Part shown: piece by piece, positions 1 to 64,000 of the stretch | Layout of the letters: each line of letters opens with the position of its first letter | How positions within the stretch are numbered: the first letter of the stretch is position 1 | Virus record (IMG/VR): IMGVR_UViG_3300027770_001980 | Span: 124,001-188,000 of that record | DNA length: 64,000 nucleotides | From: a virus | Reading direction: 5' to 3' (one strand) | Notes under the pieces: model-generated | What the model was told of the DNA's origin: nothing | Database searches by the model: none | Seen by the model: the letters and a program-made list of their open reading frames with translations, nothing else | Program-made: the position numbers and the translations under genes

Positions 1-41
1 CTATAGCTAACAGGATTTAGTTCGATGTTTTTGTAAGGCAT
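1..41 (-). CDS. Partial baseplate gene, possibly gp25-like wedge protein (5' end only)
   Basis: Only the first 13 codons lie in the window; they read MPYKNIELNPVSY on the minus strand and run off the left edge. The start is supported by a TAAATA late-promoter box that ends four bases before the ATG, the same arrangement seen at many other structural genes here. It directly follows the gp5-like gene on the same strand. In T4-like phages of aquatic bacteria gp25 often follows gp5, so a gp25 wedge subunit is a reasonable guess from position. The 13 residues alone do not prove it. Confidence 0.5.
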   Translation of the reverse strand, partial: MPYKNIELNPVSY

Positions 42-45
42 ATTA

Positions 46-51
46 TATTTA
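46..51 (-). promoter_or_regulatory. Late promoter box TAAATA for the partial gene at 1-41
   Basis: TAAATA reads on the minus strand from 51 to 46, four bases before the ATG at 41-39. No Shine-Dalgarno sequence separates them, so a transcript from this box would start at or within a few bases of the start codon. Confidence 0.6.
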
Positions 52-71
52 TTAGAGTAAAAAATGTCTAA

Positions 72-2597
72 TTAATCAATCGCAGGTTTACGTTTTCCAG
101 GATTGTCTCCTCCTGTTTTAATAGGGTTACCATCTCGATCGGTAATGATACCACCGTTCCTATCTTTCCATACATTATCCGGCACAGGCTTGGCCGGGGT
201 AGGGCCGTTGAGTTGCCCTAAGAAGCATTCGTAATATCCACGTTTCTTACGATGTATATCTTCGGTACAAAATCCCACTGCTTTATATCCTTCTTCAAAA
301 TAATCCGATCCCGGATTAGTATTAAGTTTCTGTAAACGTGGATGAGATGTAAAATATAATACCGCAATTATTCCTGCATATTTAGGATCATTAACTGAAG
401 TTGGATTATCAAGCAATTCTGTATCAACTGTTGAGTGTCCTCCCATATATAATAATTTACTAAATTTAGCGTAGTTACCCCTACCGGTCAATTGAATATA
501 TCCACGCCCTATATATTTTCCACCATCTCCTGGTTGTGTATTTCCTAATCCTGCACCTTTCTTGGTATTATATCCATACAAAATTTCAGGTAGGCTATTA
601 TTAGGATTTCCTGCATACTGTTGTGCCAATGCCTGATCACCTTTGAATACACTTGGGAATACAGCTAACAATCTATCTGCCTTATAACTAAATCCTTCAG
701 TTACTGTTTTCCATCCGCTCTCTCCGCCGGCGATGGCTAATATAGTCGCCACCATATAAGGACTGGTTATGTTTAATTTTTTACAGGCTGCTTTGATATC
801 GGCAATACCATCTTGTGAGGATTTAGCATTGATATCTTTACCATAAACAATATCACAGGTATTAGGAAGCACATCGGGCTTATTAGCAGGCTCCCCTGTC
901 TGAGAAGCGGCAGAGGCTTCCGAAGGTGATACCCCAGCAGCAACACGGGGACTTGCAGGTACTTCCGGTGTAGCTGATTGTGCAGGTTGTGCAGGCACAG
1001 GTGGTGGACCCGGTTGTGCAGGTATTACCGGCCGAGCTGGTTTAGCTGGAATTGCTGGTGTATCTGCCGCAGTGACATCTGTAGCTGCTGGTGTAAATTG
1101 ATTAGGATTTATATTTTCATGCTGTGGCCAAGGTTCATGAGTTGGTACACGTTGCATAATGGATTTAATATCATCTGCTTTATAGAATACACCATTAGAC
1201 CATCCTTTACTAACCTGTCTGTTTGGTAGATTGAATATAGTTAACGGTGGTGGAATTTCAGCATTGTCAGCTACAGCTGGTGTACCTGCGATAGGTCCAT
1301 TTAGATGTATATTCGCACCTGTCGCTACAATATTTCCTGTTGCAGACAAATTGAGTTGAGAATTGGTACCAAGATTAACATTTTTTACTGCTGCAATATT
1401 TGTCGAGCCTTCTGAAGATAGTTTAGTATCTCTGTTGACATTTAAATTGTAATCGTTAGAAACTGATATCTTTACAGTATCACCTATTGTTTCATCGTGA
1501 GAACCCTTAACAACAATTTTTTGCTCTTTATCTACCAGCAAGAAATTATAGCCGTTTATGTTGGTTTCCATATTTTCGCCTGCCTTGACATGTATATGTC
1601 GACCTGCTTCAAAATTAATATCTCTATCAGCACGGAAATTAAAATCATTTTCAGAATGTATGCTGATACTATCTTTAGCATAGATATCAATTTTACCATT
1701 AGATGTTAGTTCTATCCATGCGGTGCCTTTACTATTTGCAATATATATTAAATCCTGACTATTGTGCATTAATATCTGATGACCTGTTCTGGTACGTATC
1801 CTAACCAATTCGTTCTGTCCATTAACATCTCCGTCATCCATGACAAATGTAGTTCCTCCCAATCTACTCACAGGGGCACTGGTTTTTCCTGGACTATCTT
1901 GATTACCTTCATTTGAGCTATATCCTATTTGACCACGTTTTGCACCAGAGCTGGTATCTAATGGGCCTGGTGTAGATATTCCAAATACCCCACTTGGAAC
2001 TTCTCTACGAGCACTACTGGATGTTACACCTCTAATAGTATCTAATAATAATCCCTGATTTAATAATCTATCAGCAAATGGGTGTATGGGTTTGCCCCAT
2101 CTTTCAGGGTTAGGATTTTTTAAATCTTTTGAACCTTTATGAAACTCTGCCACAGGTAGATAATCAGTTCCGTACTTTCTTCTCTGCTCATCAGTCATCT
2201 CAACTTGTTTACTGGCCGCAATACCGGGTATCATATGATTTTGGAAAATATCCGATATACATCCCATCCAGTATCCCTGATTAACATCTCCATCAATAAA
2301 GATAACCATCCCTCGTGTTCCGATATCCGGTGGCATCATCCACATACCGTAACTTTTTTGTACATCGTTGAAGTCGCTGCTATTAGTACCTTCAAATTTA
2401 AGTGCAGTTACACCCGAAAACGGACTGAGATATTTTACTCTATACGTTTCGCCCTGCTTTTCCTCATCGGAATCAACACCTTGCTTTATTGCAACTTCTA
2501 ACCCGCCCATATATGATGGGTCAAGGTGGTTGGTTATTACTGCTAAGAAAGGACCTGGGCTCGATAACGGGCCCGATGCTCTTGTTTCATCACTCAT
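72..2597 (-). CDS. gp5: gp5-like baseplate hub / cell-puncturing protein with C-terminal GH19-like lytic domain
   Basis: This is the central spike of the baseplate, which pierces the outer membrane and digests peptidoglycan. Residues about 15-130 look like the gp5 OB-fold (segment GTRGMVIFIDGDVNQGYW). Residues about 265-450 are short alternating strands (for example DIYAKDSISIHSENDFNF) typical of the trimeric beta-helix needle. A Pro/Ala-rich linker at about 510-600 follows. Residues about 620-800 carry a GH19 chitinase/lysozyme-like domain with AGGESGWKT and GRGYIQLTGRGNY. T4 gp5 has its lysozyme between OB-fold and needle; here that place is empty and the enzyme sits after the needle. The protein is 841 residues against 575 in T4. 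It is the last complete gene of a minus-strand baseplate cluster. The start follows an A/T-rich 24-base gap with no clear Shine-Dalgarno. Confidence 0.88.
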   Translation of the reverse strand: MSDETRASGPLSSPGPFLAVITNHLDPSYMGGLEVAIKQGVDSDEEKQGETYRVKYLSPFSGVTALKFEGTNSSDFNDVQKSYGMWMMPPDIGTRGMVIFIDGDVNQGYWMGCISDIFQNHMIPGIAASKQVEMTDEQRRKYGTDYLPVAEFHKGSKDLKNPNPERWGKPIHPFADRLLNQGLLLDTIRGVTSSSARREVPSGVFGISTPGPLDTSSGAKRGQIGYSSNEGNQDSPGKTSAPVSRLGGTTFVMDDGDVNGQNELVRIRTRTGHQILMHNSQDLIYIANSKGTAWIELTSNGKIDIYAKDSISIHSENDFNFRADRDINFEAGRHIHVKAGENMETNINGYNFLLVDKEQKIVVKGSHDETIGDTVKISVSNDYNLNVNRDTKLSSEGSTNIAAVKNVNLGTNSQLNLSATGNIVATGANIHLNGPIAGTPAVADNAEIPPPLTIFNLPNRQVSKGWSNGVFYKADDIKSIMQRVPTHEPWPQHENINPNQFTPAATDVTAADTPAIPAKPARPVIPAQPGPPPVPAQPAQSATPEVPASPRVAAGVSPSEASAASQTGEPANKPDVLPNTCDIVYGKDINAKSSQDGIADIKAACKKLNITSPYMVATILAIAGGESGWKTVTEGFSYKADRLLAVFPSVFKGDQALAQQYAGNPNNSLPEILYGYNTKKGAGLGNTQPGDGGKYIGRGYIQLTGRGNYAKFSKLLYMGGHSTVDTELLDNPTSVNDPKYAGIIAVLYFTSHPRLQKLNTNPGSDYFEEGYKAVGFCTEDIHRKKRGYYECFLGQLNGPTPAKPVPDNVWKDRNGGIITDRDGNPIKTGGDNPGKRKPAID

Positions 2598-2621
2598 GTT
2601 TATTATCCATAATTATTAATA

Positions 2622-5600
2622 TTAACCTTCACCCCAACCGTTATTATTTGGTAGCGGTGGTAATCCTAATCTTGCTCTAACTGCTGGGTTGGTTCCACTG
2701 TATGATAGTGCGGTTGGATCTTTACCAATCACCGACTCAACCGGGTTAGGTGTTGATAATGAGTTACTTCCAAATTTAGCAGCAACTGATCCCAACGAGC
2801 TTGCATCTGGTATTTTTACTTGTCCTGTTATATTGGATAATTGATCTTTGGCTGAATTTATTTTATCACTAATAGCACTTGTATCAATCGAATTTGTTAA
2901 TCCTTTAAGTTTATCAAACGGATTTAGACTTAGGTTAGATACCTGTTGTTTAGCCGATGCGATTAACTCACCCGGTACTACGTTAGTTGACAATTTACTA
3001 ATTGACGAGACCCCATATAAATCTGCAAGGGCTGCTGGACCACGCTGTTTAATAACAGACTTGGCATAATCAAGATCCACCTGAGGAGCAGGAGCGGTAC
3101 TATACGGAGGTGTAGCAGGTATGTTTTGTATTTTACTGGCAGATATATAATCTAATACTAATCCAGAATCTGCAGCTTGTTTTAAATTTACATTTGAAGG
3201 AACATTATCAATCATTTGTTTAACCTGACTTGGTAATTTACTTTGAAGTGCGCCACCTAATCCTGATAATTTTGAAGTATCTAATCCCACTTTAGCAGCA
3301 ATGCTACTTGGATCAGCCGGCAATGCACGTAAAGCATTTACCTTATCACCAATACCACCAACCAATCCAGCAGCTTCGGTTTTTATATTAGATAATTTAT
3401 CAAGTGCTGCGGCTCCAAATGACTTTGTATCAGTTATGTTACTAACACTGGCAGCTGGTAATTTTAAATTATCAACTGCACTGTCAATTGATACAGTAGC
3501 ACCCTTACCTATGCCTGATCCAATATTAGGTATATTGCGAGCTGACTCAATAGCAGAGCTTAATAGAGATCCACCTATTAATCCCACAGCCCTTTGTATA
3601 GGCAATCCACCGGTTAATACATTAGACGCTATTGTTAGATACGGAGAAGTAGGTGCAACTTTTTCTAATGATTGTTGTGTGTATATTTGTGTTAGCCCCG
3701 ACGACTGCAATCTTACATTTGATGCAATACTATCAGGCGTCTGTAATCTAATATCCGATGTAACATTACCCACATCGGGTAAAGACTGACCTACTATAGA
3801 AGATGCAGATATAGGACTATCAATATTAGCAACTGCTCCCATAGTCTGATTTAATAAAGAAGGATTAGTCATACCGGTTCCGTATCCACCACTACCGGCT
3901 GCAACAGCACTATTTAGAGATTCTATTTCCCCTATTGTCATTCCTGATTCAGATTCTATAGTTCCACCTAATCCACCGGTAGCATCAGTGAAGTTTGTAT
4001 CAATGTCAGGAAGTCCCCTACCTAACTGTTCTGCCAATGTATTTGAATCTGCCCTTTGTGATGGGCTTAGTGCTCGAGTTTGATTGGGTACTACTTGGTC
4101 TTCTGGTTTTGGGGTAGACGATCTTAGATCGGCAGGATCACTGTCTCGAAGGTTAGAATCCAATACCTGACCCGGCATTCTCATTATATCTAACTTTTGA
4201 GAAAATACACCATCTTTGAATGTGCTGGTTACTTCATTAACTTGATATACTCCACTAAATGGTACTCGATTTCCATCAAAATTAAGCATTCCGCCATCTT
4301 CGAAACTATTATAATCAATAGGATTTCTAAAATTAATAGTGACTAATACAGAACCATATGTATGATCCACTTCTCCATCATCTGTAGTTCCGCGGGGGGC
4401 TTTTTCTTTTTTTGGTCTGTAATTTCCTATACCGCCTGTGGCAAGATAAAACGGATCTCCTAATATTTGCATCTCTCCAGTTACCATACTGGCTTTAGAA
4501 TTAATGACAGATTCGTGCATTTGTCTTGCCATGACACTATAAGGATCACTTTGTGGTTGTGCTGCCACTCCACCTGTGTAATTTTTTATAGTGGTAACTT
4601 CTACCTTAACGGGAGGTTTTGGCATTTCTGTTGCCGTCTTCGCTGGCGCCCTTGACTTATAGGCGGCCATATTTTCATCCTGTTCCTTAGTATTACTTTT
4701 TATCTCAACATTATTTGCAGGAGCTGCCCCGTCAATTGCACCTTTAGCGGTTTTATTACCCATATCAGCAGGTACTGCTTCAAAAAACAAAGTATTAAAA
4801 TTTAATTTAAAACTTAATACATCTGTATTCTGTCCTGTATAGATATAATTATATGTCCTGGTACTTGATTTTTTTAAGGTCTCTTCTTTTATATCCATTT
4901 GAGAATAACCAGGGATACGAGTATAATGAACCTTGTAAGGAACAACTAAAAATTTAAAGTGTTGATAATATTTTTTCGTGTCGGAGTTTTTTTCTTTTTT
5001 ATTTGTTGTTTCAACATTTATTATAAAATACTCAATAAAACCAAATTGATCAGGAATATTAGGATTTTTCTTTTTAGCGACAGATTCAATTATATCTTTA
5101 ACATATTCACTATCTTTAATAACAGATGTGATAGCATCATTAATTTTTAAACCTTGTGGAAAATTAACTACTGTTTTTCCAGGTATATATTTTATACTCT
5201 CGGGTTTCTTTGCTTGATCAGCAGGGGTTGGCTTTTCTGCTTTATCTGATTGATATCCATTTGGCTTTTTAGTATCTCCGGGCTCCGGCATTGAATATAA
5301 AATATTATCTTGAAGTATCTGATTTAATTTTTTATTTTTAATGGCTAAATTGGGAGGATTATCAACCAACTCTCCTTTTGCATTTCTACTTGGAAATACT
5401 ATCTCGTAGGTATCATAATCTTTTGGTTTTTCTTTTTTACTTTTATCATCTGATTCTTTTACCTGTTGATTCATGTTGGCAATGAAATTGTTTAAAATTT
5501 CTCCAATGGTGCTACCTTCCATCTTAATAGGTTTCTTAACTTCGGCAGGTTTTCCAAACGCCCTATCAGTTGATGCTGTAGCCTCACATTTATACCTTGT

Positions 5601-6530
5601 TCCCCTTTCAGTAACATCTACATCGATGTTAGTAAGCATTATAGGAAAATATCTTGTTGAATCTTCAATTTCCATTGGTTCTGGCAAATCCTCATCATCA
5701 GGATATCCGTAAAATTGCATCTTAAGTAGTAGACAACAATCTAAATAACTCTCATAACCTGCGGCAATGGCTGCGACATACAATGCTTCAATAAATCCAT
5801 TCATACTATAAGGTTCAATTACCTCAAATGTCATAGTAGTAGGGGTAGTAGAATTACTTTTATCATCAGATGTCATTATGGTGCCAATAGTGACATCGTT
5901 TATATACATATCAAATCTACCAGGACTTTTAGCGTTGAATCCTTCTACGATGTCCTTGGCACCGTAATCCATTTTTTTAATATCTTGTTTTACTGTTTTG
6001 TTAATCTTTTGAAAATTATCTCGGCCGACTCTTTTGCGTTCTGTAACGGTGACTTCTTTTTGCCCAACAACCCGCTCAATTGGTATAACATCTGTTGTTA
6101 TACCTGTATATCCTTTACCACCGGATTTTAATATGGTGTATTTTAATTCTGCATCTCGATATGCTTCTGGTTGACTGGCCTCGTCTTTTTCCAGCATGGC
6201 TAAAGTGAAGTTATAGGTTACCGACCTATAACCATTTAATACATTGTTTTTACCCGATGATACTACTTCCTGCTCAGATAGAGCATCAAAGCTATCATTG
6301 TTTTTTTTCTCAACGTTTTCAGAACCTTTAAATCCTTGTTTTGATTGTCTTGCTAATCTTGCAGATTCAGCATCCGATTCATTTTCTGCAGGGGCGGTGG
6401 TTCCACCAAGCCATGTAGGAAGGAGAGAAGAAATTTTCCATCCTTGATCTTTATTATAGTTAGCTGCCGAAGGACCTGCTGGATTCTTCTTGGCTTCAGC
6501 TGGAGTTTTTCCTGCAAAACCTACCGCCAT
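2622..6530 (-). CDS. Large baseplate hub-associated structural protein
   Basis: A 1302-residue protein lying between the gp53-like and gp5-like genes, so almost certainly part of the baseplate. Residues about 90-700 are a mixed alpha/beta region with segments such as FDMYINDVTIGTIMT and TFEVIEPYSMNGFIEALYVA. Residues about 800-1302 are low-complexity, rich in Ser, Asn, Ile and Ala, and probably extended or coiled. The N terminus (about 1-80) is polar and likely disordered. A good Shine-Dalgarno AGGAG lies five bases before the ATG and overlaps the stop of the gene before it, indicating translational coupling. A gp27-type hub role is suggested by its place next to gp5, but I do not recognise a T4 homologue with certainty. 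Confidence 0.7.
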   Translation of the reverse strand: MAVGFAGKTPAEAKKNPAGPSAANYNKDQGWKISSLLPTWLGGTTAPAENESDAESARLARQSKQGFKGSENVEKKNNDSFDALSEQEVVSSGKNNVLNGYRSVTYNFTLAMLEKDEASQPEAYRDAELKYTILKSGGKGYTGITTDVIPIERVVGQKEVTVTERKRVGRDNFQKINKTVKQDIKKMDYGAKDIVEGFNAKSPGRFDMYINDVTIGTIMTSDDKSNSTTPTTMTFEVIEPYSMNGFIEALYVAAIAAGYESYLDCCLLLKMQFYGYPDDEDLPEPMEIEDSTRYFPIMLTNIDVDVTERGTRYKCEATASTDRAFGKPAEVKKPIKMEGSTIGEILNNFIANMNQQVKESDDKSKKEKPKDYDTYEIVFPSRNAKGELVDNPPNLAIKNKKLNQILQDNILYSMPEPGDTKKPNGYQSDKAEKPTPADQAKKPESIKYIPGKTVVNFPQGLKINDAITSVIKDSEYVKDIIESVAKKKNPNIPDQFGFIEYFIINVETTNKKEKNSDTKKYYQHFKFLVVPYKVHYTRIPGYSQMDIKEETLKKSSTRTYNYIYTGQNTDVLSFKLNFNTLFFEAVPADMGNKTAKGAIDGAAPANNVEIKSNTKEQDENMAAYKSRAPAKTATEMPKPPVKVEVTTIKNYTGGVAAQPQSDPYSVMARQMHESVINSKASMVTGEMQILGDPFYLATGGIGNYRPKKEKAPRGTTDDGEVDHTYGSVLVTINFRNPIDYNSFEDGGMLNFDGNRVPFSGVYQVNEVTSTFKDGVFSQKLDIMRMPGQVLDSNLRDSDPADLRSSTPKPEDQVVPNQTRALSPSQRADSNTLAEQLGRGLPDIDTNFTDATGGLGGTIESESGMTIGEIESLNSAVAAGSGGYGTGMTNPSLLNQTMGAVANIDSPISASSIVGQSLPDVGNVTSDIRLQTPDSIASNVRLQSSGLTQIYTQQSLEKVAPTSPYLTIASNVLTGGLPIQRAVGLIGGSLLSSAIESARNIPNIGSGIGKGATVSIDSAVDNLKLPAASVSNITDTKSFGAAALDKLSNIKTEAAGLVGGIGDKVNALRALPADPSSIAAKVGLDTSKLSGLGGALQSKLPSQVKQMIDNVPSNVNLKQAADSGLVLDYISASKIQNIPATPPYSTAPAPQVDLDYAKSVIKQRGPAALADLYGVSSISKLSTNVVPGELIASAKQQVSNLSLNPFDKLKGLTNSIDTSAISDKINSAKDQLSNITGQVKIPDASSLGSVAAKFGSNSLSTPNPVESVIGKDPTALSYSGTNPAVRARLGLPPLPNNNGWGEG

Positions 6531-6531
6531 A

Positions 6532-6825
6532 TTATACTCCTAACACAGTTGTAAGGGTCGACTGCTTGGGTAGATATATTTTTATTCCGGGTTTTAAATC
6601 AAATATAGGATCTTTTATAATACTTTTATTGCGGACTGCAAACACCCACCAAAGATGAGGATCTTTATATAGATCATATGCCAATAGATCTGGTCTGTTT
6701 TCATATGTAGGTGTTACTTGAAATAATATATCATCTCTTAAGGCCGGAATATCTCGAAGAGCCATTACACTAAGATAACCGTTGACTATGTCAGTCTTGA
6801 AATACGGACTTGATTTGGTATACAT
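6532..6825 (-). CDS. gp53: gp53-like baseplate wedge protein (short form)
   Basis: A 97-residue protein with the pattern RPDLLAYDLYKDPHLWWVFA followed by IKDPIFDLKPGIKIYLPK. This is the LysM-like core seen in T4 gp53 (RPEELANAIYGNPQLYWVL) and related baseplate wedge proteins. T4 gp53 has 196 residues, so only the N-terminal core is kept here. The start codon overlaps the last base of the upstream tube-cap gene and the stop abuts the Shine-Dalgarno of the next gene, so the three are co-translated. In T4, gp53 joins wedges around the hub. Confidence 0.75.
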   Translation of the reverse strand: MYTKSSPYFKTDIVNGYLSVMALRDIPALRDDILFQVTPTYENRPDLLAYDLYKDPHLWWVFAVRNKSIIKDPIFDLKPGIKIYLPKQSTLTTVLGV

Positions 6826-7709
6826 TATAGATATCCCTTTCCTTGATACATTGCATATTTTACAAAAGTATCAACTGAGAACTGTTGCATCTCATCTCTA
6901 CTATACATCGGTAAACAAACAATTTGTATGGTTGATATTGTTGGTACTGTATTTGTTTCTCCAAAGCCGTTATAACTAAAATAATCTATATTATCAGGCA
7001 ATTCAACCCTAAAATCCTTAATAACTACAGGAACATTTGATATCATAGCATCACCATATGCACTTAATCGACATACAGGTGGAGTTGATCCACTATCTAT
7101 GTCACCTGTTAATGCTCCACCGGAACGCATTCTCATTAATGATTTTATTAAAAGAACTGTTGAAAGATATGTGTGAGCATCGGCTCCGTTTTCTACTGTA
7201 AACTTTCCTGAAATACTGATTTCACTCAAACTACTATTTTTATAAAAATTTTGAGCAAAATTTGTATGTATAGGTGTTTGTGTTGTATATTCTGCTTTAT
7301 ATGAGTAACTTATACTTGGAGTATAAGGAAAAATAATTCCTCCAGCATCTTGTAGATGAAAACTATTTGATGAGATCTTTGCACCTCTGGTCATTCTTGT
7401 TAAATATTTTGGTGGAACACGTATAATCACACGTTGATCGGGTTTTCTAATATTGCCGTTTATATCTACAAACTCAACAACAGTTTGTTGAGCTTCTGGT
7501 GGTTCTGCTCCAGGCGGCAGTTCTGCTCGACCGGTTATAAATTCTTCGTTATCATTAAGAGTTACTGGATCATCAACTGTATACGGTGTTCTATCTTCTT
7601 CAATAACCGGGGGCGGAGGTGGCTCCGGTGTTGGTACAGCCGCAGGCGGCGACCACTCTCTTTCGGTTTGTTTCATTCCAAAACCAAATCCACCATTTGT
7701 ATATGCCAT
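6825..7709 (-). CDS. gp48: Tail tube cap / initiator of the gp48-gp54 type
   Basis: A 294-residue protein with a Pro-rich N-terminal 60 residues, then a tube-like beta domain. Segments such as SSNSFHLQDAGGIIFPYTPS, SGKFTVENGADAHTYLSTVL and RVELPDNIDYFSYN are characteristic of baseplate tube-initiator proteins of T4-like aquatic phages. In T4, gp48 and gp54 cap the baseplate hub and nucleate tube polymerisation. It is the first gene of the minus-strand baseplate cluster. It has a GAGGAA Shine-Dalgarno and a TAAATA late box about 24 bases upstream. It could equally be called gp54-like; the fold assignment is firmer than the number. Confidence 0.72.
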   Translation of the reverse strand: MAYTNGGFGFGMKQTEREWSPPAAVPTPEPPPPPVIEEDRTPYTVDDPVTLNDNEEFITGRAELPPGAEPPEAQQTVVEFVDINGNIRKPDQRVIIRVPPKYLTRMTRGAKISSNSFHLQDAGGIIFPYTPSISYSYKAEYTTQTPIHTNFAQNFYKNSSLSEISISGKFTVENGADAHTYLSTVLLIKSLMRMRSGGALTGDIDSGSTPPVCRLSAYGDAMISNVPVVIKDFRVELPDNIDYFSYNGFGETNTVPTISTIQIVCLPMYSRDEMQQFSVDTFVKYAMYQGKGYL

Positions 7710-7732
7710 AATCTATAATTCCTCGTATAGTT

Positions 7733-7738
7733 TATTTA
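7733..7738 (-). promoter_or_regulatory. Late promoter box for the baseplate cluster
   Basis: TAAATA on the minus strand, 23 bases before the ATG at 7709, with a GAGGAA Shine-Dalgarno between them. It is the only such box upstream of the five-gene minus-strand cluster apart from the one before the partial gene at 1-41. Confidence 0.5.
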
Positions 7739-7743
7739 ACCAA

Positions 7744-7749
7744 TAAATA
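7744..7749 (+). promoter_or_regulatory. Possible plus-strand late promoter box upstream of gp55
   Basis: AATAAATA on the plus strand, back to back with the minus-strand box at 7733-7738. It lies 81 bases before the gp55 start and could add late expression to that gene. Confidence 0.35.
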
Positions 7750-7772
7750 AAGTGCTCTTATAACATTAATGG

Positions 7773-7800
7773 TTGACATACGGTTTAACTATGTTAAAAT
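7773..7800 (+). promoter_or_regulatory. Sigma70-type promoter for gp55
   Basis: A perfect -35 TTGACA at 7773-7778 and a -10 TAAAAT at 7795-7800 are separated by 16 bases. This host-type promoter precedes the late sigma gene, which fits early or middle expression of gp55 before the late programme begins. Confidence 0.72.
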
Positions 7801-7830
7801 GTTATACATCAAAGGAGATCAATAATAATA

Positions 7831-8742
7831 ATGACTACCCACATATCCCCTACTGGGAAAAAAGTAAAATACCTAAACAATCGCGATTTATTGACAGAGA
7901 TACACAGAAGTAAATGCTCATTTGGTAGTTTTACAGATCCAAAATATCAACAACACGACATCATATTAACAAATTTGGATAAAGTTAATATTAGAACCGT
8001 AGCCGAAGCCAAACGTAATAGAGCGAAACGAGAAGGTATATTGGCGTTTGGTGCAGCCAGAATAGCAGGCGATAAAAAAATCAAACTTGCAGAATGCACA
8101 GCAGACTATAAAACCATAGCTAAAACCGATATTGTGATACGTATTATGACTTTTGATCACATACCCATGGCACCGGGACGTAAAAAAACACTAAAGAATA
8201 CAGCCGATAGTCATGAGAAAGTTAACTTTCCTCCTTATCAACATTGGAAGTTTAACGACGAAGATGAATTGATCTGCGTAGGTAAGAGCCACTGGAAAGG
8301 CCCAATCGAAACTGGCAAATTTAGCAAAGATCATGGACGCATTACTGAGAACTTGGGCAGGATGTTTATTAAATTAAGTGAACGATATGCACAAAGAAGC
8401 AACTGGCGGGGGTATACTTACAATGAAGAAATGCGGGGACAGGCGATCCTACAATTAAGTCAAATTGGACTACAGTTTGACGAGAGCAAATCAGAGAACC
8501 CATTTGCATACTACACCGCAGCAGTCACTAACTCATTTACTCGTGTTCTAAATATTGAAAAGAAAAATCAAAACATTCGAGATGACATGTTGGAAGAAGC
8601 CGGATTGACTCCAAGTATGACTCGACAGTATAAACAAGAGTATGCTGAAGAAACTGCTCGTCAAGCAGAACTATACAAACACTTTAGGCAACCTAAATCA
8701 GAAGAAACAAGCATTGAGGAAGATGAGCAAACTGATGTTTGA
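7831..8742 (+). CDS. gp55: gp55 late-transcription sigma factor, with a large insertion
   Basis: Sigma subunit that directs host RNA polymerase to the phage late box. The N terminus has YLNNRDLLTEIHRSK, matching YNYVNNKELLQAIIDWK of T4 gp55. The region-2-like core at about residues 165-260 (YTYNEEMRGQAILQLS, FDESKSENPFAYYTAAVTNS) matches T4. Between them lies an insertion of roughly 130 residues (about 30-160) absent from the 185-residue T4 protein and containing RTVAEAKRNRAKREGIL and KTDIVIRIMTFDHIPMAPGR. The tail is acidic. A strong AAAGGAGATC Shine-Dalgarno and a sigma70-type promoter precede it. No gp33 co-activator is seen in the window. Confidence 0.9.
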   Translation: MTTHISPTGKKVKYLNNRDLLTEIHRSKCSFGSFTDPKYQQHDIILTNLDKVNIRTVAEAKRNRAKREGILAFGAARIAGDKKIKLAECTADYKTIAKTDIVIRIMTFDHIPMAPGRKKTLKNTADSHEKVNFPPYQHWKFNDEDELICVGKSHWKGPIETGKFSKDHGRITENLGRMFIKLSERYAQRSNWRGYTYNEEMRGQAILQLSQIGLQFDESKSENPFAYYTAAVTNSFTRVLNIEKKNQNIRDDMLEEAGLTPSMTRQYKQEYAEETARQAELYKHFRQPKSEETSIEEDEQTDV

Positions 8743-8787
8743 CTTTTATATACAGAGTGTGTAAACTCGTAGGTAGGAGAATATTTA

Positions 8788-9801
8788 ATGGCATTGTTTA
8801 AAAAAGTAGCAGTATTTACGGATCTTCATGTGGGACTAAAAAGCAATTCCGCAACACATTTGAGAGATTGTGAAGAATTTGTAGATTGGTTTATCGACGA
8901 GGCTAAAAAATCCAATTGCGAAACTTGTATATTCATGGGTGACTGGAGTCACAATCGTAATAGTCTAAACTTATTCACCCTTAATACTTCATTAAGTTTG
9001 TTAGAAAAACTAGGAGCAGCATTTGAACAGTTCTTCTGGTTCCCAGGTAACCACGATCTGTTCTATAAAGACAAGCGTGACATTCATTCGAGTGCCTTTG
9101 GTCGGCACATTCCAGGCGTCACTGTTGTAGACAGTATATGGACCCGGGATGATGTCACACTTGTACCTTGGCTAATAGGCGATGAGTGGAAGTCTATGAA
9201 AGACATTAAGAGCAAATATGTATTTGGCCACTTTGAATTACCCAAGTTTTTTATGAACGCCATGGTACAAATGCCCGATCACGGTGAACTCAGAGCAGAA
9301 GACTTCGACGGGCCTGACTATATATTCAGCGGGCACTTCCATAAACGACAAGAAAACAACAAGGTGATCTACATCGGTAATGCATTTCCACATAACTTCT
9401 CAGATACATGGGACGACAAGCGTGGTATGATGACGTTAGAGTGGGGTGGTGAACCTACTTTTATTGATTGGCCCGACTGCCCTAAGTATAGAACTGTTAA
9501 ACTCAGTGACTTGATTGATAAAGCCGACTCAATTATGAAGTCAAAGATGCACATCAAAGTAAATCTGGACATTGATATCAGTTACGAAGAAGCAAACTTC
9601 ATCAAAGAAACATTTATCCGCGATTACGATATCCGTGAGATTAGTCTAATCCAAGATAAAACCAATATGGATGGAACAATTGATGACAACCCAGATGCAC
9701 ACTTTGAAAGTGTTGATCAGATTGTGACAGAACAATTGATCAATATCGAATCAGAACAGTTTGACAAATCAACCCTATTAGAAATTTACAATAATCTATA
9801 A
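8788..9801 (+). CDS. gp47: gp47 recombination endonuclease subunit (Mre11/SbcD-like)
   Basis: Calcineurin-like metallophosphoesterase that pairs with gp46 to process DNA ends for recombination-dependent replication. Metal-binding motifs are visible in order: FTDLHVGL (D-x-H) near residue 11, MGDWSHN near 51, FPGNHDLF near 86, and GHFHKR near 179. At 337 residues it matches T4 gp47 (339). AGGAG precedes the ATG. Its stop codon shares a base with the start of gp46, so the two subunits are translationally coupled. Confidence 0.95.
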   Translation: MALFKKVAVFTDLHVGLKSNSATHLRDCEEFVDWFIDEAKKSNCETCIFMGDWSHNRNSLNLFTLNTSLSLLEKLGAAFEQFFWFPGNHDLFYKDKRDIHSSAFGRHIPGVTVVDSIWTRDDVTLVPWLIGDEWKSMKDIKSKYVFGHFELPKFFMNAMVQMPDHGELRAEDFDGPDYIFSGHFHKRQENNKVIYIGNAFPHNFSDTWDDKRGMMTLEWGGEPTFIDWPDCPKYRTVKLSDLIDKADSIMKSKMHIKVNLDIDISYEEANFIKETFIRDYDIREISLIQDKTNMDGTIDDNPDAHFESVDQIVTEQLINIESEQFDKSTLLEIYNNL

Positions 9802-11582
9802 TGTTTCGACTTAAAAATATCACAGTTAAGAACTTTCTTAGCGTAGGAAATCAAACCCAAGCAGTGGACTTTGATAAACAGGCCCTGACATTGGTATTAG
9901 GATCTAACCTCGATCTCGGCGGTGATGATACCGGTTCTCGTAATGGTACCGGTAAAACTACCATCGTCAACGCATTATCGTATGCATTATACGGTCAAGC
10001 CCTAACTAATATCAAACGAGAAAACTTAATCAACAAAACTAACGGCAAATCCATGTTAGTTACTGTTGAGTTTGAAAAGAATAATACAAAATTTCGTATA
10101 GAGCGTGGTCGTAAACCCAACATATTGAAACTATTTGTCAACGATAGTCAACTAAAAACAGAAGATAGCGAGGACGATAGCCAAGGCGATAGTAGAGAAA
10201 CACAAAAGGCCATTGAACAAATGTTGGAAATGAGCCATACAATGTTCAAACATCTTGTGGCCTTGAATACCTACACAGAACCTTTCTTGAGTATGAAGGC
10301 TGCGGATCAGCGTGAAGTCATTGAACAACTGTTAGGTATCACTTTATTAAGTGAAAAAGCAGAAGCATTGAAGATTTTAGTCAAAGAAAGCAAGGATCTT
10401 ATACAGCAAGAGTCATTTAAGATCGAGGGTATCAAGGCTGCTAACGAAAATGTGCAGAAAAGCATTGATAGTTTAGGTATTAAGAGCAGTGCTTGGGAAA
10501 CAAAGAAAGATTCTGACATTGAAAACTTAGGTCGTGCTATGATGCGACTTGAAAATGTCGATATTGAAGCAGAATTAGCAGCACATGCTCAACTTAAAGT
10601 ATGGGCAGAGAACAATACCAAGATATCAAACCTTAATCGACAGAAGGCAACTCTGGAATCTGCTGTAGGGCAGGCTGAAAAAACTGTTAAGAAGTATGAG
10701 CGAGAGTTAGAAAGCCTTGCAAATAAAACGTGTCATGCTTGTGAACAGGAACTTCACGATCATAAACATGAAGAAATGACCACTGTTGCTGTCCAACATT
10801 TAGAAGAATCAATGAAATACTTTGATAAGGTATCTCAAGACTTACTAAAGATTGTAGATGAAACCACACAGATAGGCACACAATCACGTAGACCTGAAAC
10901 TTTCTACGATACAGAAGCAGAAGCATTAGGACACAAGAATAATTTAGATGGATTAGAGAAAAGTCTAACCACAAGGATTGGCGAATCAAACCCTTACGAA
11001 GAACAAATCGAAGAATTAAAGAAGACCGCTATACAAGAAATCAATTGGGCTGCTGTAAATGAGTTAACCAAGCTCAAAGATCATCAAGAGTTCCTACTGA
11101 AACTACTGACCAACAAGGACAGTTTTATCCGTAAGAAAATTATCGATCAGAATTTAAGTTACTTAAACAAGCGATTGAGTTATTATATTGACAAACTCGG
11201 ATTGCCGCATCGTGTTGTATTCCAAAATGATTTAAGTATTGAGATCACGCAGTTAGGACAGGATTTAGATTTTGATAATTTAAGCAGAGGCGAGCGTAAC
11301 AGATTGATCCTAAGTATGAGTTTTGCTTTCCGAGATGTTTGGGAAGGGCTATATCAAAGTATCAATTTATTATTTGTAGATGAACTTATGGATGCTGGTA
11401 TGGATGCTGCCGGTGTAGAAGCCGGATTAGCGGTTCTAAAGAAGATGGCCAGGGAACGCAATAAGAATATATACTTAATATCACACAAGGATGAGTTAGT
11501 AGGTAGGGTAAACAATGTGCTTAGAGTTATCAAAGAAAATGGTTTTACCTCCTACAGCAACGATGTAGACTATGTCGAGTGA
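9801..11582 (+). CDS. gp46: gp46 recombination endonuclease subunit (Rad50/SbcC-like)
   Basis: SMC-type ATPase partner of gp47. Walker A is GSRNGTGKTT near residue 47. A coiled coil with a CHAC zinc-hook sits near residue 313. The ABC signature LSRGERNRL is near residue 493 and Walker B LLFVDELMD near 523, followed by ISHKDE. The protein is 593 residues (T4 gp46 is 560). The order gp47-gp46 with a one-base overlap is as in other T4-like phages. The next gene starts inside its last codons. Confidence 0.95.
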   Translation: MFRLKNITVKNFLSVGNQTQAVDFDKQALTLVLGSNLDLGGDDTGSRNGTGKTTIVNALSYALYGQALTNIKRENLINKTNGKSMLVTVEFEKNNTKFRIERGRKPNILKLFVNDSQLKTEDSEDDSQGDSRETQKAIEQMLEMSHTMFKHLVALNTYTEPFLSMKAADQREVIEQLLGITLLSEKAEALKILVKESKDLIQQESFKIEGIKAANENVQKSIDSLGIKSSAWETKKDSDIENLGRAMMRLENVDIEAELAAHAQLKVWAENNTKISNLNRQKATLESAVGQAEKTVKKYERELESLANKTCHACEQELHDHKHEEMTTVAVQHLEESMKYFDKVSQDLLKIVDETTQIGTQSRRPETFYDTEAEALGHKNNLDGLEKSLTTRIGESNPYEEQIEELKKTAIQEINWAAVNELTKLKDHQEFLLKLLTNKDSFIRKKIIDQNLSYLNKRLSYYIDKLGLPHRVVFQNDLSIEITQLGQDLDFDNLSRGERNRLILSMSFAFRDVWEGLYQSINLLFVDELMDAGMDAAGVEAGLAVLKKMARERNKNIYLISHKDELVGRVNNVLRVIKENGFTSYSNDVDYVE

Positions 11583-11937
11583 GAATTATAATAGATATAA
11601 AGAAATACATTCAGAATATCTCTCGCGGTTTGTAGATTTGCATAACTATCATCAAGAGTTTCTCGACTTTCCTTCGTTTCAGAAGGGTGCAAGGGTTAGA
11701 AAAGCCATTTCCGATATGATTATATTGGAGAGAAAGTTACGCAAACTCTCGTCAGCAGTGTATGCTGAGCATAAGAAAAATGTCAAAGCAGGTCACATAG
11801 CAGAAAAACGAGAGAAAGCAAGACTAAGGGCTCTTCCAAAGAAGCGTGGAAGGCCAAAAGTAAAAGAGATAGTAGTTAACACAAGAGGTCGAGGAAGACC
11901 AAGAAAGGACGAAAATGTCAACAACACAACAAATTAA
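11572..11937 (+). CDS. Small basic protein with two AT-hook motifs
   Basis: A 121-residue protein whose N-terminal 75 residues look helical (YLSRFVDLHNYHQEFLDF, then a Lys/Arg-rich helix). The C-terminal 35 residues carry two AT-hook cores, KKRGRPKVK and GRGRPRKD, which in other proteins bind the minor groove of A/T-rich DNA. It overlaps the end of gp46 and the start of the next gene, so it belongs to the recombination operon. DNA binding is inferred from the AT-hooks. A role in replication, recombination or chromosome packing is possible, but nothing in the sequence decides which. Confidence 0.75.
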   Translation: MSSENYNRYKEIHSEYLSRFVDLHNYHQEFLDFPSFQKGARVRKAISDMIILERKLRKLSSAVYAEHKKNVKAGHIAEKREKARLRALPKKRGRPKVKEIVVNTRGRGRPRKDENVNNTTN

Positions 11938-12115
11938 AGATCAAGTAGCATTATTCTTATCAGAAGATGCAAAATTTGCAGCAGGTAATAGTGCTGCTGG
12001 AACCCGTGCCCGTAAGGCATTGGCAGATTTAGGCAAAGTCATGAAGACTCGACGCAATGAAATCACTGCTGAGAAGAATGCTCGCAAGGAAGCCAAGGCG
12101 GCAATGGGTCAATGA
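11915..12115 (+). CDS. Histone H1/Hc1-like small basic protein
   Basis: A 66-residue, Ala/Lys/Arg-rich, probably all-helical protein. The segment NSAAGTRARKALADLGKVMK resembles the N-terminal part of bacterial histone H1-like (Hc1) proteins, where a GNKAAAxRxR pattern precedes a Lys-rich helix. It starts inside the AT-hook gene and its stop overlaps the next start in an ATGA. The pairing of two small basic proteins behind gp46 suggests nucleoid-type DNA binding. The match rests on a short pattern only. Confidence 0.6.
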   Translation: MSTTQQIKDQVALFLSEDAKFAAGNSAAGTRARKALADLGKVMKTRRNEITAEKNARKEAKAAMGQ

Positions 12116-12540
12116 CCTGGTACCATAAAGGTTCTATAGTTACAGAACTGCCCGAGGATTGTGTGGGATTCGTTTATCTTATCTCATGCAATACTTCTGG
12201 TAGGCTCTATGTTGGCAAAAAATTAGCAAAGTTTGCAAAGACGACCTACAAAACTGTAAAGTTAAAGAACGGCACTAAGAAGAAAAAGAAGATCAGAAGC
12301 AAGATCAACAGCGACTGGCAAGAATATTATGGCTCCAGTGCGGAACTTACCGCAGATATAGAAACATTAGGCAAAGAAAATTTCACAAGAGAGATATTAC
12401 ATTACTGTAAAAGCAAAGCAGAAACATCTTACGTTGAGGCCCGTGAACAATTCGACCGCAAAGTATTAGAATCAAATGAATATTATAACGGACAGATCTC
12501 AGTCCGTGTCCATGGCTCCCACATAAAAAACAAAATTTAG
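12112..12540 (+). CDS. GIY-YIG-like endonuclease domain protein
   Basis: A 142-residue protein with a GIY-YIG-type start: FVYLISC then GRLYVGKK stand in for the two tyrosine motifs. The stretch DWQEYYGSS and a conserved ENFTREIL helix follow. A strongly basic insertion (KLKNGTKKKKKIRS) lies between the second motif and the helix. No NUMOD DNA-binding module is present, unlike the homing endonuclease at 51721-52287, so this may be a resident nuclease rather than a selfish one. It overlaps the Hc1-like gene by four bases and is followed by the 470-base gene-free segment. Confidence 0.68.
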   Translation: MTWYHKGSIVTELPEDCVGFVYLISCNTSGRLYVGKKLAKFAKTTYKTVKLKNGTKKKKKIRSKINSDWQEYYGSSAELTADIETLGKENFTREILHYCKSKAETSYVEAREQFDRKVLESNEYYNGQISVRVHGSHIKNKI

Positions 12541-12979
12541 GCTCAGTTAATCGGTTACAAGGCTCGCACCTGCTAATTTCTGGTGCCCGGAAACCTGGAT
12601 CTCGGATCACAGGGAGGGAAATCTCTTGCCGATAAGAGTGCTCAACTACTACCCGAAAGGATGAAGATCGCTATAAAGCCCTGCGATTTAGTTGTTTGAA
12701 GATGAATTTATAGGCAAAATGAAGGGAGAAAAACCCTGGGTTTACAATATGATAGCGTATATATGTAAACTGCCGTTGGATGAAGACGGAGCTCGTGGTA
12801 CCGGACAACCGCCACTGTAATGCTCTAACGCTGTGTGACTGTTCGAACTCGGATAATGTCTTTTTTTCGCCCTTGAGCGGGCGAAGTGTGACCAAGGAAT
12901 CTGGATAATATTAATTCGTCTCTAAGACGAAGTAAATTGCTCTGAGTGCGAACGAAAGAGCAAATGAACTGCGTTCATT
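12541..12979 (+). ncRNA. Candidate structured noncoding RNA or regulatory segment (no gene)
   Basis: This 440-base stretch has no convincing gene on either strand but many short inverted repeats. Pairs I can see: 12566-70/12582-86, 12623-27/12634-38, 12643-48/12689-94 enclosing 12666-71/12683-88 and a CC-GAAA-GG tetraloop, 12723-26/12734-37, 12740-46/12764-70, 12773-76/12786-89, 12795-98/12812-15, 12868-72/12879-83. Three perfect 7-8 bp hairpins end it (12915-31, 12937-63, 12962-80). GC content is higher than in the flanking genes. No tRNA, tmRNA, RNase P, group I or group II core was recognised. Its strand is assumed to be that of the flanking genes. It could be a large phage RNA, a decayed intron or a replication or recombination site. 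Confidence 0.5.
12833..12910 (+). repeat. Imperfect direct repeat flanking a GC hairpin
   Basis: GTGTGAC, ten bases, TCGGATAAT at 12833-12857 recurs as GTGTGAC, about ten bases, CTGGATAAT at 12886-12909. Between the copies lie a run of seven T and the hairpin at 12868-12883. Confidence 0.6.
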
Positions 12980-12987
12980 TATAAATA
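12980..12987 (+). promoter_or_regulatory. Late promoter, perfect TATAAATA
   Basis: An exact T4-type late box directly after the last hairpin of the gene-free segment. The ATG of the 723-residue protein follows 23 bases later with a weak AGGAC Shine-Dalgarno. Confidence 0.75.
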
Positions 12988-13010
12988 ACAAATACATTCA
13001 GGACTTCCAT

Positions 13011-15182
13011 ATGGACATACGGCAATTAACTTCAAGATTAGATCGAATAGAAAATAATAGATTATATGAAGGTCTAACTCTGACTGAAGTAAAGTCAGTT
13101 AAGTTATGGGAGAACGCTGGCCGATTAATTAAAGAAGCAGCCCTAACTCCTGATCAAGTACAACAACTATTCACCAGTATAGAGCAAGGTGCAACTGCTG
13201 CTGGTGGCAATAGAACCATGATAGGCAAAGGTAAAGATGCTGCGTCTGCTGTTAACAAAGCATGGGAAGATCTAAAAACCAAAGTTCAAAACAGTGCTCC
13301 TATTGCAAATGTAGATTCTGCATATGATAGTGCTGTAGCCAAAATTGAAGCAGGGTTAGGTGGGCCTGACAATGCTGTTAATCAAGTTATTCAAAAGTAT
13401 AGAGCATTTGCCAAAGCACATCCAATTGCACAGGGGTTGATCTATTCAGCCCTTATTGCTGCTGCTGGTATCAGTGGAGCAGGATTAGGTGGGGCTGCTG
13501 TATTAGGTCTGTTAAAGATGACAGACAAGTTGCTGCAAGGTGAGAAGTTTTCCAGTGCTGCTTATAGTGGTGCTAAGACCGGTGCAATGGCATATGGTGC
13601 AAGTCAGATTGGAAAAGCATTGAAAGGTGGGGATAACGCAGGTAATAGCGGACCTCATCCTAAAGGTGATACAGCAGCAGGTGGAACTGACTCTTCGAGT
13701 TATTCTCATACTGTAGGGGAGATTAATCCTAAAACCGGTCAACAACTATATTCAATAAATCAGGATGGAACTTATGATTATGGTCCTCCGGGGCTAAGTG
13801 ATGATCAATGGTTAGATTTAAAAAATCAGGCTCGACATCAACTTAGCGGTGGCGGAGACTCAGGAGCGGATCAGGCTGTTTCTGCAAAGGCCAACATGGC
13901 TTCACACCGAGGAGCAGCAAGCGGTGACATGAAGCCCGGTGACTACCAGAATATGCCAAAAGGATATAACCAACAAGCATATGATGAATATTTAAAATCA
14001 CATCCACCCATTGGTAATAGTATCCAAGCAAAAATGATTGCAAAAGACATGGCGATGCGGCATGCTAAAGAGCAGGGATTTGATCAGGCTGTTTCTGCAA
14101 AGGCCAACATGGCTTCTGGAAATACCGCAAACCTCAGTCAGGACCAAGTTGCTGCAATGGATGGTGGAGACAATCCATTAGGTATAACTGCAAGACCAAG
14201 TATAAACAATGTAGATCAACCAGGATCAGTTGATGTTCCGGGTAGTGATAATCCATTAGGTATAACTGCAAGACCAAGTATAAACAATGTAGATCAACCA
14301 GGATCAGTTGATGTTCCGGGTAGTGATAATCCATTAGGTATAACTGCAAGACCAAGTATAAACAATGTAGATCAACCAGGATCAGTTGATCTTCCGAGTG
14401 ACAACCCATTGGGCATAACTGCAAGACCGTCGATGAATGTAGCACCTGGTGACTTTCCACCTGCAGCCGATACAGCAATTAATCGTCTAACTGGCAAACC
14501 GTTTACTAACTTTAAAGCACCATCGTGGACTGACATGTCTCCCGAACAACAGGCGGCTTTTACTCTTAAACAGCAAGCACAGGCCGCCGACGCTGCCCAA
14601 GCAGCACAAAATGCCAAAGATTATTGGGCCAACAAGTCTCCTTTAACACGCGGTTTAAAAGAAGGTGTTCAATTATCTGAAAGACAACTTGCCACATTAT
14701 TCACATTGATTCAGATTAAAAATCGTCAAGTCAATGAAGGCATGTGGGATAGTATCAAAGGTGCTGCAGGAAAAGCAGCAGGTGCAGTAGCTGATAAAGC
14801 CGCAACGGTTGGTAAGAATTTAACCACTAAAATCACCGCAGACAAATTAAACTCAGCATGGAAGAAAGCCGGTAGCCCAACAGACAGTGAGCAAGTAGCA
14901 CAGGTGATTCAAGGTGCCGGTGCAGATCCAGCATTGGTTTCAAAAGCCTTTACAGATTTAGGAATTCCTGCACCGACTGGTGAGATACAAGATCCTCCGA
15001 TGTCCAAAAATGATAAAGCAGCACCAGGAACCGATACAGCCGCAGCAGGACAACCGGATGAATTAGATGCAGTTAAAAAAAATGCAGGACTTCCTGTAGT
15101 AAATATCAAAGATCTGCTTGTACAGATAATGGCTTTATCCCCCGAAGAACAAAAGCAAGTATTAGAATACTTAAAGAAATAA
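13011..15182 (+). CDS. Large low-complexity protein, possible internal virion protein
   Basis: A 723-residue protein I cannot assign to a T4 gene. Residues about 1-120 are helical and polar, about 140-200 form an Ala/Gly-rich hydrophobic stretch (LIYSALIAAAGISGAGLGG), and about 210-520 are low-complexity with two kinds of internal repeat. Residues about 545-640 partly repeat the N-terminal pattern: LTPDQVQQLFTSIEQ against LSERQLATLFTLIQI, each followed by a Lys/Ala-rich helix. The C terminus has QPDELDAVKKNAGLP, shared with the next gene. It sits between the recombination and tail genes under a perfect late promoter, so it is a late, probably structural product. Internal head protein or ejected protein is a guess from composition. 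Confidence 0.6.
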   Translation: MDIRQLTSRLDRIENNRLYEGLTLTEVKSVKLWENAGRLIKEAALTPDQVQQLFTSIEQGATAAGGNRTMIGKGKDAASAVNKAWEDLKTKVQNSAPIANVDSAYDSAVAKIEAGLGGPDNAVNQVIQKYRAFAKAHPIAQGLIYSALIAAAGISGAGLGGAAVLGLLKMTDKLLQGEKFSSAAYSGAKTGAMAYGASQIGKALKGGDNAGNSGPHPKGDTAAGGTDSSSYSHTVGEINPKTGQQLYSINQDGTYDYGPPGLSDDQWLDLKNQARHQLSGGGDSGADQAVSAKANMASHRGAASGDMKPGDYQNMPKGYNQQAYDEYLKSHPPIGNSIQAKMIAKDMAMRHAKEQGFDQAVSAKANMASGNTANLSQDQVAAMDGGDNPLGITARPSINNVDQPGSVDVPGSDNPLGITARPSINNVDQPGSVDVPGSDNPLGITARPSINNVDQPGSVDLPSDNPLGITARPSMNVAPGDFPPAADTAINRLTGKPFTNFKAPSWTDMSPEQQAAFTLKQQAQAADAAQAAQNAKDYWANKSPLTRGLKEGVQLSERQLATLFTLIQIKNRQVNEGMWDSIKGAAGKAAGAVADKAATVGKNLTTKITADKLNSAWKKAGSPTDSEQVAQVIQGAGADPALVSKAFTDLGIPAPTGEIQDPPMSKNDKAAPGTDTAAAGQPDELDAVKKNAGLPVVNIKDLLVQIMALSPEEQKQVLEYLKK
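13869..14116 (+). repeat. Pair of identical 35-base direct repeats
   Basis: The 35 bases at 13869-13903 recur exactly at 14082-14116, in frame, 71 codons apart. Both encode DQAVSAKANMAS within the 723-residue protein. Confidence 0.85.
14169..14453 (+). repeat. Tandem 78-base coding repeats (3 full, 1 partial)
   Basis: Units start at 14169, 14247, 14325 and 14400. Each encodes DNPLGITARPSINNVDQPGS plus a VDVPGS-like tail. The first three are nearly identical at DNA level; the third is one codon shorter and the fourth is truncated and diverged. Confidence 0.9.
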
Positions 15183-15193
15183 TAGGAACCCAT

Positions 15194-16429
15194 ATGAAAA
15201 TTTCTCAACTCGTTACGACTAAAACAAAAACTCCATATCATGAAAGTGTAGCCGGAAGATTACCAAGGGGTATTAAATCTCAGCAACAACTGTTAAATCT
15301 TGGATACAGGATTGCGGTTGAAGATCTTGGATTAACAAAAGCAAAAACATTAAATGAAAACTTTGCCATCAAATTAATTAATTCATATCATACTCAATGT
15401 TTAAATGAAGGTATTGGGTCATTCTTAGGTAAAGCAGCAGGGCATGTTGTAGGAGCAGTAGGTGCTGCCGGTCGTGGAATTAAAGGAGCATGGGACGATG
15501 CTAAACAAGGGTATCAACAAGGTAAAGCATGGTGGGGAAGCGGAGAAGGTCCAACAGCAAGTGGAGCAGCACCAGCCGCAGGTGGAGCAGCACCGGCAGC
15601 AGGTGGAGCAGCACCGGCAGCAGGTAGTCCTACTACAACTACATTAACCAATCCAGGTAATAATAACGCACCGGGTGGATCGGCGGAACCGGAAGCCGCA
15701 CCTTCACCGGGCGGCGCAACACCAACACCACCGGCAGCAGGAACACCTCCAACTACAGGTGGTAAAGGTGTAGGTGACATCATGAAAGCTATTGATGGAT
15801 TAGATCCTGCAAGTAAAAAACAATTAGCAGGTGAATTAGATAAAAGTATCAAAGCAGCACCACCAGCAGGTGCTGCACCAGCAGGAGCAGAAGATCCTAA
15901 TAGTGGTACCAAGACTGGCACAACAAATCCAGGTGACTGGGCAGCAGATGGAAGAGATGCCTCGGCAGCAGATCATGCAACACCGGCAAATGTAAAACCA
16001 GCAGCAGGTGGAACAACACCTCAGCCAGACGAATTAGATGCTGTTAAAAAGAATGCAGGACTTCCAACAGGCGCAACTACACCAGCAGCAGGCGCAACTA
16101 CACCAGCAGCACCCGGAGCAACTCCACCAGCAGCACCCGGAGCAACTCCACCAGCAGCAAAAGCACCTGTAACAGGAACATCAGGTGGAGCAGGTAAAAG
16201 TATGATGGACTTAAAAGGTGCCGGCGTTAGCAATGCTTCACAATTAGCTAATCTACAAAAAACTGGAGCAGCAAATTTAGCAGCGGAAAAAGGAGCGGCA
16301 AATATGAACATACAGAAACCAACTTTTGCTGCTGATAAAAGAACTCCTGCCCAAATAGCTAAAATGAAACAAGCCGGATTTAGAGAAGAAGTTGAATTCC
16401 ACAGCAACTTCCTCGGTCGGAAGATTTAA
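15194..16429 (+). CDS. Ala/Pro/Gly-rich protein, possible internal virion protein
   Basis: A 411-residue protein of unknown function. Residues about 1-75 are ordered-looking and basic, followed by an amphipathic helix region (FLGKAAGHVVGAVGAAGRG). Residues about 115-340 are low-complexity with GGAAPAA and PGATPPA repeats. The C-terminal 70 residues regain normal composition (AQIAKMKQAGFREEVEF). It shares QPDELDAVKKNAGLP with the preceding protein, and both have an NEG sequence before a Gly/Ala/Lys helix, so they look related in part. An AGGA Shine-Dalgarno precedes the ATG, 11 bases after the previous stop. Its stop meets the stop of a minus-strand gene. Confidence 0.6.
   Translation: MKISQLVTTKTKTPYHESVAGRLPRGIKSQQQLLNLGYRIAVEDLGLTKAKTLNENFAIKLINSYHTQCLNEGIGSFLGKAAGHVVGAVGAAGRGIKGAWDDAKQGYQQGKAWWGSGEGPTASGAAPAAGGAAPAAGGAAPAAGSPTTTTLTNPGNNNAPGGSAEPEAAPSPGGATPTPPAAGTPPTTGGKGVGDIMKAIDGLDPASKKQLAGELDKSIKAAPPAGAAPAGAEDPNSGTKTGTTNPGDWAADGRDASAADHATPANVKPAAGGTTPQPDELDAVKKNAGLPTGATTPAAGATTPAAPGATPPAAPGATPPAAKAPVTGTSGGAGKSMMDLKGAGVSNASQLANLQKTGAANLAAEKGAANMNIQKPTFAADKRTPAQIAKMKQAGFREEVEFHSNFLGRKI
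15556..16156 (+). repeat. Low-complexity coding repeats (GGAAPAA and PGATPPA)
   Basis: Two clusters of short near-identical units lie in the Ala/Pro-rich gene: about 15556-15625 (GGAAPAA type) and about 16070-16156 (GATTPAA and PGATPPA types). Confidence 0.75.
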
Positions 16430-16644
16430 AAGAACGGCATCTGGGAAGTCTTTGTAATTTCCAGATTTTCTTCAATTATTTTTGCGATAATTTCTCTGTC
16501 TTCTGGGCACAGGAGATAGGCTTCACTTATTGAGATACTTCCTCTCATGTACCAACAGATTCTAAATAAAAGATCTTTTAAGGCTTTTGAATCTCGTTCG
16601 TATTCTTGACTTAGAGCATCAATGCCCGCTATATCAAGATTCAA
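16426..16644 (-). CDS. Small protein in -1 frame to gp26-like gene; candidate tape-measure chaperone extension
   Basis: A 72-residue protein reading NLDIAGIDALSQEYERDSKA and ending DREIIAKIIEENLEITKTSQ plus MPFF. Read alone it must use a TTG start at 16644. Its frame is open without interruption back into the end of the gp26-like gene, joined by a T-TTT-TTC heptamer at about 16656-16662. A -1 shift there would make a fusion of about 370 residues. This copies the G/GT arrangement of lambda-type tape-measure chaperones. The tape measure gene itself starts 1 kb away on the other strand. A stand-alone protein cannot be excluded. Confidence 0.7.
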   Translation of the reverse strand: MNLDIAGIDALSQEYERDSKALKDLLFRICWYMRGSISISEAYLLCPEDREIIAKIIEENLEITKTSQMPFF

Positions 16645-16649
16645 AAGCC

Positions 16650-16662
16650 TTATACGAAAAAA
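16650..16662 (-). other. Candidate programmed -1 ribosomal frameshift site
   Basis: The minus strand reads ACT TTT TTC GTA TAA in the gp26 frame. T-TTT-TTC fits the X-XXY-YYZ slippery rule, and two codons later the zero frame ends. The -1 frame continues without a stop through the 72-residue gene. Confidence 0.6.
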
Positions 16663-17537
16663 GTTGTAGGATCAAATACTAAAGGAACTTCAAGGGTTTC
16701 ACCTTTAAATCCTTTTTCTCTCATTTCCTCAGTAACTTGAATTGTTAACGGTTTAAGTGTATTAATTTCTTTTAATGCTTCGAGATGTTTTTGTACAACT
16801 GTGAATATTTCTTTATCTACATTATCCACAAACTCTTGTATGAAAAAAGGATCATCGGTACTACCCTCACTACTATCAACTTTAAAAATAGACGATCTAA
16901 CTATTCCGATAGTTACTTCGGTAAGTTTATTAAAACTTTTATTAAAGGCTTCTAATTTGTTTTCATCTGTGGCATTTTCATCATTGACTATCTGCATGAT
17001 TTTTTGAGTTTCAAATGCTTTTAATGCATTTTCACTTACTACCTTATAGTTTAAAGGACGAACAAATACTGTTAGATCTTCGGTAATTGGTACAACTGGA
17101 TCCCATGTGACCTGTTGTTGATATGCATCCATTACTAATCTCAAGTCAACATCATAGTTCAATGTTAACTCATCATCGCCTTCGCCAAAATTAACTGGAG
17201 TATCCATCTTTTCACCATATGTAGCCATGCGTACAGCTATTAACAGATAGTCAAGATCGATGCTGGGTGTCATCCAAGCATTTTTTATATTAGGAATACA
17301 ATGCTGTAATACATCGACAACTGCTTGCCCTGTCATTACCGCATCGGGAATTTTTAGCATAAGTTCATCTTTGGCAGTCATTGAGTATACAGGATATTCA
17401 CCTGTTTCGGATATTTCTAAACTACCCTCTGGCCAATATTGTCCTTCACTGGGAAACCTGATGTAGATTTTAGGCTGTCTCATAAATGACGCTAAAGGAT
17501 TTTGCTTCTTAGGAATAGTTGGTGATGATGTTTTCAT
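16650..17537 (-). CDS. gp26: gp26-like baseplate hub assembly protein
   Basis: A 295-residue protein with a central acidic alpha/beta domain (YIRFPSEGQYWPEGSLEISE near residue 26; MTPSIDLDYLLIAVRMATYG near 90). It resembles the gp26 family of T4-like aquatic phages. T4 gp26 (208 residues) acts in hub assembly together with the tape measure gp29. The gene starts with GGAG seven to eight bases before ATG and has a TATAAATA late box 42 bases upstream on the minus strand. It is divergent from the tape measure gene. The last codons ACT TTT TTC GTA TAA contain a perfect slippery heptamer, discussed under the next gene. Confidence 0.72.
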   Translation of the reverse strand: MKTSSPTIPKKQNPLASFMRQPKIYIRFPSEGQYWPEGSLEISETGEYPVYSMTAKDELMLKIPDAVMTGQAVVDVLQHCIPNIKNAWMTPSIDLDYLLIAVRMATYGEKMDTPVNFGEGDDELTLNYDVDLRLVMDAYQQQVTWDPVVPITEDLTVFVRPLNYKVVSENALKAFETQKIMQIVNDENATDENKLEAFNKSFNKLTEVTIGIVRSSIFKVDSSEGSTDDPFFIQEFVDNVDKEIFTVVQKHLEALKEINTLKPLTIQVTEEMREKGFKGETLEVPLVFDPTTFFV

Positions 17538-17551
17538 GCTTTTGTCTCCGA

Positions 17552-17557
17552 TAAATA
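17552..17557 (+). promoter_or_regulatory. Late promoter box for the tape measure gene
   Basis: GATAAATA on the plus strand, 53 bases before the ATG at 17611. It lies inside the leader of the divergent gp26-like transcript. Confidence 0.5.
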
Positions 17558-17578
17558 AAAGATACGATCTATAACTCT

Positions 17579-17586
17579 TATTTATA
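17579..17586 (-). promoter_or_regulatory. Late promoter, perfect TATAAATA, for the gp26-like gene
   Basis: TATAAATA reads on the minus strand 41 bases before the ATG at 17537. Because the plus-strand box lies to its left, the 5' ends of the two transcripts should overlap by about 20-30 bases. Confidence 0.65.
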
Positions 17587-17610
17587 TACGTAGATAACCA
17601 CCTAAAAACA

Positions 17611-20340
17611 ATGTCTGATGTAACCGGTTCGATTGGAAATCAAGCAGTAGAGCTAAAAAATGCCGCCACGGAGGCCACGCTCAAGTTATTACTGCAAAAT
17701 ATGTCCACCAGTAATAGGCAAATAGCTGATGCTATTTCCAACATGGCAACTAAGGCAGGGTTAGATCCAACTAAAGTAGCAGGTGTTAATAAAGGACTTA
17801 CATCACTTACACAAGCCGGACAAGAAAGTGGCGGGGTATTAGGTGGATTGGGAACTTCTGCACAAGGTGGAGCAAGCTGGCTGAAAAAGATGAGCTTTTC
17901 AGTTGGAGTTGTTGATGGTGGACTTCAAAGGTTAGGTGGCGTTCTTGGCAACCTTGCACAGATAGCCGGTAGCGGCTCAATGAACATAAGTGAGTTTGGG
18001 GCCGCACTTAAAGGACTACCGCTGGTTGGTTGGTTCCTTGGGTTAGCTGGAGAATTATCAAAATTAAAAGAAGCCGAATTTAAAACATATCAAAATATCT
18101 CTCAAAGTGGTATTCAAATGGGTGGGTCATTAACTGGTCTGCGTCATGCTGCTATGGGCAGCATGATGACCTTGGATCAGCTTGGTGGTGTACTGAGAAA
18201 AAATTCTGAAACATTTACCAGAATGGGCGCAAACGCCGACGAAGGTGCTAAAAGATTTACACAAATGTCTGCACGGTTGGTAAGTTTAAACGACGGTGCT
18301 CTCATGAAGTTAGGACTCACAGGAGAGCAAGCTGCTAATGGGTTGGCGTCTTATATAGAAATGACCGGTGGTCTATCAAAAAGTGAACAACAAGATTCAA
18401 CTAAAACTGTTGCAAATACTGCAAAATATTTAGAACAACTTGATGCTTTAGCCGATATAACAGGTAAAAGCAAAGAGGAGATGGAAAAACAATTAAAAGA
18501 ACAAAGTAAAAATGCCGCATGGCAGGCTAAGTTAGCTACCATGACTCCTGAACAGAAAGAAAAAGCAATAGCAGGTATGGCTAAAGCATTGGCGCTTGGC
18601 GGTAAAGGAGCAGCAGATGCATTCCAATCTAAAGTCATGGGTGTTCCTCCTATTACTAAAGAAGCTAAAGCATTTACTGCTGTTATGGGAGAAACAAACA
18701 AATCTGTAATAGGCATGGCCAATGGAGTTAACGATTCATCACAAACTTTAGCAGATCAAAATAAACAGTATGCACAAGGACAGCAGGCTACTATTAAAGA
18801 TATGGGTAAAATGGGCGAACAACAAAGATTTTACATGATACAGCAAGGTGGTGCCGTTGGTGGTGTGATGCAAACAGTCGGGGAGGTTGCTCTTAAATCA
18901 AAAGACAAAACACTTGAAGAACTTAACCTTGATAGTGTTGCTGCTGAGAAAAAAAGACAATTAGAAGGAAGTGAAGCCGCCAGAGCAGCAGAAGCACAGA
19001 AAGCGTGGGTCGCGGTACAACAAGCATTATACGATGCATTAACTGGTTTAATGGGCGATCCCCAGGGCATATTAATGGAAGCTGCTCAAATTGCCCTTGG
19101 CATGATACAGTGGCTAACCAAATGGAAAAGCGAAATTATAACTCTTGTTAAAGTTATAGCCGGCGGCGCCGCAGTGATGACAGTGTTTTGGGCATTTATG
19201 AAAGCTAAAACCGCTATAGAAGCTGCACAGTCTTCAAAAGCAAGTGGAGGCGGATTATTAAAACAATTTAGTGCTGCTACTGGAGTAGGAGCAGGTGCAT
19301 TAGGATCAAACCCAAATAATCCAATGTGGGTTAAAGTTGTTGGTGGTGGCGCTTTAGGTGGGGGCGGTGCCGGTGGTAGAGGAGGTGCAGGGGGCGGCGG
19401 AGCCGGTGGTGGAGGAGGTCCGGGCATTGGTTCTAAGTTAGCCGAAGGATTGGGCGGCTTAGGAAAAGGTCTTCAAGGATTGCTTTCAGGTCTTGGAAAA
19501 GGTGCCGGGGAATTAATTAGAAGTATATTAACCGGATTAGGTAATGGGTTAGGTGCATTAGGAAAACCACAGGTGATGTTAGGTGCTGTTACATTAGGAT
19601 TGTTAGCGGCTGTATTGTGGGGAGCATCTAAAGCACTACAAAATTTTGCCACAATATCCTGGGAAGATATGGGAAAAGGATTTACCACGTTGCTGGGATT
19701 AGGAGCGTTGGCAGCAGTCTTAAGTTTTGCATCTCCTCTTATTATTGCTGGCTCGGTTGCTATTGGTGCAATGGGATTAGCACTAATCCCATTTGCTGTA
19801 GCGATGGCATTGGTTAGTGTATCGATGCCTACATTTACTGCCGGACTTACTGCAATGTCAACTATCAACGGTGTCGGCTTAGGTAAAGTTGCACTCGGAG
19901 CAGGTGCATTAGGTGGAGCACTTATTGCATGGGCACCGTTTGCTGTATTTGGTAGTGTTGCTGCAAGTGCGTTAACTCAGATGGCTGATAGTTTTGCAAA
20001 ACTTAGTACTGTAGATCCTGTTAAATTAGAAAAAGTAGCAGCAGCAATGCAAAAAGTTAAAGATGCAACACCTGGTATTGGCCAAGCAGTTGGTGGCGCT
20101 ATATCTGGATTTGCCAATAAATTAATTGGTACAAGTGAACCAGCACCGGCTGCCGCCGCAGCAAAATCGACACCCGCAGCAACTGATACAAGCAATCCAG
20201 CAAATGTTACAGTAACTGAACTAAGATCGTTAAATAAACAAATAACAGAAGTTTTGAAATTTATTAAAGAAACAGCTGATAATACTAAACAAACCGTGTC
20301 TGCTACTAAAGCACTCGACGGTAATAGATTTAAAAGGTAA
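17611..20340 (+). CDS. gp29: Tape measure protein, gp29-like
   Basis: A 909-residue protein in the position of the tail-length determinant, next to the gp26-like gene and the portal. Residues about 1-560 are largely helical and polar (QIADAISNMATKAGLDPTKV). Residues about 580-610 are almost pure Gly. Residues about 640-760 hold several hydrophobic segments (LGAVTLGLLAAVLWGASKAL, SPLIIAGSVAIGAMGLALIP) that could cross a membrane after ejection. The last 50 residues return to helix. T4 gp29 has 590 residues, so the tail may be longer, but gp29 is also chaperoned and its length rule here is untested. There is no Shine-Dalgarno close to the ATG. Confidence 0.75.
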   Translation: MSDVTGSIGNQAVELKNAATEATLKLLLQNMSTSNRQIADAISNMATKAGLDPTKVAGVNKGLTSLTQAGQESGGVLGGLGTSAQGGASWLKKMSFSVGVVDGGLQRLGGVLGNLAQIAGSGSMNISEFGAALKGLPLVGWFLGLAGELSKLKEAEFKTYQNISQSGIQMGGSLTGLRHAAMGSMMTLDQLGGVLRKNSETFTRMGANADEGAKRFTQMSARLVSLNDGALMKLGLTGEQAANGLASYIEMTGGLSKSEQQDSTKTVANTAKYLEQLDALADITGKSKEEMEKQLKEQSKNAAWQAKLATMTPEQKEKAIAGMAKALALGGKGAADAFQSKVMGVPPITKEAKAFTAVMGETNKSVIGMANGVNDSSQTLADQNKQYAQGQQATIKDMGKMGEQQRFYMIQQGGAVGGVMQTVGEVALKSKDKTLEELNLDSVAAEKKRQLEGSEAARAAEAQKAWVAVQQALYDALTGLMGDPQGILMEAAQIALGMIQWLTKWKSEIITLVKVIAGGAAVMTVFWAFMKAKTAIEAAQSSKASGGGLLKQFSAATGVGAGALGSNPNNPMWVKVVGGGALGGGGAGGRGGAGGGGAGGGGGPGIGSKLAEGLGGLGKGLQGLLSGLGKGAGELIRSILTGLGNGLGALGKPQVMLGAVTLGLLAAVLWGASKALQNFATISWEDMGKGFTTLLGLGALAAVLSFASPLIIAGSVAIGAMGLALIPFAVAMALVSVSMPTFTAGLTAMSTINGVGLGKVALGAGALGGALIAWAPFAVFGSVAASALTQMADSFAKLSTVDPVKLEKVAAAMQKVKDATPGIGQAVGGAISGFANKLIGTSEPAPAAAAAKSTPAATDTSNPANVTVTELRSLNKQITEVLKFIKETADNTKQTVSATKALDGNRFKR

Positions 20341-20348
20341 TATATAAT

Positions 20349-22070
20349 ATGGCTGGTTGGAAAAAGTATTTCACCCCGGTAAATGCATCAGGTGCTTTAA
20401 GCCCTATAAGCGGATCTACGAATTCTCAAACAAGCCCTACCCACAGGAATTATTCCAGCTACCTGCCTGATATATATTCCGGACATCCAAATCGTTTAGA
20501 ACGTTATGGACAATATGATACTATGGATGCAGACAGTGAAGTTAATGCTGCATTAGATATTTTAGCTGAGTTCTGCACACAAGCCAATGAAGAAAATGGA
20601 ACACCATTTAGAGTATTTTTTAATGATCATGCTACCAGCACTGAAATCAAGATCATTAGAAAGTACATGCAGCAATGGTCCAAACTGAACAAATTCCAAA
20701 CAAGAATATTTAAAATTGTACGTAACAGTTTCAAATATGGCGACACATTCTTTGTCAGAGATCCTGAAACTCAAGCATGGATGTACATTGATCCTAACAA
20801 AGTAGATCGTATTATTGTCAATGAATCAGAAGGTAAGAAGCCTGAACAATACATGATTCGTGACTTCAACCCTAACTTAGAAACATTAGCAACTACTGCC
20901 ATCAACCCAAGTAACATTACCGGTGGTGGTAGTCAATATGCCGGTGGTGGTATGAGTCCAGGGCAAGGTGGTGCAGGTGGAAGTAGGGGAATGACCGGGT
21001 CGTACCCAAGCAATGTGGCCGGTAACAGATTTAGTAAAATGGAAAATCAATATGCTATTGATGCTCGCCACGTTATCCATATTAGCATGAGTGAAGGCCT
21101 TGATAACAATTTTCCGTTTGGTACAAGTCTAATGGAAAGTATCTTCAAGGTATTCAAACAAAAAGAATTATTAGAAGATGCTATTCTAATCTACCGTATA
21201 CAACGTGCTCCAGAACGTAGAGTATTTTACATTGACGTAGGAAATATGCCCAGCCATTTGGCTATGAGTTTTGTTGAAAGAGTTAAAAATGAAGTCAACC
21301 AGCGCCGTATTCCAAGTGCAACCGGTGGTGGTCAAAGTGTAGTAGATGCAGGATATAATCCATTAAGTATTAATGAAGATTACTTTTTCCCACAGACCGC
21401 AGAGGGCAGAGGTAGTAAGGTTGAAGTATTACCCGGCGGTACTAATTTAGGAGAAATTGATGACCTTAAATATTTTACTAATAAGTTGTTTAGGGCTTTA
21501 CGCATACCTAGCACTTATCTTCCGACCGGCTCTGACGACGGAGGAAGCAACTTTAATGATGGTAGAGTTGGAACAGCATACATTCAAGAACTTAGATTCA
21601 ACAAGTATTGCGAGCGATTACAAAGCCTAATGAACGAACAGTTTGATACTGAATTCAAATTATATCTACATACTAAAGGCATTAACATAGACAGCAATCT
21701 ATTTGAAGTTAAGTTTAATCCACCGCAGAACTTTGCAAGTTATAGACAATCAGAAATGGACACAGCTCGTGTTAATACGTTTAACACTATGATTGCAATT
21801 CCGCAAATCAGTAAAAGATTTGCATTAAAGCGTTTCTTAGGACTTACAGCAGAAGAAATGGCCGACAATGAAAAACTATGGAAAGAAGAAAACATTGATG
21901 AGGATACTTCTTTACCAGCAAGTGCAGAATTAAGAAGCGTAGGAATTACTGCAAACGGAATGGGTGGTGATATATCTTCGTTAAATTCTGCAACAGAAGC
22001 ACCTCCACCTGCTGAGCCGGGTGCAGAAGCAGCAGCACCTGCTGCTCCAGAAACTCCTCCAGCAGCATAA
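20349..22070 (+). CDS. gp20: Portal vertex protein gp20
   Basis: Twelve copies form the portal through which DNA is packaged and ejected. The 573-residue protein has the T4-like portal pattern: RLERYGQYDTMDADSEVNAA near residue 47, DTFFVRDPETQAWMYIDPNK near 133, and LRIPSTYLPTGSDDG near 383. Residues about 190-230 contain a Gly/Ser-rich insertion. T4 gp20 has 524 residues. The start has no strong Shine-Dalgarno and follows the tape measure stop after eight bases. Its own stop codon TAA forms the first bases of the TAAATA box of the next gene. Confidence 0.95.
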   Translation: MAGWKKYFTPVNASGALSPISGSTNSQTSPTHRNYSSYLPDIYSGHPNRLERYGQYDTMDADSEVNAALDILAEFCTQANEENGTPFRVFFNDHATSTEIKIIRKYMQQWSKLNKFQTRIFKIVRNSFKYGDTFFVRDPETQAWMYIDPNKVDRIIVNESEGKKPEQYMIRDFNPNLETLATTAINPSNITGGGSQYAGGGMSPGQGGAGGSRGMTGSYPSNVAGNRFSKMENQYAIDARHVIHISMSEGLDNNFPFGTSLMESIFKVFKQKELLEDAILIYRIQRAPERRVFYIDVGNMPSHLAMSFVERVKNEVNQRRIPSATGGGQSVVDAGYNPLSINEDYFFPQTAEGRGSKVEVLPGGTNLGEIDDLKYFTNKLFRALRIPSTYLPTGSDDGGSNFNDGRVGTAYIQELRFNKYCERLQSLMNEQFDTEFKLYLHTKGINIDSNLFEVKFNPPQNFASYRQSEMDTARVNTFNTMIAIPQISKRFALKRFLGLTAEEMADNEKLWKEENIDEDTSLPASAELRSVGITANGMGGDISSLNSATEAPPPAEPGAEAAAPAAPETPPAA

Positions 22071-22073
22071 ATA
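22068..22073 (+). promoter_or_regulatory. Late promoter box fused to the portal stop codon
   Basis: CATAAATA, in which TAA is the stop codon of gp20. The box ends five bases before the ATG at 22079, with no Shine-Dalgarno, so a leaderless mRNA is predicted. Confidence 0.6.
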
Positions 22074-22078
22074 TTGAT

Positions 22079-22324
22079 ATGTTATTGAACGAGTTCATTT
22101 ATTTTGATAGTAAGCAATCTAATCAAGTTGACGATTTGAGATATAACTCTGACAATGATACAAGTGTTTTGAAATCAAAAGATTTACGTAAAACCCGATT
22201 AACATTACGCATGTTGAACGATTTACGTAAAGCTGGTGATGCAAGAGAAGAAGAGAAAAAAGAAGAATTAGGTTTAGTAAGAAAGATGTATGCTGCACCT
22301 CCTCCGGAAGCAGCAGCAGCATAA
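22079..22324 (+). CDS. Small prohead core protein (gp67/gp68 position)
   Basis: An 81-residue protein starting MLLNEFIYFDSKQSNQVDD and continuing KDLRKTRLTLRMLNDLRKAG before an acidic helix and an Ala/Pro tail. Proteins of this pattern lie directly after the portal in T4-like phages, where T4 has core genes 67 and 68. Core proteins line the scaffold that shapes the prohead and are mostly degraded by gp21. The ATG lies five bases after a TAAATA box. The choice between gp67 and gp68 is uncertain; the next gene looks more like gp67. Confidence 0.68.
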   Translation: MLLNEFIYFDSKQSNQVDDLRYNSDNDTSVLKSKDLRKTRLTLRMLNDLRKAGDAREEEKKEELGLVRKMYAAPPPEAAAA

Positions 22325-22419
22325 TTTTACTAAAAATGTCAAATTTTGACAAAATCTTATGCCCAATGGCCTAAAATGAGCCGTTTTTGGCCTATTTCCC
22401 ATACCTTTATTAAAATAGG

Positions 22420-22427
22420 TTTAAATA
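22420..22427 (+). promoter_or_regulatory. Late promoter-like box TTTAAATA
   Basis: One mismatch to TATAAATA, 50 bases before the ATG at 22478. The gene has a full TAAGGAG Shine-Dalgarno, so this is a leadered transcript. Confidence 0.5.
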
Positions 22428-22477
22428 AGCACACAATACAGCCTTGCCGCGCAATCTAATTAAGGAGAATACACGCA

Positions 22478-23494
22478 ATGTCTACAAAATTTGAACAACT
22501 ATTGGATCTCATAGTTAACGAAGAAAATGAAAAAGCCAATGAGCTTTTCCATGCTATCGTTGTTGAGAAGTCCAGAGAAATTTACGAAAATCTAATCGCC
22601 GAAGAAGCTGAAGAAGAATCGGCAGAAATGGATGAAGCCAAAGACGAAGAAGAAGAAGAATCAGTTGATGAAGGTGCTGATGAAGAAATGGATGAGTCCG
22701 ATGAAGAAATGGACGAGTCAATGGACTTAGAAGATTCCTACAGCATGGAAGCCGGTGACGAAGAAGGTGATGCAACTGACAAGTTTGGTAAAGACATCGG
22801 AGCCGATGACGAAGAAGATGACGAAATGGATATGGGTATGGATGATGAATCCAGTGAAGAAACTGCAATCATGGATATCAAATCTGCAATCGAAGAACTT
22901 GAAGCAGCATTCGCTGAACTTGAGCACGCTAAAGGTGGCGGCAGCGATATGGGATTTGGTAGCGATGAAGAGCCAATGGACGGTGGTGACGACATGATGG
23001 GAGGTAGCGATGACATGATGGGAAAGCCAGCATTTGAAGGTCGCCGTGTTACCCGTGAATACGTTGAGAAAGTTGGTAACGACTGGGAAAAGAATAGCCA
23101 AAAAAGCCAAGGTCAGTACGTAGGTTCTGGTTCTGGTGATAAAGATGGTAGCCCAGTTGAAGGCCGTAGCCCAATTGCTTCTGGTAAAAACAAGCCAGGT
23201 CCAGCAAATGTAAATGGTAAAAACTTAGTTCAAGGTTCTACCGAAGGTCAAAACAATACTGGAACAAGCCCAGGTAAAGTAAACAAAGGCATCACCCCAG
23301 AAAAGAGTGAGAAGTTTGCCAGTGGTAACGGAAATGTTCCTGGTGGAAAAATGGGTGTTAAGAACCTAAGTAAAGTTGGATCGGGTTATCCTGGTAACAA
23401 CAAGACTCCTGGTCCAGTTGGATCCGGTTCAGGCGATAAAGCTGGTCAAACCAGCGTTGGCGCTGTAAAGCAATTCTTAAAGCCAGCTAATTAA
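22478..23494 (+). CDS. gp67: Acidic prohead core protein, gp67-like N terminus
   Basis: A 338-residue protein. The first 45 residues (FEQLLDLIVNEENEKANELF, then EKSREIYENLIAEE) resemble T4 gp67, which is a helix followed by an acidic tail. Residues about 45-175 are extremely rich in Glu and Asp. Residues about 190-338 are Gly/Ser/Lys/Pro low-complexity. T4 gp67 has only 80 residues, so the C-terminal half is an addition. It lies between the small core protein and protease gp21, as expected for the scaffold core. TAAGGAG precedes the start. Confidence 0.7.
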   Translation: MSTKFEQLLDLIVNEENEKANELFHAIVVEKSREIYENLIAEEAEEESAEMDEAKDEEEEESVDEGADEEMDESDEEMDESMDLEDSYSMEAGDEEGDATDKFGKDIGADDEEDDEMDMGMDDESSEETAIMDIKSAIEELEAAFAELEHAKGGGSDMGFGSDEEPMDGGDDMMGGSDDMMGKPAFEGRRVTREYVEKVGNDWEKNSQKSQGQYVGSGSGDKDGSPVEGRSPIASGKNKPGPANVNGKNLVQGSTEGQNNTGTSPGKVNKGITPEKSEKFASGNGNVPGGKMGVKNLSKVGSGYPGNNKTPGPVGSGSGDKAGQTSVGAVKQFLKPAN

Positions 23495-23507
23495 TTAGAG
23501 AATTAGG

Positions 23508-24137
23508 ATGAAAGTATCTTATCTAAGAGAACATCTAAGTTTTGATCAATCCGGCATCGTAATGGAGTCGGATGACAAAGATGGCAAAAGCCTTTACTTA
23601 AAAGGTATTGCTATCCAAGGTGGTATTCGCAATGCAAATCAAAGAGTCTATCCTGTAGACGAAATTGAACGTGCTGTGAAAACATTAAATGATCAACTAC
23701 AAAGTGGTTACTCTGTATTAGGTGAAGTAGACCATCCAGATGATCTAAAAGTGAATTTGGACCGTGTATCCCATATGATTACTCAGATGTGGATGGAAGG
23801 TCCTAATGGATATGGCAAGATGAAAATTTTGCCTACGCCAATGGGCAACTTAATTCGTACTATGCTTGAAAGCGGTGTGAAACTTGGTGTCAGTAGTAGA
23901 GGCAGCGGTAACGTTGATGAAATGTCTGGCAAAGTATCCGATTTTGAGATTATCACAGTTGATGTAGTTGCACAACCCAGCGCACCCGGTGCATATCCTA
24001 CTCCTGTTTATGAGCATCTCATGAACACCAGAGGTGGAAACCGTGCTTTTGGTGTTGCTAAAGAAGTAAAAGAAGATCCAAAGGCCCAGAAATATCTTCA
24101 AGAGAGTCTCTTGAATATTATTAAAGGTCTAAAATAA
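23508..24137 (+). CDS. gp21: Prohead protease gp21
   Basis: Serine protease of the prohead core that cleaves scaffold, capsid and internal proteins at L/I-x-E sites. The 209-residue protein carries the expected catalytic His in GEVDHPDD near residue 76 and Ser in GVSSRGSGN near residue 127, and the family segment FEIITVDVVAQPSAPGA. T4 gp21 has 212 residues. It follows the acidic core gene after 13 bases and precedes gp22, the standard order. Confidence 0.95.
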   Translation: MKVSYLREHLSFDQSGIVMESDDKDGKSLYLKGIAIQGGIRNANQRVYPVDEIERAVKTLNDQLQSGYSVLGEVDHPDDLKVNLDRVSHMITQMWMEGPNGYGKMKILPTPMGNLIRTMLESGVKLGVSSRGSGNVDEMSGKVSDFEIITVDVVAQPSAPGAYPTPVYEHLMNTRGGNRAFGVAKEVKEDPKAQKYLQESLLNIIKGLK

Positions 24138-24153
24138 GCCCGAGGAGAAAAAT

Positions 24154-25236
24154 ATGGACGCATTCAAACAATTAGTAGAAGCAGGAGTAATGACAGAAGA
24201 CACACGTTCTGTTATTGAATCTGCCTTTGCCGAGAAAATTCAAGAGAATCGCGACCAAGTCACCGCAGAACTTCGTGAAGAGTTTGCACAAAAATACAGT
24301 CATGACAAAACAGTTATGGTTGAAGCAATCGATAAGATGTTAGGCGACAGATTGGCCGTAGAGATGGCCGAATTGTATAATGATAAAAGAGCACTGGCTG
24401 AAGCAAAAGTAGCATACCAACAACGTATTGCTGAAGATGCTAAAAAGTTAGAAGGCTTTGTTATCAAACAATTAGGCAAAGAAGTTGTTGAGTTCCAAAG
24501 CGATCGTAAGAAAGTTGCTGAGAACTTTAGCAAATTAGAACAATTTATTGTACACGCATTGGCAAAAGAAATCCAAGAGTTTGCAGTAGATAAACGTGAT
24601 TTAGCTGAAACGAAAGTTAAGTTAGTTCGCGAAGCAAAAAACAAGTTTGAAGAAATTAAACAAAGTTTCATTAAGCGTAGCGCACAAGTAGTCGAGTCTA
24701 CAGTCACTAAACAAATGAGATCTGAAATCAAGCAATTGAAAGAAGATATCGATAGTGCCCGTAACAACGCATTTGGTCGTAAGTTATATGAAGCATTTGC
24801 ACAAGAGTATTCTGCGTCTTTCCTAAACGAAAAATCTGAAACAAGTAAATTGTTAAAGATCATTTCTAAGAAAGACCAAGAACTTGCAGAAACAAAGCAA
24901 GCATTGACAGAAAAGTCTACCATTGTTGAGTCTAAGGACCGCGAAATCCGCGTTACTAAAGATTTAATGGAAAGAAAACAAGTCATGGCTGAATTGTTAT
25001 CACCAATCACTGGTGAAAAAAGAGCGCTAATGAGTCAGTTACTTGAGTCTGTTGACACAAGAAAACTTTCAGTAGCATTTGAGAAATACCTACCAACAGT
25101 AATGGAAGGTGCAACAATTAAAACAGCGAAAGCAACATTAACTGAAAGCACGGAAGTAACTGGAAATCGAGAAAGCAAGCCACAGGTAGGCTTAGATAAC
25201 ATCTTAGATATCCGCAAGTTAGCGGGTCTAAAATAA
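24154..25236 (+). CDS. gp22: Prohead scaffold gp22
   Basis: Major scaffold that fills the prohead and is degraded by gp21. The 360-residue protein is almost entirely charged helix with heptad-like repeats (EFQSDRKKVAENFSKLEQFI), as in T4 gp22 (269 residues). Near the C terminus LTESTEVTG contains an L-T-E site followed by Ser, the form expected for gp21. CGAGGAG precedes the ATG. The C-terminal ILDIRKLAGLK is conserved-looking and may contact the capsid protein. Confidence 0.9.
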   Translation: MDAFKQLVEAGVMTEDTRSVIESAFAEKIQENRDQVTAELREEFAQKYSHDKTVMVEAIDKMLGDRLAVEMAELYNDKRALAEAKVAYQQRIAEDAKKLEGFVIKQLGKEVVEFQSDRKKVAENFSKLEQFIVHALAKEIQEFAVDKRDLAETKVKLVREAKNKFEEIKQSFIKRSAQVVESTVTKQMRSEIKQLKEDIDSARNNAFGRKLYEAFAQEYSASFLNEKSETSKLLKIISKKDQELAETKQALTEKSTIVESKDREIRVTKDLMERKQVMAELLSPITGEKRALMSQLLESVDTRKLSVAFEKYLPTVMEGATIKTAKATLTESTEVTGNRESKPQVGLDNILDIRKLAGLK

Positions 25237-25256
25237 TTATATTCAAGGAGACATAA

Positions 25257-26438
25257 ATGTCACAATTATTAAATGAAAGATGGTCAGAGACCAAAGAAGC
25301 TCTGCTTGAAGGCCTAACTGGTAACCGTCGTGCAAGCATGGGCGTTTGCCTAGAAAACACACGTCGCAGTTTGTCTGAAAGCGCAACTGCTGGTTCAACC
25401 AGCGCTGGTAACATTGCAACACTTAACCGTGTTATTCTACCAGTTATTCGTCGTGTAATGCCTACAGTTATTGCCAATGAAATCATCGGTGTTCAGCCAA
25501 TGACTGGCCCTGTTGGTCAAATCCACACTCTACGTGTTCGCTACGCTGATGGCGTTGCTTCCGGTGATGTAGTAACAGCTGGTGAAGAGGCTCTAAGCCC
25601 ATTCAAGATTGCTGCTGCTTACTCTGGTAACAACAGTGCTACTCCAGGTGCAGATACAACTGCTAAACTTGAAGGCACACCAGGCAAGCGTATGTCCATT
25701 CAAATCTTGAAGACACCAGTTGAAGCTAAGTCTCGTAAACTAAGCGCTCGCTGGACATTTGAGGCTGCTCAAGATGCACAAGCCCAACAAGGTATTGACA
25801 TTGAAGCAGAAATCATGGCTGCGTTAGCTCAAGAAATTACAGCTGAAATTGACCAAGAAATTCTAGCAAGTCTACGTGCTTTAGCAACTCTTGAAGAGTC
25901 TTATGACCAATCATTAGTTTCTGGTACAGCTACATTTGTTGGTGACGAGCACGCTGCTCTTGCTATCCAGATCAACCGTGTAAGCAACTTGATTGCTCAA
26001 CGTACACGTCGTGGTTCTGGTAACTGGGCTGTTGTTTCTAACCAAGCATTGACAATTCTACAATCTGCTACTACCTCTGCTTTTGCACGTACAACAGAAG
26101 GTACATTTGAAGCTCCTACAAACACTAAGTTTGTTGGTACATTGAATGGTGCAATGCGTGTGTATGTTGACGCTTATCTAAGCGACACATCAGATGTAAA
26201 CCAAGTTCTGGTTGGATACAAAGGTACAAGCGAAGCAGATGCTGCTGCGTTCTATTGCCCATATATTCCTCTAATGAGCTCTGGCGTTGTTCTAGATCCA
26301 GCAACATTTGAGCCAGTAGTTGGCTTCCTAACACGTTACGGTTATGTAGAGTTAAGCAACACTGCTTCTTCTCTAGGTAACGCTGCTGACTATTTAGGTC
26401 GTGTTGAAATCAAGAGCTCCACAGTAAGCTTCAAGTAA
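25257..26438 (+). CDS. gp23: Major capsid protein gp23 precursor
   Basis: HK97-fold hexamer protein of the head. The N-terminal 41 residues form the propeptide; RRSLSESATAG holds an L-S-E site, so gp21 should cut after residue 41. The mature start region (NRVILPVIRRVMPTVIANEI) is the T4-like signature. The precursor has 393 residues against 521 in T4, so surface insertions are reduced. A strong CAAGGAG precedes the ATG and an intrinsic terminator follows the stop. Codon use looks more regular than in neighbouring genes, consistent with high expression. Confidence 0.96.
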   Translation: MSQLLNERWSETKEALLEGLTGNRRASMGVCLENTRRSLSESATAGSTSAGNIATLNRVILPVIRRVMPTVIANEIIGVQPMTGPVGQIHTLRVRYADGVASGDVVTAGEEALSPFKIAAAYSGNNSATPGADTTAKLEGTPGKRMSIQILKTPVEAKSRKLSARWTFEAAQDAQAQQGIDIEAEIMAALAQEITAEIDQEILASLRALATLEESYDQSLVSGTATFVGDEHAALAIQINRVSNLIAQRTRRGSGNWAVVSNQALTILQSATTSAFARTTEGTFEAPTNTKFVGTLNGAMRVYVDAYLSDTSDVNQVLVGYKGTSEADAAAFYCPYIPLMSSGVVLDPATFEPVVGFLTRYGYVELSNTASSLGNAADYLGRVEIKSSTVSFK

Positions 26439-26463
26439 TCCGTTACTTGTAATACAAACAAAA

Positions 26464-26484
26464 ACCCGCTTCGGCGGGTTTTTT
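26464..26484 (+). terminator. Intrinsic terminator after gp23
   Basis: A six-base GC-rich stem (ACCCGC/GCGGGT) with a TTCG loop is followed by six T. Confidence 0.92.
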
Positions 26485-26491
26485 GTTGAAT

Positions 26492-26497
26492 TAAATA
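26492..26497 (+). promoter_or_regulatory. Late promoter box for the oxygenase-like gene
   Basis: ATTAAATA directly behind the gp23 terminator and ending four bases before the ATG at 26502. No Shine-Dalgarno is present. Confidence 0.55.
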
Positions 26498-26501
26498 TGT
26501 A

Positions 26502-26969
26502 ATGTTAGATCAGGTACAACAATATAATCTTGTATTTCCTAAAGAATTGATTAAAAATATCTACGTCTTGAAAAATAAAAATAGACCAATCTTAAGAAGT
26601 AATAGGTTAGGATGGCAATCACCACAATATGAAAACACCAATGATATCAAATGGATCAATAATTTTTTATCAGAATGCATGACAATTTCTAATATAACTG
26701 AGTTGCCAAATCAAATATGGTTTAATATAAGTCCAAAAAATGCATATCACGATTGGCATAGTCATGGTAGATATAATCGTATAGGAGTATTCTATATACA
26801 AATTCCAGAGAACAGCGGAAACATAGAATTTAAAGATAATGATACAATCTATTCTATCACACCATACGAAGGATTATTGTTAATTGCTCCTGGGGGAGTT
26901 GAGCATCGAGTATTATCTAACAATTCAGATCAAGATAGAATAAGTATGGCGTTCAACTTATCCAATTAG
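26502..26969 (+). CDS. 2OG-Fe(II) oxygenase-like protein
   Basis: A 155-residue protein with the pattern of the short phage/bacterial 2OG-Fe(II) oxygenase family: NAYHDWHSHGRYNRIGVFYI near residue 85, a strand-rich centre, APGGVEHRV near 129 and DRISMAFNLS at the end. These would supply the iron-binding His residues and the Arg that holds 2-oxoglutarate. Such enzymes hydroxylate protein, nucleotide or sugar substrates; the substrate here is unknown. It lies between the capsid gene and a probable capsid accessory gene with its own late promoter. Confidence 0.72.
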   Translation: MLDQVQQYNLVFPKELIKNIYVLKNKNRPILRSNRLGWQSPQYENTNDIKWINNFLSECMTISNITELPNQIWFNISPKNAYHDWHSHGRYNRIGVFYIQIPENSGNIEFKDNDTIYSITPYEGLLLIAPGGVEHRVLSNNSDQDRISMAFNLSN

Positions 26970-26977
26970 TATAAATA
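26970..26977 (+). promoter_or_regulatory. Late promoter, perfect TATAAATA, with structured leader
   Basis: It lies 85 bases before the ATG at 27063. The leader contains an inverted repeat (TAGTAGAT/AATCTACTA at about 27021-27040) and ends with a full AAGGAG Shine-Dalgarno. Confidence 0.8.
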
Positions 26978-27062
26978 CACTGTTCACTCTTAGGTTAGAG
27001 TTTATGCGGAACCCCACCGCGTAGTAGATAGAATCTACTAGTTTATTTTAAGGAGAAACAAA

Positions 27063-27968
27063 ATGGGACGTCCAATTAAAAAGAAATTTTTCGGTAATAC
27101 AATTACCCCATATCAAGATCACGCCACTGGTGGAAAAACAGGTGTAGGCGGGGAAGGTGTAGCATCAATTGCTGGCAGCGGCAGCGGTGGTTCGCTATAT
27201 TCTCAAGGTTCTGTTGTATCTGTTGCAGCCCCGGGTCTTACAGGTGGTATCCAGGCAACCGTTACTCAATCAATTACTGCTCCGGGCGGCGTTATTACTA
27301 TATCGGTAAACAATCCAGGATCTGGCTATTTGACTGCGCCGGCAATCTCTGTTGCTAAAGCAGCAACAGTTACTAAAGCAACAACAACAGGCACAAGTGC
27401 TACTAACACAATTTATGTAATTAATACAACAGGTTTGTATGTTGGCATGCAGGCTGCTGGTACTAATCTTAGTGGAACTGCAACAAATTATGTTACGTCT
27501 ATCGTGGGATTAGCAATTGGTCTAACCTGGCCTAATACTGGCACCGTATCTACTACTGTAACTTTCAGTGATGAAGGTACAAGTTTCAGTAGAACAGCAG
27601 TGTTAACAAGCACACGTCAAGATTCAATTAGATTTGCGTCAACACTCACTGGCGGAAGTGTACGCACTACTGGTGATATTCTTAAACAAGAAGGTAGTCA
27701 TCGTTATCTGATTCAGAACACCGACGGTAAAGGTATTTGCAAATTAGTAGCTAAAGAAAATGCTGATTTATTGGCAGGTGAAATGAATATCATCGCAACT
27801 GACTATAATGGCAATACATATTTTGTAACAAAACTAACTGCAAGAAAAGCACGTTTGGTACATCTTGTTAATAACGAAGCCGATTGGTTAGTAGCCGATG
27901 GTGGAGTAGCTGGATGGACTATTGGTGCAGCAACTGCTACAAAAGTTAGTATTGCACACTCAAACTAA
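27063..27968 (+). CDS. Probable capsid accessory/decoration structural protein
   Basis: A 301-residue protein starting MGRPIKKKFFGNTITPYQD. Residues about 60-190 are Thr/Ser/Gly-rich beta structure of the Ig-like kind. Residues about 195-290 form a second domain (RQDSIRFASTLTGGSVRTTG, YLIQNTDGKGICKLVAKENA). It follows the capsid gene, has a perfect late promoter, a structured leader, a strong Shine-Dalgarno and its own terminator, all signs of abundant late expression. Similar proteins occur next to gp23 in T4-like aquatic phages. A head decoration role is inferred, not shown. Confidence 0.65.
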   Translation: MGRPIKKKFFGNTITPYQDHATGGKTGVGGEGVASIAGSGSGGSLYSQGSVVSVAAPGLTGGIQATVTQSITAPGGVITISVNNPGSGYLTAPAISVAKAATVTKATTTGTSATNTIYVINTTGLYVGMQAAGTNLSGTATNYVTSIVGLAIGLTWPNTGTVSTTVTFSDEGTSFSRTAVLTSTRQDSIRFASTLTGGSVRTTGDILKQEGSHRYLIQNTDGKGICKLVAKENADLLAGEMNIIATDYNGNTYFVTKLTARKARLVHLVNNEADWLVADGGVAGWTIGAATATKVSIAHSN

Positions 27969-27987
27969 TCTATCATTGGATTACATT

Positions 27988-28010
27988 AAAGGGCTCTCCG
28001 GAGCCCTTTT
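27988..28010 (+). terminator. Intrinsic terminator after the capsid accessory gene
   Basis: An eight-base stem AAGGGCTC/GAGCCCTT with a TCCG loop runs into a T tract. Confidence 0.92.
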
Positions 28011-28039
28011 CCATTTACAGCGTAGTATATGCTGTAAGG

Positions 28040-28045
28040 TAAATA
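28040..28045 (+). promoter_or_regulatory. Late promoter box GGTAAATA, near-leaderless
   Basis: The box ends four bases before the ATG at 28050. AAGG at 28036 overlaps the promoter itself and would not be transcribed. Confidence 0.55.
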
Positions 28046-28049
28046 CGGT

Positions 28050-28574
28050 ATGAATTCCAATTGGGCCCTACCTACATCTATAAGTCAATATGCTGAACCC
28101 GGTGCTGAAGATCATCATGTATCATGGATAGATGATAATGACTTTGAAGGACTGAAACAAGTTAATGATGGATCTGTAAAAATTTCAAGAGATCTTTTAC
28201 ATATTGCAAAACAACCAAATCATGATTTGGTAGAGAAAACATATTTCTTAAAATTAACAGGATTTAATTTTAATAATTTACCAGATGTTGTATCTGGAAT
28301 TGAAATGAGATTAACAATGAAGAGATATGGTAGAATAAGCGATGAAACTGTACAATTATATTTAGATAATGATGCCATTGGTGACAATCGAGCATCAATA
28401 AGTTTGGATCCAGTTAACTTATATGGTAGTGAAGATGACAATTGGAACACAAATTTATCTATCTCAGATGTTCAAAATCCAACATTTGGATTATTAGTTA
28501 GATTTAGAAGTCATCCAAAGTGGCCACATAAATCCAGTGCATTAATAGATGCAGTTGAGATAAGAATACATTAA
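28050..28574 (+). CDS. Unknown structural protein before the fibre locus
   Basis: A 174-residue protein, rich in Asp, Asn and Leu, with a predicted beta-sandwich style (FLKLTGFNFNNLPDVVSGIE, RLTMKRYGRISDETVQLYLD). It lacks signal peptide and membrane segments. It is placed between the capsid accessory gene and the first large fibre gene, under its own near-leaderless late promoter. It may be an appendage or attachment protein. No family was recognised. Confidence 0.6.
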   Translation: MNSNWALPTSISQYAEPGAEDHHVSWIDDNDFEGLKQVNDGSVKISRDLLHIAKQPNHDLVEKTYFLKLTGFNFNNLPDVVSGIEMRLTMKRYGRISDETVQLYLDNDAIGDNRASISLDPVNLYGSEDDNWNTNLSISDVQNPTFGLLVRFRSHPKWPHKSSALIDAVEIRIH

Positions 28575-28578
28575 CAAA

Positions 28579-28584
28579 TAAATA
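28579..28584 (+). promoter_or_regulatory. Late promoter box for the 1845-residue fibre gene
   Basis: AATAAATA 17 bases before the ATG at 28602, with GAGGAT as Shine-Dalgarno between them. Confidence 0.55.
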
Positions 28585-28601
28585 TATCTGAGGATCAGAG
28601 A

Positions 28602-31600
28602 ATGACAACTAACGTATTAAATTTACCAGGCGATTATAAGATTGTAGTGAACGGAACCAACGGGCTCGTTACCGTCGCGGGTGATACGCAATTAGGAGCA
28701 AATCCATCAAATACAATTGATGCTATAGCAGAATTTGTAAGTGATCTGATTCCACAAACTTCTTCAACATATAACTTTGGTACATCTGAACAATCTTGGA
28801 ATACTATATATATTGAAAAAGGAAGATTTCTTGACGGAACCAATGTTGAAAACAGACTCAATCGCCCATATGATCCTTTAGATATTTACGATGTTCCAGA
28901 ACACAGAAATACCGCTTCGGTATATATATCAGGTGGATTGGGTGTTGAAAAAGATATCAATGTTGGCGGCTTTATATATGGTAGAATTGAAACCGCTAAT
29001 ACTGCATTATCTATTCTTACCACTGTTACCAATGCAGATTTTGATTATTTTCCTACATTAGTTTTTAGTACATCGGATCAACAGATAGTTTTTGTTGACA
29101 ATGACGGAGTCACTGGTGGATTAAGATACAATCCATACTACGGCAAATTAAAAACTGATAGAGTATTTGTAGCAGAAACAGATTTATCAACCAGTACTGA
29201 TACAGGATCATTGGTAGTTGCAGGCGGTGTTGGTATTGCCGGAACTATGACTATCGGTGGAGATGTATTACCATCCGCAGATTTAACAGGTAAAATTGGT
29301 CACACATCTACACAATGGGCAGAAGCATATGTTCACGATATATATACCAGAGTATTAGCATCTACCACAGGTTCAATTGAAGTTAAGCCATACGACGGTA
29401 TGACTGATGTATTTGGTGATATTAGAGTTCGAGGTACTAATCCAATAGGAACTGCTCCTGTCGTAACTAACGTTTTATATGTTACAGTAGATGGCAATGA
29501 TACAAACGATGGCCGCGCTCAGGATGCAAGTAGAGCATGTCGCACTATTGGTGCAGCATTAAACAGTCCATACTATCAGCCAGGAACACAGATACTTGTT
29601 AGCGCAGGCCACTATTATGAAGACAATCCTCTAAGATTAAAACCTTATACAAGTGTCAGGGGTAGTGACATCCGTACTACATTTATTGAACCTATCAATA
29701 AAACACAAGATTTATTCCACCTTGAAAGTGGATGCTATCTTAACTATATGACTTTCTTAAATGGAAGAAGCGGACTACTCCAGGGTCAGTATGCGCTTGG
29801 ATATAATAGGGGTGCTTATGCTACTGCATTTCCACCACAGACTGGCGATAATCGTATAGACTTATTCCATTCTCCATACGTACAAAACTGTACCAATCAA
29901 AGCGGCCCTTGGTTAAAAGATGGTACAATGTTTGTACCTAACCAAACTGTTCAAGTACCAAAAGCGATTGGTACTGGTACCTGGATAGCTAACACAACTA
30001 CTATTGAAGTAACAGTGCAAGGCACTATTACTCAAGGTATGTCTATTAATGCAGGACAACAGAATGTTGGATTTTTTAGTGCCCGCACATTGTTATTAGC
30101 CAACAAACCATTCTTACAAGAGCAAACGGTGTTGTATGTTAATGATACATATCCCGGGTTTGATTATAATCGAGAAAAATGCCGCCGAGATGTTGGTATA
30201 TTGGTTGAAAATATTGCATACGATGCAGCATTTGGTGGAAACGAAAAATCAGTTGAAAGTGGACTATCATATTGGCAAGGTGTTGTTAGCGTAATTGCAG
30301 GACAAGAAGTACAAACAAATGCTGCAATTGAATTCTTACGTGATAGAATGTTAGAGGTAATAACTAATACTCCATGCTCTATAGTATACGCAGGTGTGGA
30401 ATCTCAAGTTATTAATATAGTATTGACTGGCGGAGATATTTCAACTGACTCTATTACAAATTTAGTATCTACTATTACCAATATTATTACAAATGGTCCT
30501 GATGTTGCTCCAACAGTTTATAAGAGCACCGGCCCTGATGCTGCTTTTGTTAGTGCAGAAATATTAATGCAGGCCAACAGAAAGTTTATTCAAGAAGATA
30601 CTATCAATTACATCAACAGTATTATATACGATACCGGTACTGGCGGTTTTCCATATAGTGAGATTAAATGCCGAAGAGATACTGGACTAATTGTTGATTC
30701 TATTATCTATGATTTATTGTATGATGGAACTACACAAAGTAATTTTGCCGGAATTCAATATTGGAATCAAAGCGGCTGGACAGGTGCGATTGAAAGCGAG
30801 CTATCACCTACTATAAGTTCTATTAGATATTTAAAAGACTTGTCAGTTAAAATTATAAAAAATATCACAAGCTCAGATGATTTGATTGGGAGATTTGGTG
30901 TTGCAGATCAACCTATATCATTAGAATCTGCTACTACTGCTGAAGCTGATGTTATAAGTCCATTGTTTACTACAATGATCAATATTATCAATGGAACTAA
31001 TAAGTTCTGGACAGATAGTATTATTCCAAACGGATCTCCAAGTGACCTCCTTGGTGTTCAAAATGCTGTAGCATTATTGCAGGAAAATAAAACCTACATA
31101 GCCAACGAAATAAGTGCATATATACAAGCACCTACTTCTGAAACACACGGTGCATTTACTGGACTTAATTTTTCAGCATATGATGATGGTAAATGCAGAC
31201 GAGATGTAGGATATATTATTGATTGTATATCATTTGACTTATTAAATGGTGGCAATCGTCAAAGTATACAAGCCGCAGTATATTATCTTGGATTTGCAGA
31301 AGGCAATGGATCAAGTATAGCAGGACAGATTGTACAAACAACCGGAGCGTTTAATTATCTATCTACGATTGCCCAAGAAATTATACAAAATGTTCCTATA
31401 GCTACGTTAAGGCAAAATAAAGTAAAACAGAATTTATCTCTTGATGTACCTGCTTCTGCTCCAACAACCGCTTTAAATTCAAAAGTAGTTAAACTCAATA
31501 GCATTATTGATCCTGATTTTTACGGAGCAGGTGATGGTGGATTAGACTACACCGATGCTCCTGCACCGATATCATTGACAATAACTACAGATGATGATAT

Positions 31601-34139
31601 TCTCAAAGCATGTGAAATTTTAAAAGCCAATAGGCAATTTATTGTAGAAGAAGTAATTGCTTATATTGATCAAACTTACAATCTTGGTAGATTCAATTAC
31701 GACGAAACTTTATGCTATAGAGATACTGGACTAATTGTAGATGCGGTTAGCCAAGATATACTGTTGGGTGGTAATTCTAAATCAGTTGAAGCCGGTCTTG
31801 CTTATTGGAACTTTGGTTATAATCAAGTTGCCGGGCAAGAAACTACAACCACGATGGCTATTAATTATGCAAGAGATATAGCTTTGCAAATTATTGCTAA
31901 CGAACCCGTTACTCCACAGTCACAAACTACCACACCTCAAGTTATTAACACATTCTTCCAATACGGTGGTGATTATATGCCACAGGAAGCAGTAACACGC
32001 AACTTTGGAATTATTACCGATATAATTGAAAGAGGACCGCTATATGCTCCTCCAGTATATTCAGGTGGAGGACTTTTTTCATTAACTGGATTAAATGGGT
32101 CAGATGTAAAAATTTCTCCAACAGTAACTTCTGTTCAAAATTTAGGATCTGGCAAATATCAAATTGGGTTAAGTGGTCCAACTATCGGGTTTGGCACTAA
32201 TGCTACATTATACTTTGGAGACACATTGATATATCCATTAAAGGATTCTGAGATTGAAGCATTAAGTTTAGAATATACAGGAGATTCAACCACATGGAAT
32301 CAACGTAAGGTTGATCCAATTGGTAGTATGGGTGGAAGTTTAGTTGATGGCGGAGTTATATCCGTTCGTAGCCCTATTCAATCTTTTGTTTATGATGCAT
32401 TTACGCAAGTTAACCAAGGCGGTAGGGGAGTACATATCACCAATGACGGATATGCACAGTTAGTTTCTGTCTTTACAATTTTCTGCTCAATAGGTGTACA
32501 AACAGATAACGGTGGCATCGCAAGTATCGTTAACAGTAATGCTAACTTTGGAGATATTTGTTTATTGTCAAAGGGTTACGGAAAGCGTCAGCATAGTGGA
32601 ACAATTTACAATCCAGCATTTAAAGCATATCCAGAAAGTCCAGGACCAGACGGATTTGATCAATATTATCCAAATGGTTTCTGGCCAAATAATGGACGTT
32701 TAGAAGTATTTATGCCAGATATCGACGATAGACCTCACATTTCTTTAGTGATGGAAGTTGTTCCACCTGAAGGTCACGAAAACGAACAAGCGTTTCCTGG
32801 ATTTTTAAATGCAAGTCCTAATACAGGAACATTGATAGCCGGCACCATTACATTGACCGGAATAGATACTACTGGTATTTCTGTAGGTAATAGTGTATAT
32901 GCAAGAGATCAATTTGGGTTTGAATACGATCATTTTGAATATCTCTATAATCAATATGGCGAATATGTTGACATTAACGGAAATGTGACCACAGATTCAG
33001 GACAATGGATTTCAAATCCAAACTATGGAATTAGATATATTGCCACTGATACTGTAGTTACAGATATTGGATATCAAAGTGTAACATTAAATTTTGCCGT
33101 AACAGGTAATGGAAGCGATCCTGGAAATAACGCAGATAGTTATAACAATAATTACTTTGATCTATACTTCTGCGGAAATGCTTATTACACAGTATTAAGT
33201 AGCGAAATAGCAAAAACACCCAATGATACTCCGGTTGGGTTTAATATATTGAGTACCCTTACTAATGTTACCTTTGATCAAGTTCCTAACCACATAAGTG
33301 CATTAGGACAACTAAACAATTTAGTAGATGATGTTATTTCAAACACACCGATATCACCCAATCCTTATAATATAACTTCTGTACAAACGATAAACAATCA
33401 AATTGCTCATGGCGGAGGTGCTGCGTCATTTATTGATCTAAGATTTGATGAAATTATTGGTATAGTAGATGCTGATAATTTAGCTGCTGCTGAAGCATTT
33501 AGACCACTTTCAACCAGAACAAAAACCGGACCGGCCGTGCAAGGTGCAGGAGATGCTATTGCGTTAATCAAACTTAATCTTGATTTCTTAGCCGACGAGA
33601 TTGTTGCCTATACATATTATAATCTTGCATCTCCACCATACGATGACAGTAAGTGTCGTCGAGATGTTAAATTAATTTTACAAAGATTGATTTACGATAT
33701 TGAAACCGGGGGTAGATATAATTCTGTCATGTCAGGATTAAGCTATTGGTCAAGAAGCGGAACTCATCACATTGTTCAATTAGGAGAAAATGTAACCAGA
33801 ACGGATTTATTTCCAGACGGTGCAGATGTTAATTTCTATCAGAGAAGTTATATTAGTGCCAGTGGATATGTATTTGAATATGTAGGAGCCGGTACCAATT
33901 ACGGAGCATTGCCGCAACGTGGTGTTGCAGATCCAGTACAAGGTAAAGAAGTTGTACAATTAGATTCAGGAAAGGTATTTTTTACATCAACCGATCAAAA
34001 TGGAGATTTCCGTATTGGTCCAGGATTGGTGATTAGTCAAGCAACAGGTGTTCTAAGTGGTAGAACATTTACCAAGTCGCTATTTGCAAATATGACACCA
34101 TTCATATTAGCAATCGAAGGCGGCACTGGATTAGGATAA
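28602..34139 (+). CDS. Giant tail fibre/appendage protein with five CRRDxG repeats
   Basis: A 1845-residue structural protein. Residues about 1-290 contain fibre-type repeats (TDTGSLVVAGGVGIAGTMTI). Residues about 295-400 read VTVDGNDTNDGRAQDASRAC and onward, typical of a right-handed beta-helix (pectin-lyase-like) adhesin. Five copies of a Cys-Arg-Arg-Asp-x-Gly module, each ending in a GGN-x-x-S-x-x-x-G-x-x-Y-W pattern, lie near residues 519, 679, 859, 1026 and 1679; the fourth has CYRD. The C terminus (ITKS-like FTKSLFANMTPFILAIEG) may be the trimer tip. It begins the 20 kb adhesion locus. Receptor binding is inferred from architecture. Confidence 0.75.
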   Translation: MTTNVLNLPGDYKIVVNGTNGLVTVAGDTQLGANPSNTIDAIAEFVSDLIPQTSSTYNFGTSEQSWNTIYIEKGRFLDGTNVENRLNRPYDPLDIYDVPEHRNTASVYISGGLGVEKDINVGGFIYGRIETANTALSILTTVTNADFDYFPTLVFSTSDQQIVFVDNDGVTGGLRYNPYYGKLKTDRVFVAETDLSTSTDTGSLVVAGGVGIAGTMTIGGDVLPSADLTGKIGHTSTQWAEAYVHDIYTRVLASTTGSIEVKPYDGMTDVFGDIRVRGTNPIGTAPVVTNVLYVTVDGNDTNDGRAQDASRACRTIGAALNSPYYQPGTQILVSAGHYYEDNPLRLKPYTSVRGSDIRTTFIEPINKTQDLFHLESGCYLNYMTFLNGRSGLLQGQYALGYNRGAYATAFPPQTGDNRIDLFHSPYVQNCTNQSGPWLKDGTMFVPNQTVQVPKAIGTGTWIANTTTIEVTVQGTITQGMSINAGQQNVGFFSARTLLLANKPFLQEQTVLYVNDTYPGFDYNREKCRRDVGILVENIAYDAAFGGNEKSVESGLSYWQGVVSVIAGQEVQTNAAIEFLRDRMLEVITNTPCSIVYAGVESQVINIVLTGGDISTDSITNLVSTITNIITNGPDVAPTVYKSTGPDAAFVSAEILMQANRKFIQEDTINYINSIIYDTGTGGFPYSEIKCRRDTGLIVDSIIYDLLYDGTTQSNFAGIQYWNQSGWTGAIESELSPTISSIRYLKDLSVKIIKNITSSDDLIGRFGVADQPISLESATTAEADVISPLFTTMINIINGTNKFWTDSIIPNGSPSDLLGVQNAVALLQENKTYIANEISAYIQAPTSETHGAFTGLNFSAYDDGKCRRDVGYIIDCISFDLLNGGNRQSIQAAVYYLGFAEGNGSSIAGQIVQTTGAFNYLSTIAQEIIQNVPIATLRQNKVKQNLSLDVPASAPTTALNSKVVKLNSIIDPDFYGAGDGGLDYTDAPAPISLTITTDDDILKACEILKANRQFIVEEVIAYIDQTYNLGRFNYDETLCYRDTGLIVDAVSQDILLGGNSKSVEAGLAYWNFGYNQVAGQETTTTMAINYARDIALQIIANEPVTPQSQTTTPQVINTFFQYGGDYMPQEAVTRNFGIITDIIERGPLYAPPVYSGGGLFSLTGLNGSDVKISPTVTSVQNLGSGKYQIGLSGPTIGFGTNATLYFGDTLIYPLKDSEIEALSLEYTGDSTTWNQRKVDPIGSMGGSLVDGGVISVRSPIQSFVYDAFTQVNQGGRGVHITNDGYAQLVSVFTIFCSIGVQTDNGGIASIVNSNANFGDICLLSKGYGKRQHSGTIYNPAFKAYPESPGPDGFDQYYPNGFWPNNGRLEVFMPDIDDRPHISLVMEVVPPEGHENEQAFPGFLNASPNTGTLIAGTITLTGIDTTGISVGNSVYARDQFGFEYDHFEYLYNQYGEYVDINGNVTTDSGQWISNPNYGIRYIATDTVVTDIGYQSVTLNFAVTGNGSDPGNNADSYNNNYFDLYFCGNAYYTVLSSEIAKTPNDTPVGFNILSTLTNVTFDQVPNHISALGQLNNLVDDVISNTPISPNPYNITSVQTINNQIAHGGGAASFIDLRFDEIIGIVDADNLAAAEAFRPLSTRTKTGPAVQGAGDAIALIKLNLDFLADEIVAYTYYNLASPPYDDSKCRRDVKLILQRLIYDIETGGRYNSVMSGLSYWSRSGTHHIVQLGENVTRTDLFPDGADVNFYQRSYISASGYVFEYVGAGTNYGALPQRGVADPVQGKEVVQLDSGKVFFTSTDQNGDFRIGPGLVISQATGVLSGRTFTKSLFANMTPFILAIEGGTGLG

Positions 34140-34151
34140 AAAGGATAAATC

Positions 34152-34571
34152 ATGGCGTTAATTCCATTAAATCAATTTAAAACAAAAACACAAAAGTTAG
34201 TACCTATCACATCATATGTTGAAAAGTCAACTGGAAACAATACTGCAACTGTATATACAGCACCAATTGGTGTAACCTCCATTGTTCTAATGGCCCAGGT
34301 AGCAAATCTTACGACACAAACACAGCTATGTAGTTTTGTTCATCATAGACAACGACCTATCTTGTCTGATGCCCAGGGTAACGGCGCCCAGGAACCCAAC
34401 ATTGATAGTTATCTTGTCAAAGATTTTGCTATACCTGCGGGTGATTCTGCATCGGTGCTAACTGGAAAATTAATTATTGAAACATTAGATAGTATACGTG
34501 CATATTCTCATAGTGATAGCACCTCTACATTACAACTTGTGTTGAGCATACTTGAATCAGCAAATACCTAA
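34152..34571 (+). CDS. Small structural protein of the fibre locus
   Basis: A 139-residue protein, beta-rich in style (TATVYTAPIGVTSIVLMAQV, KLIIETLDSIRAYSHSDSTS), starting 12 bases after the giant fibre gene with AAAGGA as Shine-Dalgarno. Similar small proteins accompany fibre genes in T4-like aquatic phages. It could be a fibre connector or cap. No enzyme motif is visible. Confidence 0.6.
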   Translation: MALIPLNQFKTKTQKLVPITSYVEKSTGNNTATVYTAPIGVTSIVLMAQVANLTTQTQLCSFVHHRQRPILSDAQGNGAQEPNIDSYLVKDFAIPAGDSASVLTGKLIIETLDSIRAYSHSDSTSTLQLVLSILESANT

Positions 34572-34582
34572 GAGAATAAAAT

Positions 34583-35977
34583 ATGTCAAGTCTACTAAGC
34601 GGATCAAAATTACGATATGGCGGCAGCGGGGAATTTCTTCCTCTTGCAGGCGCCATGCCTCAACTTCCGGAAACTACCAGCACTACTGGGTTCACACTGA
34701 TCACAAATAATTTATTGCAAACCAGATATGCTTCCAGCCTTGGTAACATAGAGTTTACTCAGGCTCAGATGTATAGTAATTTAGAGGAAGGTACTATAAG
34801 AATATTGGCTACCGGAACTACATCAGTTTCGTTAAGTACAGAAACAGGCACACTGGTAGTTACCGGCGGGGTTGGTATTGGTAAAAATATGTGGGTTGCC
34901 GATGATATCCATGTAAACAATTTAACAATTGGACAGGGTATTCCTGATGGTAATAATATAGTTTTTGTTGGTAGTTATACTGAGTACGGTTTCGAAGGCG
35001 GTCAAAATAATATTTCTATTGGATATAATGCATTAACTGGAATATTAACAGCTCAAAAAAGTATAGCAATTGGAAATCGTGCATTAAGTAACGGCCCAGG
35101 AATCACTAACTCAATTGCGATCGGTGACGGATCATTAAACAGTTTAGGAATGGCGGCATTAACTGAAGTGGGATTTATTAATCTCGTAACTCAAAGTAGT
35201 CCGGTAAGAGTAGTCACTGATGCATCACACAATTTAAACTCCGGCGATCGCATACTAATTACTGATGTCATAGAAATGACTGAATTAAATAGTGGAACTT
35301 TTTATGTGCAATATGTAGATTCGATAACATTTGATCTTTATGAAGATTTAATATTAAATATTCCATTAGATGGAACAGGATATACAGAATTTATAACTCC
35401 TGGAGGAATTGTTAGCAAATATGTATTGAGCAATAATAATATTGCTATTGGAGTTGATGCGGGGAAAAATTTAGTAGACGGAAAGAAGAATTTTTTCTTT
35501 GGTGATCGAACAGCCGACGGTCTTGTAAGTGGCTCTTCAAATATTTTCCTTGGGTCTGATGTTGCAAGAAACTTAACTAACGGTAACGGAAATATTTCTA
35601 TCGGTGGAGACAATTTAATTGACGGAGTTGATAATCAAATTAATATCGGTAGTGTATTTTACTACGACGGAATTAATTATTTAGATATAAATTCCAACAC
35701 ACACTTAGGGCTTGGCGAAGAATCTACTTCAACATCTACCGGCGCACTAACAGTATCGGGCGGCATTAGTACAGAATACAGTATCTATAGCAGAGAAGGT
35801 AATCCCCAGGAAAATTATCTACTATACACTCCTCGGGTGTTTGTGTCTTCAACAAGTCCAATTGCACCCAGAATAGCCGATTTTTGGATATTTAATGACG
35901 GACTCGGAAGTTCATCATATCTTCAATATGTAAGAGATGGTACTGATACCTTCTGGTTACAAGTTGGTTTAATTTAA
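34583..35977 (+). CDS. Tail fibre protein with YadA-like head repeats and an FCCH-like domain
   Basis: A 464-residue fibre protein. Near residue 80 it has the GTLVVTGGVGIGKNMWVADD repeat. Residues about 145-185 (KSIAIGNRALSNGPG, NSIAIGDGSLN) and about 285-345 (NNIAIGVDAGKNLVDG, NIFLGSDVARNL) are YadA-like adhesin head repeats. Between them, residues about 205-270 (VVTDASHNLNSGDRILITDV, then FYVQYVDSITFDLYED) match the FCCH-type beta-barrel seen in phage tail proteins and ubiquitin E1 enzymes. The end carries a tryptophan motif (ADFWIFNDGLG, DTFWLQVG). Confidence 0.75.
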   Translation: MSSLLSGSKLRYGGSGEFLPLAGAMPQLPETTSTTGFTLITNNLLQTRYASSLGNIEFTQAQMYSNLEEGTIRILATGTTSVSLSTETGTLVVTGGVGIGKNMWVADDIHVNNLTIGQGIPDGNNIVFVGSYTEYGFEGGQNNISIGYNALTGILTAQKSIAIGNRALSNGPGITNSIAIGDGSLNSLGMAALTEVGFINLVTQSSPVRVVTDASHNLNSGDRILITDVIEMTELNSGTFYVQYVDSITFDLYEDLILNIPLDGTGYTEFITPGGIVSKYVLSNNNIAIGVDAGKNLVDGKKNFFFGDRTADGLVSGSSNIFLGSDVARNLTNGNGNISIGGDNLIDGVDNQINIGSVFYYDGINYLDINSNTHLGLGEESTSTSTGALTVSGGISTEYSIYSREGNPQENYLLYTPRVFVSSTSPIAPRIADFWIFNDGLGSSSYLQYVRDGTDTFWLQVGLI

Positions 35978-35992
35978 TTAAAAGAGAAATAT

Positions 35993-36892
35993 ATGGCAAT
36001 TTTAAATTTTCCAAAATTTCCAAATGATGGAGATCTATTTACTCCACCCGGAAGTACAAAAACATATGTTTGGCGAGCTGCGGCTAATGCATGGCTAATT
36101 TCTAACGCACAAAATACTGCTACAACGGTACAGGCATTTACAGTAGAAGTTACTTCGTCAACTAATTCAATATCAACAGAAACCGGTTCATTGATTGTTC
36201 GTGGTGGTGTTGGTATCGGCGGGGATGTACACGTCGGTGGTGTGATATATTCCGGCGGGGTGCCTGCTCTAACAACAGCAAGTTTTAATAATACAATCGG
36301 AGAAGGTAGTGATATTGATATCACCACGGTAACCGATCCTCTTTCTGGGCTTGACACTTTATATTTTTCCGATATATCAACATTGGCCAGTGTGACAGGA
36401 CGTGGTGCTACTACCCCTGAAATTGTACGCTTTACTAATTCAACTAACTCTACAGCAACTAATAATGGTGCTATTGTAGTCAGCGGTGGAGTTGGTATTG
36501 CAGGAAGGGTAAATACAGAAAGTATTAAAATTGCAGATACTGTATTTGACTCTACTAAGACAACAGTAGATACAGTTACAGAAAATGTGATTGATACTTA
36601 TTTGTTAAGTCAATATAGATCGTCAAAATATTTTATACAGATTGGTGAATCGTACGAGTTATATGGTACCGTTAATCCACGATTCCAATCGGTTGAAATA
36701 AACTTAACAGCGAAGAATGATGGAACACCATATCTAACACAGTATGGTCAGGTTACCACAGATGGAGAGTTAGGAACTTTTAGTGCAAGAGGAGATGTAA
36801 GTGGAAGTGATATTACAATATCGTTAACTTTTACGCCAATCGATACTGAACCTAAAATAATTAAGGTACTAAGGACGGCAATGGTCTCCTAA
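35993..36892 (+). CDS. Tail fibre protein, short
   Basis: A 299-residue fibre protein. Residues about 1-40 hold a Gly-Asp-aromatic/Trp motif (PNDGDLFTPPGSTKTYVWRA) shared with other structural proteins of this phage. Two GG-V-G-I-G repeats lie near residues 65 and 165 (TGSLIVRGGVGIGGDVHVGG). The C-terminal 100 residues form an unrelated beta-domain. It lies between two other fibre genes and probably forms part of the same or an alternative fibre. Confidence 0.7.
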   Translation: MAILNFPKFPNDGDLFTPPGSTKTYVWRAAANAWLISNAQNTATTVQAFTVEVTSSTNSISTETGSLIVRGGVGIGGDVHVGGVIYSGGVPALTTASFNNTIGEGSDIDITTVTDPLSGLDTLYFSDISTLASVTGRGATTPEIVRFTNSTNSTATNNGAIVVSGGVGIAGRVNTESIKIADTVFDSTKTTVDTVTENVIDTYLLSQYRSSKYFIQIGESYELYGTVNPRFQSVEINLTAKNDGTPYLTQYGQVTTDGELGTFSARGDVSGSDITISLTFTPIDTEPKIIKVLRTAMVS

Positions 36893-36906
36893 TTAAAGGA
36901 ATAAAA

Positions 36907-39900
36907 ATGGCGACAGCAATAGCAATTACAGAAGATTTTGTAACCAAGAGTGGTTTGATTGTACAAGGCACCGGTACGGTTACAAGTTCTACAGGGCAAA
37001 CCACAGCTTTGCAGGTCAATGGTGGTGCTGCCATCGCCAAGAATTTAATTGTAGGAACTACCGCTAATATTAATGGAACATTATCAGTTGGAACAACTGC
37101 CACTATTGGTGTTGACGCAATCGTTAATAGAAATTTAATAGTATCAGGAAACTCGAGATTAGTTACAGTTACTGCAACCGGCGTTGTATCTATTACTAAC
37201 GCAACTGCGGCTACAACAGCCAGTATCGGTGCATTGATAATTACAGGTGGCATTTATGCTGGGAAAAATGTTGTAATAGCAAGCACAACATCAAATACCG
37301 GAACAACCATTAATAATGCATTATATGTAGCCGGCGGCATTGGTATTGGTAAATCATTGGTAGTTGATGGAGAAACATTATTTAAAGGTGATGTTACCTT
37401 TGTTGGATCATCGACTTTTCTTTACAGTGTAAATTCTCTATACACAGATAACATTATTGAATTACATGTACCACCGGCTCCTCAAACAACTTGGTCAGTC
37501 GACGATGGTAGGGATATAGGATTACGATTCCACTATTATAATGGTGCAGATCAAAATGCCGGATTGGTGTTAGCGCATGATACAAAATACTTAGAATGGT
37601 ATGACACCGGAACAGAGGACGGCTCTGGTGATTTTGTAAGTGGTACATACGGAACCTTTAAAACAGGTGTTATACAATTAGTAAGCGGTACAGCCAGCTC
37701 AAATACCTACAGTGGAGATTTGATAGTTGCTGGTGGTGTTGGTGTTGCTGGTGATATCTATGTTGGTAATTCTGTTAATTCTCCATTATTTGTTGGTAAT
37801 CTCACTGGAGTAGTTACTACTGCTACTAATCTCGAAGGTGGGTCAGCAGGAGCATTACCTTATCAAACCTCAGACGGTGCTACTACATTCCTTTCAATTA
37901 GTTCCGATGGATATGTTCTAACAATCGATAGTGGATTGCCTACATGGGCTCCTATACAAACAGTTGTAGTTGATTATGCTAATACCGCTACTAATTTAAA
38001 ATACGGTGATGATATGGAAATTCCATATCAGTTAAGTCCGGGAGTGACCGAATTTAATTTCAATTTAAGATACGATCATGTCAACAGTACGTTACGAACA
38101 GTTAATGCGGTATTTACTGGAACCGACGACTCATCAAGTGTTGGTAGTGGAGCATTACAAGTTGTAGGTGGTGTTGGAATTGGTGGTAACATCTACGTTG
38201 GTAGTAATGCTTCAATAGTTGGAAATTTAGAAATAGATGGTGGTGATATCACTACACTAAACACCACTATCAATTTAATAAACACTACCGCAACTACTGT
38301 CAATTTTGCCGGAGAAGCTACTGCTATTATTGTTGGATCAACTGATGGTTCTACAACTATAAGAAATTTAACAACTATCTCAAATACTGCATCCGCTGTA
38401 AGTACTGTGACCGGAGCATTGCAGGTAGTAGGTGGAGTTGGAATACAAGGTGCTATTTATATTGGTGGCACATCTACTTTCTTAAGCGATTTACTTCCTG
38501 AAAATTCGCGTGTAAATCTTGGGTCGCTGGCATCACCTTTCAAAGATTTATATCTAAGTGGTAATAGTTTATATGTTGGAAGCATTACAGTTTCTTCTAA
38601 CGGATCGGCCATGGTGGTTTCAAGTTCTGCAGGACCTGCAAATTTACAAGCACCATTTATTGCTGCTACAACTACCACTAATGCAGAAAGCACAAATACT
38701 GGTGCATTACAGGCAGTCGGTGGTGCTGGTATAGGTCGAGATTTATGGGTAGGTGGCAATGAAACATTATTAGGTGATTTAGAAATACGTGGTGGCAATC
38801 TTACTACAGATCAAACTACATTTAATTTATTAAACACTAACGCTACCACAGTTAATTTTGCTGGCGCAGGAACCGTTATTAATATCGGCTCCACCAGTAC
38901 TGGCTACACAAACATTAATAATAGAACCACTGTAACTAATACCGCAGTGGCATCAAGTACTGTTACTGGTGCCCTTGTTGTAGCCGGCGGCGTTGGCATC
39001 GGAAAATCTTTATGGGTAGGTGGCAATGAAACTCTATTAGGTGATTTAGAAATACGTGGCGGCGATCTTACTACAGATCAAACTACATTTAACCTAATTA
39101 ATGCAGTTTCAACCACGGTTAATTTTGCTGGTGCAGGAACTGCTATTACTATTGGTTCAACTAATGGAACCACTATAATACGTAATAGAACAACTGTAAG
39201 TAATAGATCAGCTGCATCAAGTACTGTTACTGGAGCTCTGGTAGTTGGCGGCGGAGTCGGTATTGGTGGCGCATTATATGTCGGAGCAGCAAGCTATATA
39301 GATAGTTCAATAATAATAACCGAAGCAACTTTAGGACTATACGGAGTAAGCTCACTAACCGCAGGAACAGATACTCAAGTTAGTACCTCAACTGGTCCGG
39401 TAGTTATATGGAATAACAGTACATTACAGACTATAACAGATAGAGATAATTCAACTACAAATATTATATCAATTACCAATACTACAGATTCAACCGGAAC
39501 ATCAAACGGAGCACTAACTGTATCTGGTGGAGTTGGTATTTCTAAAACATTATATGTTAATACGGTTACTGTTGTAAGTCGTACTGCATCAATTTCCACT
39601 AACACAGGAGCATTAGTAGTTGCAGGTGGTGTTGGGATTGCTGGAAATATATACCTTGGCGGAATAATGTATGGAATTGCAAATACCGCCACCAATGTAG
39701 CCGGCGGTGCCGCTGGAAAAATTCCTTTCCAAATTAGTACCGGTACTACAGGATTTTTTGGGCCAGGGACAAATGGTCAAATATTAATTAGTAAAGGAAC
39801 AACTTCATCTGGTCATTTATTTGTTGATACATCTACATTTTTAATAGGATATTCTGTCAATGTAGCAGGTGGAACATCTGGGTCATTACTGTATCAATCA

Positions 39901-42126
39901 TCCGCTAACACTACGAATTTTATTGGTATAGGTGCAGATGATACATTCTTAAGAAGTGATGGTTCGACTGCTACTTTTGTAACTACAAGCTCAATGTTTG
40001 TTGGCCGCGCATCATTAACAAATAATGTAGCAGGCGGTGTTAGTGGATCACTGCTATATCAAAGCAATCCAGACACTACAACATCGTTGCCTATAGGAAC
40101 AAACGGACAAATTTTACAATCCGACGGATCAAATCCTGCTTGGGTTGACTTTCCGGGCGGTGTGGTTATACCAAATGCTGCTAATGTTGGTATCAATAAC
40201 GATACAAGCAATGCAGATACAAACTATATTACATTTGTAAATACCTCAACTGGGCAAACTGGAATTAGAGTATCCAGTCCTTCTGGTATTACATATGTTC
40301 CAAGTACAGGAAATATGGGTATAGGTGTAAGCACCGCAACAACTAAATTAGAAGTCGGTGGCGGCGTAAGAATTTCCGGTGCTACTACAATAACTAATAC
40401 CACGGTAGCATCGAGTACTACCACTGGTGCTTTACAGGTAGCAGGTGGAGTTGGTATTGGTGGTACGGCATATATTGGTGGAAATATCAATGTAGTAGGT
40501 ACTGGAACATTTTCTGGCGATATTGTGATAAATGGTGGTGATATCACTACAAATCAACCCACATTTAACCTAATTAATGCAGTTTCAACCTCGGTTAATT
40601 TCGCGGGAGCAGGAACCGCTATCAGTATAGGGTCTTCGTCAGGCATCACAACAATAAAGAATAATTTAACAGTTGTTGGAAATATAACTGTTCAAGGTAA
40701 AACTACTATTGTTGATAGTACAGTTACTAATTTTGCTGATCCTGTAATAACATTAGGTGGTTTAGCAAACGATGATCCTCTTACTACCAATGATAATTTT
40801 GATAAGGGAATCGCATACAAATACTATTCCGGTAGTGCTAAATTAGGATTTTTTGGATATACACAGGGTTCTGGATTTTTAACATTTATTCCTGATGCTA
40901 CAATCGTTAATAATGTAGTAACCTCGGGTGCTAAAGGTGCTATAGATATAAATCTTGCAGGTGGAACATTACAATCAATTCCATATCAAAGTAATTTCAA
41001 TGTTACCTCCTTCTTGGCAGCCGGTAATGCTGGAGAATTATTACAAACCAATGGAACGGGTTCTGCTCCAAGTTGGGTACCGACAGCTGGATTGACAGCA
41101 GGTAATGCATCTACCTCTACACATTTATCAGGCGGTAATGCTGCACAAATACCATTCCAAACATCTATAGGAAGAACAAGTTTCATTAGTACAGGTACAG
41201 CAGGACAAATACTGGTCAGTGCCGGAACTACATCAACTGGTCCAGTGTTTACAAATACATCCAGCATTAGGGTAGGTTTTGCCACCGTTGCTAACAATAT
41301 AGTATCGGGTAGTTCAGGACAGGTGTTATTCCAATCAACAGGAAGTACCACTGGATTTGCAGGACCTGGATCAATTGGCAACTTATTGGTCAGCAATGGT
41401 CCTACCTCGGGCGGTCCTACTTTCCAAAGTACTTCAACAATATTAGTAGGATATGCTGTAAATGTACAAGGTGGAACGTCGGGTCAATTAGTATTTCAAT
41501 CAACAGGAAGTACTACATCATTTGCTGGTCCAGGTACAGCAGGACAAATATTAATCAGTGCTGGAACCACATCAACTGGTCCTGTGTTTACCAATACCGC
41601 AACATTCTTAGTAGGCTATTCCGTAAATGCATTTAACCTAACAGGTGGTTCAACTGGATCGGTTGTATATCAAAGTGCAACCGGAACCACTGCAATGTTA
41701 GCACCGGGTGCTGCTGGAAATATATTGCAAACTAATGGCCCTGGCTTGGCACCATCCTGGCTATCTGTAAGTGGACTAACAGCAGGTAATGCTACTACTT
41801 CCACTAATTTAGCTGGCGGTACAGCAGGACAAATTCCATATCAACAATCTCCTGGAATAACCAGTTTTATTAGTACCAGTACCGCAGGTAATATATTAGT
41901 CAGTAATGGAACAGGTGCTCCGACATATAACAATACATTAACATTAGCAGGCACCACTGCTGCAACTAATACCACAACGGGTGCATTACAAGTTAAGGGT
42001 GGTGTTGGTATTGGTGGTAGTGTTTATGTTGGTAACAGAGTTGGATTTGTTAATGCCAGTAATGTTAGCACAGTCTATCAATATTACAATGCTACAACTA
42101 ATAGTTTAGATACGGTGTTTGGATAA
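36907..42126 (+). CDS. Giant repetitive tail fibre protein
   Basis: A 1739-residue fibre built from two alternating units: TGALQVVGGVGIGGNIYVGS-type repeats and AGNAGELLQTNGTGSAPSWV-type repeats. The middle carries nearly identical copies of GDLEIRGGDLTTDQTTFNLI with NFAGAGT stretches, also similar at DNA level (about 38750-38880, 39010-39140, 40530-40640). This is a trimeric beta-fibre architecture. A good AAAGGA Shine-Dalgarno precedes the ATG. The stop codon overlaps the next start by one base. Confidence 0.8.
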   Translation: MATAIAITEDFVTKSGLIVQGTGTVTSSTGQTTALQVNGGAAIAKNLIVGTTANINGTLSVGTTATIGVDAIVNRNLIVSGNSRLVTVTATGVVSITNATAATTASIGALIITGGIYAGKNVVIASTTSNTGTTINNALYVAGGIGIGKSLVVDGETLFKGDVTFVGSSTFLYSVNSLYTDNIIELHVPPAPQTTWSVDDGRDIGLRFHYYNGADQNAGLVLAHDTKYLEWYDTGTEDGSGDFVSGTYGTFKTGVIQLVSGTASSNTYSGDLIVAGGVGVAGDIYVGNSVNSPLFVGNLTGVVTTATNLEGGSAGALPYQTSDGATTFLSISSDGYVLTIDSGLPTWAPIQTVVVDYANTATNLKYGDDMEIPYQLSPGVTEFNFNLRYDHVNSTLRTVNAVFTGTDDSSSVGSGALQVVGGVGIGGNIYVGSNASIVGNLEIDGGDITTLNTTINLINTTATTVNFAGEATAIIVGSTDGSTTIRNLTTISNTASAVSTVTGALQVVGGVGIQGAIYIGGTSTFLSDLLPENSRVNLGSLASPFKDLYLSGNSLYVGSITVSSNGSAMVVSSSAGPANLQAPFIAATTTTNAESTNTGALQAVGGAGIGRDLWVGGNETLLGDLEIRGGNLTTDQTTFNLLNTNATTVNFAGAGTVINIGSTSTGYTNINNRTTVTNTAVASSTVTGALVVAGGVGIGKSLWVGGNETLLGDLEIRGGDLTTDQTTFNLINAVSTTVNFAGAGTAITIGSTNGTTIIRNRTTVSNRSAASSTVTGALVVGGGVGIGGALYVGAASYIDSSIIITEATLGLYGVSSLTAGTDTQVSTSTGPVVIWNNSTLQTITDRDNSTTNIISITNTTDSTGTSNGALTVSGGVGISKTLYVNTVTVVSRTASISTNTGALVVAGGVGIAGNIYLGGIMYGIANTATNVAGGAAGKIPFQISTGTTGFFGPGTNGQILISKGTTSSGHLFVDTSTFLIGYSVNVAGGTSGSLLYQSSANTTNFIGIGADDTFLRSDGSTATFVTTSSMFVGRASLTNNVAGGVSGSLLYQSNPDTTTSLPIGTNGQILQSDGSNPAWVDFPGGVVIPNAANVGINNDTSNADTNYITFVNTSTGQTGIRVSSPSGITYVPSTGNMGIGVSTATTKLEVGGGVRISGATTITNTTVASSTTTGALQVAGGVGIGGTAYIGGNINVVGTGTFSGDIVINGGDITTNQPTFNLINAVSTSVNFAGAGTAISIGSSSGITTIKNNLTVVGNITVQGKTTIVDSTVTNFADPVITLGGLANDDPLTTNDNFDKGIAYKYYSGSAKLGFFGYTQGSGFLTFIPDATIVNNVVTSGAKGAIDINLAGGTLQSIPYQSNFNVTSFLAAGNAGELLQTNGTGSAPSWVPTAGLTAGNASTSTHLSGGNAAQIPFQTSIGRTSFISTGTAGQILVSAGTTSTGPVFTNTSSIRVGFATVANNIVSGSSGQVLFQSTGSTTGFAGPGSIGNLLVSNGPTSGGPTFQSTSTILVGYAVNVQGGTSGQLVFQSTGSTTSFAGPGTAGQILISAGTTSTGPVFTNTATFLVGYSVNAFNLTGGSTGSVVYQSATGTTAMLAPGAAGNILQTNGPGLAPSWLSVSGLTAGNATTSTNLAGGTAGQIPYQQSPGITSFISTSTAGNILVSNGTGAPTYNNTLTLAGTTAATNTTTGALQVKGGVGIGGSVYVGNRVGFVNASNVSTVYQYYNATTNSLDTVFG

Positions 42127-42347
42127 TGCCTATAGTAGCATCACGTTTGACCTCAACAGGTACATTGTTTATCAGTGGAGAATTTAATGAAGTCACTACG
42201 TCGACTATACGTTTAACCACCACTACTTATTATGCCGCAGGGTTTGATGAGGTGTCAATTCGTGGTGGCAGTGTAGCAAAGCGTGAAACAACTACAGGTA
42301 CATTACTGGTATCTAATGGATTTGATGAAGTTAACAAACCCGTTTAA
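42126..42347 (+). CDS. Small fibre-locus protein
   Basis: A 73-residue, Thr-rich protein (SRLTSTGTLFISGEFNEVTT) with two copies of a short GFDEV/EFNEV pattern. It is coupled to the fibre gene before it through a TAATG overlap. It may be a fibre tip or assembly partner. No family was recognised. Confidence 0.6.
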   Translation: MPIVASRLTSTGTLFISGEFNEVTTSTIRLTTTTYYAAGFDEVSIRGGSVAKRETTTGTLLVSNGFDEVNKPV

Positions 42348-42355
42348 CATTTAGG

Positions 42356-42361
42356 TAAATA
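42356..42361 (+). promoter_or_regulatory. Late promoter box GGTAAATA, near-leaderless
   Basis: The box ends seven bases before the ATG at 42369, leaving a predicted leader of one to two bases. Confidence 0.55.
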
Positions 42362-42368
42362 TTATACT

Positions 42369-45300
42369 ATGGCACAATTACTATCAGGAACAAGAATATA
42401 CGGAACAGGAACTGTTGATTCTCAATTGTTTATTAACGGAAATACTGCTGCTACCAGTACAAATACTGGTGCTTTACAAGTTGTTGGTGGTGTTGGAGTT
42501 GGTGGTAATCTGTTTGTAGGCGGCACATTATATGCATCCGCAGTAACTGGAAATATTACTACCGCTACGAATTTAGCAGGCGGCAACGCCTCACAATTAG
42601 CATTCCAAACTGCCCTGGGTGTTACCAGTTTTGTCAGTTCGGGTACCGCAGGACAAATACTGGTCAGTGCTGGTAGTACATCAACTGGCCCGGTATTCAC
42701 CAATACATCAACCATTAGGGTAGGATTTGCTACCAATGCTATAAATGCTTCAACACTATTAAGTGGAACTGCACAATCAATTGTATATCAATCAAGTACA
42801 GGAACAACCGCTTTCTTATCTGCAAGTACATCCGGTTATCTGTTATCAACACAAGGTACCGGTGCTGCACCTGCATGGATTTCTCAAGCAAGTCTAACAG
42901 CAGGTGGTGTTGATACGGTAAAAACTATAGAAAATGCAACGAATTCTATTTTTTATCCAACTTTTGTAAATTCTAATAATGTGTCTGCAACTGGCGAGTC
43001 TTTATATACCACCAGCAGTTTTAGTATCAACCCATATACTGGCTATGTAACAATTGGTACAAGTTCTACTATTAGCGGTTCTGTCTCTGCTCCGTTAACT
43101 GTATATAAAGATGGTTCACAAGAATCAAACACTCCTGTTGGAACATATAATGTTGCTCAATTTGGTAATTCGGCCGGTTCTCGAGGCGTTGGAATAAACT
43201 ATGACCCAACTAATGTAACCGGTGGATTGTATAGTTTTGGAATTAATTCTAATTTAATTTTTTATACCCCAACTGGTTCAACATACAAAGAACGTATGCG
43301 CATTTCTACCGGCACCGTTGGAATCGGAACGGTTGGATTAGTTACAACTGCTCCATTGCATGTTGCAGCACCACTTTCAACTGGAACTATTGTTACAGTT
43401 GGAATGTTTACACAAAACATTGATACAGCACTAACTACTGGTTCAGGAGTAAGGCTTGTTCTCGCAGCCGGTAACAGCCAGTCAAGGGCTGCAATTATCG
43501 AAGCCGCTGTTGAAAGTGGCCTTAACGCACACTACCTTGCATTCTCTACTAATGCCAGCGGTGCGAGTCCAACTGAGAAGATGCGTATCACCTCCGCCGG
43601 TGGGATTGCATTTGGTGGAGCAACTAACTATGGTGCTACTGGAAATGTATTAGTTAGCCAGGGCGATGCTGCTCCACAATGGACTGCTATAGGAGCAATT
43701 GCTGCCGGTCAAGCAACCACTGCAACCAACTTAGCAGGCGGCAGTGCTGCACAGATAGCATTCCAAACAGCTATAGGAAAAACCAGTTTTGCAGGTCCTG
43801 GCACAGCAGGACAAATACTGGTCAGTGCTGGTAGTACATCAACTGGCCCGGTATTCACCAATACATCAACCATTAGGGTAGGATTTGCTACCAATGCTAC
43901 AACATTAGAAAATGGAACTGCCCAATCAATTGTATATCAATCAAGTACAGGAACAACCGCTTTCTTATCTGCAAGTACATCCGGTTATCTGTTATCAACA
44001 CAAGGTACCGGTGCTGCACCTACGTGGATTTCTCAAGCAAGCATAACAGCAGGTGGTGTTGATACGATAAAGACAGTGGGTCAAGCAAGCATTGCTGATT
44101 ATTATCCAACTTTTGTAAATTCTAATAATGTGTCTGCAACTGGCGAGTCTTTATATACCACCAGCAGTTTTATTATCAACCCTGCGACAAAGGAAATATC
44201 TGTTAATGGAACAGGTAGATTTACTAGTCCAGCAAACGGAACAACAGGTGCGGTTGTATTACGAGCAAATACTACAAATACAGCAACAACTTATCTACAG
44301 TGGTCCAATAATGCGAGTACTATTCAATATGGTGCCATAGGTGTTACAAGTGCGACTGATATAGTATTTTTAAACAGTAGTGTTGAGCGTATGCGTATCA
44401 CCTCCACTGGTGCTATTGCATTCAGTGGAGCAACTAACTATGGATCAAGTGGAAATGTATTAGTTAGCCAGGGCGATGCTGCTCCACAATGGACTGCTAT
44501 AGGAGCAATTGCTGCCGGTCAAGCAACCACTGCTACTAATTTAGCAGGCGGTACAGCAGGACAACTACCTTATCAAAATGCCCCAGGTGATACCAGTTTT
44601 GCAGGTCCTGGCACAGCAGGACAAATACTGGTCAGTGCTGGTAGTACATCAACTGGCCCGGTATTCACCAATACATCAACCATTAGGGTAGGATTTGCTA
44701 CCAATGCTACAACATTATCAAGTGGAACTGCACAATCAATCGTATATCAATCAAGTGTAGGAACAACTGCTTTCTTAGCAGCCGGTACTTCAGGACAAGT
44801 ATTACAAACAAATGGAACTGGCTCTGCACCTACATGGGTATCAACTGGATCATTGACTGCCGGTCAAGCAACCACTGCTACTAATTTAGCAGGTGGTACA
44901 GCAGGACAATTAGCATTCCAAAATGCCCCAGGTGATACCGGTTTTGCAGGCCCTGGCACAGCAGGACAAATACTGGTCAGTGCTGGTAGTACATCAACTG
45001 GCCCGGTATTCACCAATACATCAACCATTAGGGTAGGATTTGCAGATAATGCTTCAACATTATTAAGTGGAACTGTACAATCAATCGTATATCAATCAAG
45101 TACAGGAACAACCGCTTTCTTATCTGCAAGTACATCCGGTTATCTGTTATCAACACAAGGTACCGGTGCTGCACCTGCATGGATTTCTCAAGCAAGTCTA
45201 ACAGCAGGTGGTGTTGATACGGTAAAGACCGTGGGTCAAGTAACCAGTTCTACTTTTTATCCAGTATTCGTTAATTCCAATAATTCATCTGCAACTGGTG

Positions 45301-46547
45301 AGTATTTGTATACCACCAGTAGTTTTAGTATTAATCCTTATTCCGGACATGTTGGTATTAGTAAAACAAACCCATCTGCTCCATTAGAAATAGGTGATGA
45401 AAATCAATTCAGTGGTGATCCGTGGATCCGTATTAGATCAACTGCCAGTAACATTCGTTCCGCTTTCATACAACTCACAGGTAGACAGCTTGGAGTTGAC
45501 GAAACCTGGAGTATGATAGCAGCAGGGTCTGGCCTTGGAAATGCTGGATTACGTTTTACACGAGGTGATTGGGTTACTGGAACAGTAGCAATGGTGATTG
45601 ATTCCAGCGGCAACGTGGGAATTGGAACCGGTCCAACACAGACAATCGCATCAACATATGGTTCCGATTTAGTTGTACATAGGGGTGCGACACGCGGAGG
45701 CGGCGGTGCTGATACCAGAATAGCAATATCAAACACCAGTACAACTGGTGCAAGCAATCTACGGTTTTATACCAGTGCTACTTCGTATCTAACCGCAGAA
45801 ATTGCGGTAGGTGGTCCAGGATATACATCATGGGCCGGGGCACTTAGTTTGAACTTTCTTGCTGTTCAAGGCGGTCCAATAGCATTTCATAAAGGTGGCA
45901 ACACCCCGGGTTCTTCTGGTAGCGCAACTGAACTGATGCGTATCACCCCCAATGGTGCTATTGCATTCAGTGGAGCAACTAACTATGGATCAAGTGGAAA
46001 TGTATTAGTTAGCCAGGGCGATGCTGCTCCACAATGGACTGCTATAGGAGCAATTGCTGCCGGTCAAGCAACCACTGCAACCAATTTAGCAGGTGGTACG
46101 GCCAACGCGATCCCTTATCAATCAAGTGCAGGAACAACCGCTTTCTTGGCAGCAACTACATCCGGTTATGTGTTAGCAACACAAGGTACTGGATCTGCAC
46201 CTACATGGGTTTCTCAAGCAAGTATAACATCAAGTGTTGGAGATTCATTAAAAACAGTTTCAACAGCTACCTCGGCAAAGTTTTATCCAACATTTGTAAA
46301 TAGTAACAACGCAAGTCCAACTGCCGAGCAGTTATACACTACTTCTTCTATCAGTGTAAATCCCGGTACAGGTGATGTATCTGCACCACAATTCATAGCA
46401 AACAATGCTATGATACTCAATACATCAACCGTGATGAACAGTTATACTATACCCACTGGATATAATGCTATGAGTGTTGGACCTATTAGTGTTTCAAACG
46501 GTGTTACCGTAACAATCAGTAGCGGACAACGATGGGTTATTCTTTAA
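42369..46547 (+). CDS. Giant repetitive tail fibre protein with long DNA repeats
   Basis: A 1392-residue fibre composed of repeated units such as GTAGQILVSAGSTSTGPVFT, SIVYQSSTGTTAFLSAS, and GNVLVSQGDAAPQWTAIGAI. The units occur three or four times each and are nearly identical in DNA. Between them lie more diverse beta-domains near residues 230-330 and 980-1180 (KERMRISTGTVGIGTVGL, VAMVIDSSGNVGIGTGP), which resemble long-tail-fibre shaft domains. The C terminus ends VTVTISSGQRWVIL. The gene begins at a near-leaderless late promoter. Confidence 0.8.
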   Translation: MAQLLSGTRIYGTGTVDSQLFINGNTAATSTNTGALQVVGGVGVGGNLFVGGTLYASAVTGNITTATNLAGGNASQLAFQTALGVTSFVSSGTAGQILVSAGSTSTGPVFTNTSTIRVGFATNAINASTLLSGTAQSIVYQSSTGTTAFLSASTSGYLLSTQGTGAAPAWISQASLTAGGVDTVKTIENATNSIFYPTFVNSNNVSATGESLYTTSSFSINPYTGYVTIGTSSTISGSVSAPLTVYKDGSQESNTPVGTYNVAQFGNSAGSRGVGINYDPTNVTGGLYSFGINSNLIFYTPTGSTYKERMRISTGTVGIGTVGLVTTAPLHVAAPLSTGTIVTVGMFTQNIDTALTTGSGVRLVLAAGNSQSRAAIIEAAVESGLNAHYLAFSTNASGASPTEKMRITSAGGIAFGGATNYGATGNVLVSQGDAAPQWTAIGAIAAGQATTATNLAGGSAAQIAFQTAIGKTSFAGPGTAGQILVSAGSTSTGPVFTNTSTIRVGFATNATTLENGTAQSIVYQSSTGTTAFLSASTSGYLLSTQGTGAAPTWISQASITAGGVDTIKTVGQASIADYYPTFVNSNNVSATGESLYTTSSFIINPATKEISVNGTGRFTSPANGTTGAVVLRANTTNTATTYLQWSNNASTIQYGAIGVTSATDIVFLNSSVERMRITSTGAIAFSGATNYGSSGNVLVSQGDAAPQWTAIGAIAAGQATTATNLAGGTAGQLPYQNAPGDTSFAGPGTAGQILVSAGSTSTGPVFTNTSTIRVGFATNATTLSSGTAQSIVYQSSVGTTAFLAAGTSGQVLQTNGTGSAPTWVSTGSLTAGQATTATNLAGGTAGQLAFQNAPGDTGFAGPGTAGQILVSAGSTSTGPVFTNTSTIRVGFADNASTLLSGTVQSIVYQSSTGTTAFLSASTSGYLLSTQGTGAAPAWISQASLTAGGVDTVKTVGQVTSSTFYPVFVNSNNSSATGEYLYTTSSFSINPYSGHVGISKTNPSAPLEIGDENQFSGDPWIRIRSTASNIRSAFIQLTGRQLGVDETWSMIAAGSGLGNAGLRFTRGDWVTGTVAMVIDSSGNVGIGTGPTQTIASTYGSDLVVHRGATRGGGGADTRIAISNTSTTGASNLRFYTSATSYLTAEIAVGGPGYTSWAGALSLNFLAVQGGPIAFHKGGNTPGSSGSATELMRITPNGAIAFSGATNYGSSGNVLVSQGDAAPQWTAIGAIAAGQATTATNLAGGTANAIPYQSSAGTTAFLAATTSGYVLATQGTGSAPTWVSQASITSSVGDSLKTVSTATSAKFYPTFVNSNNASPTAEQLYTTSSISVNPGTGDVSAPQFIANNAMILNTSTVMNSYTIPTGYNAMSVGPISVSNGVTVTISSGQRWVIL
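42648..46080 (+). repeat. Long near-identical DNA repeats inside a fibre gene
   Basis: A 93-base core recurs at 42648-42740, 43806-43898, 44616-44708 and (partly) from 44961. A second unit of about 140 bases recurs near 43580, 44390 and 45937. A third of about 145 bases recurs near 42774, 43922 and 45080. All copies are in frame. Confidence 0.88.
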
Positions 46548-46558
46548 TATAGTCAATT

Positions 46559-48514
46559 ATGCCAAGTTTTATTAATGCCTCAACAACAGGATCGGGCGGA
46601 CTTATCGCATTTGGTGATAATTCTGGAATATTAGATTTCCAAACTGGTAGCAGTACAAAGATGCGTATTGACTCCAGCGGGAATGTGAGCATTAATACAA
46701 GCACCGCAGTTTCTCAAAGTAAACTAACAGTAAACGGTTCTATCAGTTCAACTGGATCTGACGGTAGATTTGGCAGCGGTGGTCAACGAGCAATATTTGA
46801 TATTGAACAAATTGGAATATGGACTGCACGAATCGGAGCAACATCCGGAGGTGTGACTACAGGAACTAATCTTGGATTTTATGTAGGAACCAGCGCTGGC
46901 AGTAACTCTCAGGCTATGCTCATTACTTATAATGGCGCTATTGCATTTGGTGGTACAACTAATTATGGATCAACCGGAACAATTTTACAGAGCAACGGCA
47001 ATGCTCCTCCAACCTGGGTCGATACATCGAGTATAGTAGCAGGTTCAACCCCATTGACAAATACATATGTTGGATATGGTGCCAGTGGCGTATTATCAGG
47101 AAGTAGTAATTTAACATGGAGTGGATCACAGTTATATATTAATGGTGGATCACTATCAACTCTTACTAATAGTCAAATAATTGCACAGCGTTTTCAAGTC
47201 TCAAGTACCAACGCTGACTATTTAGAAATTAGCAATGTTCGTGGCACAACAGGCGCAGGATGGAATCAAGCAGGTTGGAGAATTCAACAAAAAATTGATA
47301 GTACCTGGATGGCATACATTCAGTTTAACGGTACAAGAACTGGCACTAACGATAGTGGAATGAGTTTCGGTACTGGTAGTACTACTGCCTTTGCAAATAC
47401 TGTCAGTGAGCGTATGCGTATTGATCAGGACGGCAACGTGGGTATCGGACCAAACGGTACTGATGCTAATGTTAGATTGTTGGTACAGAATAGTGGTAAT
47501 CAGAATGTCGCTTGGTTTAAAAATTTCAGTGGAACAAGAGCAGCACCAATAGAAAATGCCGATTGGCCATGGCCTGTTATGACATTGTCTGGATATGGCA
47601 ATTTTTACCGACAAAATATGCTGTCATTTACATTGCCAAATGATGCCAAGAGTCAAACAAACGGTATATATCACACAGACGATAGTGTTTGGAATTTTTC
47701 ACTCAATGGTGTAACAGGTGTAAATAGTTGGGATAATGCGTCTGGCAGCACCACTCCTGCTACAACATCAACCACTTCTACCGGTCTACAATTATTAGGT
47801 CCTGGTAATTTACGTTTAGGCACCACCGCCTCCAACAGTATATTTTTTAGAACTTCCAACGTTGATAGGGCTACAATTCATCCTAACGGTTATATGAGTA
47901 TAGGCGGCAACTTAGCATCATCAAGCCAGTTGAATATCAGTGGTAGTAATCAAAGGGGTGGCGCTTCCTACCACGATTTCTTATATGTAAACAGTACATA
48001 TGCCAGCGTCACAACTGGTAGCAAATCTTTTAGATTAGGTGCCGCTGGCACGGTAGAAATAGTCAATGCTGCATATACTTTGGTGATATTCAATCTTACA
48101 GATGCCGGGGCACTAAGTGTAACTAATGAAATTACAGCATATTCTTCAGATAAGAGATTAAAGACCGACGTTAGACCTATTGATAATGCTATCGATAAAG
48201 TAAAATCATTAAACGGTATTATCTATAAATGGAATGATTTAGCAAATAGTTTGGCAGGATATAACATCAATGAAGATTTAATTGGATTATTTGCACAAGA
48301 TGTACAAGCAGTATTACCACAAGCAGTAAGACCTGCACCATTTGACCAAGAAAATGGTGCAAGCAAATCCGGTGAAGATTATCTAACTGTTCAATATGAA
48401 AAACTTGTTCCATTATTAGTAGAAGCGATCAAAGAACAACAGGCTATTATCGAACGACAACAAAAACAAATAGATCAGATTCAAGCCATGCTGGCAGAAC
48501 TGCTCAATAAATAG
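46559..48514 (+). CDS. Tail fibre protein with C-terminal S74 intramolecular chaperone
   Basis: A 651-residue fibre with shaft motifs (TKMRIDSSGNVSINTSTAVS, SERMRIDQDGNVGIGPNG) and a receptor-like beta region. Residues about 540-651 form a peptidase S74 chaperone: YSSDKRLKTDVRPIDNAIDK, then LNGIIYKWND, GLFAQDVQAVLPQAV and a terminal coiled coil (EAIKEQQAIIERQQKQIDQI). In this family the chaperone trimerises the fibre and cuts itself off before the Ser of SDKR. It is the last fibre gene and probably the distal tip. It starts 11 bases after the previous stop without clear Shine-Dalgarno. Confidence 0.85.
   Translation: MPSFINASTTGSGGLIAFGDNSGILDFQTGSSTKMRIDSSGNVSINTSTAVSQSKLTVNGSISSTGSDGRFGSGGQRAIFDIEQIGIWTARIGATSGGVTTGTNLGFYVGTSAGSNSQAMLITYNGAIAFGGTTNYGSTGTILQSNGNAPPTWVDTSSIVAGSTPLTNTYVGYGASGVLSGSSNLTWSGSQLYINGGSLSTLTNSQIIAQRFQVSSTNADYLEISNVRGTTGAGWNQAGWRIQQKIDSTWMAYIQFNGTRTGTNDSGMSFGTGSTTAFANTVSERMRIDQDGNVGIGPNGTDANVRLLVQNSGNQNVAWFKNFSGTRAAPIENADWPWPVMTLSGYGNFYRQNMLSFTLPNDAKSQTNGIYHTDDSVWNFSLNGVTGVNSWDNASGSTTPATTSTTSTGLQLLGPGNLRLGTTASNSIFFRTSNVDRATIHPNGYMSIGGNLASSSQLNISGSNQRGGASYHDFLYVNSTYASVTTGSKSFRLGAAGTVEIVNAAYTLVIFNLTDAGALSVTNEITAYSSDKRLKTDVRPIDNAIDKVKSLNGIIYKWNDLANSLAGYNINEDLIGLFAQDVQAVLPQAVRPAPFDQENGASKSGEDYLTVQYEKLVPLLVEAIKEQQAIIERQQKQIDQIQAMLAELLNK
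48508..48513 (+). promoter_or_regulatory. Late promoter box AATAAATA
   Basis: It overlaps the stop codon of the S74 fibre gene and lies 21 bases before the ATG at 48535, which has AAGGGA as Shine-Dalgarno. Confidence 0.45.
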
Positions 48515-48534
48515 GAAGCCGACAAGGGAAAATT

Positions 48535-48753
48535 ATGTCAGTATTACCAGCAACAGGCGCAGCAATATCGATGGGACGAACACAACAAGCATACAATAAT
48601 GTAGCAGCAGGAACCGGTGCGGCGGCCACTGGTGGCAGCACCTCCGTTAGATTGAGTGCATCGTTAGGTGCAAGTTATGGTGGTAGGGCTGCTGGAACAG
48701 CTATTAGTTTTTCTTCAACCTTCGGTGGCAAAACAACCCCTTATACTTACTAA
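48535..48753 (+). CDS. Small Gly/Ala/Ser-rich protein after the fibre genes
   Basis: A 72-residue low-complexity protein (QQAYNNVAAGTGAAATGGST, then SLGASYGGRAAGTAISFSST). It follows the S74 fibre gene with a good AAGGGA Shine-Dalgarno. A Gly-rich fibre tip or adhesin is possible by analogy with distal Gly-rich receptor-binding tips of T-even phages, but this is only compositional. Confidence 0.55.
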   Translation: MSVLPATGAAISMGRTQQAYNNVAAGTGAAATGGSTSVRLSASLGASYGGRAAGTAISFSSTFGGKTTPYTY

Positions 48754-48755
48754 AC

Positions 48756-49214
48756 ATGAAACTTGAACAAATTGATGATGTAATATCCAAAATTAAAATT
48801 GGACCCAGTAAATGGGAATTAGATACTATTGTTTGGCATGACAGATTGTCTAATCCAGTAACTTTGGTAAATTTTTTACTTCGAATACAAATGTTATCTG
48901 AAAAAAATTCCGAATCTCAAGAACTAACTCATCTTTTAGAATTATTAGATGAAATGGAAGAAAGCGATATCAATGAGCTAATTGAGAGATCCGAAGAAGA
49001 AGCACACGATGCATTTATTGAAAATTTGGCAAAAAAAAGTGCTCTTGAAGTTTTAACTAACGGCAGAGTGGACATTGAAACATTAAATACCTCTTGCAAA
49101 CTCAGCCCTAATGACTTTATACTATGTGCTAAACGAACCCAAGATTTACTAGTTACTATTCATGGACTGGTGATCAAAGGCGAGTCACTTAGTGAAGATG
49201 TCGCAGGCGCATGA
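48756..49214 (+). CDS. Hypothetical acidic helical protein
   Basis: A 152-residue protein, strongly acidic and helical (QELTHLLELLDEMEESDINE). Its N terminus (KIKIGPSKWELDTIVWHD) is more ordered. It starts three bases after the Gly-rich gene and its last four bases overlap the glycosyltransferase start (ATGA). Function unknown; the coupling suggests it works or is made with the glycosyltransferase. Confidence 0.6.
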   Translation: MKLEQIDDVISKIKIGPSKWELDTIVWHDRLSNPVTLVNFLLRIQMLSEKNSESQELTHLLELLDEMEESDINELIERSEEEAHDAFIENLAKKSALEVLTNGRVDIETLNTSCKLSPNDFILCAKRTQDLLVTIHGLVIKGESLSEDVAGA

Positions 49215-49867
49215 AAACAAAATCAGTATTCTCATCCAGTAGTTGGTCAACAAAAAAAAGTAAATTAGCAGTTTGCATACCTTGCAGGGATACTCTGCAT
49301 TCTGCACATGCTATGTGTTTAGTTGAATTAGTCAAATTCAACACCATGAACAATATAGACACACATGTGTTTATGGATGCAAGTACTGTATTGCTAACCC
49401 AAAGAGAACGATTGGCCATGATGGCATCGGATCTTAATGCAGAATATACACTTTGGTTAGATAGTGATATGACATTCCCTTCTACTACTGCGGTGAGATT
49501 GATGTCACACAATGAAGAAGTTGTGGCAGCAAATTATGTCAAGCGACAACTGCCTGCTAAGGGTGTGGCCTATGAAAAAATATGGGATTGGCAAAATCCG
49601 TTAGGGTTTGATATACAAGATCAACTAGTTCCTGTAGAGGGAATAGGAATGGGGTGTATGTTAATGAAAACCGATATTTTCCGAGAAATTCCACAACCCT
49701 GGTTTGAATTCCAATGGACTCCTGAATCTAATGATCATCTAGGGGAAGATATGATACTATGTCAAAAGATTGCCAAGACTGGTAGAACTGTTAAAGTTGA
49801 TACTGTATTAAGTCAAGAACTAAGACACCTTGGTACCTGGGCGTTTGGACCAGATCTGTTAAAGTAA
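49211..49867 (+). CDS. Glycosyltransferase-like protein (GT-A fold)
   Basis: A 218-residue protein with GT-A features: KLAVCIPCRDTLHSAHAMCL near residue 18, a DxD-type metal motif in YTLWLDSDMTFPS near residue 80, GIGMGCMLMKTDIF near residue 143 and HLGEDMILCQKI near residue 176. The conserved Gly-Glu-Asp supports a GT2-like catalytic centre. It directly follows the fibre locus. Possible roles are glycosylation of phage structural protein or of host surface sugar; no membrane segment is seen. Its stop overlaps the Nudix gene end to end. Confidence 0.78.
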   Translation: MKTKSVFSSSSWSTKKSKLAVCIPCRDTLHSAHAMCLVELVKFNTMNNIDTHVFMDASTVLLTQRERLAMMASDLNAEYTLWLDSDMTFPSTTAVRLMSHNEEVVAANYVKRQLPAKGVAYEKIWDWQNPLGFDIQDQLVPVEGIGMGCMLMKTDIFREIPQPWFEFQWTPESNDHLGEDMILCQKIAKTGRTVKVDTVLSQELRHLGTWAFGPDLLK

Positions 49868-50299
49868 TTCTAATAATAATTCTATCTTAGCACGAATTAT
49901 CTTGCTACTAAAAGAATTCTTCACACCTCTGTGCAATGGTTTAGGCCATTGATCATAACTAACCCATGCATATCCATCATGCTCATCATTTAGTGATGGG
50001 ATAAATTCTCTATCAACAACTAATACATAGGTATTATATTGAAACTGTTGATCGTTACTTACAAATAATTCTAAAGGTACAACTTTTTTAATAGTAGGTG
50101 TTCGACCTACTTCTTCTTGTATCTCTCTTGTAAGTGCATCAAAGGGAGTTACATCTGACGGTTCTTTTCTACCTCCGACCAATCCCCATGTGCCGGCAGT
50201 ATTAATCTTGGTCCTTGATAATAGTAAGAATCTTTTGGTATCTTTTGCTAAAAATAAACCGCCACTACACACCACTTGATTTACAGTATTAATCTCCAT
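49859..50299 (-). CDS. Nudix hydrolase
   Basis: A 146-residue protein with a Nudix box GGRKEPSDVTPFDALTREIQ continuing EEVG, in which the REIQEEVG metal-binding half is canonical. The spacing between the first Glu and the Arg is one residue longer than the consensus. Nudix enzymes hydrolyse nucleoside diphosphates linked to other groups; substrate cannot be read from the sequence. It overlaps the end of gp15 by 19 bases and is the last gene of the minus-strand gp14 operon. Confidence 0.88.
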   Translation of the reverse strand: MEINTVNQVVCSGGLFLAKDTKRFLLLSRTKINTAGTWGLVGGRKEPSDVTPFDALTREIQEEVGRTPTIKKVVPLELFVSNDQQFQYNTYVLVVDREFIPSLNDEHDGYAWVSYDQWPKPLHRGVKNSFSSKIIRAKIELLLELL

Positions 50300-51669
50300 A
50301 GTGCTGCATCATAGACGCCCTCATAACTTTTACTCCATGCTCCATTTTCCCACTTATACTGTGTGTTAGTATATGAGTTAGTTATGTATATCACATCTGT
50401 ATGATCAACAGAACTGAAAATCACTTGCCAAGAATCTCCATTCCATTCAATTATATCATTAGCAAATGCTTGAAAATCATCCCCATTATTATTTTTCCAA
50501 GCGTTTGGTCCTGTATATCCAGGTGTTCCAAATTGAATTGTATTATTAATGTCGTTGAGTATTAGATATCTGGTTCCAGCAGCAACTGTTTCGGGATTAT
50601 AAGTTTCAGGATCTATAACTGCATCTATGGTTCCTCTGCCCACAGGATTATAGTTACTGCTTATAGTTGTATTTGTAGGCACACCCGGACTATCGGGGTC
50701 GATATTTAATTTCATAATAAAATCATCATTTGGGTCCAAGCTAATGTAAGCAATAACTTCGTTACCACCAGAGTGCCCAAATCGTAATTGACTTAAACTT
50801 GCTCTAAATCTTCCCGGATGTAAATCTAATATTTTTAACCAAGAAACAGAATTAAGTGGAGAACTGACATCTATATTTTCCCCAAGGCCGTTGGAATTTA
50901 TTAGTCTTGCGGTATTATTCAATACCAACAAATCATATTTTCCTGCTGTAACTACTACACCAGCATCTGGTGTTATACCACCGAACATATCAGCAGCACC
51001 GACTTGGCTGTATTCATTAGCAATAGTACCTTGTGCATTAGAAGAAAATATATTAGATATAATCTTAGTAATGATTCCTAATTTCTTAACTTTAGCAGGA
51101 GGGGTTATCCAAATAGGAGTTTCAAAAGTCATAGTCATTATATCGATGTCTTCGGTGGTACCCTGTGGAATTTGTCGACTTGTCCAATTTACATCATCTA
51201 ACCTTACTGAACTTAAACTGGTCCAGTCGAGATAATTATCAGTGGTTTGTATCTCAAAACTGGGTGTGAAGAAAACTGCTATCTGTTCAAATATTTGTAA
51301 TTTTTGTTCATTGCTGGTAGTCCATATATCTGCATTCATTGTTAACTTATATGGAGTTGGCATGATACGTTCTATGGTATAATTACTACCTTGATTGTTT
51401 GTATACAATCCGGATCCATCATCAAATGCACGTTCTCTAACTTGTATCTTGCCGACAAATGTGGGATCCTGCATACGCTCTCTATCAAATTCTAATTCCT
51501 TGATGTAGCAAGCAATGAACGGAGCACTGGGCATTGTGTTCTCACTATTCTTTTTAAGTATCTGCCCAACTTGTCGAGTCATATCACCATACCGAACAGG
51601 CACCTGGACAAGATTCCCTTTGGCATCTTTGTAAGCATAGTTGCTCATCAGTTGAATAAATTGTGCCAA
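50281..51669 (-). CDS. gp15: gp15-like tail terminator / sheath stabiliser, start codon displaced
   Basis: Hexameric protein that caps the finished tail and joins it to the neck. The conserved domain (VQVPVRYGDMTRQVGQIL, TPYKLTMNADIWT, FEIQTTDNYLDWTSL) covers about residues 15-215. A C-terminal half of about 240 residues, absent from the 272-residue T4 protein, ends with tryptophan motifs (IIEWNGDSWQVIFSS). The only start in frame is TTG at 51669. Seventeen further in-frame codons upstream encode SDYFYDGQVRRY, matching YFYNSSFRRY at the very N terminus of T4 gp15. They run straight into the TAA stop of the homing endonuclease. How the intact N terminus is made is unclear. Confidence 0.82.
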   Translation of the reverse strand: MAQFIQLMSNYAYKDAKGNLVQVPVRYGDMTRQVGQILKKNSENTMPSAPFIACYIKELEFDRERMQDPTFVGKIQVRERAFDDGSGLYTNNQGSNYTIERIMPTPYKLTMNADIWTTSNEQKLQIFEQIAVFFTPSFEIQTTDNYLDWTSLSSVRLDDVNWTSRQIPQGTTEDIDIMTMTFETPIWITPPAKVKKLGIITKIISNIFSSNAQGTIANEYSQVGAADMFGGITPDAGVVVTAGKYDLLVLNNTARLINSNGLGENIDVSSPLNSVSWLKILDLHPGRFRASLSQLRFGHSGGNEVIAYISLDPNDDFIMKLNIDPDSPGVPTNTTISSNYNPVGRGTIDAVIDPETYNPETVAAGTRYLILNDINNTIQFGTPGYTGPNAWKNNNGDDFQAFANDIIEWNGDSWQVIFSSVDHTDVIYITNSYTNTQYKWENGAWSKSYEGVYDAALWRLIL

Positions 51670-51723
51670 GTATCTACGTACTTGACCGTCATAAAAATAA
51701 TCCGATTTAGTACAACGGCGTTA
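51670..51723 (-). other. Start-less gp15 N-terminal codons next to endonuclease stop
   Basis: From TAA at 51723-51721 the minus strand continues in the same frame with codons for RRCTKSDYFYDGQVRRY and no ATG, GTG, TTG, CTG or ATT until 51669. A perfect AAGGAGG lies at 51738-51732 inside the endonuclease gene. Confidence 0.8.
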
Positions 51724-52287
51724 AACCGAAGCCTCCTTAAGTTGTTTTCGAGCCAATGCTCTCTCAGTTATTGCTGTTTTTCTTGCATTAGCAATTTCTG
51801 GTCCGTATATTTCTTCCCAAGTCATACCTAATTTTTTACCTTTGTTAGCAGAATTTTTGCCTTTATTTGGATGAGACTTACCCTTCATAGGGCCGCCGTC
51901 TTTTCTTTTCCAACCTCCATCTTTACCTTCTGCTTTTCGTCTAGCATGTGCTATTTTTTGAGCACTGCTCATTCGTTGTTTACTTTCTTCTGAATGCAGT
52001 TTATTTCCGCCTGCTTGTCGAATATTAAATCCATTATTAATAGAATCAAATTTTTCTACATATTTTCCTTCAAGCATGTTTAATTCTTCTAAAGAGTTAG
52101 CCGTTGTAAGAACTTCAAATGTAAATGCATCTATTCCGTATTTTCTTAAGGCATTATGAAAATGATACTCTCTTGTGGTATATCGACTATCTGCAATATG
52201 CTCTAATCGTCGTTGATTAGGATTTTGTATAGTTTGACCTATATAGCATCTGTTAGACTCTATATGTGTAAATTTATAAATGTGCAT
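51721..52287 (-). CDS. GIY-YIG homing endonuclease with NUMOD3 motifs
   Basis: A 188-residue mobile endonuclease. GIY-YIG residues are in HIYKFTHIESNRCYIGQTIQ, followed by the catalytic Arg region NPNQRRLEHI and a conserved RKYGIDAFTFEVL. The C-terminal half has Lys/Gly-rich NUMOD3-type repeats (GPMKGKSHPNKGKNSANKGK). It starts one base after the gp14 stop and ends at a TAA fused in frame to gp15 codons, so it was probably inserted exactly at the gp14/gp15 junction. Such genes spread by cutting uninterrupted alleles. No intron core fits around it. Confidence 0.88.
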   Translation of the reverse strand: MHIYKFTHIESNRCYIGQTIQNPNQRRLEHIADSRYTTREYHFHNALRKYGIDAFTFEVLTTANSLEELNMLEGKYVEKFDSINNGFNIRQAGGNKLHSEESKQRMSSAQKIAHARRKAEGKDGGWKRKDGGPMKGKSHPNKGKNSANKGKKLGMTWEEIYGPEIANARKTAITERALARKQLKEASV

Positions 52288-52288
52288 G

Positions 52289-53497
52289 TTAGTTATCTGC
52301 TCTTGGTTTTAGTACTTGACTCAACGCTTGACGTTCTTGAACAACTTCTCCAGCAATGGTTGCAGTATTGATATTATTAACAAAACTTGATTTTAGTTTT
52401 CTTCTTACCAATATCGGATTGTCAGTTTGTGTCTCTCCCAACATACTGGTTGTCATTCTAACATTATCTTCATATTTAATCCAATGTTTTCCATCATGCC
52501 TAAACAGCCTATTAGGCAAATAATCTGTTCTTAGAAAGAAATCACCCAATTGAGGATTTGCAGGAAAATTAATTCCAAATCCATATGCTGATCCATTTGG
52601 CGGAATTCCATCACCTGTTAGATATCCAATAAAATAATTTTTAGAAGGTGTATTTAAAACAGCCGATGCATCTAAATATGACATTGACATATCGCCGCTG
52701 GCATCTGTATTTGAAATAGACGCATCTGCAATAGATGCTAATTGCGTTCCTGTATTTTCTATAGGAATTACAAAAAATTGTTCTGTTTTATAACCGCTTG
52801 CTTCAACATCTGCTTGTGCCTGTTGAATAATTTGATTGTTAATCTCAATATTTTTCTTGTAGGTTGACAATAAATCACGTAATGTACTTCCGTCTTCGGC
52901 ACCCGAATCTGCATCAAGAATCTCTTTAAATTCTTGACTATCGACCAACGGAACACATTTAGCTCTAATTAGGTGAGGGTACCATGTTTGACTATATCCC
53001 GATGCTGGCCTATTAACTTCTGATACTACATAAAATCTCTTTAGTGCTACAATACTATCATCTAATGCGTATTCATCTTTCTGGTGTGGTAATTCTATAA
53101 CATCACCGGACATTATTTTTCTACCCAAAGCATCGTAACTACTTCTTAAGTGGAAACTAATCATAACATTATCATTGTTTAAGAACAATCCAAATTGACT
53201 TAAATTAAAATCTAAATCTTGCAAGGTATAAATTCCACGGATAACATACACATCCGGGTCATAGTGTCTATCTCTATTTTCCATGAATAGCAAATCCTGT
53301 ATTCCTAACTCAGGAATAGCAGTTGCTGAATTGTTTGGAATAGTAGGGCTACTGGTTCCTTCTAATGGATCAACGGTCCCTAAATATTTGTGTATATAGA
53401 CATCAGTTCCGCCAACTTGAAATTCTTCGTTGATCACTCGATCTATAAATTTAAAATCATTGCCCTTTTCGGGACGGTACATAGAAAGTCTTGGCAT
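52289..53497 (-). CDS. gp14: Neck protein gp14
   Basis: With gp13 this forms the neck that closes the filled head and receives the tail. MPRLSMYRPEKGNDFKFIDR and FQVGGTDVYIHKYLG are the N-terminal signature of gp14 in T4-like aquatic phages. The 402-residue protein is longer than T4 gp14 (256). Near the C terminus it has the Gly-Asp-Phe/Trp motif (LGDFFLRTDYLPNRLFRHDG). Its near-leaderless late box shares the 30-base intergenic space with that of divergent gp13. Confidence 0.88.
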   Translation of the reverse strand: MPRLSMYRPEKGNDFKFIDRVINEEFQVGGTDVYIHKYLGTVDPLEGTSSPTIPNNSATAIPELGIQDLLFMENRDRHYDPDVYVIRGIYTLQDLDFNLSQFGLFLNNDNVMISFHLRSSYDALGRKIMSGDVIELPHQKDEYALDDSIVALKRFYVVSEVNRPASGYSQTWYPHLIRAKCVPLVDSQEFKEILDADSGAEDGSTLRDLLSTYKKNIEINNQIIQQAQADVEASGYKTEQFFVIPIENTGTQLASIADASISNTDASGDMSMSYLDASAVLNTPSKNYFIGYLTGDGIPPNGSAYGFGINFPANPQLGDFFLRTDYLPNRLFRHDGKHWIKYEDNVRMTTSMLGETQTDNPILVRRKLKSSFVNNINTATIAGEVVQERQALSQVLKPRADN

Positions 53498-53504
53498 AGT
53501 ATTC

Positions 53505-53510
53505 TATTTA
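53505..53510 (-). promoter_or_regulatory. Late promoter box for gp14
   Basis: TAAATA on the minus strand, ending seven bases before the gp14 ATG. Only four bases separate it from the plus-strand box of gp13. Confidence 0.6.
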
Positions 53511-53514
53511 TGGC

Positions 53515-53520
53515 TAAATA
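53515..53520 (+). promoter_or_regulatory. Late promoter box for gp13, leaderless
   Basis: GCTAAATA on the plus strand, ending five bases before the gp13 ATG at 53526. Confidence 0.6.
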
Positions 53521-53525
53521 TCAGT

Positions 53526-54284
53526 ATGACCGAGAACGAAAACGAACGCCAAAAGATAGTAGAATATGTCAAAGCCATGTTAGGCGGTGGTATGATTGAC
53601 GTTGAACTTGACCCTGTACATTACAATACTGCAATTGACAGGGCATTAGCTAAATTCCGTCAAAGAAGCAGTAATGCATCTGAAGAAAGTTTTGGATTTT
53701 TAACCTTACAGTTAGATCAAAATGAATATATTCTACCACAGGAAGTCACTAATGTGCGCCAAATATTCCGACGTAGTATTGGTAGCAGATCAGGCGGCGG
53801 AAATGGTGGTACATTGTTTGAACCATTCAACTTAGCCTATAGTAACACATATCTACTAACCTCTACTAATATGGGTGGATTGGCTACATATTTTGCATTT
53901 GCCAGTTATCAGAAGTTAGTCGGTAAGATGTTCGGCAGTGAAATCAATTTCACATTTAACAAAACTACCAAGAAACTTACAGTTATGCAACGTCCGCGGG
54001 CAGAAGAAGAAGTCATGTTATGGTTATATAACTTCCGTCCGGACTTTAACTTAATGCAGGATCAGTTTGCAGGACAATGGCTCAAAGATTATGCATTAGC
54101 GACCTGTAAACTCATGCTTGGCGAAGCACGTGAAAAGTTTGGAAGTATCGCGGCACCATCTGGCACCACACAATTAAATGGTGCATCTCTTAAGGGTGAG
54201 GGTAAAGCTGAAATTGAAACACTTGAACTCGATTTGGTCAACTACAAAGATGGTGGAACACCATTAACATTTGTAATTGGCTAA
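53526..54284 (+). CDS. gp13: Neck protein gp13
   Basis: Neck subunit that binds the portal after packaging. The 252-residue protein has the family pattern IVEYVKAMLGGGMIDVELD, SEESFGFLTLQLDQNEYIL and EVTNVRQIFRRSIG. T4 gp13 has 309 residues. I take the ATG at 53526 because it follows the late box by five bases and gives the usual N terminus. An in-frame upstream ATG at 53430 lies inside gp14 and is unlikely. No Shine-Dalgarno is seen. Confidence 0.88.
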   Translation: MTENENERQKIVEYVKAMLGGGMIDVELDPVHYNTAIDRALAKFRQRSSNASEESFGFLTLQLDQNEYILPQEVTNVRQIFRRSIGSRSGGGNGGTLFEPFNLAYSNTYLLTSTNMGGLATYFAFASYQKLVGKMFGSEINFTFNKTTKKLTVMQRPRAEEEVMLWLYNFRPDFNLMQDQFAGQWLKDYALATCKLMLGEAREKFGSIAAPSGTTQLNGASLKGEGKAEIETLELDLVNYKDGGTPLTFVIG

Positions 54285-54341
54285 GGAAATATTGACACTG
54301 TAGCAAAAATGTAATAAATTATAGTATCACTTAGGGGTTCT

Positions 54342-55007
54342 ATGATTATTGGTTTTGTAGGGTTAATTGGTTCGGGCAAAGATACTGCTGCGGATTATTT
54401 GGTTAATTTTCACGGCTTTAGAAGAGATAGTTTTGCCAGCACTCTTAAAGATGCTGTCGCACATGTGTTTGGATGGGATCGAACGTTACTCGAAGGACGC
54501 ACAGCAGAAGCCCGAGAATGGAGAGAACAACGCGACGAATGGTGGTCTGCTCGTTTAGGCAAAAATATAACACCACGCTGGATCCTACAATATTGGGGTA
54601 CTGATTTATGTCGAGTAGGATTCCACGATGACATATGGGTTGCAAGTCTTGAGAATAAGATGCGTAAAACTGGTGATAATATTGTTATCAGTGATGTGCG
54701 TTTTCCTAATGAAATTCGGGCAATACACAATTCAGAAGGAATAGTAGTGCGTATTCAACGAGGATTAGATCCCGAATGGATGGATGCAGCGAAATCATAT
54801 AACCGTGGTCCTAACAGAAACTCTAAATGGTCGTTAAGCAAAGGTAAGTTAGATAAACTAAAAATACATGCAAGTGAATATTCCTGGGTAGGTAGTGATA
54901 TTGATTATACAGTAAACAATGACACCACAATAGATTCACTGTTTGATCAGATACATGCTATTGTTAAAGATCGGGTACCAGATCCCCTTGCCTCCAAGGC
55001 AGCTTGA
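54342..55007 (+). CDS. gp1: Deoxynucleoside monophosphate kinase gp1
   Basis: Phosphorylates dNMPs for phage DNA synthesis. The P-loop GLIGSGKDTAADYL is at residue 6. Substrate-domain segments (RDSFASTLKDAVAHVFGWDR, WILQYWGTDLCR) and ISDVRFPNE match the T4 gp1 family. At 221 residues it is close to T4 gp1 (241). The TTAGGGG upstream is a poor Shine-Dalgarno. The gene overlaps the end of a convergent HNH-like gene by 44 bases. Confidence 0.93.
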   Translation: MIIGFVGLIGSGKDTAADYLVNFHGFRRDSFASTLKDAVAHVFGWDRTLLEGRTAEAREWREQRDEWWSARLGKNITPRWILQYWGTDLCRVGFHDDIWVASLENKMRKTGDNIVISDVRFPNEIRAIHNSEGIVVRIQRGLDPEWMDAAKSYNRGPNRNSKWSLSKGKLDKLKIHASEYSWVGSDIDYTVNNDTTIDSLFDQIHAIVKDRVPDPLASKAA

Positions 55008-55299
55008 GTTTGTGTAATATTCGTTGACAGTTAGCACACACTGTCTTAAGATTTGTATACCTACAATTAGTTGGATTCCCGTCAATATAGAATACATTAA
55101 ACTGTTCTATATATTTAGAAGTAAAGCCACATTTATCGCATGTGGCTTTCTTTTTGTATCCTGATTTCTGCCATAGCGGGGTGCCATCCTTGCGGTGGCT
55201 GGCACAATGATCACATTTAGATCTGTAGAAGGCTCTACCTTCTTTATAATAGTTAACAGCAACGGGTCTTTGCCCGCATTCTTTACATAGATTTCTCAT
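54964..55299 (-). CDS. Zinc-ribbon/degenerate HNH-type protein
   Basis: A 111-residue protein with three Cys pairs: LCKECGQ, CDHCASH and CDKCGF, plus VCANCQR. The segment FNVFYIDGNPTNCRYTNLKT follows the HNH layout (V-H-H-I-D-G-N, then N-x-x-x-N-L), but the first His is Tyr and the last is Gln, so nuclease activity is doubtful. I place the start at ATG 55299, 29 bases after a TTAAATA box; an in-frame TTG at 55380 would add 27 residues. It lies convergent to gp1 and divergent from gp18. Confidence 0.72.
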   Translation of the reverse strand: MRNLCKECGQRPVAVNYYKEGRAFYRSKCDHCASHRKDGTPLWQKSGYKKKATCDKCGFTSKYIEQFNVFYIDGNPTNCRYTNLKTVCANCQRILHKLKLPWRQGDLVPDL

Positions 55300-55328
55300 A
55301 TGCGCCCTTTTGTTGCCCTTTTCACTTG

Positions 55329-55334
55329 TATTTA
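55329..55334 (-). promoter_or_regulatory. Late promoter-like box TTAAATA for the HNH-type gene
   Basis: TAAATA on the minus strand, 29 bases before ATG 55299. It supports that start rather than the TTG at 55380, which lies upstream of it. Confidence 0.4.
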
Positions 55335-55359
55335 ACCCCTTGTTTTTTTCAAGACCGGC

Positions 55360-55365
55360 TAAATA
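55360..55365 (+). promoter_or_regulatory. Late promoter box for tail sheath gp18
   Basis: GCTAAATA, 31 bases before the ATG at 55397, followed by TTAGGAG as Shine-Dalgarno. Confidence 0.6.
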
Positions 55366-55396
55366 ACTCAAGTAATCCAATTAGGAGATATTACAT

Positions 55397-58366
55397 ATGG
55401 CAACTTTGAATTCACCAGGCGTAAGCGTATCAGTAATTGACGAGAGTTTTTACACAACATCGGCTCCAGGCACCGTGCCTATGATATTTGTAGCGTCAGC
55501 ACAAGATAAAACAAATCCAAGTGGATCAACAGCACTCGGAACCACCGCAGCTAATGCTGGTAAAGTTTGGTTGATGACCAGCCAACGTGATCTAACCGAC
55601 ACGTTTGGAACACCGAAATTTTATACAGATGCAAGCGGAAATCCTCAACACGGAAACGAGTTGAACGAATATGGACTACAGGCAGCTTATAGTGCATTAG
55701 GTGTTAGTAGCCGTGCATATGTAGTTAGAGCAGATATTGACACCGGGATGTTAATTCCAACCAGTAATATACCAAAAGGTGAACCAGTTGGTGGTACATA
55801 TTGGGTCGATACTAATGCCAGCCAATATGGTATTAAAGAATGGAATAATACTACAAAGAAATTTACAGTTAAGACTCCATTGATACTAAACGACGATTCT
55901 ACATCAGACGAAATAGACATGGGAGAACCTACTTCCAATGTTGGTAAAGACGGCGATTACTGCATAGTAGTAACTAAAGATAATGAAAACAGTCTTTATC
56001 ATAGAGCAAGTGGTACTTGGAATTTAGTATATGACACCTTTGAAGGCGGCAAGTCTGTACAAATTAGTACACATTATGATTATCCTGATACAACCAGTTG
56101 GACAACAGGTAGTATATGGATTACCACAACAACAGCAACCAATGGAGCAAAATGGACTGTTAAGAGATATAATAGTGCATCTCAGGGATGGGATACTGTT
56201 ACTGCTCCTTTATACAGCAGTATTCCAGCAGCTACAAAAGCTATCGACGGAACCGGTGGACTAAACATCGCAACTGGTAGTGTATTCATCGAAACAGATT
56301 ATAATCAAAGTGATAGTCAAACAGCAACATTTAAATTATGGAGACGTGCTCATAAAGGTATTACCAGCATTGTTAGTGCAGCAAGCACTGCTGTTACTGC
56401 CAGCCAGGCGTATGACTTTAAAATTAGAGAAACCACAGCGGGTTCCGATACATGGAGTTCCTGGATCGATGGTACAGTCATGGGTGATGGAGCCAAGACA
56501 TTTGGATCAGCATTAGCAGACGCTATCAATTCAATGGGAACAGATAACATCTCGGCCAGTTATAATTCTACCACACACAAAATTACAGTAAGACATAATT
56601 TAGGTGGTGATTTTGAGATCCGAGATACTACCGATCCATTTTCGTCAGCAGGATTCACTGTATATAATACTGTAACCAAGACAGGTACCGATAATCTATA
56701 TACGCCTAACACAGGTGATCAAGGTGACAATGCAACTTTCTTAGCCACCAACTGGAAAGCATTAGTATACGAAGCTAAAAATGATGCTCCTTATACTACA
56801 CCATCGGATGGCACATTATGGTGCAATGCAACCCACGACGAAGTTGACATCATGATACACGATGGTTCAACATGGGTAGGATATGCCACCGTATATCCAG
56901 ATGCAGATCCACTTGGCCCTATCGTTGCGGTAATTGAGCCAATTGAACAAAGCGATGGTAGCGATCTTGTAGATGGAGATATTTGGGTATCTACTGCAAA
57001 CATGGATAGATACGGCAATGATCTTTATGTGTATGACTCAACTATCATGACTGGTAGCAAGTGGGTAGCACAGGATACAACAGATCAGTCAAGCCCAACA
57101 GGCTGGTTATTTGCAGATGCACGTTGGTCAAACAGCGGTACAGATGACTTCGAATATTTAGAAAGCATTCCTAATCTGTTAGTTAGCGATTACTTAGATC
57201 CCGATGCTCCTGATCCTGCATTATATCCAAAAGGTATGCGTTTATGGAATACACGTCGTAGTGGTAACAATGTTAAGAAATTCGTTTCTGGATACATTGA
57301 CATCACTGCTAACGATGGATTGAATACTCGCTATCAAGATGAAGATATGGCAGCTTACAATATCGATCGTTGGGTAAGTCAAAATAATGTTGCAGAAGAC
57401 GGGTCCGGTGTATTTGGCAGATTAGCACAAAGAGCACAGGTAGTCGCAGCCTTGAAAGAAACAATAGACACTAACTCATTGATTAGAGATACAGATACAG
57501 TAGTGTTTAATTTGATCGTAGCACCCGGATATTCTGAAGCTATTGCTAATATGGTTAGTTTCAACACTGATCGTGGAATCACCGCTTTCGTCATCGGTGA
57601 TACACCATTTAGATTAAAGCCAACTGGTACAGACTTAGCAGCCTACGGTAAAAATACTAATTTAGCATTGGATAACAATGACAAAGGTGCAGTCACACAT
57701 GATGAATACATGGCTATGTATTACCCAAGTGGTTATACCAATGATAATTCTGGTAACTATATTGTTGTTCCACCGAGCCACATGATGCTAAGAACATTCA
57801 TTAATAACGACAATAAGAGTTATGTATGGTTTGCTCCAGCTGGAACTCGTCGTGGTGGTATTGATAATGCTACAAGCGTTGGATATATTACTGAAGAAAA
57901 TGAATTCAAAACTGCGGCAATATATCAATCACTACGCGATGTTATGCAAGATCCAACAGTTCAACTTAACCCGATCGCTACACTGGTCGGCGCTGGTTTA
58001 GTAGCATTTGGTCAACGTACTCGTGCAAGAAATGCCAGCAGTTTAGATAGAGTTAATGTTGCTCGTTTAGTTTGCTACTTACGTCGTCAATTAGATATTC
58101 TTGCAAGACCATATTTGTTTGAACCTAACGATGCACAGACCCGTCGTGAGATCAAAGCGGCTGCAGAAAGTCTAATGCAAGAGTTAGTAGGACAACGAGC
58201 ATTATATGACTACATCGTAGTATGCGATGAAAGTAATAATACTCCTTCAAGAATTGACCGTAACGAATTGTACATGGATATTGCTATTGAACCTGTTAAG
58301 GCAATCGAGTTTATATACATTCCGTTGAGACTGAAAAATACTGGCGCAATCAAAGCTGGTTTATAA
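55397..58366 (+). CDS. gp18: Contractile tail sheath protein gp18
   Basis: Forms the contractile sheath. The N terminus LNSPGVSVSVIDESFYTTSA and the C-terminal half (VGYITEENEFKTAAIYQSLR, YLFEPNDAQTRREIKAAAES) are the T4-like sheath signature. The protein has 989 residues against 659 in T4. The extra length is a middle region (about residues 130-630) with repeated Gly-x-Tyr/Ile/Leu-Trp patterns (GGTYWVDTNAS, GSIWITTTTA, GTLWCNATHD, GDIWVSTANM) likely to lie on the tail surface. It has a strong AGGAG Shine-Dalgarno, and tandem stops TAATAG precede the gp19 promoter. Confidence 0.95.
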   Translation: MATLNSPGVSVSVIDESFYTTSAPGTVPMIFVASAQDKTNPSGSTALGTTAANAGKVWLMTSQRDLTDTFGTPKFYTDASGNPQHGNELNEYGLQAAYSALGVSSRAYVVRADIDTGMLIPTSNIPKGEPVGGTYWVDTNASQYGIKEWNNTTKKFTVKTPLILNDDSTSDEIDMGEPTSNVGKDGDYCIVVTKDNENSLYHRASGTWNLVYDTFEGGKSVQISTHYDYPDTTSWTTGSIWITTTTATNGAKWTVKRYNSASQGWDTVTAPLYSSIPAATKAIDGTGGLNIATGSVFIETDYNQSDSQTATFKLWRRAHKGITSIVSAASTAVTASQAYDFKIRETTAGSDTWSSWIDGTVMGDGAKTFGSALADAINSMGTDNISASYNSTTHKITVRHNLGGDFEIRDTTDPFSSAGFTVYNTVTKTGTDNLYTPNTGDQGDNATFLATNWKALVYEAKNDAPYTTPSDGTLWCNATHDEVDIMIHDGSTWVGYATVYPDADPLGPIVAVIEPIEQSDGSDLVDGDIWVSTANMDRYGNDLYVYDSTIMTGSKWVAQDTTDQSSPTGWLFADARWSNSGTDDFEYLESIPNLLVSDYLDPDAPDPALYPKGMRLWNTRRSGNNVKKFVSGYIDITANDGLNTRYQDEDMAAYNIDRWVSQNNVAEDGSGVFGRLAQRAQVVAALKETIDTNSLIRDTDTVVFNLIVAPGYSEAIANMVSFNTDRGITAFVIGDTPFRLKPTGTDLAAYGKNTNLALDNNDKGAVTHDEYMAMYYPSGYTNDNSGNYIVVPPSHMMLRTFINNDNKSYVWFAPAGTRRGGIDNATSVGYITEENEFKTAAIYQSLRDVMQDPTVQLNPIATLVGAGLVAFGQRTRARNASSLDRVNVARLVCYLRRQLDILARPYLFEPNDAQTRREIKAAAESLMQELVGQRALYDYIVVCDESNNTPSRIDRNELYMDIAIEPVKAIEFIYIPLRLKNTGAIKAGL

Positions 58367-58370
58367 TAGG

Positions 58371-58376
58371 TAAATA
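58371..58376 (+). promoter_or_regulatory. Late promoter box GGTAAATA for tail tube gp19
   Basis: It lies 22 bases before the ATG at 58399, with TAAGGAG as Shine-Dalgarno. Confidence 0.6.
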
Positions 58377-58398
58377 ACATAGATTAAGGAGCATTTAT

Positions 58399-59049
58399 AT
58401 GCCGGTTTCAAGTTTAAATAGATTTACAGTACCATTATCCGGAACACAAGGTGGCGGAACACAGGGACTGTTGATGCCAAAACTAAAGTATCGCTTTCGC
58501 GTTACTTTGGATCAGTTTGGTATTCCTGGACAACCAAGTACAGAATTAACCAAACAAGTTATTACTGTAAGTCGCCCGGAACTTACTTTTGATGATGCTA
58601 CATTGGAAGTATACAACAGTAGAATTAAGTATCTTGGTAAGCACAAGTGGGGCGATCCAAAATTAAAAATTCGTGATGATGCCAGTGGTGTTGTTAGTAA
58701 GAAAGTCGGTGAACAGTTACAGAAACAATTTGACTTCTTTGAGCAATCAGGTGCAGCATCTGGTATTGATTATAAGTTCAGAATGCGTGTAGAAATTCTC
58801 GACGGCGGCAATGGTGCTTACGAGCCTGTTACACTTGAAAGTTTTGAATTCTTAGGATGCTTTGTTAAACAAGTAACTTATCAAGGTGGTGACTACGCTT
58901 CTAATGACGCAATGGATATTGAAATGACTTTATCAGTTGATAATGTAATCCAGTTAGAAGCACCTGGTGGTGCTTCCAGCGGTATTGGATTAGATATCGG
59001 CAGAGTGGTTCGCCCACCAACCGCACAAGGTCTCGGTACAGGCGGTTAA
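58399..59049 (+). CDS. gp19: Tail tube protein gp19
   Basis: Forms the inner tube. The 216-residue protein has the family pattern PKLKYRFRVTLDQFG near residue 28, YNSRIKYLGKHKWGDPKLKI near 67 and ESFEFLGCFVKQVTYQGGDY near 145. T4 gp19 has 163 residues; N- and C-terminal tails are longer here. It follows the sheath gene and is closed by an intrinsic terminator, as suits a very abundant product. Confidence 0.94.
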   Translation: MPVSSLNRFTVPLSGTQGGGTQGLLMPKLKYRFRVTLDQFGIPGQPSTELTKQVITVSRPELTFDDATLEVYNSRIKYLGKHKWGDPKLKIRDDASGVVSKKVGEQLQKQFDFFEQSGAASGIDYKFRMRVEILDGGNGAYEPVTLESFEFLGCFVKQVTYQGGDYASNDAMDIEMTLSVDNVIQLEAPGGASSGIGLDIGRVVRPPTAQGLGTGG

Positions 59050-59070
59050 TCAATAACGTCCTCCAAGCAG

Positions 59071-59095
59071 AACCTGGCTTAAACCCCAGGTTTTT
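59071..59095 (+). terminator. Intrinsic terminator after gp19
   Basis: Seven-base stem AACCTGG/CCAGGTT with an eight-base loop, followed by TTTTTC. Confidence 0.85.
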
Positions 59096-59102
59096 CTTTG
59101 GC

Positions 59103-59108
59103 TAAATA
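59103..59108 (+). promoter_or_regulatory. Late promoter box for the tube-fold protein, leaderless
   Basis: GCTAAATA begins eight bases after the terminator T-run and ends five bases before the ATG at 59114. No Shine-Dalgarno is present. Confidence 0.6.
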
Positions 59109-59113
59109 ATAAT

Positions 59114-60346
59114 ATGAGTAATAGTCAAGCAAATGGATATTTAATAAACGCCGCCGGTGCTATAGGCAAACCTATCATGTCAGATTGGCAACATGCGAGT
59201 AAATTGTATGTTGATGAACTTTATAAAAGAGCTCCAAAATTTGGATTTCTTTATTTTGTAAATTTTAATATTGTTAGAAATGATACGATAATGGATCAAG
59301 GGTGGAAAGAGGAAGGATCCTATCAAGTTGGATTACTTGCTAAGAAAATTGATCTTCCTAAATTTTCAATCGAAACTGAAACATTAAATCAATATAACAG
59401 AAAAACAGTTATACAAAAAGGAATCAAATACAATAATATAAATGTAGAATTTCACGACGACCATGGAAATATTGCAAATAATCTCTGGGTAAATTACTAC
59501 AAACATTATTATTTTGATAGCCAACAACAACCAGAAGCATATCACGATACAAAATATCAAAATACAGATTATCAATACGGAAGATATAATAATGATTTAA
59601 AACCAAGTAATTTTTTCGGAACTATTGAAATATTTGTATTGAATCAAAAAAGATTTACAAAATATACATTGGTCAATCCAAAAATTACAGAGTGGAAACA
59701 CGACGAAGTAGCTCAAGATGCTGGTAGTAAAATTTTACAGAATAGCATGACTATAGCATATGAAAATGTTTTATATGATGAAGGCGTGGTTGATGCAGAT
59801 TTCGCAGGGCAGTTTTATGATAAAACACAAAGCCCTACGACACTTGGTCCAGACAATGAAGTTTTATATAAGAAGAGGCTTGAATCACCATTTGATAAAC
59901 CCGGCAAAGATACTGTGTTTAGCAACAGACCGCGCCCTCGTGGATTTGATAACGAGTTTGGAAAAAGAGACTTTAAAAAAGAGAAAGGTGCATTTCTTCC
60001 ATCTGGTAATTTTGATAAAACATATAATCCAAGAACGTATGGAGCAATACGACCTAAAGCACCAGGCCAATTTTCACTGATAGCAGGTATATTGATGAAC
60101 AATTATCTCAATCAAAATGGACTTACAAGACAAACTGCTACGGCATATAATATAGCAGGTAGTGTAATGAAGGCGACATTGAGTTCGGGTGCAGGAAAAT
60201 ATGCCGACCCACCAAGTACAGAAACAGCACCGGGTGTATTCCAATTGCCAGGCGGGGTTGGAATCAATATTTTCAAAGGATTTAATACCACAGTAGATGG
60301 TGGCATAAGAGCCAATCCTGCTGCTATATTATTCCCAAGCAGGTAA
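59114..60346 (+). CDS. Tail-tube-fold structural protein (gp54-like candidate)
   Basis: A 410-residue protein. Residues about 40-225 resemble the tail-tube fold (FGFLYFVNFNIVRND, LLAKKIDLPKFSIETETLNQ, NINVEFHDDHGNIANNLWVN, GTIEIFVLNQKRFTKYTLVN). Residues about 230-410 are polar and extended. It follows gp19 in the tail operon. T4 gp54, which seeds the tube on the baseplate, is one candidate; a tail-completion or second tube protein is another. The gene begins at a leaderless late promoter. Confidence 0.62.
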   Translation: MSNSQANGYLINAAGAIGKPIMSDWQHASKLYVDELYKRAPKFGFLYFVNFNIVRNDTIMDQGWKEEGSYQVGLLAKKIDLPKFSIETETLNQYNRKTVIQKGIKYNNINVEFHDDHGNIANNLWVNYYKHYYFDSQQQPEAYHDTKYQNTDYQYGRYNNDLKPSNFFGTIEIFVLNQKRFTKYTLVNPKITEWKHDEVAQDAGSKILQNSMTIAYENVLYDEGVVDADFAGQFYDKTQSPTTLGPDNEVLYKKRLESPFDKPGKDTVFSNRPRPRGFDNEFGKRDFKKEKGAFLPSGNFDKTYNPRTYGAIRPKAPGQFSLIAGILMNNYLNQNGLTRQTATAYNIAGSVMKATLSSGAGKYADPPSTETAPGVFQLPGGVGINIFKGFNTTVDGGIRANPAAILFPSR

Positions 60347-60351
60347 TAAAC

Positions 60352-60720
60352 ATGAAACAAACCTATTCAAATGTTCCATCGGAACCAAGTAGTAATGATA
60401 CTGTAAACGAATTTGATAATTTTTTATCAAGTAACACCGAATTGAGTCCAGCAGTATATTCATCAATGATAGGATTTTTTGTCAACAGAGGGTTTAGCGA
60501 AGTATCATCCGAGACCATAACAACTACTCTAATGACACAGGCTCAACAGGATAATTTCAATCCTATGGCTATTTTAGATACTTTAAGAGGATTGCAATCT
60601 GTTGAATTATCAAGCATAGTTTCTGAGATATTAAATTATAATAGATATAAAAGCAGTAGTTTAGGATATTCACAAAAATTCAGTCCTAATCAAGAAGTAT
60701 CAAGAAATATAATCGCATGA
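60352..60720 (+). CDS. Unknown virion-locus protein
   Basis: A 122-residue, Ser/Asn-rich, probably helical protein (LSPAVYSSMIGFFVNRGFSE, MAILDTLRGLQSVELSSIVS). It lies between the tube-fold gene and gp4 and overlaps the gp4 start by four bases (ATGA). A small conserved structural protein occurs at this place in T4-like aquatic phages. No motif gives a function. Confidence 0.58.
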   Translation: MKQTYSNVPSEPSSNDTVNEFDNFLSSNTELSPAVYSSMIGFFVNRGFSEVSSETITTTLMTQAQQDNFNPMAILDTLRGLQSVELSSIVSEILNYNRYKSSSLGYSQKFSPNQEVSRNIIA

Positions 60721-61154
60721 GTCTAAAGTTTAGCCAAATGGTATATCAGGTAAAGAATCCTGAAAAATACGTTGGCACCAAACTTCCATATTGTAGAAGC
60801 AGCTGGGAAACAACATTCTGTATGTTTTGCGATGGTAATCCCAGTGTACAACAATGGTCCAGCGAACCCGTTAAGATTCCCTATAGAGATCCATTAACAG
60901 GAAAAGCAACAGTCTATGTGCCTGATTTTCTGATCACATATGTTGATAAAAATATGAAAAAACATGCTGAGCTTATAGAAATTAAACCACGCAATCAAGC
61001 GGTATTAGAACATGTTGGAAAGAATGCATATAATCAAGCACAATATGTTAAGAATATGGCCAAGTGGGCTGCTGCTAATAAATGGGCACAACAACAAGGA
61101 TTAAAGTTTAGGGTGATTAACGAAACTGATATTTTTTCCAATACTAAAAAATAA
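60717..61154 (+). CDS. gp4: Head completion protein gp4
   Basis: Needed to finish filled heads before tail joining; the family has a nuclease-like fold. The 145-residue protein has VKNPEKYVGTKLPYCRSSWE, FCDGNPSVQQWSSEPVKIPY, VYVPDFLITYVDKNMKKHAE and LIEIKPRNQ, matching T4 gp4 (150 residues) nearly throughout. The E-x-K and preceding Asp resemble PD-(D/E)xK residues. It is coupled to the gene before it by an ATGA overlap. Confidence 0.93.
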   Translation: MSLKFSQMVYQVKNPEKYVGTKLPYCRSSWETTFCMFCDGNPSVQQWSSEPVKIPYRDPLTGKATVYVPDFLITYVDKNMKKHAELIEIKPRNQAVLEHVGKNAYNQAQYVKNMAKWAAANKWAQQQGLKFRVINETDIFSNTKK

Positions 61155-61167
61155 AATAAGTAATATT

Positions 61168-61644
61168 ATGACTAAACGACTTGAAGACCTACTAAACGTA
61201 GAACCCTCTGAACCTCTAATTACTCCTACAAGTGTAGATGCAACTCCGGTTACAACTATTGACATAGAGGATAAATTAGAAGAATTTGATAAAATCTCAG
61301 CCGCATTACCCCGTGTAAAAGGATTGGGCGATATCAGTGATGCAGAATTTGATTCATTGGCCGCAAAAGCAGAACAAGCATATGACGATCTAATGGACTT
61401 AGGAATGAATGTAGAAGCACGTTATGGTAGCAAGATGTTTGAAGTTGCTGCTACTATGATGACTGCTGCTATCACCGCTAAGAGCGCAAAGATTGATAAG
61501 AAATTAAAGATGATCGATCTACAGATTAAAAAGTTAGCAATTGATAGAAAAAACGGAAAAGAAGGAGAAACAGTAGAAGGAGAAGGATATATCCTTACTG
61601 ATAGAAATAGTATCCTTGCAAAGTTAAAAGATTTGAAATCTTAA
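61168..61644 (+). CDS. gp16: Small terminase subunit gp16
   Basis: Ring-forming regulator of DNA packaging. The 158-residue protein has the gp16 pattern: a disordered N terminus, then GDISDAEFDSLAAKAEQAYD, MFEVAATMMTAAITAKSAKI and KKLKMIDLQIKKLAIDRK coiled coils. T4 gp16 has 164 residues. In T4 it lies next to gp17; here two genes stand between them. The stop TAA is followed at once by the TAAATA box of the next gene. Confidence 0.9.
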   Translation: MTKRLEDLLNVEPSEPLITPTSVDATPVTTIDIEDKLEEFDKISAALPRVKGLGDISDAEFDSLAAKAEQAYDDLMDLGMNVEARYGSKMFEVAATMMTAAITAKSAKIDKKLKMIDLQIKKLAIDRKNGKEGETVEGEGYILTDRNSILAKLKDLKS

Positions 61645-61650
61645 TAAATA
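61645..61650 (+). promoter_or_regulatory. Late promoter box for the CTS-like protein, leaderless
   Basis: AATAAATA ending five bases before the ATG at 61656; no Shine-Dalgarno. Confidence 0.6.
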
Positions 61651-61655
61651 ATACT

Positions 61656-62246
61656 ATGAAAACATTTACTCAATACCTATCCGAGTCAACTAAAAAGTAT
61701 GACTTCCGCATTAAATTTGCTGGGGAGTTCACTACCGAGCAAGAAGCCTCAATGAAATCATTATTGAGCAAATATGCAGTTAGTGGCTTTAAAAAGACTG
61801 GCACTACTCCTATCCAAGCATTACCATTAGACTTTCCTCAAGTTAAAAACTGTGAAGTTAACATCTATGAAGTAGTGTTAGATTACCCTACTACACAGCA
61901 AGAACTTACTGAATACTTAACTTCAGAGTTGAAAGTCAGTAAAAGAAATTTAGTTGTTCGTAGTCCATTTGAACATACTGAAGAATATCAGCATACTGAA
62001 GAACCACGTAAAGGTGCATTGTTAGATGACCCAAACTATTCAGAAGCAGGTAGTCCTAAATTTGAGGATTACTATGGAGACAAGTATAACTCGGGTTTTG
62101 TTAAAGAGCTAAATGATATTCTTAAACTCCAACGCAAAGCACGTGGAGAAGAGATACCCACAGAAAGTGCCGCTAAATTTAATACCGACACTGAAGAAAA
62201 ACAAGCAAGCCTTTTAAAGTTTCAGGCCCAAGACCTAAGGAAATAA
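61656..62246 (+). CDS. Probable internal head protein with capsid-targeting-like N terminus
   Basis: A 196-residue protein. MKTFTQYLSES at the N terminus matches the T4 capsid-targeting sequence MKTYQEFIAE of internal proteins, including a terminal L-S-E site for gp21. Residues about 14-110 form an alpha/beta domain (FRIKFAGEFTTEQEASMKSL, VNIYEVVLDYPTTQQELTEY), about 110-150 are charged loops, and the end is helical. It lies between the terminase subunits under a leaderless late promoter. It may be packed in the head and ejected. The targeting signal is my inference from pattern. Confidence 0.65.
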   Translation: MKTFTQYLSESTKKYDFRIKFAGEFTTEQEASMKSLLSKYAVSGFKKTGTTPIQALPLDFPQVKNCEVNIYEVVLDYPTTQQELTEYLTSELKVSKRNLVVRSPFEHTEEYQHTEEPRKGALLDDPNYSEAGSPKFEDYYGDKYNSGFVKELNDILKLQRKARGEEIPTESAAKFNTDTEEKQASLLKFQAQDLRK

Positions 62247-62248
62247 TT

Positions 62249-62881
62249 ATGCAAATGATCGATGTAATGAAGCGTTTGGCAGAGTTGGACAGCAAGAATC
62301 CTACTATTGTTAAAGAAAATCAAGAAATAGAAGAATGCGGTATGATGCCTATGCCTGGTATGGGTATGGAACGTCCATCAACACCGGCCAGCATAAACAT
62401 GACAGCAGGCAGCGGCGAAGAACTAAGCGACATGCTTGCTACTATTATGCAATTGGCAGGAGTTAAGCAACACGGCGTTGAAGAACCAATGAGTGCGGAA
62501 CCCATGGGTGCTGAACCAATAGTAGCATTAACCGCTGAACCAGAAATGGGCGGAAATGATGATACTATGGATATGCGTTCTATCATCGATAAATTAAATC
62601 CAATGGATGGCGAACAGGATGGCGTTAGTGCAGCACATGGTGACATTGACAACGACGGCGACCACGATATGGCCGACCATGAAGAAGAAACCGACGAAGG
62701 TCAATACGACAACAGTCCTGCTGATCCACGTAAGCCACCTCCATTTAAGGCAAATCAATTTGCACACCAAGAAAATCAACCCGGACAAGGTGACAGAATG
62801 GATGGCAACATGCCCAAGGCCACAATGGAACAACAATTAATGGCTGACTATAAGCGTTTCATTTCTGAAACAAATGAATAA
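62249..62881 (+). CDS. Acidic Met-rich protein with Ca-binding-like loop
   Basis: A 210-residue protein. Residues about 1-70 include a Met/Pro-rich patch, about 70-120 are acidic, and HGDIDNDGDHDMADHEEE near residue 130 has the D-x-D-x-D-G spacing of EF-hand or dockerin loops. FKANQFAHQENQPGQGDR near residue 168 is a conserved-looking block of T4-like aquatic phages. The C-terminal DYKRFISETNE resembles a capsid-targeting signal. An AAGGAAAT Shine-Dalgarno precedes the start. Head or core location is inferred. Confidence 0.6.
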   Translation: MQMIDVMKRLAELDSKNPTIVKENQEIEECGMMPMPGMGMERPSTPASINMTAGSGEELSDMLATIMQLAGVKQHGVEEPMSAEPMGAEPIVALTAEPEMGGNDDTMDMRSIIDKLNPMDGEQDGVSAAHGDIDNDGDHDMADHEEETDEGQYDNSPADPRKPPPFKANQFAHQENQPGQGDRMDGNMPKATMEQQLMADYKRFISETNE

Positions 62882-62902
62882 TAAACATTAGAACGTAGTT
62901 CA

Positions 62903-62929
62903 AATAGCCTCTTCGGAGGCTATTTTTTT
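62903..62929 (+). terminator. Intrinsic terminator before gp17
   Basis: Nine-base stem AATAGCCTC/GAGGCTATT with a TTCG loop, followed by a T run. Confidence 0.93.
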
Positions 62930-62932
62930 CAT

Positions 62933-62938
62933 TAAATA
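62933..62938 (+). promoter_or_regulatory. Late promoter box for gp17, leaderless
   Basis: ATTAAATA directly after the terminator T-run and five bases before the gp17 ATG at 62944. Confidence 0.6.
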
Positions 62939-62943
62939 AGATT

Positions 62944-64000
62944 ATGGGATCAAAAAACTTAGACGGACAATTAGTAAAGAAGGCACACATCACTCAGAAA
63001 TTCACTGAGAAAGATATAGAAGATCTGGCGGCCTGTATGGACCCTATCAACGGTCCACACTATTTCCTGGAACACTTCTTCTACATACAACATCCTATCA
63101 AGGGTAAACTATTGTATGAACCTTACGAATATCAAAAAAGACTAATTGACAGTTATCACAATAATAGATTCAACGTAAATCTACTTCCTCGTCAAACTGG
63201 TAAAACAACTACAGCGGCAGGATATCTATTGTGGTTTGCTATGTTTGTTCCAGACAGTACCATACTTGTAGCAGCACATAAGCATACAGGTGCTCAAGAG
63301 ATTATGACCCGTATTAGATATGCCTACGAGTTGTGCCCTGATCATATTCGCTGCGGCTCTAATAGTTATAATAAACAAAGTCTGGAATTTGATAACGGTA
63401 GCCGTATCATGGCACAAACCACTACAGAAACAACAGGTCGTGGTTTGTCATTATCATTACTATACGCAGACGAGTTTGCATTCGTACCACCAAACATTGC
63501 CAGCGAATTCTGGACTTCAATATCACCTACATTAAGCACAGGTGGTAAGGCCATTATCACCAGCACTCCTAACAGTGATGAAGATCAGTTTGCACAGATA
63601 TGGAAAGAAGCAAATTACAGATTTGACGAATACGGTAACGAACAACCGTTGGGTCGTAATGGGTTCTTTCCATTCAGAGCATTCTGGCATGAACATCCAG
63701 ATCGTAATGAAGAGTGGGCAGAAACAGAACGTAGTCGTATCGGGGAAGAACGCTTCCGACGTGAGCATGATTGCGAATTCTTGGTATTTGATGAAACACT
63801 AATCAGCAGTCTTAAGTTAGCTACATTGGAAGGAAGTCGCCCTATAATGAACATGGGCGAAGCACGTTGGTACAAGAAGATCAATCCTATGAGCACATAT
63901 ATCGTATCAATGGATCCAAGTCTTGGTACAGGCGGAGATCCTGCTGCTATACAAATTGTAGAGATACCAAGTTTCGAACAGGTAGGAGAATGGACCCACA
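62944..64000 (+). CDS. gp17: Large terminase subunit gp17 (5' part)
   Basis: ATPase-nuclease motor that packages DNA. The first 352 codons are in the window. Walker A LLPRQTGKTT lies near residue 81-90 and Walker B LLYADEFAFV near 170, with the coupling motif ITSTPNSDED near 203. IVSMDPSLGTGGDPAA near residue 323 begins the RNase-H-like nuclease domain. The N-terminal segment LLYEPYEYQKRLIDSYHNN is the usual adenine-binding part. T4 gp17 has 610 residues, so over 40 percent is missing at the right edge. No Shine-Dalgarno precedes the ATG. Confidence 0.96.
   Translation, partial: MGSKNLDGQLVKKAHITQKFTEKDIEDLAACMDPINGPHYFLEHFFYIQHPIKGKLLYEPYEYQKRLIDSYHNNRFNVNLLPRQTGKTTTAAGYLLWFAMFVPDSTILVAAHKHTGAQEIMTRIRYAYELCPDHIRCGSNSYNKQSLEFDNGSRIMAQTTTETTGRGLSLSLLYADEFAFVPPNIASEFWTSISPTLSTGGKAIITSTPNSDEDQFAQIWKEANYRFDEYGNEQPLGRNGFFPFRAFWHEHPDRNEEWAETERSRIGEERFRREHDCEFLVFDETLISSLKLATLEGSRPIMNMGEARWYKKINPMSTYIVSMDPSLGTGGDPAAIQIVEIPSFEQVGEWTH

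Follow-up and report, generated by a model that had tools for sequence, protein, structure and literature searches.

Downstream of a gene resembling T4 gene 26, on the minus strand of virus record IMGVR_UViG_3300027770_001980, lies a small open reading frame (ORF) in the -1 frame, and the question that this locus raises is whether the two are separate genes or whether ribosomes join them by a change of frame. The window, i.e. the stretch of DNA that was analysed, comprises 64,000 nucleotides of that record (positions 124,001 to 188,000). A sequence-only reading had proposed that a slippery heptamer at the end of the gp26-like gene joins it to the small ORF, and that the two chaperone forms of lambda-type tails, known as G and GT, would thereby be extended to this lineage, gp26 and gp51 being treated as separate genes in T4-like phages. 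On the basis of the comparative evidence described below, we consider it very probable (roughly 93%) that programmed -1 ribosomal frameshifting yields two forms of a tail-assembly chaperone here, TAC-N (short) and TAC-NC (long), following the lambda G/GT scheme. The features concerned are collected in Table 1.

Table 1. Positions of the features discussed (window coordinates, except for the two genes on locus L225)
Feature	Position	Strand	Remarks
gp26-like gene, TAC-N short form, 295 aa	16650..17537	-	PF12322, PHROG 150, AlphaFold model
Slippery heptamer T_TTT_TTC	16656..16662	-	zero-frame codons TTT TTC, as AC[T TTT TTC] GTA TAA
-1-frame extension (putative TAC-C domain, 'T-like'), FFRIRLLNLDIAG...CWYMRGS...PFF	16426..16662	-	open and conserved, 117 loci
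TTG called as start of 72-aa ORF	16642..16644	-	most likely no start codon
Stem-loop, 5' arm, TAAGGCTTTTGAATCTTG	16635..16652	-	3 nt past the heptamer
Stem-loop, 3' arm, CGAGATTCAAAAGCCTTA	16579..16596	-	folding and covariation
Second in-frame TTTTTTC inside gp26-like gene	16842..16848	-	non-conserved internal control
TATAAATA, candidate T4-type late promoter	17579..17586	-	about 42 nt upstream of gp26-like ATG
TAC-N-like gene of the L112-L114 phage	L225 2495-3505		
Second gene, extension fused in frame	L225 3507-4523		follows the TAC-N-like gene

The gp26-like gene and its family

The gp26-like ORF is a member of family PF12322 (T4_baseplate; 32.4 bits against a curated cut-off of 24.5 in Pfam, E 9.8e-8) and also matches PHROG 150 (baseplate hub, E 2e-10). 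The best viral fold matches of an alignment-based AlphaFold model of the protein (pLDDT 85.6) were T4-like baseplate hub assembly proteins (E 1e-20); a single-sequence model was discarded (pLDDT 34). A Foldseek search of the model against the PDB returned no match at E <= 0.001 and therefore no solved relative of the gp26-like protein, a profile search of NCBIfam gave no hits and a search of Rfam gave a chance match only. In T4, gp26 and gp51 both belong to PF12322 and are paralogues, gp51 consisting of a gp26-like part plus about 48 residues, i.e. they are a short and a long form, in line with the two chaperone forms that had been proposed. A long form hard-wired in a single ORF, of the T4 gp51 type, was not found here: the extension lies in another frame, and the whole 221,356-bp virus record holds a single PF12322 gene.

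In the BFVD database the model also matched (Foldseek, E about 1e-4 to 1e-6) uncharacterised proteins of 500-550 aa from phiKZ-like jumbo phages, among them A0A1L7N169 (Ralstonia RP12), A0A0K2QR08 (RSF1), A0A191ZCG4 (Erwinia Special G) and A0A7R8R5F3 (Eowyn). Judged from the modelled fold, it is possible that these proteins act as tail-assembly chaperones in those phages.

A slippery heptamer conserved in phase

The zero-frame 3' end of the gp26-like ORF reads GAT CCT ACA ACT TTT TTC GTA TAA, its last five codons being those given by the sequence-only reading, and a heptamer of the form X_XXY_YYZ thus stands in the zero frame close to the stop codon. In a first survey the heptamer was present in all relatives that carry the extension, over a range of gp26 identity from 71% to 24%, at a variable distance from the stop codon. 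T_TTT_TTC was found in phase in 115 of 117 non-redundant loci of the jumbo lineage that carry the -1-frame domain, loci that share ancestry and so do not count as independent events, and the named phages with the heptamer in phase include Phosso, Atu_ph07, PA5oct, BF, RaK2, 121Q, XaC1 and Vibrio 2.275.O. Relatives that keep the overlap without a heptamer had been named beforehand as the observation that would speak against the proposal; the heptamer was kept where the overlap was kept (115 of 117 loci). The two loci without TTTTTTC are the L112-L114 phage, which has a duplication (see below), and L251, a single jumbo locus in which A_AAT_TTT replaces T_TTT_TTC (near 4288), either as another slippery heptamer of the X_XXY_YYZ type or through a one-base homopolymer or assembly error.

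The conservation of the heptamer points to selection at the level of nucleotides, beyond that on the protein, because its phenylalanine codons are frozen, TTC is rare elsewhere, and the preceding T is constant though the residue changes. Among the 47 alignment columns with an invariant amino acid and a degenerate code (73 loci), only the two heptamer codons consist for 100% of one codon (TTT and then TTC), the median for an invariant column being 51%, and the share of TTC among the other phenylalanine codons of these genes is only about 20%. The codon that precedes TTT TTC always ends in T, its amino acid being Thr, Asn, Ser, Asp, His, Ala or Arg.

With 22 copies against an expectation of 20.7, bare TTTTTTC shows no enrichment in the window, which is AT-rich, and therefore its raw frequency is no evidence. 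This chance frequency is what could be cited for regarding the heptamer as a coincidence, a sequence error or part of a decaying gene, a reading that we find scarcely credible and that is ruled out by the comparative data, i.e. by the conservation of the phase in many assemblies and isolates and by the conservation of the protein encoded in the -1 frame. The second TTTTTTC of the gp26-like gene serves as an internal control, since it is not kept in relatives and its -1 frame runs into a stop after only 8 codons; the MFE of the sequence downstream of it is -7.6.

A covarying stem-loop downstream of the heptamer

The heptamer is followed, at the spacing usual for frameshift sites (3-6 nt), by an RNA stem-loop of 18 bp (MFE -28.3 kcal/mol, z -6.5), the invariant GGC core of its 5' arm beginning 6 nt past the heptamer. 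Across 58 relatives, 91.9% of the cells of a 13-pair stem were paired, versus 30-56% when the partner strand was slid by 1-3 columns. Changes on both sides of a pair were observed in 53 cells against 16.1 in shuffled alignments (none of the 500 shuffles reached 53), and one pair occurs as UA, AU, CG and GC. The two arms are also protein-coding, yet they covary. Support for the hairpin is weaker outside the close group: z lies below -2 in 97% of 37 close relatives, in 45% of the distant jumbo loci and in 52% of the cyanophages.

These observations also bear on transcriptional slippage, in which the RNA polymerase would add or remove a base on the run of six T and so generate a pool of -1-frame transcripts. 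The T run is indeed conserved along with the shift. This process, however, usually requires runs longer than six T, and slippage of the ribosome fits the conserved phase of T_TTT_TTC, the C that invariably follows the T run and the covarying stem-loop at 3-6 nt, which makes transcriptional slippage highly improbable.

The -1 frame and the small open reading frame

The overlapping -1 frame contains no stop from a point 22 nt ahead of the end of the gp26-like stop codon until 16426, where it terminates. This amounts to 78 codons from the heptamer and 73 codons beyond the gp26-like stop, and the frame is conserved as coding sequence in the relatives. The sequence-only reading was right about the open frame; the 72-residue ORF itself, starting at TTG, is a mechanical call, and this TTG is not conserved. 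Several relatives have lost it and still preserve the pairing of the stem, as in the change from GC to AU at columns 21/77, and to judge from the alignment it is most likely not a start codon and conserved partly because it lies within the stem.

The small ORF could also be a separate gene, translated from its own start at TTG 16644 or by termination and reinitiation at the gp26 stop. We regard this as very unlikely, even though a TTG is located 6 nt beyond the stop in many close relatives, an ATG directly follows the gp26 stop in cyanophages, where gp51 is annotated as a gene, and the small genes of 121Q and BF are annotated from an overlapping ATG. No conserved start codon was found: in 16 of 79 loci none of ATG, GTG and TTG occurs within the first 20 codons of the -1 frame, and the conserved strong start that had been named as a further observation against the proposal is therefore not there. 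Moreover, a conserved FFRxRL is encoded by the -1 frame ahead of TTG 16644, the conservation of the GGCTTTTG block is accounted for by its pairing with CAAAAGCC, and the frozen TTT TTC codons are not explained by reinitiation.

By way of intermediates, the extension appears to be homologous to the C-terminal end of gp51-type proteins. A profile of the -1 extensions of smaller phages matched residues 195-245 of T4 gp51 (E 3.9e-9), spanning the junction, and did not match gp26, and the jumbo extension profile matched the small-phage extension profile in HHalign (83%, E 9e-6). A direct HHalign comparison of the jumbo extension with the C-terminus of T4 gp51 was not significant.

Proposed mechanism

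In the frameshifting mechanism that we favour, most ribosomes on the gp26-like gene would terminate at TAA 16652-16650 and release the 295-aa TAC-N protein. A fraction would pause at the stem-loop 3-6 nt past the heptamer, where the tRNA-Phe molecules in the P- and A-site would re-pair from TTT TTC to TTT TTT. Reading on in the -1 frame would then yield the TAC-NC chaperone, about 370 aa long, in which a C-terminal domain of about 76 residues is added; at the sequence level the short and the long form share their N-terminal domain. By analogy with lambda gpG and gpGT, TAC-N would be expected to cover the tape measure protein, and TAC-NC to bring in subunits of the tail tube. We infer the slip itself, its efficiency and the chaperone function of the products from these sequence features.

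Comparison with lambda, T4 and other T4-like phages

The slippery heptamer of lambda is G_GGA_AAG; the window differs from it in having U_UUU_UUC and a contractile, T4-like tail. A -1 frameshift at a U-run slippery site is found in phage P2, a contractile-tail phage, in which it yields E and E+E'; to our knowledge the P2 E proteins are unrelated to the gp26-like ones. In lambda, gpG is a short protein and gpGT a rarer -1 fusion that shares its N-terminal part (PMC5009743), and the window resembles lambda in that the C-terminal domain is encoded in an overlapping -1 frame (PMC5009743). A review of 2016 excepted T4 from the G/GT frameshift among the long-tailed phages (PMC5009743).

A scan of T4 gp26 and gp51 found no heptamer close to the end of either that is followed by an open -1 frame. 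T4 gp26 retains the pair of phenylalanines as TTC TTT, and therefore has no slippery site. T4 thus differs from the window in having two divergent genes and no slippery site near the end. It resembles the window in the PF12322 membership of both gp26 and gp51, and the C-terminal extension of gp51 is homologous to the -1 domain that occurs in other T4-like phages.

Such a -1 domain was found in P-SSM5 and in some 55 non-redundant IMG/VR loci of the cyanophage and phiAS5 groups, in which gp26 ends in T_TTT_TTC at the same place as in the window and 'gp51' is the -1 extension of gp26. The same junction of gp26 and gp51 is present in phiAS5, Aeh1, Cronobacter S13, Rhizobium LG08, Delftia phiW-14, Stenotrophomonas Yut3 and Synechococcus BUCT-ZZ01, and variants of the heptamer occur in RL38J1 (T_TTT_TTG) and Vibrio vB_VmeM-32 (T_TTT_TTT). 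The cyanophages differ from the window by the ATG right after the gp26 stop, a shorter extension and a weaker hairpin. In cyanophage loci L132 and L139-L218 the gp51 ATG is located two bases past the gp26 stop, besides the heptamer, and judging from this layout cyanophage gp51 could be made by both frameshifting and reinitiation. A gp51-like domain in the -1 frame after gp26 was also seen without a canonical heptamer in Salmonella SFP10 (Ackermannviridae; L272 401-1207), Cygsa01 (L135 2072-2809) and Vibrio D506 (L273 383-1123), with ATT TTC or CTT TTC before the stop and, in two of these, a TAATG overlap.

Frameshifting is reportedly conserved in several T4-like groups, T4 itself using genes 26 and 51. 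As described in papers that cite it (PRFect, PMC10885494; Adele, PMC12846349), the study of Vladimirov et al. 2022 identified genes 26 and 51 as the chaperones of T4-like phages, with frameshifting in some groups and a short gene plus a fused long gene in others. According to these citing papers, gp26/51 frameshifting is as a kind already known, and the groups concerned resemble the window in the gp26 family, in having a short and a long form and in a slippery poly-T stretch that lies close to where the short form ends. The proposed extension of the G/GT scheme is therefore supported for the present lineage and had, for T4-like phages, already been published (Vladimirov et al. 2022, as cited). 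As far as the coverage of that study can be seen from the citing papers, the present locus differs in belonging to a jumbo lineage of the 121Q/RaK2/PA5oct/Atu_ph07 type (the window and its IMG/VR relatives), in a longer extension (about 76 aa, with a CWYMRGG motif in the close group) and in the covarying hairpin. The present analysis adds the occurrence in a jumbo lineage, a hairpin with covariation and, in the L112-L114 phage, a natural case in which the frameshift appears to have been replaced. In the literature searched, in which Vladimirov et al. is represented by citing papers, we found no description of the covarying hairpin or of this second duplication.

For annotation this means that the small 'hypothetical protein' or 'gp51' ORFs that follow gp26 in many phage records would have to be joined to gp26.

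Probable replacement of the frameshift by gene duplication

Another finding concerns loci L112-L114, which represent one species from three samples (99.9% identical) in which both the heptamer and the hairpin are gone. This phage has two genes in succession, the first TAC-N-like and the second with the extension fused in frame (Table 1), the junction reading TCA CAA TTT AGA CAA AGA CTA. The same phage is also represented by L224, L225 and L226. In a phylogenetic tree both copies group within the jumbo clade and away from T4 gp26/gp51 (100/100), although each has a long branch of its own.

The comparisons suggest that the frameshift, with its conserved hairpin, very probably runs through the jumbo relatives of T4, and therefore the two-gene arrangement of T4 looks like a derived solution. 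We consider it fairly probable that duplication replaced the frameshift at least twice independently, once in T4 (26/51) and once in the L112-L114 phage within the jumbo lineage. Two replacements by duplication are what is expected if both chaperone forms are needed. If this is true, frameshifting versus duplication would, together with the covarying hairpin, amount to a replayed evolutionary experiment on how the chaperone ratio is set. The L112-L114 contigs with the fused gene offer a natural comparison regarding the long-to-short ratio needed in tail assembly.

Gene neighbourhood

The neighbouring ORF of 909 aa (17611-20340) matched no tape-measure family in profile searches of Pfam, PHROG and NCBIfam. 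Its counterpart in RaK2 is annotated as similar to tape measure, and it is this annotation of relatives that suggests a tape measure next to the putative chaperone gene.

The window contains four copies of TATAAATA, where 8.4 would be expected, and three of the four are located just upstream of ORFs (12980-12987 (+), 17579-17586 (-) and 26970-26977 (+)); by their position, these three are likely T4-type late promoters. Beside the putative chaperone gene, at 13011-16429 (+), we also observed two long ORFs that contain repeats and regions of low complexity, namely tandem DNPLGITARPSINNVDQPGSVDVPGS repeats and stretches rich in Ala, Pro and Gly.
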